Shown piece by piece: positions 1-53,504 of a DNA stretch of 53,504 nt. Within the stretch, counting starts at the first letter, position 1. Each line of letters opens with the position of its first letter. The DNA is taken from positions 1 to 53,504 of the forward strand of contig JAISCE010000026.1 in assembly GCA_031265765.1 (NCBI GenBank), read 5' to 3'. Below the pieces are notes generated by a model. It saw only the letters and a program-made list of their open reading frames with translations. It was not told the origin of the DNA and searched no databases. The DNA is from Azoarcus sp. (GTDB lineage Bacteria; Pseudomonadota; Gammaproteobacteria; Burkholderiales; Rhodocyclaceae). A program made the position numbers and the translations under genes.

Positions 1-276
1 GCCTGTTTCGCTGCCCTGGGGCTGGATATCGTCCCGGAAGACGTGAGCAATCGAGGGAAGCTGGACATGGCCATCAAGTTCAACGAACAGGTTTATCTCT
101 TTGAATTCAAACTGGTAGAAGAGAACACCGAGGGGAAGGCGTTATCGCAGATCAAGGAGAAGGGGTATGCCGATAAATATCGCTCGCTCCAGCAACCCAT
201 CCACTTGATCGGGGTGGAGTTCAGCAAGAAGGAGCGGAATTTGGTGGGGTTTGCGGTGGAGAGTTTGGGCGGTTGA
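1..276 (+). CDS. PD-(D/E)XK nuclease-type protein, C-terminal fragment
   Basis: The reading frame is open from the first base and ends at TGA 274-276, so about 91 codons of a larger gene are visible. The fragment holds the C-terminal core of a PD-(D/E)XK fold: an Asp in LDMAIKF, then the E-x-K pair in YLFEFKLVE, followed by a helix with Q/K residues and a final strand HLIGVEFSKKERNLVGF. This is the usual tail of AAA-ATPase plus PD-(D/E)XK proteins (the DUF1703/PDDEXK_9 type). These are common accessory genes of unclear biological role. The ATPase part would lie upstream, outside the window. An internal GTG at 43 is not needed as a start, because the homologous core begins before it. Family membership is inferred from the motif pattern only. 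Confidence 0.72.
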   Translation, partial: ACFAALGLDIVPEDVSNRGKLDMAIKFNEQVYLFEFKLVEENTEGKALSQIKEKGYADKYRSLQQPIHLIGVEFSKKERNLVGFAVESLGG

Positions 277-300
277 TTTTCCGCCTGTCTTTCACCCAAT

Positions 301-319
301 GCCGGCCCTGCCGGCCTTT
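301..319 (+). terminator. small GC hairpin after the nuclease gene
   Basis: GCCGGC-CCT-GCCGGC forms a perfect 6-bp stem 24 bases after the stop codon, followed by a short CTTTC. The T-run is weak, so termination is only possible, not certain. Nothing else recognisable lies between 277 and 427. Confidence 0.35.
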
Positions 320-427
320 CGCTATGGGGAAATACAAAAAGTTTTCATCCCTTCGGGCCGAGCGATGAACGCCGATCGTAAAACGCCAGACAGGCTCGCG
401 GGCATTGCATCCGAACCGCGCGACAGC

Positions 428-1321
428 TTATCGCCCGGCGTCCTCCCCTTCGCCGCTGTCGAGCCGCCCCGCGAAGTCGCGCGCGAACTGCCACGCCACC
501 CGCCCCGAGCGCGAACCGCGCATCAGCGCCCATTGCAACGCTTCCTGGCGCGCGCCGTCGATGCGCGCCTCCGGCACGCCGAAAACCTGTAGCCAATAAC
601 CGACGATATCGAGATATTCGTCTTGCCCGAACGGATAAAAGGACAGCCACAGCCCGAAGCGTTCGGAAAGCGACACTTTTTCTTCCACCGCCTCGCCCGG
701 ATGGATTTCGCCATCGGCGTGACGCACGGGCCGGTTTTCGTCGTGATATTCCGGCATCAAATGGCGGCGGTTGGAGGTCGCGTAGATCAACACGTTGTCG
801 GCCATGCCCGATACCGATCCGTCGAGCGCGCTTTTGAGCGCCTTGTAGGCGGCTTCGCCCTCCTCGAAGGAAAGGTCGTCGCAATAGACGATGAAACGCT
901 CGGGCCGCCCGGCCAGCAATTCCATGATTTCGGGCAGGTCGGCGAGATCGGTTTTATCGACTTCGATCACGCGCAGCCCCTTGTCCGCGTATTCGTTGAG
1001 CAGCGCCTTGACCAGCGACGATTTCCCCGAGCCGCGCGCGCCGGTCAACAAAACGTTGTTGGCGCGCCGTCCGGCGAGAAATTGGCGCGTATTGCGGTCG
1101 ACGCGCGCTTTTTGTTCGTCGATGTCGCGCAAATCCCGCAAGCGGATGGCGGAGAGCGCCGTCACGGCCTGTAGACCGACGCGGCCATGGCGGCGACGCC
1201 ACAGAAAAGCCCGCGCGGCATCCCAGTCCGGGGCCGGCGCGGGGCCGGGCAAGATGGCTTCCAGCCGCGCCAGTACCCGTTCGGCGCGCGCGAGCAGGAA
1301 TTCCAGTTCATTCGCGCTCAT
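428..1321 (-). CDS. DUF815 family ATP-binding protein
   Basis: A 297-residue P-loop ATPase of the DUF815 family. A Walker A motif GARGSGKS sits at about residues 94-101. A Walker B-like strand (FIVYCDDLSF) follows near 140-150, and a sensor-like YATSNRRHL comes after. Family members are AAA+-like proteins with no firmly assigned role. The start was chosen at ATG 1321, the MSANELEFLL start. It has a good ribosome site (GGAGAGGAAG) upstream, whereas the longer frame back to 1447 encodes an Arg-rich stretch typical of non-coding high-GC sequence. It is transcribed away from mltA, with about 175 bp between the two divergent starts. The family call rests on overall motif order and length. Confidence 0.85.
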   Translation of the reverse strand: MSANELEFLLARAERVLARLEAILPGPAPAPDWDAARAFLWRRRHGRVGLQAVTALSAIRLRDLRDIDEQKARVDRNTRQFLAGRRANNVLLTGARGSGKSSLVKALLNEYADKGLRVIEVDKTDLADLPEIMELLAGRPERFIVYCDDLSFEEGEAAYKALKSALDGSVSGMADNVLIYATSNRRHLMPEYHDENRPVRHADGEIHPGEAVEEKVSLSERFGLWLSFYPFGQDEYLDIVGYWLQVFGVPEARIDGARQEALQWALMRGSRSGRVAWQFARDFAGRLDSGEGEDAGR

Positions 1322-1496
1322 CGCCCGCTTCCTCTCCGTTCTCCGCGCGCCCCATTTCCGCGCGCGGCTTCGGCGCCCACGGCGCGGCCATGCCGATTTC
1401 CCAAAAAACCAACCACATCGCCTCCTCCACGAGCGGACGCCATTCATCCGCCGGTATACTGGGTATCGAATTCGTTCAGTTTATCCTGATCGCGCC

Positions 1497-2816
1497 ATGT
1501 ACCTATCTTCCCGCCGCCCTCTTGCCGCTCTCGTCTGTATGGCCGCCACGGTTCTTTTGTCCGCCTGCACCCAGCCGGCATTGAAAACGAAAGACCACGA
1601 AGCCGATTTTCACCCCGCCGAGTGCCCGGACTGCCTGCCGCAATCCGATACGCCGCTGCCCGACGCGGCGCAGCCCGCCCCGCCGCCTTCCGATGCGGAC
1701 ACCGCCCCTTCCGGCACGGTCCGGACCGAAATATCGACAAAATCCTCCGCTGGCTGGCGCGAAACGAACTGGGCGGCGCTGCCAGGCTGGAACAGCGACG
1801 AACCCGGCGCGGTCTGGCCGGCGTTCCAGGAATCCTGTCGCGTGCTCGCCCGCAAATCCGGCTGGCAAGAGGTGTGCGCCGCCGCAAGCGCCCTGCCCGC
1901 CAAGCCGACGGATGGCGAAGCGCGCCGGTTTTTCGAGCAGCGTTTCACGCCGTGGCAATCCATCGCCGGCGACGGCGCTGAACAGGGACTCGTCACCGGT
2001 TATTACGAACCGCTGATTCGCGGCAGCCGCCAACGTTCGGCCTCCGCGCTCTGGCCTATCCTCGCGCCGCCCGACGATTTGCTCGCCATCGATCTCGGCG
2101 GCGCTTATCCCGAAATCAAGCCGGCGAAGCTGCGCGGACGGGTCATGGGCAACAAGATCGTGCCTTACTGGACGCGCGCGGAACTGGAACAGCGCCGCGA
2201 CAGCGGCAACTTGCCCGCGCGCGCATTGTTATGGGCGAACGATCCGGTCGACCTGTTCTTTCTTCAGGTACAAGGCTCCGGACAGGTCGAACTGCCCGAC
2301 GGCAGCCGGGTGCGCATCGGTTTTGCCGATCACAACGGCCATCCTTACCGCTCCATCGGCACATGGTTGATCCGGCAAGGCGAGCTTTCCGCGCATCAGG
2401 CATCGATGGAGGGCATCCGGCAATGGGCGCGGCGCAATCCGCAACGGCTCGGCGAATTGCTCAACAGCAATCCGCGCTATGTCTTTTTCCGCGAGTTGCC
2501 GAAAGCCGATGGCGGCCCCATCGGCGCACAGGGCACGCCGCTGTACGCCGGGCGCAGCATCGCCATCGACCCCGCTCATATCCCGCTCGGCGCGCCGGTG
2601 TTTCTCGCCACGACCTGGCCGTTGTCGGAAGAACCGCTCAACCGGCTGGTCATGGCGCAAGACACGGGCAGTGCGATCAAGGGCGCGGTACGGGCCGATT
2701 TTTTCTGGGGCTTCGGGCCGGAAGCCGGAGCCCAGGCGGGGAAGATGAAGCAACCGGGGAAAATCTGGGTGCTCTTGCCGAAAGGGATCGCGGCAGGACG
2801 GGCCGTTGACAGATAA
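1497..2816 (+). CDS. mltA: membrane-bound lytic murein transglycosylase A
   Basis: A 439-residue outer-membrane lipoprotein that cleaves the MurNAc-GlcNAc bond of peptidoglycan to give 1,6-anhydro products. The N-terminus is a lipoprotein signal with lipobox LLSAC (Cys24). The next ~60 residues are Pro/Asp-rich linker. The MltA domain follows (FTPWQSIAGDG, GLVTGYYEPLIRGS), with the substrate-binding block VDLFFLQVQGSGQV. The C-terminal 3D domain contains YAGRSIAIDPAHIPLG and MAQDTGSAIKG. The Asp of QDTG is the position of the catalytic acid in the family. Start ATG 1497 was chosen because it gives the signal peptide directly; a TATACT hexamer at 1455-1460 may be part of its promoter. The frame is open far upstream, but that extension overlaps the DUF815 gene antisense. 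Confidence 0.94.
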   Translation: MYLSSRRPLAALVCMAATVLLSACTQPALKTKDHEADFHPAECPDCLPQSDTPLPDAAQPAPPPSDADTAPSGTVRTEISTKSSAGWRETNWAALPGWNSDEPGAVWPAFQESCRVLARKSGWQEVCAAASALPAKPTDGEARRFFEQRFTPWQSIAGDGAEQGLVTGYYEPLIRGSRQRSASALWPILAPPDDLLAIDLGGAYPEIKPAKLRGRVMGNKIVPYWTRAELEQRRDSGNLPARALLWANDPVDLFFLQVQGSGQVELPDGSRVRIGFADHNGHPYRSIGTWLIRQGELSAHQASMEGIRQWARRNPQRLGELLNSNPRYVFFRELPKADGGPIGAQGTPLYAGRSIAIDPAHIPLGAPVFLATTWPLSEEPLNRLVMAQDTGSAIKGAVRADFFWGFGPEAGAQAGKMKQPGKIWVLLPKGIAAGRAVDR

Positions 2817-2926
2817 GGGCGCGAATCTCCGGTAACGTCATCCGGTAGCCTATAATCTCCGCAAACAGACCGCCCGCGCCACCCGCTTTCCAGCCCCCGA
2901 CGACACCCTTCGACGTCTATTGCACC

Positions 2927-3655
2927 GTGAAACTGCGTCACAGCAAACTCAGCATTCCCGCGCGCGATGCGTGGTTGATCGCTCGCATGGCCCACGCCCC
3001 CGATGTGCGCGGACTGGTTCTGATATTGCAATGCGCCCTCCCCCACGGCCGCGGGCTGGAAGCGCCCGCAGCCCTCGCTCTGCAAAAAGCCGGCTACGCC
3101 ACACTGGCGCTCGATCTGCTGACCCCCGAGGAACGGGACGATCCCGATACCCATTACAACGTCGCCAGCCTGGGCGAGCGCATGCAGGCCGTGCTCGAAT
3201 GGCTCCGCTACCAGCCTGGGCTGGCCATGTTGCCGCTTGGCGTACTGGCATCCCACACCGCCGCCGCCGCCGCCATCCGTGCCGCCGCCCGCTTCCCCGG
3301 ACGCATCGCCGCCCTGAGCATTCTCGCGGGCCGCCCCGATCTGGCCGGTGCAGCGCCCTTGCGCAGTCTGAAAACGCCTGTCTGTTTCATCGTCGGCGAA
3401 AACGACCCGCGCGCGGAAATCCTGCGCCAAACCTTCGACCTGATCGCGGCGACGCGCGACTGGCGGACAAGCGGCAGCGGCAACCCCGAGCAAATGACCG
3501 CCGACATGCTCGCCGCCTGCGCGGACATCGTTTCCGATTGGATGCGCGCCCACCTGCCATCGCCCATCGAAAACAAAGGCCCCGTCTTCCCGCCGCTCGC
3601 CGCGGCGCTTTTTTTCGCCGACGCGACGCCGTTTCCCCAATCTCCCGAGAAATAA
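2927..3655 (+). CDS. degenerate alpha/beta-hydrolase (dienelactone-hydrolase-like)
   Basis: A 242-residue protein with the outline of the small alpha/beta-hydrolases often linked to phosphoribosyltransferases. It has a first strand GLVLIL, then LQKAGYATLALDLLTPEE, a nucleophile-elbow region near 110-120, and the acid strand VCFIVGENDP. Key residues appear lost. Where relatives carry a G-x-S-x-G elbow, this one reads LASHTAAAAA with no Gly-Ser-Gly pattern. The oxyanion HGxG segment is replaced by LQCALPHGRG, and no catalytic His is evident near the C-terminus. It may be a pseudo-enzyme. The GTG at 2927 has no clear ribosome site; ATG 2987 (residue 21) is an alternative. A TATAAT hexamer lies at 2851-2856, downstream of mltA. 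Confidence 0.7.
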   Translation: MKLRHSKLSIPARDAWLIARMAHAPDVRGLVLILQCALPHGRGLEAPAALALQKAGYATLALDLLTPEERDDPDTHYNVASLGERMQAVLEWLRYQPGLAMLPLGVLASHTAAAAAIRAAARFPGRIAALSILAGRPDLAGAAPLRSLKTPVCFIVGENDPRAEILRQTFDLIAATRDWRTSGSGNPEQMTADMLAACADIVSDWMRAHLPSPIENKGPVFPPLAAALFFADATPFPQSPEK

Positions 3656-3712
3656 AGCGCACATCGGCCCCAAGAAACGCATTTCCCCGCATGTCGTGAT
3701 CTTCTAAGCTTC

Positions 3713-3734
3713 AAGCGGAAGCGTTGTTCCGCTT
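3713..3734 (+). terminator. hairpin between the hydrolase-like and SprA-related genes
   Basis: AAGCGGAA and TTCCGCTT form a perfect 8-bp stem around a 6-base loop, followed by T-rich sequence (GCCGTTTGTTTTGCG). It fits a terminator or attenuator. A TTG codon at 3724 lies inside the hairpin, which argues against using it as the start of the next gene. Confidence 0.5.
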
Positions 3735-3756
3735 GCCGTTTGTTTTGCGTATCTCC

Positions 3757-4425
3757 ATGATTTCCGGTCTTTCATCCTCCATCGCCAGCGCCATCCAGTC
3801 GGCTTCGATCCATGCGAACGCCTGGCGCGTCGATGCGTCCGGCAAGGAGGCGGAACGGGAGGCCGGCGCGACGGATGAACGCGCGGGTAACAGCCGCTCC
3901 AGCGAACTGAGCGCCGCCGAGCAGCGCCAGGTCGAGGAGATGAAGTCCACCGACCGCGCCGTGCGCGCCCACGAAGCCGCGCACATGGCCGCCGGGGGCA
4001 GCCTCGTCACCTCGGGCGCGAGCTACAGCTACGAAACCGGCCCGGACGGGCAGCGTTACGCGGTGGCGGGCGAAGTCGGCATCGATACCTCGAAAGGCCG
4101 CACGCCGGAAGAAACCCTTATCCGGGCCGACCAGATCCGCGCCGCCGCGCTCGCCCCCGCCGATCCCTCGGCACAGGATCGCGCCGTTGCCGCGGCGGCA
4201 GCGCAAATGGCCGCCGAAGCCCGCGCCGAAATCGCCCGCGCCCGGATGGACGAAGGCAAGGCGAACGAGGCAGGGGAAACCGGCGAGAACGAAGCCGCTT
4301 CCAGCGCAAAACCTCGCGCCCCGGCATCCGGCGGCGAAAGCGGCAGCCGCGCCGCCTCTTTCGGCCAGGCCATCGAACGCAGCCTGAATCCCGCCGCCGG
4401 GCAAGCGGTCAATATCTACGCCTGA
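3757..4425 (+). CDS. SprA-related HEXXH putative metalloprotease
   Basis: A 222-residue hydrophilic protein. The central part matches the SprA-related (PF12118-type) proteins: SAAEQRQVEEMKSTDRAVRA leads into HEAAHMAAGG, an HEXXH zinc-metallopeptidase-like signature. GASYSYETGPDGQRYAVAGEV and a GKTPEETL-like segment (GRTPEETLIRADQI) follow. The last ~90 residues are Ala/Glu/Arg-rich and look disordered. Family members occur in many proteobacteria and their substrate is unknown. ATG 3757 was chosen over the upstream TTG 3724, which lies in a hairpin. No obvious signal peptide is seen. The HEAAH site is directly visible; proteolytic activity is inference. Confidence 0.78.
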   Translation: MISGLSSSIASAIQSASIHANAWRVDASGKEAEREAGATDERAGNSRSSELSAAEQRQVEEMKSTDRAVRAHEAAHMAAGGSLVTSGASYSYETGPDGQRYAVAGEVGIDTSKGRTPEETLIRADQIRAAALAPADPSAQDRAVAAAAAQMAAEARAEIARARMDEGKANEAGETGENEAASSAKPRAPASGGESGSRAASFGQAIERSLNPAAGQAVNIYA

Positions 4426-4578
4426 ACCGCCCTGCCCCGCTTCCGAGGCCACCGAACACGCATCTGTCGTGAGCCGTGGTCATAAACCGCTAGCAATCAG
4501 CGGGTTATGGTTCGGAACGGGGCCATGAATGCAATCGCTCCGTGGAAAATATCACGGCAGGTTTTACGGCGCGAGATT

Positions 4579-4587
4579 TGCTAGAAT
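4579..4587 (+). promoter_or_regulatory. extended -10 promoter upstream of the mla operon
   Basis: TGC-TAGAAT is an extended -10 element. A start about 7 bases downstream would place repeat copy 1 and the mlaF start in the same transcript, so the repeat would form the 5' leader of the operon. No convincing -35 is present, as is common for extended -10 sites. Confidence 0.5.
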
Positions 4588-4624
4588 CGCGCCTTTAAGC
4601 ACGATCATATTCATCGGGTTTCAT

Positions 4625-4736
4625 GGAAAACTGGCTCCGGCTGGAAACCTTTTCCTTCAGGGGAATGATCCTATACGGGAAGGGCGCAGCCTCTTCCATA
4701 CCTTGTCGTCCGGCTCTGCCGGACGTGGAGTGAAAT
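4625..4736 (+). repeat. three-hairpin intergenic repeat, copy 1
   Basis: One of three related ~110-bp elements (others at 12915 and 22776). Shared blocks include GAAAACTG, TGGAAACC, TCCTTCAGGG, ACGGGAGGGGCGCA, TCGTCCGGCTCTGCCGG and a final TGAAA. In this copy the hairpins are 4650-4665 (TTTTCC/GGGGAA around TTCA), 4678-4697 (GGAAG-GGC/GCC-T-CTTCC around GCA) and 4708-4724 (a perfect 7-bp stem GTCCGGC/GCCGGAC around TCT). It lies between an extended -10 promoter and mlaF. On the minus strand an ATG (4624) aligns with the start codons found at the other two copies, but here it opens only a 9-codon frame ending in TAA at 4595-4597. Confidence 0.85.
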
Positions 4737-4752
4737 AAACAAACAAACGGAC

Positions 4753-5571
4753 ATGGCATCGACCGCTTCCGGCAATCCTCTCGTCAGTTTGAATCATGTC
4801 GGCTTCGCCTATGGCGCGCGCGAGATTCTGCGCGATGTCGATCTGACCGTGCATTGCGGCCAGGTGGTGGCGATCATGGGGGGCAGCGGCTCCGGCAAGA
4901 CAACCTTGTTGCGCTTGATCGGCGGTCAGTTGCGGGCGGATGCGGGCACGGTGGAGGTTGACGGGCAAGATATGGGCCGCCTGCCGGTTCCGGCCCTTTA
5001 TGCCTTGCGGCGGCGCATGGGGATGCTGTTCCAGTTCGGGGCGCTTTTTACCGATATGTGCGTATTCGACAATGTCGCCTTTCCCCTGCGCGAACATACC
5101 GCCCTGCCCGCCGAAGCGATCCGCGACCTGACGCTGATGAAGCTCCATGCCGTGGGCCTGCGCGGCGCGGCGGCCCTGATGCCTTCGGAGCTTTCGGGCG
5201 GCATGGCGCGGCGGGTGGCGCTGGCGCGCGCGGTGGCGCTCGACCCCATGCTGATGCTCTACGACGAGCCTTTTGCCGGACTCGATCCGATTTCGCTCGG
5301 GACGATCGGGCATTTGATCCGCCGCCTGAACGATGCCCTCGGCGCGGCTTCGATCATGGTCACGCACGACGTGCAGGCTTCGCTCGATCTGGTCGATTAT
5401 GTCTATTTCGTCTCGGAAGGCGGCATCGTGGCGCGCGGCGCGCCCGCGGAGATCCGTGCCTCGAACGATCCTTTCGTGCATCAATTCGTCCATGCCGAGG
5501 CCGACGGCCCGGTGCCGTTTCATTATCCGGCGCCGCCCCTGGCAAGCCTGCTCGACGAGGCGCGGACATGA
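4753..5571 (+). CDS. mlaF: phospholipid transport ABC ATPase MlaF
   Basis: A 272-residue ABC ATPase of the Mla system, which moves phospholipids between the outer and inner membranes. Visible motifs are Walker A (GGSGSGKTT), the Q-loop (LFQFGALFTDM, typical of the MlaF branch), signature LSGGMARRVALARA, Walker B (MLMLYDEPFAGLDP) and the H-loop (MVTHDV). It is the first gene of mlaFEDACB, and its stop overlaps the mlaE start (ATGA at 5568-5571). The ATG at 4753 lies 16 bases after repeat copy 1. Gene order and the MlaF-type Q-loop make the assignment firm. Confidence 0.95.
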   Translation: MASTASGNPLVSLNHVGFAYGAREILRDVDLTVHCGQVVAIMGGSGSGKTTLLRLIGGQLRADAGTVEVDGQDMGRLPVPALYALRRRMGMLFQFGALFTDMCVFDNVAFPLREHTALPAEAIRDLTLMKLHAVGLRGAAALMPSELSGGMARRVALARAVALDPMLMLYDEPFAGLDPISLGTIGHLIRRLNDALGAASIMVTHDVQASLDLVDYVYFVSEGGIVARGAPAEIRASNDPFVHQFVHAEADGPVPFHYPAPPLASLLDEART

Positions 5572-6350
5572 ACGCCTTGCTGCGCAGGCTCGGCGCCATG
5601 ACCGTCGATGGCGTCTGGCGGCTCGGTTTCATGGCGCGCTTTTTTTTCGCGCTGCTGCGCTATTCCGGGCAATCGTTCCGCCGCCTGCCGCTGACGATCC
5701 GCGAGATTTATTTCAGCGGCGTACTCTCGCTGCTCATCATCCTGGTGTCGGGCCTGTTCGTCGGACTGGTACTGGGTTTGCAGGGCTACGATATTTTGCA
5801 GCGTTTCGGTTCGAGCGATGCGCTCGGCATCATGGTGGCCCTGTCGCTCCTGCGCGAACTGGGGCCGGTGGTGGCGGGGCTGCTGTTCGCCAGCCGCGCC
5901 GGATCGGCGGTGACAGCCGAAATCGGCCTGATGAAAACCACCGAGCAATTGCAGGCAATGGACATGATGGCGGTGAATCCCATTGCGCGGGTCGCGGCGC
6001 CGCGTTTCTGGGGCGGTGTGATCTCGATGCCGCTGCTGGCGGCGATGTTCTCGGCCATGGGGATATTCGGCGGCTGGCTGATCGGCGTCGTGGCGATCGG
6101 CGTCGATGACGGCGCTTTCTGGTCGCAGATGCGGGCTTCGGTGGATTTCCGCTACGACATCGTCAATGGCGCGATCAAATCCTTCGTGTTCGGGGTGGCG
6201 GTGTCGCTGATCGCGGTATTCGAGGGCTACGATTGCCAACCCACGGCCGAGGGGGTGTCGCGGGCAATTACGCGCACCGTGGTGAGTTCGGCGCTGGCGA
6301 TCCTGGCGCTGGATTTTGTACTGACTTCTTTCATGTTCCGAGGTCTTTGA
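5568..6350 (+). CDS. mlaE: phospholipid transport permease MlaE
   Basis: A 260-residue inner-membrane permease of the MlaFEDB complex (the MlaE/TRM-type family). It has hydrophobic segments around GVLSLLIILVSGLFVGLVLG, the conserved block LGPVVAGLLFASRAGSAV with the EIGLMKTTEQLQAM coupling region that contacts MlaF, and the C-terminal AVSLIAVFEGYDCQPTAEGV. ATG 5568 overlaps the mlaF stop by four bases, which fixes the start. A much longer frame exists upstream but is a shadow of mlaF. Translational coupling with mlaF and mlaD is evident. Confidence 0.95.
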   Translation: MNALLRRLGAMTVDGVWRLGFMARFFFALLRYSGQSFRRLPLTIREIYFSGVLSLLIILVSGLFVGLVLGLQGYDILQRFGSSDALGIMVALSLLRELGPVVAGLLFASRAGSAVTAEIGLMKTTEQLQAMDMMAVNPIARVAAPRFWGGVISMPLLAAMFSAMGIFGGWLIGVVAIGVDDGAFWSQMRASVDFRYDIVNGAIKSFVFGVAVSLIAVFEGYDCQPTAEGVSRAITRTVVSSALAILALDFVLTSFMFRGL

Positions 6351-6832
6351 TGAGCCGGACGACGCTCGATCTGTGGGTAGGCTTATTCGTGGCGCTGGGC
6401 TTTGCCGCGCTGGTTTTCCTGGCGGTGAAGGTCGGCAGTTACGCGGACGCATCGGGCGGGACGACCTACGCGGTCGAAGCGGCGTTCGACAATATCGGCG
6501 GCCTGAAGGCGCGCGCGCCGGTCAAGAGCGCGGGCGTAGTGGTCGGGCGGGTCGGCGGCATCCGCTTCGACTCGCAGAACTACCGCGCCATCGTCCGCCT
6601 CGATCTCGACGGGCGTTACGAATTTCCGGTCGATACCAGCGCCTCCATTCTGACGTCGGGTTTGCTCGGCGAGCAATACATCGGCCTCGACCCCGGCGCG
6701 GACAGCGAAATCCTGAAAGGCGGCGACAAGCTGCAAATCACCCAGTCGGCAGTGGTGCTGGAGAAACTGATCGGTCAGTTCCTGTTCAACAAGGCGGCTG
6801 GAACGCCCGCGCATGAAACGCCCGCACAGTGA
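6350..6832 (+). CDS. mlaD: MCE-domain phospholipid carrier MlaD
   Basis: A 160-residue MCE protein anchored in the inner membrane by one N-terminal helix (LWVGLFVALGFAALVFLAV) and facing the periplasm. The MCE domain runs from about residue 38 to 118, with the typical LKARAPVKSAGVVVGRV and ILTSGLLGEQYIGLDPG blocks. In the family it forms a hexameric ring on MlaE that passes lipid between MlaC and the permease. ATG 6350 overlaps the mlaE stop by one base (TGATG). The C-terminal tail is short. Confidence 0.95.
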   Translation: MSRTTLDLWVGLFVALGFAALVFLAVKVGSYADASGGTTYAVEAAFDNIGGLKARAPVKSAGVVVGRVGGIRFDSQNYRAIVRLDLDGRYEFPVDTSASILTSGLLGEQYIGLDPGADSEILKGGDKLQITQSAVVLEKLIGQFLFNKAAGTPAHETPAQ

Positions 6833-6839
6833 GACGGTC

Positions 6840-7601
6840 ATGACGGTAAAAATCATCGGCTTCGTAAAAACGTCCGGCCCGATCCTCGCCGCGGCGGCGC
6901 TCCTTGCCGGCTGCGCCAACACGCCGCCGGAAGACCCGTTCGAGCATTACAACCGCGCCATGTTTTCGTTCAACGAAAAACTGGACGCCGTCGTGGCCAA
7001 GCCGGTGGCAAAAGCCTATGTGGCGGTCACGCCGTCGCCGGTGCGCGCCTGGGTCGGGAATTTTTTCGGAAATCTCAACGATCCATGGGTCGGCCTCAAC
7101 AATCTGCTGCAAGGCAAGCCCGCCGACGCGCTCTCCGACATGATGCGCTTTCTCGTCAACTCGACGATGGGAATCGGCGGTCTGCTCGACATCGCCACCG
7201 AGGCGAGACTCCCCAAGCACGATGAGGATTTCGGCCAGACATTGGGCGTCTGGGGCTTTCACGGCGGCCCGTATGTGATGCTGCCTTTTTTGGGGCCGCG
7301 CACGCTGCGGGACGCGCTCGCGCTTCCGCTGGACGCGACGTTCGACGATTCCTGGCGCTTCGTTTCGGACATCGCGGTTCGCAACACCCTGACCGCATTG
7401 CAACTGGCCAGCGAGCGCGCCCGCCTGCTCGGGTTCGAGCGCACCCTCGACGAAGCCACGCTCGACAAATACCGCTATTCGCGCGACTTCTATTTGCAAC
7501 AGCGCCAATTCAAGATCCATGATGGCAACCCGCCGCTCGAATACGAAGATTTCGATCTCGACGACGACAGCCGAACGGAAACCCCAGGAGAAACGCCATG
7601 A
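6840..7601 (+). CDS. mlaA: outer-membrane lipoprotein MlaA (VacJ)
   Basis: A 253-residue lipoprotein with lipobox LLAGC (Cys25), followed by the VacJ signature DPFEHYNRAMFSFNEKLD. Family features include FLVNSTMGIGGLLDIAT, DFGQTLGVWG, GPYVMLPFLGPRTLRD and an acidic C-terminus. It removes mislocalised phospholipid from the outer leaflet and hands it to MlaC. The start was set at ATG 6840, seven bases after the mlaD stop. The in-frame ATG 6813 would overlap mlaD and spoil the signal peptide. Having mlaA inside the operon, rather than separate as in Escherichia coli, is typical of betaproteobacteria. Confidence 0.93.
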   Translation: MTVKIIGFVKTSGPILAAAALLAGCANTPPEDPFEHYNRAMFSFNEKLDAVVAKPVAKAYVAVTPSPVRAWVGNFFGNLNDPWVGLNNLLQGKPADALSDMMRFLVNSTMGIGGLLDIATEARLPKHDEDFGQTLGVWGFHGGPYVMLPFLGPRTLRDALALPLDATFDDSWRFVSDIAVRNTLTALQLASERARLLGFERTLDEATLDKYRYSRDFYLQQRQFKIHDGNPPLEYEDFDLDDDSRTETPGETP

Positions 7602-8227
7602 CAAAAAAAATCTTCGCCTGCTGCCTGATGCTGGCATCGGCGCTTTTCACCGGCCCTGCCGTTGCCGAAGACCTCATGCCCGACGCACTGGTGCGGCACG
7701 TCACCGATGAAGTGCTCGCCATCGTCCGCAGCGACCAGGCGATCCAGTCCGGCGATGCCCGCAAGGCGCTGACGCTGGTCGACGAAAAGGTATTGCCGCA
7801 TTTCAACTTCCGCCGCATGACCATGCTCGCCGTCGGCAAGGATTGGCGCACCGCCACGCCGGAACAGCAGGGCCGCCTCACCGATGCCTTCCGCACCCTG
7901 CTCATCCGCACCTACTCCAACGCGCTCACCCAGTACCGCAATCAGACCATCGATGTCAAACCCCTGCGCGCCAGCCCGGACGACAAGCAGGTGAAGGTAA
8001 AGACCGAAGTCTCCCAGGTCGGCGCGCAACCGATCGGCATCGACTATTCGCTGGAAAAAACGGATCGGGGCTGGAAGGTATTCGACGTGATCGTGGCGGG
8101 CGTCAGCCTCGTCACCAACTACCGCGGCAGCTTCGGCGACGAGATACATGCCAAGGGCGTCGATGGCCTGATTGCTTCGATCGAAGCCAAAAACAAATCG
8201 CTGGAAGCGGAACAGGGCGGCAGGTGA
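7598..8227 (+). CDS. mlaC: periplasmic phospholipid-binding protein MlaC
   Basis: A 209-residue secreted protein. A signal peptide (residues 1-23, ending AVA) precedes the MlaC/Ttg2D domain with VLPHFNFRRMTMLAVGKDWR, LLIRTYSNAL, IDYSLEKTDRGWKVFDVIVAGVSL and NYRGSF. It shuttles lipids between MlaA and MlaD through the periplasm. Its ATG overlaps the mlaA stop by four bases (7598-7601) and its stop overlaps mlaB, so expression is coupled. Confidence 0.95.
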   Translation: MTKKIFACCLMLASALFTGPAVAEDLMPDALVRHVTDEVLAIVRSDQAIQSGDARKALTLVDEKVLPHFNFRRMTMLAVGKDWRTATPEQQGRLTDAFRTLLIRTYSNALTQYRNQTIDVKPLRASPDDKQVKVKTEVSQVGAQPIGIDYSLEKTDRGWKVFDVIVAGVSLVTNYRGSFGDEIHAKGVDGLIASIEAKNKSLEAEQGGR

Positions 8228-8496
8228 TGACGGAGCCGCCGGTCGTGAAGCTGGAAGGAACGCTGACGTTCCAGACCGTCGCCGCCAGTCTCGAACGCCC
8301 CCTGCCCGCCGGGGATTTCATCATCGACCTCGGCGGCGTCACCCAGGCCGATTCCGCCGCGCTCGCGCTCCTGCTCGCCTGGCTGCGGCGGGCGAAGGCA
8401 GGCGGCGGCCGGGTCGAACTGCGCGCCCTGCCCGAATCGCTGCGCGCCCTCGCCAAACTGTACGGTATCGATGCGCTGCTGCCGGTCGCGGCCTGA
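8227..8496 (+). CDS. mlaB: STAS-domain protein MlaB
   Basis: An 89-residue single STAS domain. DFIIDLGGVTQADSAALALL is the strand-helix that carries the conserved Asp-Ser pair of STAS proteins. ALPESLRALAKLYGIDALLP forms the C-terminal helix. In the Mla complex MlaB binds MlaF and is needed for its stability and activity. ATG 8227 overlaps the mlaC stop (TGATG). A longer upstream frame is a shadow of mlaC. Confidence 0.9.
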   Translation: MTEPPVVKLEGTLTFQTVAASLERPLPAGDFIIDLGGVTQADSAALALLLAWLRRAKAGGGRVELRALPESLRALAKLYGIDALLPVAA

Positions 8497-8541
8497 GCGG
8501 GAAATCCCGCCACGCCTTCCCGGCGGCGCCCTCCTTTCGAC

Positions 8542-9435
8542 ATGACCACGCCCGCGATCCGTATTGCCGCACTGACCAAACGCTACGGCAGTTTGCAGGC
8601 GCTCGCCGGCATCGATCTCGAAATCGGACAAGGCGAATTTTTCGGCCTGCTCGGCCCCAACGGCGCGGGCAAGACCACGCTCATCTCGGCGCTTGCCGGA
8701 TTGATCCGCGCCGATAGCGGCAAGCTCGAAATCATGGGGCACGACGTCATCGCCGACTACCGCAACGCACGGCTCAAGCTCGGCGTCGTGCCGCAGGAAC
8801 TGGTGTTCGATCCGTTCTTCACCGTGCGCGAAATGCTGCGCTTCCAGGCCGGCTATTTCGGCATCCGCGGCAATGACGAATGGATCGACGAGATTCTTCA
8901 CCGCCTCGGCCTTTCCACAAAGGCCGAGGCCAACATGCGCACCCTCTCCGGCGGCATGAAACGCCGGGTGCTGGTCGCGCAGGCGCTCGTGCATCGCCCG
9001 CCGGTCATCGTGCTCGATGAGCCGACCGCCGGCGTCGATGTCGAACTGCGCCAAAGCCTGTGGCAATTCGTCAAAAAACTCAATACCGACGGCCATACCG
9101 TCGTACTGACCACCCACTACCTCGAAGAAGCCGAAGCCCTGTGCGGGCGCATCGCCATGATGAAAGCGGGCCGCATCGTCGCGCTCGACACCACCGCCAA
9201 CCTGCTGTCCAGCGCCGCCGTCCGCAGGCTCAAAGTGCGCGTCGAATGCCCCGCCGCCGCACTCGCCCTCGGCGGCGCGGCGGCGGGAGACTGGCTCGAA
9301 TTCAGCTTCGATGCGCCCGGAGAAATCGAAACGCTGCTCGCCCGCCTGCGCGAAGCGGACGCGGGCGTGCGCGAAATCGCCGTGGGCGAACCGGATCTGG
9401 AACAAGTCTTCGTGGAAGTCATGCGGCATGCCTGA
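8542..9435 (+). CDS. ABC-2 type exporter ATPase
   Basis: A 297-residue ATPase with Walker A (GPNGAGKTT), signature LSGGMKRRVLVAQAL, Walker B (VIVLDEPTAGVD) and H-loop (LTTHYLEEAE). The C-terminal ~70 residues form the regulatory extension seen in the CcmA/NodI/YadG branch. It pairs with the permease that overlaps its 3' end, so together they form a two-gene ABC-2 exporter. In betaproteobacteria this pair usually sits between mlaB and murA. The substrate is unknown; a cell-envelope role is inferred from position. It starts 45 bases after mlaB. Confidence 0.9.
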   Translation: MTTPAIRIAALTKRYGSLQALAGIDLEIGQGEFFGLLGPNGAGKTTLISALAGLIRADSGKLEIMGHDVIADYRNARLKLGVVPQELVFDPFFTVREMLRFQAGYFGIRGNDEWIDEILHRLGLSTKAEANMRTLSGGMKRRVLVAQALVHRPPVIVLDEPTAGVDVELRQSLWQFVKKLNTDGHTVVLTTHYLEEAEALCGRIAMMKAGRIVALDTTANLLSSAAVRRLKVRVECPAAALALGGAAAGDWLEFSFDAPGEIETLLARLREADAGVREIAVGEPDLEQVFVEVMRHA

Positions 9436-10210
9436 TCCCTTCCAGACCTCGCCCCTCACCGGCTTCCGCACCCTGCTCCACAAGGAAGTGCTGCGCTTCT
9501 GGAAAGTCGGCTTCCAGACCGTGGGCGCGCCCGTGCTCAACGCACTACTCTTTCTCCTGATCTTCTCTCGCGTGCTCGACCGTCATCTCACCGTCTATGG
9601 CGAAGTGCCCTACACCGCCTTCCTCGTGCCGGGACTCATCATGATGTCGCTCCTGCAAAACGCCTTCGCCAACAGTTCCTCTTCGCTCATCCAGAGCAAA
9701 ATCACCGGCAATATCATCTTCGTACTACTGCCGCCGCTGTCGTACCGCGCCTTCTACGCCGCCTATATTCTCGCCGCGGTGCTGCGCGGTCTGTTCGTCG
9801 CCGCCGGCATATGGCTCGCGTCCGCGATCTTCGCCGCCACACTGCCCGCGCATCCGGCATGGGCGCTCGCCTTCGCCGTGCTCGGCGGCGCGCTGCTCGC
9901 CACCTTCGGTGTCATCGCCGGTATCTGGGCCGACAAGTTCGACCAACTCGCCGCCTTCCAGAACTTCCTCATCCTGCCGCTCACCATGCTCTCGGGCGTC
10001 TTCTACTCCATCCAGTCCCTGCCGCCGCTCTGGCAGCGAATCTCGCATATCAACCCATTTTTCTTCATGATCGACGGCTTTCGTTACGGCTTTTTCGGCC
10101 AGTCCGATACCTCTCCCTGGCTGAGTCTCGCCGTGACGGGCGGCAGTCTCGCCGTACTGGCCGCGCTCACGCTGGCCATGCTCGCCAAAGGTTACAAACT
10201 GAGGGACTGA
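9428..10210 (+). CDS. ABC-2 type exporter permease
   Basis: A 260-residue membrane protein of the ABC2_membrane family (YadH-like). A short cytoplasmic N-terminus (GFRTLLHKEVLRFWKVG) precedes six hydrophobic segments, including APVLNALLFLLIFSRVL and FLVPGLIMMSLLQNAFANS. The C-terminal NFLILPLTMLSGVFYSI with LPPLWQRISHINPFFFMIDG is characteristic of the family. ATG 9428 overlaps the ATPase gene by eight bases. It is the partner of the preceding ATPase; the substrate cannot be read from sequence. Confidence 0.9.
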   Translation: MPDPFQTSPLTGFRTLLHKEVLRFWKVGFQTVGAPVLNALLFLLIFSRVLDRHLTVYGEVPYTAFLVPGLIMMSLLQNAFANSSSSLIQSKITGNIIFVLLPPLSYRAFYAAYILAAVLRGLFVAAGIWLASAIFAATLPAHPAWALAFAVLGGALLATFGVIAGIWADKFDQLAAFQNFLILPLTMLSGVFYSIQSLPPLWQRISHINPFFFMIDGFRYGFFGQSDTSPWLSLAVTGGSLAVLAALTLAMLAKGYKLRD

Positions 10211-10273
10211 AAACCATGTAACCGGCGATAGAATACATCCCCCCGGCATGCCCGGTCCGAATACCCGCCATAA

Positions 10274-11545
<1,272 letters not shown>

Positions 11546-11590
11546 GGATAGAACAAGCAGCAGGCGCTCATGCCCAGGTCGAAGCAGCCA

Positions 11591-11872
11591 TCAGACGGTC
11601 TCGAGTACGCGCATTTCTACGTGAAGCCCGGCAGCCGTTGCCATGTTCACCAGCGCATCCAGTCCGAACAGGTGGATTTTGCCGCGCATCAGATCAGAGA
11701 CTCGCGGCTGGGCCACGGCAAAGAGCTTGCCAGCTTGCGCCTGACTCATTTTGGTGTGAGTGATGTGATTCTTCAGCGCCATCATCAGCATCGAACGCAA
11801 TTTCATGTTTTCCGCTTCTTCCGGAGTGTCCTCAATGGCGTCCCAGACGCTGGCGAATCGTTGGTCGTTCAT
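11591..11872 (-). CDS. XRE-family antitoxin-like regulator (orphan)
   Basis: A 93-residue helix-turn-helix protein. The region LKNHITHTKMSQAQAGKLFA-VAQPRVSDLMRGKI (split for length) is the XRE/HTH_37 fold found in HigA-type antitoxins of RelE/HigB modules. It has a strong ribosome site (AAGGAG) before ATG 11872 and its own sigma-70 promoter with an overlapping inverted repeat. No toxin gene lies next to it: upstream is the 3' end of the Nudix fusion gene and downstream is murA. It is therefore either an orphan regulator or the remnant of a toxin-antitoxin pair. The A/T-rich promoter contrasts with the GC-rich surroundings. Confidence 0.82.
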   Translation of the reverse strand: MNDQRFASVWDAIEDTPEEAENMKLRSMLMMALKNHITHTKMSQAQAGKLFAVAQPRVSDLMRGKIHLFGLDALVNMATAAGLHVEMRVLETV

Positions 11873-11907
11873 TGGCCTAGCTCCTTCTTGGAATCAACCA
11901 TGCCCTA

Positions 11908-11936
11908 TTTATACAAAATTTTATATATCTTGGCAA
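11908..11936 (-). promoter_or_regulatory. promoter with overlapping operator for the XRE gene
   Basis: On the minus strand, TTGCCA (plus 11931-11936) and TATAAA (plus 11908-11913) are spaced by exactly 17 bases. The spacer and -10 contain a near-perfect palindrome, TATACAAAATTTTATATA on the plus strand (11910-11927, one mismatched pair). A dimeric XRE protein binding there would block its own promoter, so autorepression is likely. Confidence 0.72.
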
Positions 11937-11954
11937 GCTGGGGCAGGGGTCGAC

Positions 11955-12914
11955 TCAGGACGCACCGTTTCCGCCCGTCCCGGCCCAGGCCGCGCGGATT
12001 GCCGCGATGCCATGCGCGCCTGCCCGGCGAGCCGCGGCCATATCCTCATCCGCAAGGCCGCCCAGCGCGAACACCGGCAACGGCAGACCGGCAGCCAGCG
12101 CCGCGAAGCCTTCCCAACCCAACACGCCGCCCGAAGGATGGGTCGCGGTGGCTTTCACCGCCCCGAGGAGCGCGTAATCCAGCCCCAGGGCCGCGGCGTG
12201 TTCGAGTTCGGCGCGACAATGGCAGGATGCGCCGACCCAGGCAAAACCGGGACGCGCCGCGCTCGCCATCAAGCGCGGCGCGGGCAGGTGGAGACCGTCG
12301 GCCCCAACCGCGAGCGCCAGTTCCGGATCGTCATTGACGAGGACCAGCGCACCCGCCGCATGGGCGCGGCGGACGGCTTCAGCGGCAAACGCCCGCCGCG
12401 CGGACGCGGGCAGCCCGGCTTCACGAAGCTGAACCAGGCGCAGCCCCGCCGCCAGCGCGCGCGAGAGCGCGGCGAGTTGGCGCTCGACGCCAACCGCCGC
12501 GGCCTGGGTGATCCCCATCCGGCGCGGCAAGCTCAATGCCTTGAGAACAGGGCCGTTCGCAGGCAGCATCGGCGCGCAAGCTTCGTCCGCCGCAACCCAC
12601 GCCAGGGCGGCATGCACATGGTTGCGGATTTCTCCCCGCCAGCGGATAACTTCAAAAAAATGCAAACTGACGCTGGCATGCTCATATTCGTGCGCGCGCA
12701 CGATCCACGGATAAAAGCTTTCGACCCCGATATCCAGTTCTTCACGGAGTTCGCGGCACAGCGCCTCGGCGGGCGACTCGCCCATTTCCACCTTGCCGCC
12801 GGGGAACTCCCAATAACCGGGATAAAACGTGCCCGGCGCGCGCCGCCCGAGAAGAAAGCGCCCATCGCCTCGCACGATGATGCCAGCGGCGACATAAACG
12901 ATTTTGCGGTTCAT
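11955..12914 (-). CDS. Nudix hydrolase / thiamine-phosphate-synthase-like fusion
   Basis: A 319-residue two-domain protein. Residues 1-130 form a MutT-type Nudix domain with WEFPGGKVEMGESPAEALCR followed by ELREELDI, a full Nudix box. Residues ~145-319 form a TenI/ThiE-like barrel (LVQLREAGLP, VLVNDDPELALAVGADGLHL, FALGGL). The fusion is known in proteobacteria, where the Nudix part resembles 8-oxo-dGTP diphosphatase. No other thi gene is nearby, so a thiamine role is unproven. ATG 12914 begins the typical MNRKIVYVAAGIIV start and is the last base before repeat copy 2. A strong AAGGAGGAGG lies about 20 bases upstream inside the repeat, further than usual. Confidence 0.88.
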   Translation of the reverse strand: MNRKIVYVAAGIIVRGDGRFLLGRRAPGTFYPGYWEFPGGKVEMGESPAEALCRELREELDIGVESFYPWIVRAHEYEHASVSLHFFEVIRWRGEIRNHVHAALAWVAADEACAPMLPANGPVLKALSLPRRMGITQAAAVGVERQLAALSRALAAGLRLVQLREAGLPASARRAFAAEAVRRAHAAGALVLVNDDPELALAVGADGLHLPAPRLMASAARPGFAWVGASCHCRAELEHAAALGLDYALLGAVKATATHPSGGVLGWEGFAALAAGLPLPVFALGGLADEDMAAARRAGAHGIAAIRAAWAGTGGNGAS

Positions 12915-13026
12915 CGAAAACTGACTCAGGGTGGAAACCTCCTCCTTCAGGGAAATAACCATATACGGGAGGGGCGCAACCCCTTCCCGGCCTTATCGTC
13001 CGGCTCTGCCGGGTGTGAATTGAAAC
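12915..13026 (+). repeat. three-hairpin intergenic repeat, copy 2
   Basis: The closest relative of copy 1. Hairpin 2 is 12967-12988 (GGGA-GGGG/CCCC-T-TCCC around CGCAA). Hairpin 3 is 12998-13014 (GTCCGGC/GCCGGGT, closed with two G-U pairs on the plus strand). Hairpin 1 (12941-12955) is the weakest of the set. CCTCCTCCTT at 12938-12947 is complementary to a Shine-Dalgarno sequence. The left edge abuts the start codon of the minus-strand Nudix gene. The right edge runs into TTGAAACATGTTTCAA (13020-13035), a perfect 16-bp palindrome upstream of nfeD. Confidence 0.85.
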
Positions 13027-13082
13027 ATGTTTCAACCAAGCTCAACCAAGTTACAATTCCCGCTTTGACGCAAGAGGATATT

Positions 13083-13526
13083 ATGGTTATCGAATGGTGG
13101 GTCTGGATAATCGGCGGGATCGCGCTGGTTTTGCTGGAACTGGCAATTCCGTCTTTTTTCGTGATCTGGTTCGGCCTGGGCGCGCTACTCGTCGGCGTGC
13201 TGCTGCTGATCGCGCCGGGCTTGCCGGTTTCCGGGCAATTGCTGCTGTGGGCCACAGCTTCGACGGCAATGACGATACTGTGGTTCCGATATTTCAAGCG
13301 TTTCACGAACCAAACCCCGATCGGCACCGCTGATGGCGACATCATCGGCGAGATCGGCTTGCTGGTTCATGCCGTGGCGCCGTTTACACGCGGCAAGGTG
13401 CGCTTCCAGCGGCCCATCCTCGGCGCGGAAGAATGGCCCTGCGCCGCCGATGCCGAAATCGAAACAGGCACCCGGGTGAAGATCGTTTCCGTCGAAGGCA
13501 GTTTCGTCAAAGTCGGCAGGGCTTGA
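13083..13526 (+). CDS. NfeD-family membrane protein
   Basis: A 147-residue protein with two or three N-terminal membrane helices (VWIIGGIALVLLELAIPSFF; ALLVGVLLLIAPGLPV; LLLWATASTAMTILWF) and a C-terminal OB-fold domain of about 70 residues (GLLVHAVAPFTRGKVRFQ, GTRVKIVSVEGSFVKV). This is the short NfeD type that partners SPFH/stomatin proteins, and such a gene follows 172 bases downstream. The pair is thought to organise membrane microdomains or membrane protein quality control. ATG 13083 follows a weak AGAGGA site. Confidence 0.9.
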   Translation: MVIEWWVWIIGGIALVLLELAIPSFFVIWFGLGALLVGVLLLIAPGLPVSGQLLLWATASTAMTILWFRYFKRFTNQTPIGTADGDIIGEIGLLVHAVAPFTRGKVRFQRPILGAEEWPCAADAEIETGTRVKIVSVEGSFVKVGRA

Positions 13527-13698
13527 AAATCATCCCGCTCCACCCCGCAAGCATCATTGCCCGTGCCGCAAAAATCCCCTTCCCTGTTCCTCTCTTTCCG
13601 CGCGCCGCCGGAAGGCGCTGTACCGCAACGCCATCGCACAGGCCCGTCTCATCGTTTTCGTCCTTCCCGCCGCCGCCTTTCATCACGGAGAATTTCTC

Positions 13699-14574
13699 AT
13701 GACCAACATCGGCTTTTACGTCACCTTCGCTATCCTGATCCTGGTCGTCGTCACCATCGCCAAGGGCGTCCGCCTCGTTCCCCAGGGTGAAGAATGGGTC
13801 GTCGAGCGTCTCGGCAAATACCAATGCACGCTGCGGCCCGGTCTCAATTTCCTGATTCCTTATCTGGACAGGGTAGCCTACAAGCTCATTACCAAGGACA
13901 TCATCCTCGACGTGCAGGAACAGGAAGTCATCACGCGCGACAATGCCGTAATCCTCACCAATGCCATCTCATTCATCAAAGTCACCGACCCGGTGAAAGC
14001 GGTCTATGGCGTCACCGACTTCTCGGAAGCGATCCGCAATCTGATCATGACCACCCTGCGTTCCATCGTCGGCGAAATGGAACTCGACGAGGCGCTCTCC
14101 TCGCGCGACAAGATCAAGGCGCGCTTGCGCGAGAGCATCGCCGACGAAGCCGTCGACTGGGGCCTGACCGTGAAATCGGTGGAAATCCAGGACATCAAGC
14201 CATCGCCTTCGATGCAGCGCGCCATGGAAATGCAGGCTGCCGCCGAGCGTGAGCGCAAGGCCATGGTCACGCGCGCCGAAGGTGAAAAGCAATCCGCCAT
14301 TCTCGAAGCCGAAGCCCGGCTCGAAGCCGCGCGCCGCGACGCCAGCGCCCAGGTCACGCTGGCCGAAGCCTCCGCCGAATCGATACGCCGCGTCACCGCC
14401 GCGCTTGGCACAGAACCCGGGCCCATGCTTTATTTGCTTGGGGAGAAGTACATTTCCTCAGTTCAAAAACTCGCAGCATCGGAAAATGCGAAGCTCGTGC
14501 TGCTGCCCGCGGATATACAGGAAACCATTGGCGGATTGATCGGCAAGATCTCCCGCTTCGGCGGCACGGCATAA
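13699..14574 (+). CDS. SPFH/stomatin-like membrane protein (QmcA-type)
   Basis: A 291-residue protein. One N-terminal membrane helix (FYVTFAILILVVVTIAKGV) precedes the SPFH domain (VPQGEEWVVERLGKYQCTLR; PYLDRVAYKLITKD; VEIQDIKPSPSMQRAMEMQ). A long Ala/Glu/Arg coiled coil follows (AAERERKAMVTRAEGEKQSA) and then a C-terminal hydrophobic segment. SPFH proteins form large membrane-bound cages or rings and often flank FtsH. Its partner nfeD lies directly upstream. ATG 13699 has GGAG at a suitable distance. The 172-base gap upstream contains no clear terminator. Confidence 0.92.
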   Translation: MTNIGFYVTFAILILVVVTIAKGVRLVPQGEEWVVERLGKYQCTLRPGLNFLIPYLDRVAYKLITKDIILDVQEQEVITRDNAVILTNAISFIKVTDPVKAVYGVTDFSEAIRNLIMTTLRSIVGEMELDEALSSRDKIKARLRESIADEAVDWGLTVKSVEIQDIKPSPSMQRAMEMQAAAERERKAMVTRAEGEKQSAILEAEARLEAARRDASAQVTLAEASAESIRRVTAALGTEPGPMLYLLGEKYISSVQKLAASENAKLVLLPADIQETIGGLIGKISRFGGTA

Positions 14575-14685
14575 TACCGGCATGCTTGCGAAAACCCGGG
14601 CGCATGCCAGCCGGCGCCCGGTGCCATTTGAGTGGCCGATCCGGGCGAGTGGACATTTTTTCCACCTTCGAGGATGGGGCTGGCC

Positions 14686-15540
14686 ATGCAGGATTTCGGG
14701 GTACAAACACGGGCTTTTGCCGCGCAGATCGAAACGGAACTCGATGCCGGGCACTTGAACTTCCCCACCTCGATGGACATTTCGCTCCGCATCAAGCAGC
14801 TTGCCGACGATCCGGACTCCTCCATCGACGACATCGTTACCGTCGTGCGCGCCGAACCGGTATTGAGCGCAAAGGTCATCCGCATGGCCAACGCGATGTT
14901 GCTCAACCCCTACGGCGCGCACATCACCAGCGTCAACAACGCGGTCAGGCGCATCGGTCTGGCGGCGTTGCGCTGCCTTGCCTTCGCGGTAGCCGCCGAA
15001 CAACTCATCCAGGACCACCGCTCCCCTCATCTGCGCAAGATCGCCGCGCAGCTTTGGCGGCATTCGGCGGACATCGCCTCCTGGGCCTACGCCTTCGCTC
15101 ACTACCTGCGCACAGTCAATCCCGACACCGCGATGCTCGCCGGCATGATGGTCGACATCGGCCAATTCTTCCTGCTGGCGCGCGTTGCCGACTATCCGGC
15201 GCTGGAAGGCGACTTCGCGCGTTTCACCGAATTCGTCTCGGTATGGAACACACCGATCTCCCGTTCGGTGCTCGAAGCATTCGAGCTCCCCGACGACATC
15301 GTCGACGCGCTCGACAACGACAACCCCTACAGCGGCGCCTGGCCTCCGGAAGCGTTGCACGACATCGTACAAATCGCCAACCTGGCCACAGCTGAAAACA
15401 ATCCTTTCACCCCTCGCAAAAACGCTTCCAGCCCCGAAGCGGAAGATGACAGCCTCGGCATCGACAAAGCGCAATTCGACCACCTGCTCGAAGAAACCCG
15501 CGCGGGCAAGGATGCCATGCTGCACGCGGTGCACGGCTGA
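14686..15540 (+). CDS. HDOD-domain protein
   Basis: A 284-residue protein consisting of one HDOD domain. LDAGHLNFPTSMDISLRIKQ is followed by LADDPDSSIDDIVTVVRAEP and VLSAKVIRMANAMLL, which is the characteristic opening. RRIGLAALRCLAFAVAAEQL follows, then the degenerate HD region LWRHSADIASWA and AGMMVDIGQFFLL. HDOD proteins act in bacterial signalling, often downstream of two-component or c-di-GMP systems. The partner is unknown here. ATG 14686 was chosen; upstream in-frame ATGs at 14674 and 14632 are possible. It ends 43 bases from the convergent argJ stop. Confidence 0.88.
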   Translation: MQDFGVQTRAFAAQIETELDAGHLNFPTSMDISLRIKQLADDPDSSIDDIVTVVRAEPVLSAKVIRMANAMLLNPYGAHITSVNNAVRRIGLAALRCLAFAVAAEQLIQDHRSPHLRKIAAQLWRHSADIASWAYAFAHYLRTVNPDTAMLAGMMVDIGQFFLLARVADYPALEGDFARFTEFVSVWNTPISRSVLEAFELPDDIVDALDNDNPYSGAWPPEALHDIVQIANLATAENNPFTPRKNASSPEAEDDSLGIDKAQFDHLLEETRAGKDAMLHAVHG

Positions 15541-15582
15541 ACGCGATCTGGTTCTCTTGCCCGGAAAGCCAGGAGGAAGGCG

Positions 15583-16818
15583 TCACGACCGGTAGTCGGC
15601 GTTGATCTTCACGTAATCATAGGAAAAATCGCAAGTCCATACCGTCGCCCGCGCCTGCCCGCGCGCAAGGTTCACGCGTACCGTGAGTTCGGCATCTTCC
15701 ATGATTCTCGCGCCGGCTTCCTCGGTGTAGCTCGCCGCCATCCCGCCGCGCTCGGCGACGAGGACTTCCTCCGCCGGGTTGCCGAGCCAGACCCGCAGAC
15801 GGTCGACGTCGAGATCCGCGATGCCCGCATGGCCGATTGCGGCAAGAATGCGGCCCAGATTGGGATCGGAAGCAAAGAAGGCCGTCTTGACCAGCGGCGA
15901 GTGCGCCACGGCATAGGCGACCCGGCGGCATTCCTCGCGGCTCGCGCCGCCGTCGACCGCAATAGTCATGAACTTGGTGGCGCCCTCGCCGTCGCGGACG
16001 ATGGCTTGCGCCAGCCGGACGGCGACCGCGCCAATGGCATCGGCAAGCGCGCGATATCCGGCGCCGTCGGCGATTTCGGCATTGCCGGCCTGCCCGGTGG
16101 CGATGATGATGAAAGAATCGTTGGTCGAAGTGTCGCCATCGACGGTGATGCTGTTGAACGAAGCATCCGCCGCTTCGCGAACGATGGCTTCGAGCGACGG
16201 CTGGCTCACCGCCGCGTCGCAAGCGATGAAACCAAGCATGGTCGCCATGTCCGGATGGATCATGCCCGCCCCCTTGGCGATGCCGGTGACGGTAACGATC
16301 TTGCCGCCGATCTCGACCCGCTTTGAGACGGCCTTGGCAACGGTGTCGGTGGTCATGATCGCGTGTGCGGCATCGAACCAGCCATCGGGCCGCAAATCCG
16401 CTACCGCGACCGGCAGCCCGGCAAGCAGGCGTTCCATCGGCAAGGGTCCCAAAATCACGCCGGTGGAAAACGGCAATACGCCTTCAGCATCGACGCCGAG
16501 TATTTCCGCCAGCGCCCGGCAGGTGGCGCGGGCATCGAGCAAGCCCTGTTCACCCGTACCGGCGTTGGCAATGCCGGTGTTGATGACCAGCGCGCGGATG
16601 CCGTTCGCCGCCGACAAATGTTCCCGGCATACCGCGACCGGCGCGGCGCAAAAGCGGTTTTGCGTGAAAACGCCTGCCACTCGACTGCCGGAAGCCAGTT
16701 CGACGACCGTCAGGTCGCGGCGGCCCGCCTTGCGGATGCCCGCTTCCGCCACACCCAGCCGCAGCCCCGCGACGGGCAATAAATCCGCCGGAACGGGAAC
16801 CCCCAGATTGACCGCCAT
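15583..16818 (-). CDS. argJ: bifunctional glutamate N-acetyltransferase / ornithine acetyltransferase
   Basis: A 411-residue Ntn-type enzyme of arginine biosynthesis that recycles the acetyl group from N-acetylornithine to glutamate. The autocleavage site is visible in [10 protein letters not shown], with Thr193 the expected nucleophile. The oxyanion block is [10 protein letters not shown] (residues 114-123). [16 protein letters not shown] and the C-terminal [13 protein letters not shown] are also conserved. ATG 16818 has a strong GAGGAGG site. It lies 56 bases downstream of secA on the same strand, so read-through from secA is plausible. Confidence 0.96.
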
Positions 16819-16874
16819 GCCGCCACCTCCTCAAAACACCTCGTCGGCTGTCCGCGCCCCGCCGCGCTGCGGCT

Positions 16875-19610
<2,736 letters not shown>

Positions 19611-19711
19611 GGGATGAAATTAGAATCGACACGGAAAAACGCGGAGTTTATCATGCCGGGAGCCGTCTGCCCGGAGCCTGTCATCCGATGAGCGGGGCGA
19701 TTGCCTCGGGC

Positions 19712-20563
19712 TTATCCCTCTGCCCCGCCGCCGCGCTGGCGAACGGTCTCGAACAAACATATCCCGCTGGCCACCGACACGTTGAGGCTTTCGACGCTGC
19801 CCAGCATCGGGATATGCACCAGTTCATCGCAAGTGGCCCGCGTCAACCGCCGCAAACCCTCGCCCTCGGCCCCCAGAACCCAGGCAAGCGGTCCCCGCTG
19901 GTCGATGCCGAAAACAGACGTTTCCGCTTCGCCCGCCGCCCCCACGACCCATACCCCGGCTTTTTTCATCTGCTCCAATGCCCGCGCGAGATTGGTCACG
20001 GCAATGTAAGGCACGGTTTCAGCCGCGCCGCTGGCGACCTTGACTGCGGCGGCATTGAGACTGGCGGCGCGATCCTTGGGCGCGATCACGGCATGTACGC
20101 CCGCCGCATCCGCCACCCGCAGGCATGCGCCGAGGTTGCGCGGGTCCTGCACACCGTCGAGCACCAGCAGCAAAGCCGGCCCGGCCAGGGATTCCAGCAC
20201 GTCGTCGAGCGCGATCATGCGTTGCCGGGCGTCGACGCGGGCAATCACGCCCTGATGACGGCGGGTACCCACCATGCCGTCGAGACGCTCGCCTTCGACC
20301 TGGGTCATCCTCACCCCGGCTTCTTCGGCGAGCCGGTGGACTTCACGCGCGCGCGCATCGTTGCGCAGCGCGGAAAGATAAAGCTCGAACACAGCGTCCG
20401 GATCGCGGCGCAAACGACCGAGCACGGCATGGAAACCGTAGATCAGACGGCTGGGCGCATGCGCCGCCGCGCCGCCGCCATTCTCACGTTGCTGCCCATG
20501 ACAAGCGTCGCCGCGTGGCGCGCGCGCCTTTTTCCCGCTCGTGGAAAAATGGCATTCAGACAT
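19712..20563 (-). CDS. rlmB: 23S rRNA (guanosine-2'-O-)-methyltransferase RlmB
   Basis: A 283-residue SpoU/TrmH-family enzyme that methylates a guanosine of 23S rRNA. It has an N-terminal substrate-binding domain ([30 protein letters not shown]) and a C-terminal knotted SPOUT domain with the three family motifs: [34 protein letters not shown], and [20 protein letters not shown]. The first ~38 residues are an extra polar extension. ATG 20563 lies within the last codons of rnr (8-base overlap), the classic rnr-rlmB pairing, which supports this start over the longer frame. Confidence 0.94.
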
Positions 20564-22775
20564 GGCGCTTTCCTCCGGCGCGACGCGCTTCGCCTTCGAG
20601 CAAACGGAAATCGATCTTGCTGGTTTCCAGATCGGCGCGGACCAGCTGCACGCGCACCCGGTCGGAGAGACGGTAACGAACATGCGTGCGTTCGCCCGCC
20701 AGTTCATGGCGAGACTCATCGAAATGGAAATAATCACTGCCGAGATCGGAGATATGCACCAGTCCTTCGATGAAAATATCGTCGAGCGCAACGAACAAAC
20801 CGAAAGGCACTACCGACGACACACTGCCGGAAAACGTCTCGCCGATGCGATCGCGCATGTAATAGCACTTGAGCCATGCCATCACATCGCGGGTGGCTTC
20901 GTCGGCGCGGCGCTCCGTTGCCGAACAGGTCATGCCCACGGCGTCCCAATCGCCCGGATCGTAGCGCCCGCCGGCAAGCACGGCCTTGATGGCGCGGTGC
21001 ACGAGCAAATCGGGATAGCGCCGGATCGGTGAAGTGAAATGCGTATAGGCGTCGTAGGCGAGGCCGAAATGGCCGACATTGTCCGGGCTGTAGACGGCCT
21101 GGCGCAACGAGCGCAGCATCACCGTCTGCAAAAGCTGTGCATCGGGGCGCTGGCGCGTCTTGTCGAGCAGCGCAGCATAATCCTTGGCCGTCGGCTTGTC
21201 GCCGCCGCCGAGAGCGAGGCCGAATTCGGCAAGGAATCCGCGCAGTTTTTCGAGCTTCTCCGGCGTCGGCCCCTCATGGATACGGTAAAGCGCCGGATGC
21301 CTGTGGCCTTGCAGAAAATCCGAAGCGCACACATTGGCGGCAAGCATGCATTCCTCGATCAAGCGGTGTGCATCATTGCGCGTCTCGGGAACGATGCACG
21401 CGATCTTGCCCTGGCCGTCGAATTCCATGCGCGTCTCGACGGTCTCGAAGTCGATTGCCCCGCGTCGCGCGCGCGCCTTGAGCAAGGCGCGGAACAAATG
21501 GTCGAGATCCTGCAAATGGGGCAACAGATCGCCGAGCGCGGCGGCGGCCTCGCCATTCCCTTCGTAAAGCGCCGCCGCCACCTGGCCATAGGTGAGCCTC
21601 GCATGGGAAAACATTACCGAGGGATAAAAACGGTAGGCTTCGATCTCCCCGCTCGCGGAAATATTCACATCCGCCGCCATGCAAAGGCGCTCGACTCGCG
21701 GATTGAGCGAACACAGCCCATTGGAGAGCTTTTCCGGCAGCATGGGAATGACACGGCGGGGGAAATACACCGAATTGCCGCGCTCGCGGGCATCGCGGTC
21801 GAGCGCGCTGCCCGTCTCGACGTAATGCGACACATCGGCAATCGCCACCACCAGCCGCCAGCCGCGCGCCCGGCGCTCGCAATAAACCGCATCGTCGAAA
21901 TCGCGCGCCGTCTCGCCGTCGATAGTCACCAACGGCAAGGCGGTGATGTCCTCGCGCCCGGCAAGATCCTTCTTGCGCACGCTCTCCGGCAGCCTGCGCG
22001 TCTGCGCGCGCGCCTCGGGCGAGAACTCGAACGGCAGTTCATGCTTGCGCAATGCGATCTCGATTTCCATGCCGGGATCGGCATAATCGCCGAGCACTTC
22101 GACGATGCGCCCCACGGGCCGGGCATCGCGCGCCGGCTGGCCGACCAGTTCCACCACGACCACCTGCCCCGAGCCGGCCCGCTTGCCGCCCGAGGCGACC
22201 AGAATATCCTGCGCCAACCGTTTATCTTCCGGCGCAACGACCTTCACGCCGTGCTCATCGAGCACGCGGCCCACGATCCGGGTGTTGGCGCGTTCGAGCA
22301 CCTCGACGATCTTGCCTTCCGGACGGCCCCGCCGATCCAGGCCGGCAATGCGCACGATCACGCGGTCGCCATGGAGCGCCGCGCGCATGGTTTTGGGGCC
22401 GAGAAAGATATCGCCGCCGCCATCGTCCCGGCGCAAAAAACCGAAACCATCGGGGCGTCCTTCGACACGGCCGCGTATCAACCCGGCCTTGTCCGGCAAC
22501 AACCATGCATCGCGACGATTGCGCAACAACTGCCCATCGCGCAACATCGCCCGCAGGCGGCGCTCGAAAAATCCGAATTCTTCGTCGCGGATGTCGAGTG
22601 CATTCACAAGCGCGTCGAACTGCATCGGCACCCCTGCACGGGAGAGAATCTGTTCGATGTACTCCCGGCTAGGCAGTGGCGCGGGGTATTTCTGCGTCTC
22701 GCGCTCAAAGAAAGGATCGGCGCGGCGAATCGCGCTCGGCCCGGCATCGCCGTTCTTTTTCGTTTTTCGAGTCAC
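20556..22775 (-). CDS. rnr: ribonuclease R
   Basis: A 739-residue 3'-5' exoribonuclease of the RNB family. N-terminal winged helix ([20 protein letters not shown]) and cold-shock domains ([20 protein letters not shown]) precede the RNB catalytic core. That core holds the Asp cluster in [16 protein letters not shown] and the [11 protein letters not shown] strand. A C-terminal S1 domain ([20 protein letters not shown]) and a short basic tail follow. The start is a GTG at 22775 with GGAG nine bases upstream; repeat copy 3 begins at the next base. Overlap with rlmB indicates a two-gene operon. Confidence 0.96.
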
Positions 22776-22883
22776 TGAAAATTATCTCCGATTGAAACCC
22801 TCCCCCTTCAGGGGGATAAATCCGGCGCGGGAGAGAGCTCCCTTCCACGTCGTGTCGCCCGGTCATGGACGCGGACTGAAACA
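22776..22883 (+). repeat. three-hairpin intergenic repeat, copy 3
   Basis: The most diverged copy, but with the same architecture. Hairpin 1 is 22801-22816, a perfect 6-bp stem TCCCCC/GGGGGA around TTCA. Hairpin 2 is 22829-22842 (GGGAG/CTCCC around AGAG). Hairpin 3 is 22851-22873 (CGTGTC/GACGCG, with one U-G pair on the plus strand). The left edge abuts the GTG start of rnr on the minus strand; the right edge touches the -35 box of the tRNA-Leu promoter. Stems are kept while their sequences differ from copies 1 and 2. Confidence 0.78.
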
Positions 22884-22911
22884 TTGACTTTCTTCCCCAG
22901 GCTTTTATAAT
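22884..22911 (+). promoter_or_regulatory. sigma-70 promoter of tRNA-Leu
   Basis: TTGACT (22884-22889) and TATAAT (22906-22911) are spaced by 16 bases, with a GC-rich discriminator before the tRNA at 22923. A strong promoter, starting immediately after repeat copy 3. Confidence 0.85.
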
Positions 22912-22922
22912 GCGCCCCGCTT

Positions 22923-23007
22923 GCCCAGATGGCGAAATTGGTAGACGCGCTAGTTTCAGGTACTAGTGCCGCAAGGCGTGGAGGTTCGAGTCCTCTTCTG
23001 GGCACCA
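22923..23007 (+). tRNA. tRNA-Leu (anticodon CAG)
   Basis: An 85-base class II tRNA. The acceptor stem GCCCAGA pairs with TCTGGGC and is followed by A and an encoded CCA. The anticodon stem CTAGT/ACTAG encloses the loop TTCAGGT (anticodon CAG). A long variable arm (GCCGCAAGGC) and the T-loop GGTTCGAGTCC are present. Confidence 0.97.
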
Positions 23008-23036
23008 CTCTAACACCGCCGACTGTTCGCAATTAT

Positions 23037-23081
23037 CCCGCAAATCCATCAATAATAAGGGCTTGCGGGTTTTTATTTTTT
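23037..23081 (+). terminator. rho-independent terminator after tRNA-Leu
   Basis: CCCGCAA (23037-23043) pairs with TTGCGGG (23063-23069) and is followed by a T-rich run TTTTTATTTTTT. It lies 30 bases after the tRNA. Confidence 0.85.
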
Positions 23082-23333
23082 CATCATATACGATCTCGTC
23101 CGCTGCGATCCCATCATGGTTGTTGATGGTATTGTTGGTATCAGCAATCGACACCGGCAAAAATACCATCATGCCCTTGACCGGCACGGTTACCTTTCTT
23201 CGTTTGATGCATCTCCGGGTCGCGCTGTCGGGCAACCAATTCGATAACGACACCAATGCTCTTATAAGAGAAATATTTTCGTAGACACGAAAAACAAAGA
23301 AAAAAATACGGCAGACTCAACCTTGAGAATGAT
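23082..23333 (+). other. A/T-richer gene-free stretch downstream of tRNA-Leu
   Basis: About 250 bases between the tRNA terminator and the sucB-side hairpin. Short frames exist on both strands (a plus frame to 23284 and a minus frame from 23256 that runs into the tRNA), but none shows a ribosome site or a recognisable domain. No repeat of the tRNA 3' end was seen that would mark an integrated element. I see no supportable gene. Confidence 0.55.
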
Positions 23334-23380
23334 CTTCTCTCCATTCCTCCCGCGCCCGTCGCGGGATGGATGGAGAGAAG
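23334..23380 (-). terminator. long two-part hairpin downstream of sucB
   Basis: CTTCTCTCCAT (23334-23344) pairs perfectly with ATGGAGAGAAG (23370-23380), and inside it TCCCGCG (23348-23354) pairs with CGCGGGA (23360-23366). It begins eight bases after the sucB stop. No T-run follows, so it may stabilise the mRNA 3' end as much as terminate. Confidence 0.7.
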
Positions 23381-23387
23381 AACACCA

Positions 23388-24572
23388 TCAAATATCCAGC
23401 ACCAGCCGCGCCGGGTCTTCCAGCGCCTCTTTCATCGCCACCAGCCCAAGCACCGCTTCGCGCCCGTCGATGATGCGGTGGTCGTAGGACAGGGCCAGGT
23501 AGTTCATCGGGCGGATGACGACCTGACCGTTTTCCGCCACCGGGCGATCCTTGGTGGCGTGGATGCCGAGGATGGCCGACTGCGGCGGGTTGATGATCGG
23601 CGTGGACATCATCGAGCCGAACACGCCGCCATTGGAAATCGAGAAAGTGCCGCCGGTGAGGTCTTCGATCGTGAGCTTGCCGTCCTTGGCCTTGAGGCCG
23701 AATTCGGCGATCTTCAGTTCGATTTCGGCCACGGACAGCAGTTCGGCACTGCGCAGGATGGGCACGACCAGGCCGCGCGGGCTGCCCACGGCGATGCCGA
23801 TGTCGATGTAGCCGTGGTAGATGATATCGCCGCCGTCGACCGAGGCGTTCAGGATCGGATAACGCTTGAGCGCCGCCACGGCAGCCTTGACGAAGAAGCC
23901 CATGAAGCCGAGGCGCACGCCGTGCACTTTCTCGAACCTCTCGCCATATTGCTTGCGCAGCGCCATCACCGGGGCCATGTTCACTTCGTTGAAGGTGGTG
24001 AGGATGGCGTTTTCGTTCTTGGACTGGATCAGGCGCTCGGCGATGCGGGCGCGCAGACGGGTCATCGGCACCCGCTCTTCCGGGCGGTCGCCGGTGATCG
24101 TCACCGCCGGCGCGGCAACGGGCGCGGGCGCTTTGGCCGCTGGCGCGGCCCTGGCGGCAACGGCGTCTTCCTTGGTCACCCTGCCGCCGCGTCCCGTGCC
24201 GCTCACCGTGGAAGCGGGGACGCTCTTTTCTTCCAGTATCTTGCGCGCCGCCGGGCCGGGTTCGCCCGCCGCGCGGGCGGCGGAGGCTTCGTCCGCGCCG
24301 GCGGGCGCGGCTCCGGCGCTCGCGGCGGCCTTGGCTTCGGTGTCGATACGGGCGATCAGATCGCCCGAGGTGACGGTTTCGCCGTCTCCCTTGACGATTT
24401 CGACCAGCACCCCGTCGGCGGGAGCCGGGGTTTCGAGCACGACTTTGTCGGTTTCGATGTCGATCAGGTTTTCATCGCGCGCGACCGCTTCGCCAGCCTT
24501 TTTATGCCAGGCCACAAGCGTGGCCTCGGACACGGATTCGGATAGCTGCGGTACTTTGACTTCGATCAGCAT
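23388..24572 (-). CDS. sucB: 2-oxoglutarate dehydrogenase E2 (dihydrolipoamide succinyltransferase)
   Basis: A 394-residue E2 core of the 2-oxoglutarate dehydrogenase complex. The N-terminal lipoyl domain carries the modified lysine in [11 protein letters not shown] (Lys43). An Ala/Pro-rich linker follows, then a peripheral subunit-binding domain ([27 protein letters not shown]) and the acyltransferase core with catalytic [12 protein letters not shown] (His365, Asp369). Length is normal. It is 23 bases downstream of sucA. No lipoamide dehydrogenase (lpdA) gene follows: the next thing is a terminator-like hairpin, so E3 must be supplied from elsewhere. Confidence 0.97.
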
Positions 24573-24595
24573 GGTTGTCTCCTCACTTTATCTGC

Positions 24596-27484
24596 TTATG
24601 GATTATTGGGCGATTGCGGCGTGGTGTCCTGGATGGGACCGAAGGCGTGTTCGATCACATCCTTTTGCTGCTGCACGTGCCGGGCGTGGTAGCCGACGGC
24701 GGGCGAGGCCGAGGCCGGACGGCTGACCAGCAGCAACTCGCGGCGCGCTTTTCCGCCGGATGCCCGCCCAGGTTGTCCGGTGAGGACGCCGATGAGGTGC
24801 TGGCGCGAAGCCAGCCAATACCAGGCGCCCTGGTTGCGCGGTTCTTCCTGGCACCACACGATTTCGCCGGCATTGGGGAATTGCTCGATCGCTTCGGCGA
24901 ACGCGCTGGCCGGGAAGGGATAAAGCTGTTCTATCCGCACCAGCGCGGCATCGGTGATTTTCCGTTCGCGGCGGTAGGCGAGCAGTTCGTAATAGAGCTT
25001 GCCCTGGCACAGCACGATGCGTTTGACCTTCTTGCGGTCGAGTGCTTCGGTTTCCGGAATGACGGTCCGGAAGCCGCCGCTGGCGAGATCGTCGAGGGAC
25101 GAAACCGCCTCCTTGTGACGCAGCAGCGATTTCGGCGAGATGATGACGAGCGGCTTGCGCGTCTTGCGCATCATCTGCCGACGCAGCAGGTGGAAGATTT
25201 GCGCGGGCGTGCTCGGCACGCAGATCTGCCAGTTTTCTTCCGCCGCCATGTTCATGAAGCGTTCCAGGCGGGCGGAGGTGTGTTCCGGCCCCTGTCCCTC
25301 GTAACCGTGCGGCAGCAGGAGGGTCAGTCCATTGAGGCGTCCCCATTTGGCTTCGCCCGAGGAGATGAACTGGTCGATCACCACTTGCGCGCCGTTGAGG
25401 AAGTCGCCGAACTGGGCTTCCCAGACCACCAGTTCGTTCGGCTCGGTGGTGGCATAGCCGTATTCAAAGGCGAGCACGCCTTCTTCGGAAAGCACCGAGT
25501 CGAAGCACTGGAAGCGGGCCTGCCCTTCCTGGATATGGGCAAGCGGCGCGAAAATGCCTCCGTCCCAGTGTTGCCGGTTCTGGTCGTGCAGTACCGCATG
25601 GCGATGGAAGAAGGTGCCGCGCCCGACATCCTCGCCCGAGATGCGCACGCCGAAGCCCTGCGCGAGCAGGCTGGCATAGGCGAGGTTTTCCCCCATGCCC
25701 CAGTCGAGCGGCAATTCGCCGCGCCCCATCGCGGCGCGGTCGTCGATGATTTTCTTCACCCGCGAGTGCAGGACGAAACCTTCCGGAATGCGGGTGAGGG
25801 CTTCGGCAAGGCGGCGGACTTCCTGCGCCGGAATCGCGGTGTCGGCTTCGTCGGTGTAGGGTTGTTTGTGGAAAGGCAGCCATTCCGCCGAGAACTGGCG
25901 GTTATGGCCGGAAAGCATCGGGTTGTAAAGCAGTTCGCCCTGGTCGAGATGCTCGCGGTATTCGGCGATCATTCTTCCGGGTTCATCGGCCGCGAGCGTG
26001 CCTTCGGCCACCAGGCGGTCGGCGTAGAGTTTGCGAGCGCCCGGATGCTTCTGGATGATGTGGTACATCAACGGTTGCGTGACCATCGGCTCGTCCTGCT
26101 CATTGTGGCCGAGCTTGCGGAAGCAGAATACGTCGATTGCCACGTCCTTCTTGAATTCCTGGCGGAATTCGACCGCCAGCCGGGTCACGAAGGCCACTGC
26201 TTCCGGGTCGTCGCCATTGACGTGGAAAATCGGCGCTTCGACCAGCTTGAAGATGTCCGTGCAATAGAGCGAGGAACGCAGGTCGCGCGGGTCGGACGTG
26301 GTGAAACCGATCTGGTTGTTGATGACCAGATGCACGGTTCCGCCCGTGCCGTAGCCGCGGGTCTGGGAAAAATTGAGCATTTCCTGGTTGACGCCCTGTC
26401 CGGCCACCGCGGCGTCGCCGTGGATCAATACCGGCAGCACCTGCGCCTTCTCCGTGTCGCGGCGGCGGTTCTGGCGCGCATAGACCGAGCCTTGCACCAC
26501 GGGATTGATGATTTCCAGATGCGACGGATTGAACGCCAGCACCAAGTGCATCGGCCCGCCCGGCGTCATGACATCGCTGGAAAAGCCCATGTGGTATTTG
26601 ACATCGCCGGCGCTGAGGTCGACCGCGGTCTTGCCCTCGAATTCGGAAAACAGCATCGAGGGCGATTTGCCCAGGACATTGACCAGCAGGTTGAGGCGGC
26701 CGCGGTGCGCCATGCCGATGACGGTTTCGGCCACGCCCAGGCCGCCCGCGACTCGCAGGATTTCGTCCATGGCCACGATGGCCGATTCCCCGCCTTCGAG
26801 CGAGAAGCGTTTTTGCCCGACGTAGCGGGTATGCAGGTAGCGTTCGAGCGTCTCGGCGGCGGTCACGCGTTCGAGGATGTGGCGCTTGGCTTCGGGCGAG
26901 AAGTTCGGCGTGGCCCGGACGCCTTCGAGGCGGCGCTGGATCCAGCGCCGCTGGTCGACGTCGGTGATGTGCAGGTACTCGGTGCCGATCGAGCCGCAAT
27001 AGGTCTGGCGCAAGGCTTCGAGAATCTCGCGCAGGGTGGCGCGATCTCCCGGAAAGCCCATGAAGGAGCCGACGTTGAAGGTCTTGGACAGATCGGCCTC
27101 GGTGAAACCGTAATGCGAGGGTTCGAGTTCGGGAATTCGCGGACGCTCGCCGCGCTTGAGCGGATCGAGGCTGGCGCGGCGATTGCCGAGATAGCGGTGG
27201 GCGGTAATCAACTGCAAGACGTCCGCCTGCAATTTGTCGTCGCATTCGGCGCTCGTGGTGCGTACCGGGCCGCGCTTGGCCATCTGCTCGAAGGCGGCGA
27301 TGATCGGGCTGTGCGCCACATCGCGCACCGCCGCGCCCGCCTGCGCCTGGAGTCGGTCGAAATGCGCGCGCCAGCTCTCATCGACCGAGGCGGGGTTGGC
27401 CAGGTAGTTCTCGTAAAGTTCCTCGATGAACGGCGCATTCGACCCGTACAGATAAGAGGTGCCCTGTAGTTCTTTCTCTTTCAT
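24596..27484 (-). CDS. sucA: 2-oxoglutarate dehydrogenase E1 component
   Basis: A 962-residue thiamine-diphosphate enzyme that decarboxylates 2-oxoglutarate and passes the succinyl group to SucB. It opens with the typical SSYLFG-like block (TSYLYGSNAPFIEELYENYL). The ThDP region is visible as IHGDAAVAGQGVNQE followed by TGGTVHLVINNQIGFTTS. Conserved FSSDVMTPGGPMHLVLAF and the C-terminal transketolase part (LLPHGYEGQGPEHTSARLER; VWCQEEPRNQGAW) are intact. ATG 27484 was chosen; an in-frame ATG six codons upstream (27502) is equally possible. A terminator after gltA suggests some separation from the upstream genes. Confidence 0.96.
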   Translation of the reverse strand: MKEKELQGTSYLYGSNAPFIEELYENYLANPASVDESWRAHFDRLQAQAGAAVRDVAHSPIIAAFEQMAKRGPVRTTSAECDDKLQADVLQLITAHRYLGNRRASLDPLKRGERPRIPELEPSHYGFTEADLSKTFNVGSFMGFPGDRATLREILEALRQTYCGSIGTEYLHITDVDQRRWIQRRLEGVRATPNFSPEAKRHILERVTAAETLERYLHTRYVGQKRFSLEGGESAIVAMDEILRVAGGLGVAETVIGMAHRGRLNLLVNVLGKSPSMLFSEFEGKTAVDLSAGDVKYHMGFSSDVMTPGGPMHLVLAFNPSHLEIINPVVQGSVYARQNRRRDTEKAQVLPVLIHGDAAVAGQGVNQEMLNFSQTRGYGTGGTVHLVINNQIGFTTSDPRDLRSSLYCTDIFKLVEAPIFHVNGDDPEAVAFVTRLAVEFRQEFKKDVAIDVFCFRKLGHNEQDEPMVTQPLMYHIIQKHPGARKLYADRLVAEGTLAADEPGRMIAEYREHLDQGELLYNPMLSGHNRQFSAEWLPFHKQPYTDEADTAIPAQEVRRLAEALTRIPEGFVLHSRVKKIIDDRAAMGRGELPLDWGMGENLAYASLLAQGFGVRISGEDVGRGTFFHRHAVLHDQNRQHWDGGIFAPLAHIQEGQARFQCFDSVLSEEGVLAFEYGYATTEPNELVVWEAQFGDFLNGAQVVIDQFISSGEAKWGRLNGLTLLLPHGYEGQGPEHTSARLERFMNMAAEENWQICVPSTPAQIFHLLRRQMMRKTRKPLVIISPKSLLRHKEAVSSLDDLASGGFRTVIPETEALDRKKVKRIVLCQGKLYYELLAYRRERKITDAALVRIEQLYPFPASAFAEAIEQFPNAGEIVWCQEEPRNQGAWYWLASRQHLIGVLTGQPGRASGGKARRELLLVSRPASASPAVGYHARHVQQQKDVIEHAFGPIQDTTPQSPNNP

Positions 27485-27570
27485 GTTGAAACCGTCCGTC
27501 ATATTTGCGTAGCGGCGCCGTGTAGAGTGTGTACCGGCATGCCGCGCCGTTTGCGGAAAGGAAGACGCCG

Positions 27571-27612
27571 CAAGAAAAAGCGGGACAGCCGCAATCGCTC
27601 CGGCCATCCCGC
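27571..27612 (-). terminator. rho-independent terminator after gltA
   Basis: On the minus strand GCGGGA and TCCCGC enclose an inner GCCG/CGGC stem and are followed by TTTTTCTT (plus 27571-27579). It lies between the gltA stop and the sucA start, so sucAB probably has an additional promoter in the ~85 bases that remain. Confidence 0.85.
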
Positions 27613-27658
27613 GCGGTCGAGGCTTGCTACGCCTTCCACGTTTTGCGCATCCGATCGG

Positions 27659-28957
27659 TTATCGGCGCACTCCGATGTCCGGAACGTCGCGGCGGCCGGC
27701 GCCCACGTAAAGCTGGCGCGGACGGCCGATCTTGTATTCCGGATCGGTAATCATTTCCTCCCACTGCGCCAGCCATCCCGCCGTGCGCGCCAGCGCGAAA
27801 ATGCAGGTGAACATGGTGGTGGGGATGCCCATCGCTTTCTGGACGATGCCGGAATAGAAATCCACGTTCGGGTAGAGTTTCTTCTCGATGAAATATTCGT
27901 CTTCCAGGGCGATCTTTTCGAGCGCCTTGGCGAGCTTGAACAGGCGGTCGTCTTCCAGACCCAGTTCGGCGAGCACGTCGGCGCACACTTTGCCCATCAG
28001 CTTGGCGCGCGGGTCGAAGTTCTTGTAGACGCGGTGGCCGAAGCCCATCAACTTGAAGCTGTCGTTCTTGTCCTTGGCGCGCTTGATGTATTCGCCGACG
28101 CGGGAAACGTCGCCGATTTCTTCCAGCATCTTGAGGCAGGCTTCATTCGCGCCGCCGTGCGCCGGTCCCCACAGGCACGAGATGCCCGCCGCAACGCAGG
28201 CGAAGGGATTGGCGCCGCTCGATCCGGCAAGCCGCACCGTGGACGTGGAGGCGTTCTGCTCGTGATCCGCGTGCAGAGTGAAGATGATGTCGAGCGCGTG
28301 CGACAGCACCGGATTGGGTTGGTATTCCTCGCACGGCACGCCGAACATCTGGTGCATGAAGTTCGCCGCGTAGTCGAGATCGTTGCGCGGGTACATGAAC
28401 GGCATCCCGGTCGTGTAGCGGTAGGCAAGCGCGATGATGGTCGGCAGCTTGGCGATGATGCGGTTGAAGCAAACGTCGCGGTGTTCGACGTTGGAATAAT
28501 CCATGTCCCGGTGGTAGAACGCCGAGAGCGCCCCGGCCACGCCGATGATGACCGCCATCGGATGCGCGTCGCGCCGGAAGCCGTTGTAGAAACGGGTCAA
28601 TTGGTCATGCACCAAGGTGTGGTGCCGGATGGTGTCCTCGAACTCCGCTTTTTCGGCGGCGTTCGGCAATTCGCCATTGCGCAGCAGATAGGCGACTTCC
28701 AGGAAATTGCATTTCCCGGCCAGTTGCTCGATGGGGTAGCCGCGGTAGAGCAGTTCGCCCTTGTCGCCATCGATGAAGGTAATGGCGGATCGGCAACTCG
28801 CGGTCGATAGAAAACCGGAGTCGTAGGTGAATAGACCCGTCTTGCCGCCCAGGGTGCGGATGTCTATGACATTGTTCCCATGGACGCCGGGCAAAATCGG
28901 AAAGTCGACGGTCTTGCCATCGACGGTCAGGCTTGCGGTACGCTGCTTTGCACTCAT
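27659..28957 (-). CDS. gltA: citrate synthase
   Basis: A 432-residue hexameric-type (Gram-negative) citrate synthase that condenses acetyl-CoA and oxaloacetate. Catalytic regions are visible: [11 protein letters not shown] (first His), [16 protein letters not shown] (second His) and the Asp-bearing [16 protein letters not shown]. The substrate-binding Arg lies in the C-terminal [16 protein letters not shown] 28957 has a strong AAGGAG site seven bases upstream; the longer frame extends into the sdhE side without homology. It sits 83 bases after sdhE in the same direction and is followed by a good terminator. Confidence 0.97.
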
Positions 28958-29040
28958 TGTGGTCTCCTTCCTTGGTACCCATACGGAGTTTGGATTCAAA
29001 ACTCCCGTTTCGCGTGGCCGTCGCGGCGAGCCGCTGCCTC

Positions 29041-29277
29041 TCAGCATTGGCGCAGCCGCGCGACCATCTCCTGCCAGCGGCCGATTTCGCAGTCCTTGCC
29101 GCCATTGACCATCGCCCACAGGTCGTAATCGTCGCAGCGCAGCAGGTCCTCGAAATCGGCGACTTGTTCGTCGTTCAGGCGGTCGAACGCCGTCTCCAGG
29201 AAGCGCGCCAGCACCAGGTCGAGTTCAAGCAAGGACCTGCGGCACTGCCAGCGCACTTTCCCCCGGTTGATCGCCAT
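29041..29277 (-). CDS. sdhE: FAD assembly factor SdhE (variant motif)
   Basis: A 78-residue SdhE/DUF339 protein that promotes covalent attachment of FAD to SdhA. The family fold is recognisable: [40 protein letters not shown] and the Trp/Gly-rich C-terminal part. The invariant RGxxE motif reads R-S-L-L-E here, so the Gly is replaced by Ser. That Gly is functionally important in characterised members. Position four bases after sdhB supports the role, and the FAD-linked His of SdhA is present. The substitution may be tolerated or may reduce activity. Confidence 0.92.
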
Positions 29278-29281
29278 CGCC

Positions 29282-29992
29282 TCAAACCGCCCGGCGAACC
29301 ATCAGATCCTTGATCTTGCCGATGGCCCGGGTCGGATTCAGGCTCTTCGGACAGACATCGACGCAACTCATGATCGTGTGGCAACGGAACAGGCGGTAGG
29401 GGTCTTCGAGATTGTCCAGACGCTCGTTGACCGCCTGGTCGCGCGTATCGGCAATGAAGCGATAGGCGTTCAACAGACCCGAGGGGCCGACGAACTTGTC
29501 CGGATTCCACCAGAACGACGGACAGGCCGTAGAACAGCACGCGCACAGGATGCACTCGTACAACCCGTTGAGTTCCTCGCGTTCTTCCGGGCTTTGCAGC
29601 CGCTCGCGCTCGGGCGGGGGATCGTCGTTGATGAGATAGGGCTTGATCGAATGATATTGCTTGAAGAACTGCGTCATATCCACGATCAGGTCGCGGATCA
29701 CCGGCAACCCCGGCAATGGCCGCAGCACGACGGGCTGCTTCAGGTCGTCCACGTCGGTCAGGCAGGCCAGCCCGTTCTTGCCGTTAATGTTGATCGCATC
29801 CGACCCGCACACCCCCTCGCGACAGGAGCGGCGAAACGACAGGCTGTCGTCCTTGGCCTTCAGCCGCACCATGGCGTCGAGCAATTTCTTGTCGGCGGGA
29901 TCGAGTTCGACCGAGATGTCCTGCATGTACGGCGCGGCATCCTTGTCCGGGTCGTAACGGTAGATTTTGAATTTGACGGTACGCTTGCTCAT
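29282..29992 (-). CDS. sdhB: succinate dehydrogenase iron-sulfur subunit
   Basis: A 236-residue Fe-S subunit of complex II. The N-terminal ferredoxin domain binds [2Fe-2S] through SCREGVCGSDA and GLACLTDV. The C-terminal domain has CILCACCSTACP ([4Fe-4S]) and CHTIMSCVDVCPKSLNP, with cysteines for the [4Fe-4S] and [3Fe-4S] clusters. It transfers electrons from SdhA to quinone at the SdhCD anchor. ATG 29992 lies 18 bases after sdhA. Length and all cluster cysteines are as expected. Confidence 0.97.
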   Translation of the reverse strand: MSKRTVKFKIYRYDPDKDAAPYMQDISVELDPADKKLLDAMVRLKAKDDSLSFRRSCREGVCGSDAININGKNGLACLTDVDDLKQPVVLRPLPGLPVIRDLIVDMTQFFKQYHSIKPYLINDDPPPERERLQSPEEREELNGLYECILCACCSTACPSFWWNPDKFVGPSGLLNAYRFIADTRDQAVNERLDNLEDPYRLFRCHTIMSCVDVCPKSLNPTRAIGKIKDLMVRRAV

Positions 29993-30010
29993 CGTGATCT
30001 TCTCCCGCGC

Positions 30011-31804
30011 TCAGTAGGTACGCTTGGCGAGCGCGATCGGCTCGGCGTCGCCGGACATGGGTTTCAGGCACACCGGCTTGTATTCCAGATGGTTGTCCGC
30101 GCCGAACCACAGGGTGTGCTTGAGCCAGTCCTGGTCGTTGCGGCCATTCGGATGTTCGGGGGTGTCCGGCGCATCGTCGCGGACGTGCGCGCCGCGCGAT
30201 TCCTTGCGCGCTTCCGCCGAAATCATCGCCGCCTTGGCGACTTCGATCTGGTTGTCCAGTTCGAGGGCTTCCTGGCGCGCGGTGTTCCACACCCTGGACT
30301 TGTCGTTGATATACGTCGTCCTGGCGCTTTCGGCCACTTCGAGGATACGGGTCACGCCTTCCTTGAGCAGATCCTTGAAGCGGAACACTCCGGCATGCTT
30401 CTGCATGGTGCGTTGCATGGCCAGGCGCACGTCGGACACGGCATTGCCGTCCCTTTGCGATTCCAACCGGGCGAGACGCGCCAGCGCCCGGTCGGCGGCA
30501 TCCGCCGGCAGCGGATGGAGCGCCAGATTGCCCGCCTTGAAGTCCGCGACCACGGATTCGCCCGCTGACTTGCCGAACACCAGCAGGTCGAGCAGGGAAT
30601 TCGTCCCCAGGCGGTTCGCGCCATGCACCGAAGCACAGGCGCACTCGCCAGCGGCGTAGAAACCGGGCACGGGCGTGCTCGGGTTGCCGTCCCTGGGCGC
30701 GACCACCTGGCCCTTGTAGTTGGTCGGGATGCCGCCCATCTGGTAGTGCGCGGTCGGCACCACCGGGATCGGAGCCTTGATCGGATCGACGCCCGCGAAA
30801 CGGATCGAGATTTCGCGGATGCCGGGCAGGCGCTTCATGATGACGTCGGGCGACAGGTGGGTGATGTCGAGCATCACGTGATCCTTGTCCGGCCCGCAGC
30901 CGCGCCCTTCGTTGATCTCCGTCACCATCGAGCGCGACACCACGTCGCGCGAAGCCAGATCCTTGAGATTGGGCGCATAGCGTTCCATGAAACGCTCGCC
31001 GTCGTGGTTGCGCAGGATGCCGCCCTCGCCGCGCACCCCTTCGGTAATCAGCACGCCCGCGCCCGCCACGCCGGTGGGATGGAATTGCCAGAACTCCATG
31101 TCTTCGAGCGGGATGCCGGCGCGCGCCGCCATGCCCAAGCCGTCGCCGGTATTGGTGAAGGCGTTGGTCGAAGAATAGAAGATGCGGCCCGAGCCGCCCG
31201 TGGCGAAGACCGTTGCCCTGGCGTGGAAAATCGACACTTCGCCGGTTTCCAGTTCGAGCGCCACGACGCCGAGCACGTTGCCGCCCGCGTCGCGGAGCAG
31301 GTCGAGCGCCATCCATTCGACGAAGAACTGCGTGTTCGCGCGCACGTTGCGCTGGTAGAGCGCGTGCAGCATGGCATGGCCCGTGCGGTCGGCCGCCGCA
31401 CAGGAGCGCATCACCGGCGCCTTGCCGTAATTCATCGAATGCCCGCCGAAGGGGCGCTGGTAAATCTTGCCGCTGTCGGTGCGGTCGAACGGCATGCCGT
31501 AGTGTTCGAGTTCGATCACGACCTCGTTGGCCTTGCGAACCATGAACTCGATGGCATCCTGGTCGCCGAGCCAGTCCGACCCCTTGACGGTGTCGTACAT
31601 GTGCCAGTGCCAGTGATCCTCGGTGGAATTGCCGAGCGAGGCCGCCACCCCGCCCTGCGCGGCAACGGTGTGCGAACGGGTCGGGAACACCTTGGAGAGC
31701 ACGGCGGTTCTCAAGCCCGCCTCGGACAATTGCAGCGCGGCGCGCAAACCGGCGCCGCCCGCGCCGACGATGACCGCATCGAAAGTACGTTTTGCGATGT
31801 TCAC
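30011..31804 (-). CDS. sdhA: succinate dehydrogenase flavoprotein subunit
   Basis: A 597-residue flavoprotein that oxidises succinate to fumarate. Rossmann motif [14 protein letters not shown] (residues 13-26) and the FAD-linked His45 in [11 protein letters not shown] are visible. [40 protein letters not shown] and the active-site Arg region near [15 protein letters not shown] follow. The start is GTG 31804, overlapping the sdhD stop by four bases (GTGA), which fixes it against the longer frame. Length is typical. Confidence 0.97.
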
Positions 31805-32166
31805 GCCAACGGCCTCCAGAGAATATGCACGGCCCATCCGGCGTACCCGACGAGCAGCAAGAGAGTAACGATATGCAGCGCCAGGCGCACGCCGGCCGGC
31901 TTCACGTAATCCATCCAGATGTCGCGCACGCCGATCCAGGCGTGATAACAGAGCGACAGGACGAAGAGAAAGCCGAAGAAGCAGACGCACCACGATGCGA
32001 ACAGATCCTTCCAGGCTTCCTGCCATTCCTGCGTCCCGAACTCGGGCAGGCACAGCAGGCAGATGACGAAAAAGAGCGTAAACAGCGCCATGTAGATGGC
32101 GGTGACGCGCTGCACGAGCCAGTCTTTCAGGCCGTAGTGGGCGCCCACGACAGGACGGTTCACCAT
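31801..32166 (-). CDS. sdhD: succinate dehydrogenase membrane anchor subunit SdhD
   Basis: A 121-residue membrane anchor with three helices ([55 protein letters not shown]). The heme-ligand His and quinone-site residues are in the [14 protein letters not shown] motif. [20 protein letters not shown] is the typical N-terminal part. ATG 32166 overlaps sdhC by seven bases, and the stop overlaps the sdhA GTG. The longer upstream frame is a shadow of sdhC. Confidence 0.94.
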
Positions 32167-32558
32167 AATTTCACCCCGATGACAGCGGTAAGCGCCAGGC
32201 TCACGGCGAGCACGGCATAGGACGACTTGCGCGCGCACGGCAAGTCCAACCCCTTATGGGCATCGAGCAGCAGGAAGCGGATGCCGGCACAGAAGTGGTG
32301 CAGATAGGCCCACAGTAGACCCAGCAGCAGGAACTTCACGAGCGGATGGGACGCGCATTCCACGAAATGGCCATACGACGCATCGTCCAGGCTCTTGTCG
32401 AGCAGACAGAGCAAGAAAGGCAGCAGCAGGAAAAGCCCCGCCCCGCTGACCCGGTGCAGGATGGACACGATACTCGGCAATGGAAACCGTATCCTGACGA
32501 GGTCCAGATGCTTCGGCCTGGACTTCGGCGCCGGTTTGTTGATTGTCGCTTCCGCCAT
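32160..32558 (-). CDS. sdhC: succinate dehydrogenase cytochrome b556 subunit SdhC
   Basis: A 132-residue cytochrome b subunit. [20 protein letters not shown] is the family N-terminus, and [20 protein letters not shown] holds the conserved H-R-x-S-G quinone-site motif. The heme His is in [19 protein letters not shown]. It has three membrane helices. ATG 32558 follows a strong GGAGGGAG site. It is the first structural gene of the sdh block and lies 99 bases downstream of gntR on the same strand. Confidence 0.95.
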
Positions 32559-32657
32559 GAAAAACTCCCTCCTCCAACAAGAGCGGTAACCCCGCCACGA
32601 ATTCAAAACAAAAACAGCCCCCTCACCGAACCGCCGACCAGGCCGGCAAACCTGCCA

Positions 32658-33386
32658 TCAGGTCAACTCATTCAAATAATAATGCCCGGCCGTCGAATAC
32701 ACCCCGCGACGCCATTCCACCGGCTTGTCATCGTAGGTGAAAGTCACCCGCTCGACCGACAGCAGCGGCGTCCCCTCCTCCACCTGGAGCAGGGCGGCGG
32801 CATCCCGGTCGGCGGCCACGGCGCGGATGCGTTCCTGGGCACGAATCATGCGCAGCCCGAAACGGGTTTCAAACAGTGAATAGAGCGAACTGTTCCAGCT
32901 TTGCAGCATCTCCAGGTCGAGGCCCTGGAAAACGTCTTCGGGCAGATAAATTTCATCGGCCACGATCGGCTTCCGCTCGAACTTGAGCACCCGCCGCAGG
33001 ATGATGATCGGCGTTCCCAGGTCGATCGCCAACAAACGCGCGGCCTCCTGCCCCGCCTTGGCGCGCCAGCAATCGATCGGCACGCTCTTGGGATGGGTAA
33101 GATCCCCCTCTTCCGGCACCAGGCGCAAAAAGCGGTACATCTGGCGCGGGTCGTTGTGCGACGCTACGTAAGTGCCCTTGCCCTGCTTGCGCACCAGAAG
33201 ATTTTCCGCGGCCATCTCGTCAATCGCCTTGCGAACCGTGCCCTGCGAGACATTGAAGCGCGCGGCCAGTTCCTGCTCGCTCGGAATGACCTGCCCCGGA
33301 CGCCATTCCCCGACTTCAAGCGCCTGTAGGATCAGGGACTTGATCTGCCGGTAAAGAGGGCTGAAAGTTGGCGATACGCGCGACAT
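32658..33386 (-). CDS. GntR/HutC-family regulator of TCA genes
   Basis: A 242-residue repressor-type regulator. The N-terminal winged helix-turn-helix is visible (LYRQIKSLILQALEVGEWRP; ELAARFNVSQGTVRKAIDEM; LLVRKQGKGTYVASH). A C-terminal UTRA ligand-binding domain follows (VLKFERKPIVADEIYLPEDV; VERVTFTYDDKPVEWRRGVY). Its position as first gene of the gntR-sdhCDAB-sdhE-gltA series, divergent from mdh, makes a TCA-cycle effector likely. The ligand cannot be read from sequence. ATG 33386 fits the domain start; an ATG 12 codons upstream is possible. A 19-bp inverted repeat in the divergent promoter region is a candidate operator. Confidence 0.9.
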   Translation of the reverse strand: MSRVSPTFSPLYRQIKSLILQALEVGEWRPGQVIPSEQELAARFNVSQGTVRKAIDEMAAENLLVRKQGKGTYVASHNDPRQMYRFLRLVPEEGDLTHPKSVPIDCWRAKAGQEAARLLAIDLGTPIIILRRVLKFERKPIVADEIYLPEDVFQGLDLEMLQSWNSSLYSLFETRFGLRMIRAQERIRAVAADRDAAALLQVEEGTPLLSVERVTFTYDDKPVEWRRGVYSTAGHYYLNELT

Positions 33387-33435
33387 GCGTCGATTTGAGC
33401 ACAAAAAACGGTCATCGTCCATAGGGCATCATTTA

Positions 33436-33454
33436 TCTTATATCATATGTAAGA
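33436..33454. promoter_or_regulatory. inverted repeat, candidate GntR operator
   Basis: TCTTATATCATATGTAAGA is a 19-bp imperfect palindrome with perfect TCTTA/TAAGA ends. It lies seven bases upstream of the mdh -35 box and about 50 bases upstream of the gntR start, inside the divergent intergenic region. Its size and symmetry fit a dimeric HutC-type regulator. Binding is inference. Confidence 0.6.
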
Positions 33455-33460
33455 CATAAT

Positions 33461-33489
33461 TTGACACAGGGAAGCATCTCCCCTACCAT
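33461..33489 (+). promoter_or_regulatory. sigma-70 promoter of mdh
   Basis: TTGACA (33461-33466) and TACCAT (33484-33489) are separated by 17 bases. The predicted leader to the mdh ATG is roughly 90 bases. The candidate operator lies immediately upstream. Confidence 0.7.
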
Positions 33490-33583
33490 CCCCACACTTC
33501 GATTTCGTGTTCCGGGCAAGTCTGCCGATAGCGAAAAACGGATCCATCCACACCAACGTCACACATGAGAGGGAGGAGTACCC

Positions 33584-34576
33584 ATGAGTAAAACCCCCGT
33601 GCGCATCGCCGTGACCGGCGCCGCAGGCCAGATCGGCTATGCCCTGCTGTTCCGCATCGCCAGCGGCGAAATGTTGGGCAAGGACCAGCCCGTCATCCTG
33701 CAACTGCTCGATCTGCCGCAAGCGCAAAAAGCCGTCCAGGGCGTCATCATGGAACTGGACGATTGCGCATTCCCGCTCCTGGCCGGCGTAACCGCCACCG
33801 ACGATCCCTGCGTTGCCTTCAAGGACGCCAAGGTCGCGCTTCTCGTCGGCGCCCGCCCGCGCGGTCCCGGCATGGAACGCAAGGATCTGCTCACCGAAAA
33901 CGCCAGGATTTTCACCGTACAGGGCGCGGCCATCGGCCAATACGCCGATCCCGGCTGCAAGGTGCTGGTCGTCGGCAACCCATGCAATACCAACGCCTAC
34001 ATCGCCAAGGAGACCGCGCAAAAATACGGGCGCGTCCCGGCCAGGAATTTCACCGCCATGCTGCGTCTCGACCACAATCGCGCCCTGTCGCAACTGGCCG
34101 CCAAGTCGGGCCGCCCGGTCGCCAGCCTGGAAAACCTGGCGGTATGGGGCAACCACTCGCCCACGATGTACGCCGACTATCGTTTCGCCGCCGCCGACGG
34201 CGGCAAGATCCAGTCCATCATCGGCGATGAAGCCTGGAACAAGGATGTCTTCCTGCCCACCGTCGGCAAACGCGGCGCGGCCATCATCGAAGCGCGCGGC
34301 CTGTCGTCCGCGGCCTCGGCGGCCAACGCCGCCATCGACCACATCCACGATTGGGCGCTCGGCTCGAAGGGTAAATGGGTCACGATGGGCGTGCCCTCCG
34401 ACGGCTCCTACGGCATCCCCGAAGGCATCGTCTTCGGCTTCCCGGTCACCACCGAAAACGGCGAATACAAAATCGTCCAGGGCCTTGAAATCGACGAATT
34501 CTCGCGCGAACGCATGACCAGGACATTGAACGAACTGCTCGAAGAACGCGAGGGCGTAAAAGACCTCCTGGCCTGA
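33584..34576 (+). CDS. mdh: malate dehydrogenase
   Basis: A 330-residue NAD-dependent malate dehydrogenase of the type common in beta- and actinobacteria. Visible are the dinucleotide-binding loop [19 protein letters not shown], the Arg-rich substrate loop [27 protein letters not shown], the [11 protein letters not shown] segment and the catalytic His in [12 protein letters not shown] 33584 has a GGGAGGAG site. It is transcribed divergently from gntR and followed 66 bases later by a CoA-ester lyase gene. Confidence 0.97.
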
Positions 34577-34642
34577 AACCCGTCCCTCTCCGTGCGAAAG
34601 GCGCACGGCCTCCCGTCGCGCGCCTTTCGCCGGACGCTCTCC

Positions 34643-35665
34643 ATGAACGCCTCACCGTCCCAAACCGCTTGCGGCGGCCATCCGCGCGATGTGCTTTTTA
34701 CCGGCGAAAAGCCTTTTCCCGCGCTGCCGGCGGTCGATCACTACGCGGGAGCCGAAAAATTCCTGCGCAAGGCGCTCGCCCTGCAACAAGAATTCGGTCC
34801 CGTATTCGACATCACCGGCGACTGCGAGGACGGCGCGCCCGCCGGCGGCGAAACCATGCACGCGGCCATGGTGGCCGCGCTCATCGCCAGCCCCGGCAAC
34901 CGCCATGGCCGCGTCGGCGCGCGCATCCACGACATCACGCACCCGCACTGGCGGCGCGACCTCGAAATCCTGCTCGCGGACGCCGGCGCGCGACTGGCCT
35001 TCATCACCTTGCCCAAAGCGCGCGGCGCGGCGGACGCCGCCGCGCAAATCGCGGCGCTGCGCGAACTCGAAACGCGCCACGGCCTCGCCGCCCCCATCCC
35101 GGTACATGTGCTCATCGAAACCCACGGCGCACTGCGCGAAATCTGGCAAATCGCCGCGCTGCCCGGTGTGGAATCGCTCGACTTCGGCCTGATGGATTTC
35201 GTCTCCGCCCATCGCGGCGCCATCCCCGGCGCGGCCATGAGCAGCCCGGAACAATTTGAACATCCCTTGATCGTGCGCGCCAAAACCGAAATCGCCGCCG
35301 CCGCGCTCGCCAACGGCCTGGTACCGTCACACAACGTCAGTACCCGGATCGACGACGCGGAAGCCGTCGCCAGCGATGCCCGCCGCGCCCGCCGGGAATT
35401 CGGCTACCTGCGGATGTGGAGCATCCATCCCGCGCAAATCCGCCCCATCCTCTCCGCCATGCAACCCGGCCAGCAAGAAACGGAAGAAGCCGCCGCCATT
35501 CTCATCGCCGCCCAGGACGCTTCATGGGGACCGATCCAGCGCCGCGGACGTCTGCACGACCGCGCCTCCTACCGCTATTACTGGACCTTGCTCGAACGTG
35601 CACACAATACCGGCATGGCGCTTCCCGGCGATGCCGTGCAACGTTTTTTCGCCCCGCCGGGATGA
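34643..35665 (+). CDS. HpcH/HpaI-CitE family CoA-ester lyase
   Basis: A 340-residue TIM-barrel protein related to citrate lyase beta and malyl-CoA lyases. Catalytic positions are visible: the metal-site Asp/Glu in DITGDCEDGAP, the Arg in GRVGARIHDI, Glu in VLIETHGAL and Asp in FGLMDFVSAH. SIHPAQIRPIL near the C-terminus is also typical. The gene sits next to mdh in many betaproteobacteria, so a C4-acyl-CoA or malyl-CoA-like substrate is plausible but unproven. ATG 34643 was chosen over an upstream in-frame start that adds an Arg-rich stretch. No citrate-lyase partner subunits are nearby. Confidence 0.85.
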   Translation: MNASPSQTACGGHPRDVLFTGEKPFPALPAVDHYAGAEKFLRKALALQQEFGPVFDITGDCEDGAPAGGETMHAAMVAALIASPGNRHGRVGARIHDITHPHWRRDLEILLADAGARLAFITLPKARGAADAAAQIAALRELETRHGLAAPIPVHVLIETHGALREIWQIAALPGVESLDFGLMDFVSAHRGAIPGAAMSSPEQFEHPLIVRAKTEIAAAALANGLVPSHNVSTRIDDAEAVASDARRARREFGYLRMWSIHPAQIRPILSAMQPGQQETEEAAAILIAAQDASWGPIQRRGRLHDRASYRYYWTLLERAHNTGMALPGDAVQRFFAPPG

Positions 35666-35675
35666 TGCCGGCGTT

Positions 35676-36164
35676 TTACCCTTTATCCGCCGCCCTGCGA
35701 CCGCCCCGCCCTGCCGGCTTGACCGCCGCCGCCTCGCCATCCGGCGGCAAAGCCAGCCTGGTTTCTCCCTGTTCCAGCGCCGCGCCGCCCGCGCGGTAAC
35801 GTCTTACCGTGGCGTCCACTTCCAGTCCGCTTCCGCCCAGCCCGCCGGGCAAGGTCGCGCGCAACATCATGCGCACGGCATTGTCATCGCCATGATCGAG
35901 CGGCGAGACTTGCGCCTCGATCCTTGGCAGCCACGGCAAAAAAAACGCAATGGACGCAGGCTGTCCCTGCCGTTCTTCCGCCAGGGCAGGCACCCAGGCC
36001 GCGGGCATCGCCGCCACGGACTCCAGCCAGCGCCGCCACGGCCCCGACCAGCCGCCCCACAGCGCATTCCAGTTCCCGAACATGCCCCACGGACGCGTCC
36101 ATGCCGACAACCACAGACCCGGCAGCCCGGCCATGCCGGACTCGTCGTATCCAAAAAATCTCAT
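35676..36164 (-). CDS. conserved-looking Trp-rich protein of unknown function
   Basis: A 162-residue protein I do not recognise. The N-terminal ~80 residues are strikingly rich in Trp and Gly (LWLSAWTRPWGMFGNWNALW; GGWSGPWRRWLE). They may form an amphipathic, membrane- or granule-binding region. The C-terminal half (LPRIEAQVSPLDHGDDNAVR; MMLRATLPGGLGGSGLEVDA) looks like beta-strands and ends in a basic Lys/Arg tail. ATG 36164 is preferred because a GAGG lies seven bases upstream; ATG 36170 is too close to it. It is convergent with the CoA-ester lyase gene, with only 10 bases between stops. A surface/granule association is a guess from composition. Confidence 0.68.
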   Translation of the reverse strand: MRFFGYDESGMAGLPGLWLSAWTRPWGMFGNWNALWGGWSGPWRRWLESVAAMPAAWVPALAEERQGQPASIAFFLPWLPRIEAQVSPLDHGDDNAVRMMLRATLPGGLGGSGLEVDATVRRYRAGGAALEQGETRLALPPDGEAAAVKPAGRGGRRAADKG

Positions 36165-36361
36165 CGCCATGCCTCTCTCGCTTTTGAAGCCAAGTTTGCA
36201 GGATACATCCGCGAAAGCGGGCCGCCACAATCCCGTGCCCGCGATAACAGGCAAAATCACACGCGCTTCCTCAACTCGCGCACGAAACGGGCATTGGGCG
36301 CGACGCCGGAACGCGAGCGAAGGCGTCCATACAATCGCCCCGGCAGCGATCGCCCCGGCAG

Positions 36362-36389
36362 TTGACATTGGCCGGAACTGCTCTAGAAT
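36362..36389 (+). promoter_or_regulatory. sigma-70 promoter of tRNA-Arg
   Basis: TTGACA (36362-36367) and TAGAAT (36384-36389) are spaced by 16 bases. Immediately upstream are two near-identical copies of a 14-base unit (ATCGCCCCGGCAG core, 36333-36346 and 36348-36361). Confidence 0.88.
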
Positions 36390-36411
36390 GCCGCTCTCTC
36401 ACGAGACTCAA

Positions 36412-36488
36412 GCGCCCGTAGCTCATCTGGATAGAGTACTTGGCTACGAACCAAGGGGTAGGAGGTTCGAATCCTTCCGGGCGCGCCA
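36412..36488 (+). tRNA. tRNA-Arg (anticodon ACG)
   Basis: A 77-base tRNA. The acceptor GCGCCCG pairs with CGGGCGC and is followed by G and an encoded CCA. The anticodon stem CTTGG/CCAAG encloses CTACGAA (anticodon ACG). The T-arm GGAGGTTCGAATCCTTCC is canonical. Confidence 0.97.
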
Positions 36489-36496
36489 GTAACATC

Positions 36497-36530
36497 AAGG
36501 GGTTAGACGTTTCGCCGTCCAACCCCTTTT
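36497..36530 (+). terminator. rho-independent terminator after tRNA-Arg
   Basis: AAGGGGTTAGACG pairs with CGTCCAACCCCTT (one A-C mismatch) around a short loop and is followed by TTCC after a TTTT run. It lies eight bases after the tRNA. Confidence 0.85.
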
Positions 36531-36577
36531 CCATTTGCGCGACTTTCCCGCCCCGATTGGTCGTTTACGACTCGCAA

Positions 36578-36613
36578 AATCGTGCGCGTTTCATTTCGTT
36601 CGCATGCACGATT
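36578..36613 (-). terminator. terminator-like hairpin downstream of actP
   Basis: AATCGTGC (36578-36585) pairs perfectly with GCACGATT (36606-36613). On the minus strand the stem is followed by TTTTGCG. It lies 12 bases beyond the actP stop. Confidence 0.6.
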
Positions 36614-36624
36614 CGCCAACTCGA

Positions 36625-38373
36625 TCAAAGCGCCGCGCGACGATTCCGCCCGGTCTCAATCTCTGGCTCAGGTTCCGGCTCCGGCATCGGGCTGTGAGAA
36701 CTGGCCTTGGCTGCGCCGATGCCGGTTTCCGAGCGTACTTTCTGGTCGGCGAAAAGTTCGCGGTCTCTTTCGGCTTGCGCGCTGCGATCGAGCACCGAGA
36801 CCAGCCAGATGGCGATGAACGCGATCGGCATCGAGAAAATCGCCGGCGAAGCATACGGGAAAGGCGAACTGCCCGGCGGATTGCCGAGCGTGTCGACCCA
36901 TACCGCGTCGGAAAGCACCGTCAGGACGAGCGCGGAGATCAGCCCGAGGAAACCGCCGGCATACGCGCCACGCGTGGTGCAATCCTTCCATAGAATCGAG
37001 AGCAGGAGCGCCGGGAAATTGGCCGAGGCGGCGATGGCGAAGGCGAGCGACACCATGAAGGCGACGTTCTGCTTCTCGAACGCGATGCCGAGGAAGATTG
37101 CCAGGATGCCGAGCGCGACCGTGGTGATGCGCGAGACGCGGAACTCGTCCTGCGACGTGACCTTACCCTTCTTGATCGCGGTCGCGTAGAGATCGTGCGA
37201 CACGGCGGAAGCGCCCGACAGGGTCAGGCCCGAGACCACCGCGAGAATCGTGGCGAAGGCGACCGCCGACATGAAGCCGAGGAACAGGTTGCCGCCCACG
37301 GCGTCCGCCAGATGCACCGCCGCCATGTTGAGCCCGCCCAGCAGATTGCCGTCCGCATCGAGAAAAGCCGGGTTCTGGCTGACGAAGACGATCGCGCCGA
37401 AGCCGATGATGAAGGTCAGCACGTAGAAATAGCCCGTCCAGGTCGTCGCCCAGAACACGCTTTTGCGGGCTTCCCTAGCGTTGGGCACAGTGAAGAAGCG
37501 CATCAGGATGTGCGGCAACCCCGCCGTGCCGAACATCAACGCCATCCCGAAGGAAATCGCCGAGACCGGATCCTTGATGAAGCCGCCCGGCCCCATGATC
37601 GCGTTGCTACCCTTGATGTCGACCGCCGCGCTGAAAAGCTTCTCGACGCTGAAGCCGTGCGCCATCATCACCATGAAAGCCATGAAACTTGCTCCGGCAA
37701 GCAGCATGACCGCCTTGGTGATCTGCACCCAAGTGGTCGCCGTCATGCCGCCGAACAACACGTAGGCCATCATCAGGATGCCGACGATCACCACCGCATA
37801 CACATAATCGAGGCCGAACAGCAGCTTGATGAGCTGCCCCGCGCCGACCATCTGCGCGATCAGGTAGAAGGCGACGACCACCAGCGTACCGGAGGCGGCG
37901 AAGATGCGGATCGGCTCCTGCCGGAAGCGGTAGGCCACCACGTCGGCGAAGGTGAAACGCCCGAGGTTGCGCAGGCGTTCGGCGAGCAGGAAGGTGAGGA
38001 AGGGCCAGCCGACGAGAAAGCCGAGCGAGTAGATGAGTCCATCGAAACCCGTCATCATCACCGCCGCCGAGATGCCGAGGAACGAAGCCGCGGACATATA
38101 ATCGCCGGCGATCGCCAGGCCGTTCTGGAAGCCGGTGATGCCGCCGCCCGCGGTATAGAAATCCGCCACGGAACGGGTGCGCGAAGCGGCCCATTTGGTG
38201 ATCCACAGCGTCAGGCCGACGAAAAGCGCGAACATGACGATGGCCGTCCAATTGATCGGCTGCTTTTCGGTTTCGCCGATGACTTCCGCGGCAAATGCGC
38301 CGCCGGACAATACCGCCAAGGCAAGAAAGGCCATTATGCGCACAAAAACGGGAAAGCGATCATGGGTTTTCAT
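36625..38373 (-). CDS. actP: cation/acetate symporter ActP
   Basis: A 582-residue sodium:solute symporter that imports acetate and similar short-chain acids across the inner membrane. It has an N-terminal signal-like helix ([15 protein letters not shown]) and about 13 membrane helices. The SSF signatures [20 protein letters not shown] and [20 protein letters not shown] are present. The C-terminal tail is cytoplasmic and low-complexity ([12 protein letters not shown]). ATG 38373 follows a GGAGGAA site and lies two bases after the stop of the DUF485 gene, the standard yjcH-actP pairing. Confidence 0.96.
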
Positions 38374-38375
38374 GG

Positions 38376-38684
38376 TCAGACTTCCTCCGCAATGATTTTG
38401 CGAATCGCCGCATCGTATCTCGTATTGGCGCGGTGTACGTAAATGCCGGTCATGATGGCCGTCAGCAAAATAATGCCGAACCCGACGGGAATACCCAATG
38501 AAGTGGCCATTCCTTCTCCGAGAGGCGTCGCCAGCAACGGCTTGTCGAAAGCGACGACCAGGATAAAGCCGTAATACACGACGCAAAGCAGCAGCGTCAA
38601 CCACCAGCCAAAGGCATTGCGCTCCCGAACCAGCGCCTGGTAATCGGAATTACCCATGATGCGAACGGATAGTTTCGTTGGCAT
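38376..38684 (-). CDS. yjcH: DUF485 membrane protein YjcH
   Basis: A 102-residue small membrane protein with the DUF485 signature: [40 protein letters not shown] and a second helix [20 protein letters not shown]. It almost always precedes actP and is presumed to aid the transporter. A strong AAGGAGGGG site precedes ATG 38684. Only two bases separate it from actP, so the two are co-translated. Confidence 0.94.
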
Positions 38685-38796
38685 GATTGCCCCCTCCTTT
38701 TGTGTGGTTTATTTGTTGGCGCTGACGCGGTAATGACGAGATAACGCCTTCCATTTATGAAACAGATTGACGGAATCGGTTCCCTGAAAAAAGGAA

Positions 38797-39420
38797 TTAC
38801 TTATATCGGGCAAGAGGCTGGCGAAAGCGTTCTTCCAGCGATAAATACATCATGGCGGCGGTAATGGCGTCATTCATTGCGTCGTGACGCGGCAGCGCGG
38901 GTATTTCCAGGCGGCTTGCCATGACATCCCAGCGCAGGTCGATATAAGAGCCTGGATACAAACGCTGCCGCCAATGGTAATAGCGCGCGGAAAGCTCCAG
39001 TTGCCGGTTCGGCAGGGATGCGCCGAGTAGCGGCGTCAGGTATTTATTCAATACCGCAATATCGTATTCCAGGTAATACCCGAGCAGCGTCCGCCCGCCG
39101 ATGAAAGCGAGCAGCGCCCGCAAGGCGTCTTCCGGCTGCATCCCCGCGCGCACGTCCTGCGGGCGCAGGCCGTGGATGCGCACGTTGTCGCCGGTCGGCG
39201 CTTTTTCCGGTTGCACGACGGCGCGGAAAGCCGTGCCCGCGGCGATCCGCCGACCGTCGATCTTCACCGCCGCGATCGCCAGCAACTCCGCGCGCGCCAC
39301 GTCGAGCGAAGTCGTCTCGCAATCGATGCTGACGATCTGCCCGTCATCTTCGTCGAAAAGCGCCCGGAATGATGGATGGATGCGCCGTTGACGCAGCGCA
39401 GCGAAAAATCCCCCGCTCAC
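38797..39420 (-). CDS. DEDDh 3'-5' exonuclease (DnaQ-like)
   Basis: A 207-residue exonuclease of the DnaQ/RNase T superfamily. Exo I is SIDCETTSLD (Asp33, Glu35). Exo II is in GYYLEYDIAVLNKYL, and Exo III is the DEDDh-type RHDAMNDAITAA. It is shorter than the DNA polymerase III epsilon subunit and lacks its C-terminal part, so it is probably a stand-alone nuclease. It starts with GTG two bases after the DUF294 gene. In many proteobacteria this gene couples with the DUF294 protein beside actP. The substrate is unknown. Confidence 0.88.
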   Translation of the reverse strand: MSGGFFAALRQRRIHPSFRALFDEDDGQIVSIDCETTSLDVARAELLAIAAVKIDGRRIAAGTAFRAVVQPEKAPTGDNVRIHGLRPQDVRAGMQPEDALRALLAFIGGRTLLGYYLEYDIAVLNKYLTPLLGASLPNRQLELSARYYHWRQRLYPGSYIDLRWDVMASRLEIPALPRHDAMNDAITAAMMYLSLEERFRQPLARYK

Positions 39421-39422
39421 GC

Positions 39423-41234
39423 TCAGAACCGCCCGAGTTGGTAATGACGGCTCACGAAAGCCTTGAACTTGCGGGCGAGCGCCAGCGATTCCTTGAGCGA
39501 ATCGCGTTCGAGGGACGACAGAGCGCCGGTGTCGATGACGTTGCCGATTTCCGCGCCCCAGCGCCGTGCGGAAAGGCCGCTGTCGAGCCGCAGTTTCATC
39601 ATGAAGGCCAGCGCGCCGGCGAGGTCGTCGGCAAAGGCGCGCTCGATCCGCCCGTCGGCGGCCAGCGCCTCCAGGCGCTCGAAAGTGTTGACCGGAACAA
39701 CGCCGGCTTCCAGCGCCAGCACGCGGACGCCATGCACAATCGGGAAAATGCCGCCCTTCTTGAGGTCGAAGCGCGCCTCATCGTGACGATGCAACAACTG
39801 CCGCCAAAAGCGGTTTTCGGCCTGGAGGTGATCGAACTGGGAAATCGCGCGGGCGAGCCAGCCGAGCCACTGCGTTTCGCCGCGCACGCGCCCGGAAAGA
39901 TCGTCGCGGCATGCCGCAAACCGCGCCGGGTCGCCCGCTGCCACTTCCGCGTCCAGCCAGGCGGCGAAATGCATCCATGTATCCTGCTCCGGCTGGTAGA
40001 TCCAGCCCAAGAAGCGTTCTTGCCATTGCCGCGGCGTACCGCGCCAGGCGGGCCGGTTCGCCATGATCCCGCCGCTGCACGGCGGATAACCGACCTTCAG
40101 CAGCCCGCTGCAAAACGCTTCCGCCGCCTCGGCGACGGCGGCGGGATCGAGCGCCTCGTCGAAAATCAGCGCGTTGTCCTGATCGGTCTTCAATATTTGC
40201 TCGCCGCGTCCACCGGAGCCGAGCACGAGCAACGTGCTGCCGGCGGCGACCTCCGGCGGCGCGACAAGCCGCCACAGGCGCTCCATCAAGCGCAAATCGA
40301 GCGCCTGCACGAGCCGCGCCAATTGCGGCGTCTTCATTCCGGTAGCGTTCAGCGTCCCGATGGCCGCGTCGATGCCGCCGCCCGCTTCGATCAGGCCGTT
40401 CAGGTCGGCGGCCTGCTCGATCTGCTTCGAGACCAGGTGCGAATGACTGGAGAGGAACGACAATAAATCGATCTGCGGCAACACGCCGACCGGCTTGCCT
40501 TTTTCCGTGACTACGACGCGCTGGATGTTCTGCCGCGTCATCAGGAGCAAGGCGGAAAAAACATGCGCGTCGATGTCGCAACAATGCAATGTGTAGTGCG
40601 CGCGCGCCCCGATCGGCGTATCGGGCGGGATGGCGTCGACAATGGCGTCGCAAAAATTGCTCATCGTGAAAATCCCGACCCGTTCGCCGTCGAGGACGAG
40701 TACGGCGCGGCAATGGTTTTCCTTCATCGCCCGCGCCGCCAGCTTGACCGTGGACGAGGCGTTCAGGAAAACCGGCGGGCGCATGCCTGCTTCGCGGATC
40801 GTCGCGGTAAGAATGTTCTGCCATTCCCCCTGTCCGCCGCGTCCCGCCAGTCCCGGCTTTTCCGAAATACGCGCGAAGAAATGCGCGCCGAATTCCGGAT
40901 CGTTTACCGCCGCCGCAAGCACCGCCTGCCGCGGCAAGGCGCAGAGCAATGTTTCCTCATGCGCGACGAAACTGTTTTCGATCCGCCCCGTCAGCAGCGA
41001 GCGCGAATCGAATACATCTTCTTCCCGATAGACGCCGACCACTTCCTTGCCAGCCATTTCGCCGACGATGCCTTTCAGTACCAGATAAAGCTCATTCACT
41101 TTCCGCTCTGGCGAAAGAATTTCCTCGCCGCTGCCGAAAAAAAGCAAATCGGCGCTTTCCGTCAGTTTTTCTTTTTCCGTCATATTCAATTTATAAAACG
41201 GCGGAAAAGACAAGCCGAACCGGGTTGCGGGCAT
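39423..41234 (-). CDS. DUF294 nucleotidyltransferase-like protein with CBS domains
   Basis: A 603-residue signalling protein. Residues ~20-130 resemble a cyclic-nucleotide-binding barrel (LYLVLKGIVGEMAGKEVVGV). About 150-270 form two CBS domains (MKENHCRAVLVLDGERVGIF; TRQNIQRVVVTEKGKPVGVL). About 290-440 form a nucleotidyltransferase-like domain with VLGSGGRGEQILKTDQDNAL, including the GS-x-x-R-x-E and D-x-D motifs. A C-terminal DUF294-type helical region follows. The architecture resembles GlnD-like regulators and is regularly found with actP. ATG 41234 has GGAG six bases upstream. Control of acetate uptake is inferred from context. Confidence 0.9.
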   Translation of the reverse strand: MPATRFGLSFPPFYKLNMTEKEKLTESADLLFFGSGEEILSPERKVNELYLVLKGIVGEMAGKEVVGVYREEDVFDSRSLLTGRIENSFVAHEETLLCALPRQAVLAAAVNDPEFGAHFFARISEKPGLAGRGGQGEWQNILTATIREAGMRPPVFLNASSTVKLAARAMKENHCRAVLVLDGERVGIFTMSNFCDAIVDAIPPDTPIGARAHYTLHCCDIDAHVFSALLLMTRQNIQRVVVTEKGKPVGVLPQIDLLSFLSSHSHLVSKQIEQAADLNGLIEAGGGIDAAIGTLNATGMKTPQLARLVQALDLRLMERLWRLVAPPEVAAGSTLLVLGSGGRGEQILKTDQDNALIFDEALDPAAVAEAAEAFCSGLLKVGYPPCSGGIMANRPAWRGTPRQWQERFLGWIYQPEQDTWMHFAAWLDAEVAAGDPARFAACRDDLSGRVRGETQWLGWLARAISQFDHLQAENRFWRQLLHRHDEARFDLKKGGIFPIVHGVRVLALEAGVVPVNTFERLEALAADGRIERAFADDLAGALAFMMKLRLDSGLSARRWGAEIGNVIDTGALSSLERDSLKESLALARKFKAFVSRHYQLGRF

Positions 41235-41474
41235 CTGGGTCTCCGTTTCGTTTTATATTGAAACGATAGACCTCGGCTATCGGGCGGCGTTCATTGCAAT
41301 GACGGACATCCGTCGATAACTTGTCCGCATACACCCGTCGCGCAAAACGCACCCGTCGTCATGAACCTCGCCGGGTTCGTGAAATCCGTCACACTCTACC
41401 GTCACGATGCGGCGTGCGCCGATCGTTTCCAGTTGACGGACTGAACCTGCCCCCCCAGCCCGCAAGCTGGTGCG

Positions 41475-42893
41475 TCAGGCATCGGTGAAAAGCGCATCGA
41501 GTTTGGCGACGGAGCCCGCGTAATCTTCGCGTTCTTCGATGCGTTGTTGCAGGAAGGCTTCGAGGCGGGGATGAATGGCGACGGCGGCATCGAGCAGCGG
41601 ATCGCCGCCGGGCTGGTAGGCGCCGACGGCAATGAGGTCGCGCGAGCGTTGGTAACGCGAGAAAAACTGTTTGAACTGGCGCACCTTTTCAAACTGTTCT
41701 TCGCCGATCAGGCTGTGCATGGCGCGCGAGATGGATTGCTCGATGTCGATGGCGGGGTAGTGTCCCTGGTCGGCCAGGGCGCGGGTGAGAACGATATGGC
41801 CGTCGAGGATGGCGCGCGCCGAATCGGCAATGGGGTCTTGCTGGTCGTCGCCTTCGGCGAGCACGGTGTAGAAGGCGGTGATGGAGCCGCCGCCTTCGGG
41901 ACCGTTGCCCGCACGCTCCACCAATGCGGGCAGCAGGGCAAAAACCGACGGGGGATAGCCGCGCGTGACGGGCGGCTCACCGATGGCAAGCGCGATTTCG
42001 CGTTGGGCCATGGCGTAACGGGTGAGTGAGTCCATGACCAGCAGGACTTGCCTGCCCTTGTCGCGGAAGTATTCGGCGATGGTGGTGGCATAGGCAGCGC
42101 CTTGCAGGCGCATCAATGGGCTGGTATCGGCGGGGGCGGCGACGACGACCGAACGCTCCAGCCCGGCTTCGCCCAGGCTCTGTTCGATGAATTCCTTGAC
42201 TTCGCGGCCCCGTTCGCCGATCAGGCCGACGACGATCAGATCGGCGCCGGTATAGCGCGCCATCATGCCGATGAGCACCGATTTGCCGACGCCGGAGCCG
42301 GCGAAAAGGCCGAGCCGCTGGCCGCGCCCGACGGTGAGCAGGCCGTTGATGGCGCGGATGCCGACATCGAGCGGGGTTCGGATCGGCGAGCGGTTGAGGG
42401 GGTTGGTGGGCCGCCCTTGCAGCGAGCGGGTCTCTTCGGTTTCGAGCCGGCCAAGGGCGTCGAGAGGCCGCCCCGCACCGTCGACGACTCTGCCGAGCAG
42501 GGCTTCGCCGACCGGCAGGCGCTTGGCGCGGTCGGAGGCGCGCCGCCGCGGGCCGATGCGGCGGCCGGGAACGAGTTGCGGGTAACCGGCTTCGATGGGC
42601 CGTACCAGTGCGCCGGGGGAGAGGCCGAAAACGTTGTCGGTGGGCATCATGAACAGCTTTTCGCCGCTGAAGCCGACGACTTCGGCTTCGACGAAGCCGC
42701 CGCCGGAGACCATAACTTTGCAGCCCGAGCCGACCGGCAGTTTGAGTCCGGAAGCTTCCATAACCAGCCCGCTGGTTCTCGTGAGCAGGCCCGCGTTCTG
42801 GAAGGGGTAGACGGTGTCGATCAGGTGGCGGCCATCTTTGAGGAAGGTGCGCCAGAGTGCGCCATGGCGCATGGGGGGAGGCTTGCCGTTCAT
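41475..42893 (-). CDS. fliI: flagellar export ATPase FliI
   Basis: A 472-residue ATPase of the flagellar type III export apparatus. The Walker A motif is AGSGVGKS (residues 198-205), with the F1-beta-like [16 protein letters not shown] and Walker B strand [34 protein letters not shown] and the C-terminal helical domain are complete. ATG 42893 overlaps the fliH stop by four bases. No fliJ follows. The next 240 bases hold no convincing gene and then comes the DUF294 gene, so the cluster breaks here. Confidence 0.96.
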
Positions 42894-43759
42894 GTTCCGG
42901 CATCCGGCCCCGGCGCACCTTGCCCATCCGGGGTGGCTGTTTCGAGCGCATTTCCGGCTGCACCGCTCCGGGGCTTTTCCAGGGAAAGAGACGACCAGGG
43001 GGCGTGCTGACGTCCAAGGCTGTCGAGCACCCGCCGCCAGCGCGTTTCCATGGTGGCGTCGATTTGCGCGCCGGGCGTCTCCACCCGGCAGCCGCCGCGC
43101 GAAACGCTGTCGTCTTCGACGATGAGATGGCCGTTTTGGCCGAGCATTTCGTCGAGATGCTTGCGGGCAAGCGCCGCGTCGGCGGGGTGCATGTGGATTT
43201 TGGCGCGGCTCTCCGGCAGGTGTTGGAGGGCGGCGCGCACGGCGCTGATGACGGCTTCCGGTTCGATCGCCAGGGTGTGCTGGAGCACTTTGCGCGCCAG
43301 TTCTATGGCCAGGGACATCAATTCTTCGGCAACTTCGGCATCGAGCCGCGCGAAGGCAAGGTCGAGTTGTTCGAGCATTTCCCGCAGTTGTTTCGCTTCC
43401 GCCTCGGCTGCGGCCTTGCCTTCGCGGTAGCCCGCGTCGCGGCCCTCTTCATGTCCGGCCAGGCGGCCATCGGCATGGCCCGCGTCGCGACCTTCGGCCA
43501 GTCCTTCCTGATAGCCCGCGCAGCGCGCGTCTTCGTGCATTTGCTCGATTTCCGCCGCAGTGGGCAGCTTCAGGCCGGGCGGCAGCGCGGGGGCGGGATC
43601 CATCTCGATTTCGGCTGCCGCTTCCGGCGCTTCCATCGAGGGGTCGGGCGGCGGCGGTACAGGATCGGGCGGCGGCGACGGAGCGTCGAACTTCGGAGGC
43701 TCCCAGCGGCGGTAAGCGCCGACGGCCTGATGTTGCGCGAAGCTTGCGAGTTTTTTCAT
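42890..43759 (-). CDS. fliH: flagellar export regulator FliH
   Basis: A 289-residue negative regulator and stator of FliI. A Pro/Asp-rich N-terminus ([20 protein letters not shown]) is followed by a clear run of Gly every fourth residue ([20 protein letters not shown], then [20 protein letters not shown]), about nine glycines. Such GxxxG helical repeats are characteristic of FliH. A coiled coil and the ATPase-binding C-terminal domain follow ([20 protein letters not shown]). It lies 23 bases after fliG and overlaps fliI. The tail after the core is low-complexity. Confidence 0.93.
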
Positions 43760-43782
43760 GCGCGTTCAGCCGCTTGGGGGGA

Positions 43783-44790
43783 TCAGACGAAACTGTCCTC
43801 GCTACCTCTGCCACCCATGACGATCTGGCCTTCTTCGGCGAGGCGGCGGACGATCTTGAGGATTTCCTTTTGCTCGGCTTCGACTTCGGACAGGCGTACA
43901 GGGCCTTTGGCTTCGAGGTCTTCGCGCAGCATTTCGGCGGCGCGGCTCGACATGTTCTTGAAAATCTTTTCGCGCAGTTCGGGCGGAGACCCCTTGAGAG
44001 CGGTGATGAGCGAGTCGGACTGGATTTCGCGCAAGATGGTCTGGATGCCGCGATCGTCGATGTCGAGCAGGTTTTCAAAGACGAACATTTCGTCGAGGAT
44101 TTTCTGCGCCAGATCCGGATCGTATTCGCGCACGTTGTCGAGAATAGCCGTTTCGGCGGCGGAACCCACGAAGTTGAGGATTTCGGCGGCGTGGCGCACG
44201 CCGCCCATCGCCGCTTTTTTGGCGGTGGCCGCGCCCGAGAGCATCCGGGTCAGCGATTCGTTGAGTTCCTTGAGCGCCTGGGGCTGTACGCCGTCGAGAG
44301 TGGCGATCCGAAGGACGACATCGTTTCGCAGGCGGTCGGAGAAGTGTTTGAGGATTTCTCCCGCCTGGTCGTAACCGAGGTGGACGAGGATCGTGGCAAT
44401 GATCTGGGGGTGTTCGTTTTTGATGAGATCGGCGGCGGTGCTCGGGTCCAGCCATTTCAGGTTTTCGATGCCGGCGGTGTCGGAACCTTGCAGGACGCGG
44501 GCGATGAGGTTGGCGGCGCGTTCGTCGCCGAGCGCCTTGGTCAGCATCTCGCGGATCTGTTCCTGGTCGGCATGGATGGCGGCGCCTTTGCTGAAATGCG
44601 CGTCCAGTTCGGCAAGGAGGGGTTCGACCTTGGCGCGCTCCTGCGCGGGCATGCTTGCCATTTTCATGCCGAGTTTCTGCACTTCGCGCGGCCCGAGGTG
44701 CTTGAGTATACCGGCAGCTTCGTCGGGGCCGAGCGCGGCGAGGAGGAGCGCGGCCTTGTCGACGCCTTCGTCGGGCGCGGCGTTGTTCAT
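43783..44790 (-). CDS. fliG: flagellar motor switch protein FliG
   Basis: A 335-residue rotor protein that transmits stator force. The N-terminal domain binds FliF (ALLLAALGPDEAAGILKHLG). The middle domain carries the EHPQ motif in LIKNEHPQIIATILVHLG, and the C-terminal domain includes torque-helix and armadillo-like segments (LRDDIVLRIATL-like LRNDVVLRIATLDGVQP; MFVFENLLDIDDRGIQTILR). ATG 44790 overlaps the fliF stop by four bases. Longer in-frame extension is a shadow of fliF. Length is normal. Confidence 0.96.
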   Translation of the reverse strand: MNNAAPDEGVDKAALLLAALGPDEAAGILKHLGPREVQKLGMKMASMPAQERAKVEPLLAELDAHFSKGAAIHADQEQIREMLTKALGDERAANLIARVLQGSDTAGIENLKWLDPSTAADLIKNEHPQIIATILVHLGYDQAGEILKHFSDRLRNDVVLRIATLDGVQPQALKELNESLTRMLSGAATAKKAAMGGVRHAAEILNFVGSAAETAILDNVREYDPDLAQKILDEMFVFENLLDIDDRGIQTILREIQSDSLITALKGSPPELREKIFKNMSSRAAEMLREDLEAKGPVRLSEVEAEQKEILKIVRRLAEEGQIVMGGRGSEDSFV

Positions 44791-46481
44791 TTGCGGCCTC
44801 CTTCGTCGACTGCGCCCATCCATTGCTTGATGAGCTCGGCAACGCTTTTCGGGTCTTCGCGCGCCATCTCTCTCGCGCGCGCCAGCCGCGTTTCGTAGTC
44901 CTCGGCGCGGGCGGCGGCGGACAATTCGACATCGACGCCTTCTTCGTCGTCGTATTCTTCGTCCCCGGCTGCCGTCGGTTCCTCGCGCGGCGGCGGCGGA
45001 ATCACCGTGCGCAACAGAGGCCGGATGATGGCGAAGTAGGCAAAAAGGATAGCGGCGATCACCAGCAGATATTTGCCGCCTTCCTTGCCCATTTCGATCA
45101 TTTCCGGATCTTTCCACAGGGGCGGGGGCGGCGGCGCGCCGGTCGGTTCGGCAAAGGGGCTGCTGGTGACGTTGATGGTATCGCCGCGCGCGGCGTTGTA
45201 GCCGACGGCTTCGCGCACAAGGTTGGCGATGCGGGTGATTTCTTCATCGCCGATCGGCAAGGCTTGCGGCTCGCCGGTGGGAAGCTGCGCGGAACGGTGA
45301 TTGATTACCACCGCCACCGAAAGTCGCTTGATCTGGCCAAGAGCCTGCTTGATGTGCTGGATGGTGCGATCCAGTTCGTAATTGAGCACCGCCGAGCGGG
45401 AACTCGATTGCGGCTGCTCGCCCGCGCCGGTCTGCGGCGGCACGGGCGGCACGGTAATCGGCGCGGTCGCCGGCACCGGCGGCTGGTTGGTGAGCGCGCC
45501 GGGCACGCCTTGCGGCCCCTGGTCGCGGTTTTGCTGTTCGCTAGTCTGCTGACTGCGGATCGCTTGTTCCGGGGCGGGGTTGGGGCGATAGGTTTCCGCC
45601 GTCTGTTCGACCTGGTTGAAGTCGATGTCGGCGGCGACCTGGGCGCGGAAATTCCCCTTGCCGAACATCGGGGTGAGGATGTTTTCGATACGCCGGTTGA
45701 GACCGGATTCGACTTCTTCGATGTAGCGAAGCTGGGTGGGATCGAGTCCGGAGCGGCGCAGGGGATCTTCGCGCGTGAGCAGTTCGCCGTTCTGGTCGAC
45801 GACCGCCACGCCCGCGTCATTCATCTTGGGAACCGAGGAAGCCACCAGATGCACGATGCCGGCCACCTGATTGGCATCGAGCGCCCTGCCGGGGCGCATC
45901 TGCACCATGACCGAAGCGGTCGGCTTTTGATCGTCGCGCAGGAAAGCGGTCTGCTTGGGCATCGCCAGATGCACGCGCGCGCCGACAACCGAGGCAATCG
46001 ACTGGATCGTGCGCGCCAGTTCGCCTTCAAGGGCGCGCTGGTAGGTCACTTGCTCGTTGAATTGCGAGACGCCCAGTTTTTGGGTGTCCATGATCTCGAA
46101 GCCGACCAGCCCGCCCTTGGGCAGACCGGCTGCGGCGAGGCGCAAGCGGGTTTCGTGCACAACGGGGGCGGGCACGAGGATGGCGCGACCGTCGCCGGAA
46201 ACGCTGTAGGGCACGTTCTGCTGTTGCAGGGCGGCGATGATCTCGCCGCCGTCGTGTTCATCGAAATTGCTGAACAGCACCGCCTGGTCGGGCTTGCTGT
46301 TCCAGAGCAGCGCACCGGCGATGAGCGCGATGGCGAGCGCCAGCGCGGCGGCGGCGGCGATTTTCTGTTGCTGGCTGAATGCCTTGATGTTCGTGACCGC
46401 CTGTTGCAGCCGCCCGCGCAGGGAATCGGTCGGCGGCGGCGGCGCGACGATTTCGCCAGCGGTGTTTTCAGCGGTGGCCAT
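44787..46481 (-). CDS. fliF: flagellar MS-ring protein FliF
   Basis: A 564-residue inner-membrane ring protein. An N-terminal membrane helix (AAAALALAIALIAGALLW) precedes the YscJ/FliF domain (VLFSNFDEHDGGEIIAALQQ; RLALAAGLPKGGLVGFEIMD-like RLRLAAAGLPKGGLVGFEIM). A Pro/Gln-rich linker near 300-370, the C-terminal periplasmic domain and a second membrane helix (YLLVIAAILFAYFAII) follow. The end carries the FliG-binding tail (SVAELIKQWMGA). ATG 46481 was chosen as the typical short N-terminus. I found no sigma-54 site upstream, unlike fliE. Confidence 0.95.
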   Translation of the reverse strand: MATAENTAGEIVAPPPPTDSLRGRLQQAVTNIKAFSQQQKIAAAAALALAIALIAGALLWNSKPDQAVLFSNFDEHDGGEIIAALQQQNVPYSVSGDGRAILVPAPVVHETRLRLAAAGLPKGGLVGFEIMDTQKLGVSQFNEQVTYQRALEGELARTIQSIASVVGARVHLAMPKQTAFLRDDQKPTASVMVQMRPGRALDANQVAGIVHLVASSVPKMNDAGVAVVDQNGELLTREDPLRRSGLDPTQLRYIEEVESGLNRRIENILTPMFGKGNFRAQVAADIDFNQVEQTAETYRPNPAPEQAIRSQQTSEQQNRDQGPQGVPGALTNQPPVPATAPITVPPVPPQTGAGEQPQSSSRSAVLNYELDRTIQHIKQALGQIKRLSVAVVINHRSAQLPTGEPQALPIGDEEITRIANLVREAVGYNAARGDTINVTSSPFAEPTGAPPPPPLWKDPEMIEMGKEGGKYLLVIAAILFAYFAIIRPLLRTVIPPPPREEPTAAGDEEYDDEEGVDVELSAAARAEDYETRLARAREMAREDPKSVAELIKQWMGAVDEGGRK

Positions 46482-46644
46482 TGCGTGATCTCGGACCTTT
46501 CGATGGATGATGGCATTGTCCATCCGCGCGCATGCGCGGCGTTGCGTGAAAAGCGGCAATTTTTACGGTCTGTTTGCCGATTGCCATGGACGCCCGCCCA
46601 GGAAGAATGTCATCATGAAAACGCCATGAAACGAACTTTTCCCG

Positions 46645-47922
46645 ATGACGCAGCCTGACGCACAGTTCCCTGCCGATGCCGCCGCGCCGCTGTCCGCCGA
46701 GCAACTTGCGGAAGCCTTTACCGTGTTCAACCGCGCCTCGGAAGAACTCTCCGGCGCTTACAACGCGCTTCAGGCACAGGTCGCGCAACTGAGCGAACGC
46801 TTCGCCGTATTGATGGATGCATTGCCCGCCGGTGTGGTGGTGCTCGACCGGCACGACCGCATCGAGCAACTCAATCGCGCCGCCGAAAGCTTGCTGGGCG
46901 GCGATCTGGGCGGGCGGGCATGGCGGACGGTCGCCGCCACGCTCCAGCCCACGGAAACGCCGGGTGAAATGAGTCTGGAGCGCGACGGCGGCACGCGGCG
47001 GCTGGCGGTTTCCGGCACTGCGCTCAGTTCCGGCGAAGGACGCATCCTGTTGTTGAGCGACGTGACCGAAACACACGGGATGCGGCAGATGGTCGAACGC
47101 AACGAGCGGCTGGCGGCGATGGGCGAAATGGTGGCCGGACTCGCGCATCAACTGCGAACGCCGCTGGCCGCGGCCCTGCTCTACGTCGGCAACCTGCGCC
47201 AACCCGAACTGGGGCCGCCCGAACGCGCGAAAGTGGCCGGGCGTGCGCTCGAACGTCTGCACTATCTCGAACGCCTGATCCGCGACATGCTGCTTTTCGC
47301 GCGCGGCGACAGCCTCGGACGGCAGGATTTCGACGTTGCCGGGCTGATTTCGGAACTCGCCCATACCCTCGAACCGCTGGCAAAGGCGCGGCAAATCGTG
47401 TTCCGCAGCCATTGCGATTGCGCGGGCGCGGTTGTGCATGGCGATCGCAAGGCGCTGGGCGGCGCACTCGCCAACCTGATCGAAAACGCCATCCAGGCCA
47501 CCGCCGCGGGCGGTCTCGTAAGTTGCGAAGTGACGCGCGGCACCTGCCAGAACGGGCCGGCAGCCGAGGAACTGCGCTTCGTCGTCCGCGACAGTGGCCG
47601 GGGCATCATCCCCGAACTGCAATCGCGCCTGTTCGAGCCCTTCTTCACCACCCGCGCCGAAGGCACCGGCCTGGGGCTGGCCATCGCCCGCGGCGTGGCG
47701 CGCGGGCACGGCGGCGACATCCTGCTCGAATCCACACCCGGCGCGGGTTCCGCTTTCACGCTCACCCTGCCGCTGATGCCGCCGGACTGGCGATACCGCG
47801 ACCGCCGGGGCGGAGAAGGCGACCGCCGCCGAAGCGGCGACCGCGCCGGGCGCCGGAGAAATCCCGCGCCCGCGGCAGTGCCCAATGTAGCGTCAGCAAT
47901 GGCTGGAGCGCGAACCTCATGA
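46645..47922 (+). CDS. fleS: flagellar sensor histidine kinase (FleS/FlrB-like)
   Basis: A 425-residue soluble kinase with no membrane helix. A coiled N-terminus leads into a PAS domain (LMDALPAGVVVLDRHDRIEQ). HisKA (GLAHQLRTPLAAALLYVG, His168) and HATPase_c (GGALANLIENAIQATAAG; DSGRGIIPELQSRLFEPFFT; GTGLGLAIARGVARGHGG) follow. The last ~45 residues are a basic Arg-rich tail (GGEGDRRRSGDRAGRRRN). The stop overlaps the start of the response-regulator gene by four bases. By analogy with FleSR/FlrBC it controls mid-class flagellar genes. The name rests on context. Confidence 0.9.
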   Translation: MTQPDAQFPADAAAPLSAEQLAEAFTVFNRASEELSGAYNALQAQVAQLSERFAVLMDALPAGVVVLDRHDRIEQLNRAAESLLGGDLGGRAWRTVAATLQPTETPGEMSLERDGGTRRLAVSGTALSSGEGRILLLSDVTETHGMRQMVERNERLAAMGEMVAGLAHQLRTPLAAALLYVGNLRQPELGPPERAKVAGRALERLHYLERLIRDMLLFARGDSLGRQDFDVAGLISELAHTLEPLAKARQIVFRSHCDCAGAVVHGDRKALGGALANLIENAIQATAAGGLVSCEVTRGTCQNGPAAEELRFVVRDSGRGIIPELQSRLFEPFFTTRAEGTGLGLAIARGVARGHGGDILLESTPGAGSAFTLTLPLMPPDWRYRDRRGGEGDRRRSGDRAGRRRNPAPAAVPNVASAMAGARTS

Positions 47923-49322
47923 TCGAACGCCTGAACATCCTGATCGTCGAGGACGATGCCGCCTTGCGCGACGCGGTCTGCTTCACGCTGGAAATGGCGG
48001 GCCACGGCGTGACCGGCGTCGACGGCGGCGCGGCGGCGCTGGCCGAACTCGAACGGCAGAGCCTCAACCTTGTCATCTCCGACCTGCGCATGCAGCCAAT
48101 GGACGGACTGGAACTCCTCGGCGAAATCCACCGGCGCCAACCGCAATTGCCGGTACTGCTGATGACCGCCTACGGCGACGTCGACAAAGCGGTGGCAGCG
48201 ATGCGCGGCGGCGCCTGCGACTTCCTGATGAAGCCTTTCGAGCCGGACGTACTGCTGGAAAGCGTGCGCCGCTATGCCATATCGCCGCCGGAAGCGGACG
48301 ACACCATTGCCGAAGACCCGCGCAGCCGCCAATTGCTCGCGCTCGCGGCCAAAGTTGCCGAAAGCGACGCCACCGTGCTGCTCACCGGCGAGTCCGGCAC
48401 GGGCAAGGAGGTCTTCGCGCGCTACATCCACCATCACTCGCCGCGCCGCGCCGCGCCATTCGTGGCGATCAACTGCGCGGCCATTCCCGAAAACCTGCTC
48501 GAAGCCACCCTGTTCGGCTACGAGAAAGGCGCTTTTACCGGCGCGCAAAGCAGCCAGCCCGGCAAATTCGAGCAAGCGCAGAGCGGCGCCATCCTGCTCG
48601 ACGAAATCTCCGAAATGCCGCTCGGCCTCCAGGCCAAGCTCTTGCGGGTCTTGCAGGAACGCGAAGTGGAGCGGGTCGGCGGCAAAAAACCGGTACCGCT
48701 CGATATCCGCGTACTGGCGACGAGCAACCGCGACATGGAAAAGGAAATCGCCGCCGGGCGCTTCCGTGAAGATCTGTATTACCGGCTGAACGTTTTCCCG
48801 CTCGTCATCCCTTCCCTGCGCGAGCGTCCGGGCGACATCGTACCGTTGGCGCGTCACTTCCTCGCCCGGCATGCCCAGCGCGCCGGGCGGCAAGCGTGGT
48901 TTTCACCCGAAGCCGAGGCGCGCCTGCCGCGCTACCGCTGGCCAGGCAATGTGCGCGAACTGGAAAACACCATGCACCGCGCCTTGATCCTGACCTCCGG
49001 CGACATCGTCGGCGCCGAAACGCTGCGCCTGTGCCTGCCGAACTGGACGGACGGCAGCGAAGACGAAAAGGATGGCGAAATGGCCACGATAGCCGCAAAA
49101 AACGCAATGGCGGTAAATTTTGCCTCCCATGCCGCCGCCCCGGCTCCCGCCGCGTCCGTACCAAAACCGGGCAACATGCGCGACCTCGAACGCGACTACA
49201 TCCTTGCCACCCTGCGCGAAATGAACGGCTCGCGCAAAAAAACCGTCGAGAAACTGGGCATTTCCGAGCGAACCCTGCGCTACAAACTCCAGCAATACCG
49301 CGACGAAGGTTACGACGTCTAG
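47919..49322 (+). CDS. fleR: sigma-54-dependent response regulator (FleR/FlrC-like)
   Basis: A 467-residue NtrC-type activator. The receiver domain has phospho-acceptor Asp55 (LVISDLRMQPMDG) and Lys105. The AAA+ domain has Walker A GESGTGKE (157-164), the sigma-54-contacting loop GAFTGA (204-209), Walker B (GAILLDEISEMP) and the arginine-finger region (FREDLYYRLNVFPL). A Fis-type DNA-binding helix lies at the C-terminus (KKTVEKLGISERTLRYKLQQ). It overlaps fleS by four bases. A sigma-54 promoter just downstream, ahead of fliE, is the natural target. Confidence 0.94.
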   Translation: MIERLNILIVEDDAALRDAVCFTLEMAGHGVTGVDGGAAALAELERQSLNLVISDLRMQPMDGLELLGEIHRRQPQLPVLLMTAYGDVDKAVAAMRGGACDFLMKPFEPDVLLESVRRYAISPPEADDTIAEDPRSRQLLALAAKVAESDATVLLTGESGTGKEVFARYIHHHSPRRAAPFVAINCAAIPENLLEATLFGYEKGAFTGAQSSQPGKFEQAQSGAILLDEISEMPLGLQAKLLRVLQEREVERVGGKKPVPLDIRVLATSNRDMEKEIAAGRFREDLYYRLNVFPLVIPSLRERPGDIVPLARHFLARHAQRAGRQAWFSPEAEARLPRYRWPGNVRELENTMHRALILTSGDIVGAETLRLCLPNWTDGSEDEKDGEMATIAAKNAMAVNFASHAAAPAPAASVPKPGNMRDLERDYILATLREMNGSRKKTVEKLGISERTLRYKLQQYRDEGYDV

Positions 49323-49335
49323 GTGGATGCGATGG

Positions 49336-49351
49336 TGGCACGGCGATTGCT
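49336..49351 (+). promoter_or_regulatory. sigma-54 promoter of fliE
   Basis: TGGCAC-GGCGA-TTGCT matches the -24/-12 consensus, with the invariant GG (49337-49338) and GC (49349-49350) separated by exactly 10 bases. It lies 45 bases upstream of the fliE ATG and 13 bases after the stop of the FleR-like activator gene. Confidence 0.93.
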
Positions 49352-49395
49352 CTGCTATGCTCGAATGAAATGAATCCGCTTCCGGAGCGAGGACT

Positions 49396-49719
49396 ATGGA
49401 TACCCGCGGAATCGAACAGATGCTCTCAGAACTGCGCTCGGTGTCGCAAGCGGCCCAGAACAAGCCCGTTCACGGCAACGATGCGCCTGCCGGCGGCGTC
49501 AGCTTCGCCGATGCGCTCGACAACGCGCTCAAGGACGTAAGCGCGGCACAGCAAGAAGCCCGCACGATGGCCCAGGATTTTTCCGGCGGCGACCCCAACG
49601 TCAACTTGCAGGACGTAATGCTCAACCTGCAAAAAGCCAATCTCTCATTCCAGCAAATGGTACAAGTGCGCAACCGCCTGGTGTCGGCCTACCAGGACAT
49701 CATGAACATGTCCGTGTAA
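49396..49719 (+). CDS. fliE: flagellar hook-basal body complex protein FliE
   Basis: A 107-residue rod-adaptor protein that joins the MS ring to the rod and is an early type III export substrate. Family features are GGVSFADALDNALKDVSAAQ, then FSGGDPNVNLQDVMLNLQKA and the conserved C-terminus NLSFQQMVQVRNRLVSAYQD-IMNMSV (split for length). ATG 49396 has a GGAGCGAGGA site. It is transcribed from its own sigma-54 promoter, on the opposite strand to fliFGHI. Confidence 0.95.
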   Translation: MDTRGIEQMLSELRSVSQAAQNKPVHGNDAPAGGVSFADALDNALKDVSAAQQEARTMAQDFSGGDPNVNLQDVMLNLQKANLSFQQMVQVRNRLVSAYQDIMNMSV

Positions 49720-49787
49720 CGGCATCCCAACGACATTCCATGCGGTTCCGCGCCCGATTTCGCCGCCATCGCACGGGAAATGCCCGA

Positions 49788-49816
49788 TTGCATCTTCCGC
49801 GAACGCCATGTTAGCC
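49788..49816 (+). promoter_or_regulatory. possible promoter of the riboswitch-btuB unit
   Basis: TTGCAT (49788-49793), a 17-base spacer and TTAGCC preceded by ATG form a weak sigma-70-like site about 60 bases before the riboswitch. The -10 is poor, so this is tentative. Confidence 0.35.
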
Positions 49817-49869
49817 TGCACCCCGCTTTGGTGTGTCCCAAACAGAAACCGGGGACGCGCCGGAGTTTT

Positions 49870-50055
49870 CGCACTCTTGGTGCCGCCGGCCTCGTAACCG
49901 GCGGTTGAACGGGAAAGCGGTGCGCGTCCTTCGGACGCAATGCCGCTGCTGCCCCCGCAACGGTAAGCAAGTGCGGATCCGCCATTCATGCCACTGGGCG
50001 TCCTGCCTGGGAAGGCGGCGGATCAAGACTTGCAAGCCCGGATACCGGCCAGATG
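49870..50055 (+). ncRNA. cobalamin riboswitch
   Basis: The leader contains the conserved order of an adenosylcobalamin-type aptamer: TTGGTGCCGCCGGC; GGCGGTTGAACGGGAAAGC; GGTGCG; GCCGCTGCTGCCCCCGCAAC followed by GGTAAGC; GCCACTGGG; CCTGGGAAGGCGGCGG; and the B12 box AGCCCGGATACCGGCC (50035-50050). It precedes the outer-membrane B12 receptor gene, so cobalamin should lower btuB expression. The part before it (49720-49869) shows no gene. Confidence 0.96.
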
Positions 50056-50134
50056 CGAGCCAATGGAGACGCTGCGGGGCGGCGCCGCTTCCTTGCCCCC
50101 GCCGCCATGCCGTTTCCCTTTTTCGACCATGATT

Positions 50135-50157
50135 CCGGCCTGCGGGGACGCGGCCGG
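50135..50157 (+). promoter_or_regulatory. hairpin before the btuB ribosome site
   Basis: CCGGCC (50135-50140) pairs with GGCCGG (50152-50157), ending 14 bases before the btuB ATG. No T-run follows. It may belong to the riboswitch expression platform and act on translation initiation; this is inference. Confidence 0.5.
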
Positions 50158-50171
50158 ACGAGAGCCCATTC

Positions 50172-52028
50172 ATGCCCATTCACAAAAAATTGCTGGCCTC
50201 CTTGTGCCTGGCGGCCATCGCCGCGCCCATCCCCTCCTTTGCCCAAAATGCCATAGACGTGGCGGAACTCGATACCGTCGTCGTCACCGCCACGCGGCAG
50301 GAAACGCGGGCGAGCGATGTGCTCGCCGATGTCACAGTCATCGATCGCGAAGAAATCGGGCGAAGCGGCCAGGAAACGATCGTCGACTTGCTCGCGCGCC
50401 AGCCGGGCATCCAGGTCAACACCAGCGGCGGCGCGGGAACAGCGTCGTCTTTTTATATACGCGGCGCGAATTCCGATCAGACCAAAGTGCTGGTCGACGG
50501 CATTCCCATCAACTCCGTCGACCTGAGCGGCTCGCCGCTGCGTTTCATGCCGCTCGGCGACGTGGAGCGCATCGAAATCCTGCGCGGCCCGGCGGCAACC
50601 CTTTACGGCGCGGATGCCATCGGCGGAGTGATCCACATCATTACTCGCCGCGGCAAACCCGGCCTGCGGGCGGAAGCTTCCGCCGGTTACGGCTCGCACG
50701 CCACGCGCAAGGCAACGGCGGGACTTTCCGGCGGCGATGAGCACTGGCGCTTTCATGTGGCGGCAAACCATTACGCAACCGATGGAATTTCCGCGCAACG
50801 GCACGCCACCAACAAGGATGCCGACGACGACGCCTACCGCAACACGGGCGGCGCGGTTTCGTTGTCTTTCCTGCCTGCGGAAAAGCACGAGTTCGGCTTG
50901 AGTTACCGGGAAAATCGGGGGATGGTGCATTACGACAGCGGCAACGTGCCTCCCTACGGCACACCGAACGGTGTCGACGACTACCGGAGCCGGTTCGACA
51001 CCCGGCAATGGCAACTATTCAGCAAAAACCGCTTTTTCTCCGACCGCTGGACGAGCACCCTTCAATACGGCGAAGCCGTGGATGACGAGAAAAGTTACGG
51101 CGCAGGCGGCGACCGAAGCAAACTATTCACCCGGAACCGGCAACTGACGTGGCAGAACGACATCGAACTGCCGCTCGGCAAACTGATACTGGCGGGCGAG
51201 CGGCTGCGTCAAAACGCCGGGCCGAAAGCCGACTACCAGACCAGCCACATGACCAACGACGCCTTCATGGCAGGATGGATGGCCAGACTCGGCGATCACG
51301 ACTGGCAAGTCAACGCTCGTTCCGACCATCATTCCGAATTCGGGCGCGAAAACACCTACAGCCTCGCCTATGGCTACCGGATCGCGCCGGAATGGCGCGC
51401 GCGCATCGGTTACGGCACCGCCTTCAAGGCGCCGTCTCTCTACCAGCTCTATACGAAATCGTGGGGCTACGGCAACCCGGATATCAAGCCGGAAAAAGCC
51501 CGCAACCGCGAAGCCGCCCTGATCTGGGAGCGCGGCCCGCACACGGCATCGCTCACCGTGTATCGCAATAAAGTCAAGGACTTGATCTCCTCGAACCCCA
51601 TCACATGGCAAGCCGACAACATTTCCAGAGCCAAGCTTTCCGGCGCGACGCTTGCCTATTCCGGCATCTTCGACGGCTGGCGGCTGGGCGCGGCCTACGA
51701 CCGGCTCGACGCGCGCAATGACGACACCGGCCGCCGCCTGGGCCGCCGCGCGCGCGACTCGGCCATCTTCAATCTCGCCCGCGAGTGGGGAAAATTCAAC
51801 GTTGGCACGGAAATCGTCGCGGTCGGCAAACGTTACGACAACCATACGGAAAGCGAAACCCTGGGCGGCTACGTCCTGGCGAACCTGACCGCAAGCTACG
51901 CGCTGACGCCCGAACTGCGCATCGAAAGCCGCCTGAACAATCTTTTCAACAAAAAATACGAAACCGTGCGCTACTACAATACCGGCGGTTTCAATGCCTT
52001 CATCGGCCTGCACTACAGCCCGCAATAG
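50172..52028 (+). CDS. btuB: TonB-dependent vitamin B12 receptor BtuB
   Basis: A 618-residue outer-membrane receptor. The signal peptide ends at SFA (residue 24). The TonB box region is ELDTVVVTATRQ. The plug domain is visible (ETIVDLLARQPGIQVNTSGG; SSFYIRGANSDQTKVLVDGI; DVERIEILRGPAATLYGADA) and a 22-strand barrel ends in the aromatic-rich GGFNAFIGLHYSPQ. The C-terminal RLNNLFNKKYETVRYYN motif is typical. The cobalamin riboswitch upstream supports B12 rather than iron as substrate. Its stop lies four bases from the convergent purM stop. Confidence 0.95.
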   Translation: MPIHKKLLASLCLAAIAAPIPSFAQNAIDVAELDTVVVTATRQETRASDVLADVTVIDREEIGRSGQETIVDLLARQPGIQVNTSGGAGTASSFYIRGANSDQTKVLVDGIPINSVDLSGSPLRFMPLGDVERIEILRGPAATLYGADAIGGVIHIITRRGKPGLRAEASAGYGSHATRKATAGLSGGDEHWRFHVAANHYATDGISAQRHATNKDADDDAYRNTGGAVSLSFLPAEKHEFGLSYRENRGMVHYDSGNVPPYGTPNGVDDYRSRFDTRQWQLFSKNRFFSDRWTSTLQYGEAVDDEKSYGAGGDRSKLFTRNRQLTWQNDIELPLGKLILAGERLRQNAGPKADYQTSHMTNDAFMAGWMARLGDHDWQVNARSDHHSEFGRENTYSLAYGYRIAPEWRARIGYGTAFKAPSLYQLYTKSWGYGNPDIKPEKARNREAALIWERGPHTASLTVYRNKVKDLISSNPITWQADNISRAKLSGATLAYSGIFDGWRLGAAYDRLDARNDDTGRRLGRRARDSAIFNLAREWGKFNVGTEIVAVGKRYDNHTESETLGGYVLANLTASYALTPELRIESRLNNLFNKKYETVRYYNTGGFNAFIGLHYSPQ

Positions 52029-52032
52029 ACAT

Positions 52033-53112
52033 TCAAAGCCGGCTTTCCGGCAAGAAACCGATTTGCGCTTCGCCCGCGCCGCGCCGGTCGATGCGGCCTA
52101 TGCAATAAACGGTTTCGCCCGCAGCGGCGAGGCGCTCCGTCACGGCTTCGGCGTCTTCCGCCGCCACGACCGCCGCCATGCCGATGCCGCAGTTGAAGAC
52201 GCGATACATTTCCCCCTGTTCGATCCGGCCCGCCTGCCGCAGCCATTGGAAAAGCGGCGGCAGAGGCCAGCTTCCGGCGTCGATCCGGGCGGCAAGGCCG
52301 CCGCCGAGGATACGCGGCACGTTTTCGGCAAGGCCGCCGCCGGTGATGTGGGCAAGCCCTTTGATCGCGCCGGGCTGCTCGCGGAAGACCGCGAGCAGCG
52401 GCTCGACGTAGATCCGGGTCGGCTCCATCAGGACATCGCGCAAGGGACGGCCATGGAAATCGGCGGCGAGGTCGGGTTCCGCAAGGCCGATGATCTTGCG
52501 GATGAGCGAATAGCCGTTGGAATGCGCGCCGCTGGAGGCCAGCCCTAGCACCGTGTCGCCCGGCGCGATGCGCGAGCCGTCGATGATGTCGGTTTTTTCG
52601 ACCACGCCGACGGCGAAACCCGCAAGGTCGTATTCGCCGTCCGGATACATGTCCGGCATTTCGGCAGTTTCTCCGCCGATGAGGGCGCAGCCGGCGAGTT
52701 CGCAGCCGCGGGCGATACCCTGCACGACCGTGGCCGCCGTGTCGACATCGAGTCTGCCGCAGGCGAAATAGTCGAGAAAGAACAAAGGCTCGGCGCCTTG
52801 CACGAGGATGTCGTTGACGCTCATCGCAACCAGGTCTTGCCCCACGGTGTCGTGTTTGCCGAGCGCGAAGGCGAGCTTGAGTTTGGTACCGACACCGTCG
52901 GTGCCGGAAACGAGCACGGGATCGCGGTATTTGCCGGAGAGGTTGAACAGCGCGCCGAAGCCGCCGATGCCGCCAAGCACTTCGGGACGCATGGTTCTTT
53001 TGGCGAAGGGTTTGATGCGCTCGACCAGCGCATCGCCGGCTTCGATGTCGACGCCGGCATCGCGGTAGGAAAGCGGAGATTGGGGAGAGGAGTGTTGGGC
53101 GCTCAAGGCCAT
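52033..53112 (-). CDS. purM: phosphoribosylformylglycinamidine cyclo-ligase
   Basis: A 359-residue AIR synthetase of purine biosynthesis. It opens with [20 protein letters not shown] and has the ATP/substrate loop [40 protein letters not shown] and [29 protein letters not shown] in the C-terminal half is also typical. Length is normal. ATG 53112 has AAAGGA directly before it with little spacing, so the exact start is slightly uncertain. No purN neighbour is visible in the window. Confidence 0.96.
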
Positions 53113-53353
53113 TCCTTTGAAAAAACGGGGACGGCGCTTGAGACCGCGCCGTCAAATGGCTAATTCATGCGTTTTCAGCGAAAGCGATCCGGCAAGGCAC
53201 AAGGCCGCCGCATAACTTGGCGATTCTACTTGAAAATGCTTTCTCTCCACTCTCCGTTGTATCGAGGGCTTGCGAGAGACGGCGCTGCCAGGCCGCTCAG
53301 CAAGAAGCGTGTAGCAACGGCAAAACCGTGAGCAAAGCTCCCACTGCCCGAAA

Positions 53354-53504
53354 TCATGCCCCCCAGACCGCAATGTCCCTTTCCTCGAACTTCTCCGTCC
53401 GCCGCCAGATGCGCTCGTCCCACGGCCTGCCCGATTCGCGGTCGAAGATGAAAAGATGCGCTTCGTCCGCCCCGGCCCGTTTCGCATAATCGGCGGTTTG
53501 CGCC
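53354..53504 (-). CDS. C-terminal fragment of a large ATPase/nuclease-type protein
   Basis: A frame open to the window edge ends at TGA (plus 53354-53356). The ~49 visible residues, QTADYAKRAGADEAHLFIFD then RESGRPWDERIWRRTEKFEE and AVWGA, resemble the end of AAA-type ATP-binding proteins with a restriction-endonuclease-like tail. The strand HLFIFDR followed by PWDERIW is the recognisable part. Coding character is clear, but the family is a tentative match. The gene body lies outside the window. The 240 bases between it and purM show no gene. Confidence 0.6.
   Translation of the reverse strand, partial: AQTADYAKRAGADEAHLFIFDRESGRPWDERIWRRTEKFEERDIAVWGA

Follow-up and report, generated by a model that had tools for sequence, protein, structure and literature searches.

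The window analyzed here, i.e., the whole stretch of 53,504 nucleotides of Azoarcus sp. DNA, holds three copies of a small, hairpin-rich repeat (Table 1). The original prediction of three related copies on the plus strand was confirmed; each is ~115 bp long and has the same hairpins. A covariance model, trained on all three, placed copy 1 at 4620-4738 and the other two at the spans given in Table 1, all on the plus strand. When copy 2 served as the BLASTN query, copy 1 was recovered at 82% identity (E 8.7e-27), and copy 3 was absent from the list at E<=10. Copy 3 is real, since MAFFT aligns it and exactly that stretch is absent from 18 related species. An unfiltered model scan of the window found no fourth copy, the next match having E=0.2. 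The copies had been placed between genes, which holds with small exceptions: copies 2 and 3 each start at the first codon of a divergent gene, and copy 1, counted with its tail, runs up to the start codon of the gene that follows. There, the AT after the tail doubles as the beginning of the ATG of an ABC-transporter gene. At the left border of copy 3, relatives have GTCAT or a near variant in place of GTCAC, and its right border adjoins a −35-like TTGACT of the tRNA-Leu gene (promoter read by eye).

Elsewhere in the window, Rfam 15 at the gathering cut-off reported only a cobalamin riboswitch (49861-50067, plus strand, 114.6 bits) and two tRNAs. Just 3′ of the riboswitch lies a TonB-dependent receptor gene (50172-52028, plus strand; Pfam), an ordinary vitamin B12 uptake arrangement. 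Two long open frames on the plus strand (23370-24545 and 24575-27469) have no Pfam match at E<=0.001 and are candidate genes only.

Table 1. Positions of the three copies, their parts, and the genes at their borders in the window
Feature	Position	Strand	Basis	Remarks
Copy 1 including target and tail	4620..4754	+	Model, reading of sequence	
Copy 1 target TTCAT	4620-4624	+		Element body follows, to 4738
Copy 1 hairpin 1	4650..4665	+		TTTTCC-TTCA-GGGGAA
Copy 1 hairpin 2	4672..4700	+		
Copy 1 hairpin 3 and CRISPR-repeat-like right end	4705..4736	+		
Copy 1 degenerate (AAAC)n tail	to 4752	+		Then AT, 4753-4754
Gene with NUDIX and thiamine monophosphate synthase domains	11955..12914	-	Pfam	ATG is left border of copy 2
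Copy 2	12910..13028	+		Target TTCAT 12910-12914; right AT 13027-13028
RNase R-like gene (RNB domain)	20556..22775	-	Pfam	GTG start is left border of copy 3
Copy 3	22771..22884	+		Left GTCAC; right AT 22883-22884
tRNA-Leu	22923..23007	+	ARAGORN	

To define the repeat beyond the window, a set of 110 model matches was examined, most of which (104) are full length. The insert consists of C(A/G)AAAAC, four stems, and then GTGGATTG(AAAC)n; its length is about 111-114 bases, with several hairpins. It lies directly 3′ of YTCAT in 86 of the 104 full-length copies, the left pentamer being TTCAT in 75, CTCAT in 11, TTGAT in four, TTTAT in three, and another sequence in 11. The right end, G(AAAC)n, is usually followed by AT (80/104 copies). 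Among the 96 copies with a clear end, the tail is a single AAAC unit in 84 and runs to 2-7 units, degenerate ones allowed, in 12, five of which go straight into AT. Terminal inverted repeats are absent, only 6 of 20 end positions agreeing.

The site of copy 3, between rnr and tRNA-Leu, is empty in all 18 readable other species of the genus; two species gave no match. These empty sites mostly read TCAT|TGAC, and the window reads GTCAC-element-AACAT-TGAC. Copy 1 is wedged between a conserved, promoter-like sequence and the beginning of the ABC-transporter gene, and the loci L089, L090, and L091 are without it. For copy 2, the comparison covers the left side only, in one relative. Eight further copies were compared against six genomes. 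Clean empty sites were obtained for two (an SCP2-domain gene and another gene read by eye as RNase H) and a partial one for a third; at two, the right junction carries about 25 odd bases, another gave a readable left side only, and the remaining two were without a match. Duplication of the target amounted to at most 2 bp, AT. The three hairpin repeats are copies of a small mobile DNA, known to date only from one group of related bacteria; the less favored reading, a set of RNA genes, is most likely not correct.

With copy 2 as the query, BLASTN listed 35 places in the own genome, a total that includes copy 2 and some weak matches that look like chance. The covariance model search, which had been suggested as a check, was run in the own genome and in relatives. 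It gave 44 matches in this genome (E below 1e-4), among them the 19 copies from which the model was built and which match by construction. Fourteen of 40 genomes match: this one and 13 from the other 20 species in the genus, against none of the 19 from outside it; three of the matching genomes (G010, G011, and G019) have a single weak match each. Richer genomes have 12 (G001), 17 (G004), 24 (G009), and 38 (G020) matches, the assemblies of G004 and G020 being about 80% complete and that of the present genome 98%. Because copies reach contig ends, as in G020 (at, or a few bases from, the ends of contigs C154, C182, C268, and C29), copy numbers in draft genomes are lower bounds. Copies are about 94-95% alike inside G017 and inside G009 and less alike across species, so amplification proceeded lineage by lineage. 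Plasmids and phages yielded no element matches (BLASTN, E<=0.01), and two exact element patterns were not found in viral contigs. The family had been reported as unrecognized, and this stands: no Rfam family, the Betaproteobacteria toxic small RNA among them if release 15 includes it, reaches its gathering score at the three places, low-threshold Rfam scans of two copies gave sub-threshold matches only, and a search of the open-license literature found no description of this element family.

The claim of three ordered hairpins whose stems persist through base changes holds between species. In 97 copies (94 distinct), 93.4% of the cells of the named stems pair vs 41-62% with the partners slid, a comparison in which the stems, drawn from one of the sequences, are favored over the slid controls. 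Both sides have changed in 8 of the 11 pairs of hairpin 2, and one stem pair reads T-A in G017 and G009, A-T in G020 and G001/G004, and G-C in this genome. The hairpin 3 stem drawn for copy 3 (CGTGTC/GACGCG) is not the family-wide register. The proposed test of covariation came out in part. On three of five measures, the copies score above every one of the 500 shuffles; the number of pairs with double changes and the number of pair types do not rise above them. Within four other species, neither pairing nor double changes lie above shuffles. Within this genome, pairing is 0.871 vs 0.857 shuffled (2/500 shuffles reach it), and double changes number 26 vs 16.9 shuffled (3/500 shuffles reach it), a weak excess that subfamilies could explain.

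The argument for the plus strand, built on wobble pairs in three copies, fails on the whole set of this genome: 30 copies of this genome hold 63 new G·U pairs vs 67 A·C mismatches (p 0.79). Four other species, when pooled, have 40 cells with G·U vs 18 with A·C (p 0.005); counted as distinct kinds, these are 28 vs 18 (p 0.18). Furthermore, one G·U pair is fixed in hairpin 2 (80/97 copies), two more are lineage-specific, and no A·C is fixed in any lineage consensus. Over the 97 copies, 93.3% of the cells pair on the plus strand and 88.1% on the minus strand, largely because of the one fixed G·U pair. Based on the fixed and the lineage-specific G·U pairs, the lack of a fixed A·C, and the G·U lean of the younger copies, the plus strand is likely the relevant one, as single-stranded DNA or as the RNA of a source element, the numbers being small. 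The plus-strand RNA claim survives to that extent, but action at each locus is unsupported; an RNA acting per locus would predict a G·U excess, and the old copies of this genome lack it. Covariation between species together with symmetric decay in the old copies here suggests that the fold is kept in an active source and not in each copy. In other words, selection seems to act on the source element's plus strand in its folded form, to be relaxed in old copies, and to serve mobility. On this evidence alone, each copy may still have a function.

In many copies, the YTCAT target is a start codon read in reverse complement. A start-like left ATG was found at 24 of 86 copies; among the control YTCAT sites in the window, 15 of 184 have one (p 5.5e-5). 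In this count, copies are not independent, the one G004 copy is left out, and 17 copies have no ATG. Here, start-like means a frame of at least 100 codons (or open to the edge of the available DNA) preceded by a stop no more than 25 codons upstream. Further copies adjoin Pfam-supported genes for ThiC, a WaaP-type kinase, a SIS-domain protein, and a RecD-like helicase. Insertion at start codons may be tolerated because the frame that begins at the old start codon would stay open on the minus strand. Alternatively, tolerance might come from a stop just ahead of the new start codon or from GGAG about 10 nt ahead of the new start, which is not in most G017 copies.

Copies also lie inside genes. 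An exodeoxyribonuclease III gene of G009 (contig C161, locus L235) has one copy at its start and one inside, with the frame continuous; residues 1-85 and 118-227 of its product align to residues 1-85 and 81-191 of 2jc4, and Pfam Exo_endo_phos is matched from first to last position. In G020, a copy lies in frame within a nitrilase-family gene. One open frame (L024:674-2788, minus strand) joins a glycosyltransferase to a WaaP-type kinase by way of an element copy, and the insertion may have fused two neighboring LPS genes. Most read-through frames are not established as element-interrupted genes, because 4 of the 10 compared with Pfam lack a match.

Non-autonomous IS200/IS605 derivatives have a left pentamer target, subterminal hairpins, and no inverted repeats; the target of ISDra2 is TTGAT. 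The element shares these traits, and it inserts 3′ of a fixed short target with no long duplication; it differs in its AAAC tail and in that no matching transposase was found in the genomes searched. The best explanation, to which we give about an even chance, is a non-autonomous mobile element, perhaps IS200/IS605-like. The target on the left, the hairpin ends, the absence of inverted repeats, and the absence of a long target duplication point to this mode, in which a transposase acting in trans would recognize the folded plus strand as single-stranded DNA in the IS200/IS605 manner. Several observations speak against it: the AAAC tail is unexpected, the right AT is present in only 80 of 104 copies, odd right junctions occur at two of eight sites, and the G·U bias of 40 vs 18 could also result from an RNA function of each copy. 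An IS200-like transposase was found in 5 of 21 genus genomes, all of them element carriers (G019 by its weak match only), and none was found in the present 98%-complete genome. The flanks examined at six Y1 loci of relatives hold no element ends or copies, and no autonomous Y1 element with the same ends came to light in this genome or in those flanks. The Y1 transposases at L272 and L273 we take to be REP-associated. At L273 (1348-2067, minus strand), a peptide resembling VGAGLKPAPT recurs in the frame of the Y1-type transposase and in its neighbors, the pattern that a second short coding repeat would leave if it had spread around the Y1 gene.

Other routes of mobility were weighed. In a SINE-like retroelement, plus-strand RNA would be reverse transcribed and inserted, with (AAAC)n arising by slippage at the cDNA start; the variable tail of 12 in 96 clear-ended copies and the plus-strand fold with its fixed G·U would suit this. 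However, the copies are mostly full length where 5′ truncation would be expected, and reverse transcriptase, found in 9 of 21 genus genomes, is missing from G001, G004, G009, and G020 (G004 and G020 in assemblies about 80% complete) despite their 12, 17, 24, and 38 matches, so that we consider such an origin unlikely. The presence of reverse transcriptase or of Cas1 does not track element copy number. Separately, L298 (contig C81 of the own genome) holds, near an integrase-like frame, a reverse transcriptase that looks retron-like. A somewhat poorer candidate is a DDE-type MITE that would duplicate a 2-bp target, AT: AT does flank most copies on both sides, but terminal inverted repeats are absent, duplication reaches at most those 2 bp, and the target preference is asymmetric, on the left only. 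The original proposal, a structured RNA gene or leader family functioning at each locus, could draw on the strong covariation between species in hairpin 2, the weak excess of pairing and double changes in this genome (reached by 2/500 and 3/500 shuffles), the G·U bias in four other species, and the start-codon enrichment. It is improbable, given the empty sites of relatives, the patchy presence within one genus in a sample of 40 genomes, the strand-symmetric decay here (63 vs 67), and the in-frame copies inside genes; an RNA family acting in place is not supported. Least probable of all is a coding palindrome retained for its peptide, a functional protein insert. The in-frame copies in the exodeoxyribonuclease III and nitrilase-family genes would fit, as would an inserted length divisible by three in 20/23 (G017), 11/14 (G009), and 16/22 (G020) copies, with 4/7 in G001 and 1/1 in G004; but the frame is kept in just 13/37 copies of this genome, at least one minus frame is open in about 41-66% of base shuffles, and none is open in all five lineage consensuses. 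Since base shuffles give open frames at rates that are not clearly lower, we claim no selection for a peptide.

The right end also resembles CRISPR repeats. The hairpin 3 region of copy 1 matches Rfam CRISPR-DR9 below the cut-off (16.6 bits, E 0.4), and that of a younger copy (L191, G020) aligns over the full length at 25.5 bits (E 6.2e-4; gathering score 45). A 12-repeat CRISPR array next to a cas1 gene in G015 (L276) has repeats ending in GGACGTGGATTGAAAC, and the element shares with it the right end GTCGYCC..GGRCGTGGATTGAAAC; G015 itself bears just one element match. Such repeats presumably belong to type I-C, whose PAM is TTC, the same letters as in the left target TTC of the element. In contrast to CRISPR repeats, the element copies are single and dispersed, form no array, and stay under the Rfam gathering score. 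A strict type I-C repeat pattern was found in 0 of 21 genomes, though G015 has the related array. That the element was moved by, or derived from, type I-C adaptation machinery is a slim prospect: the right end resembles the G015 repeat and CRISPR-DR9, and the left flank is TTC (PAM-like) or CTC in most copies, but the AT after TTC is nearly constant too, and Cas1, positive in 9 of 21 genus genomes, was found neither in this genome nor in G004, G009, and G020. No genuine Cas5d was found in this genome; one match, sub-cut-off and in a flagellar gene region, is spurious. It is just as doubtful that the element is a stand-alone mobile guide RNA, made of the repeat-like hairpin and GAUUGAAAC with the right flank as guide. 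The plus-strand transcript would end in the CRISPR-repeat-like hairpin and GAUUGAAAC and continue into the right flank, and the uninserted allele has exactly this flank right after TTC(AT), which equals the type I-C PAM and is also similar to a target motif of TnpB. Empty alleles might then be cut, either by a type I-C complex or by a nuclease like TnpB, so that the insertion would spread. This geometry is read from the junctions, in a genome without Cas1 or Cas5d in the searches made.

We rate the element as a small non-autonomous palindromic insertion, and it behaves most like the Rickettsia palindromic elements. These are 105-150 bp long, give folded transcripts, and have 12-bp terminal inverted repeats (PMC2229807, PMC10969869). 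Shared with them are the size range and the combination of intergenic copies with in-frame copies in conserved genes (PMC2229807, PMC10969869), here exodeoxyribonuclease III in G009 and a nitrilase-family gene in G020. In contrast to them, the present element has no inverted repeats and targets a fixed pentamer; its host, moreover, belongs to another branch of the phylum (Betaproteobacteria). REP elements, whether GTAG- or CGTC-tagged, are palindromes of 20-40 bp (PMC3733652). Like the element, they are palindromic, multi-copy, and partly intragenic, and the CGTC class is described there without a known dedicated transposase (PMC3733652). The element, about 111-114 bp with several hairpins, is not the single tagged palindrome of that account (PMC3733652).

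One lesson of the present analysis is that, when the members of a multi-copy family have a covarying fold, the cause can be mobility rather than RNA function; decay within a genome should therefore be compared with covariation across lineages. The CRISPR-repeat-like end and the TTC-type target offer a possible, testable link between small palindromic repeats and guide-RNA systems. Furthermore, this compact insertion family often sits at start codons and can add about 38 residues to conserved enzymes with the frame kept, a behavior best described in Rickettsia.
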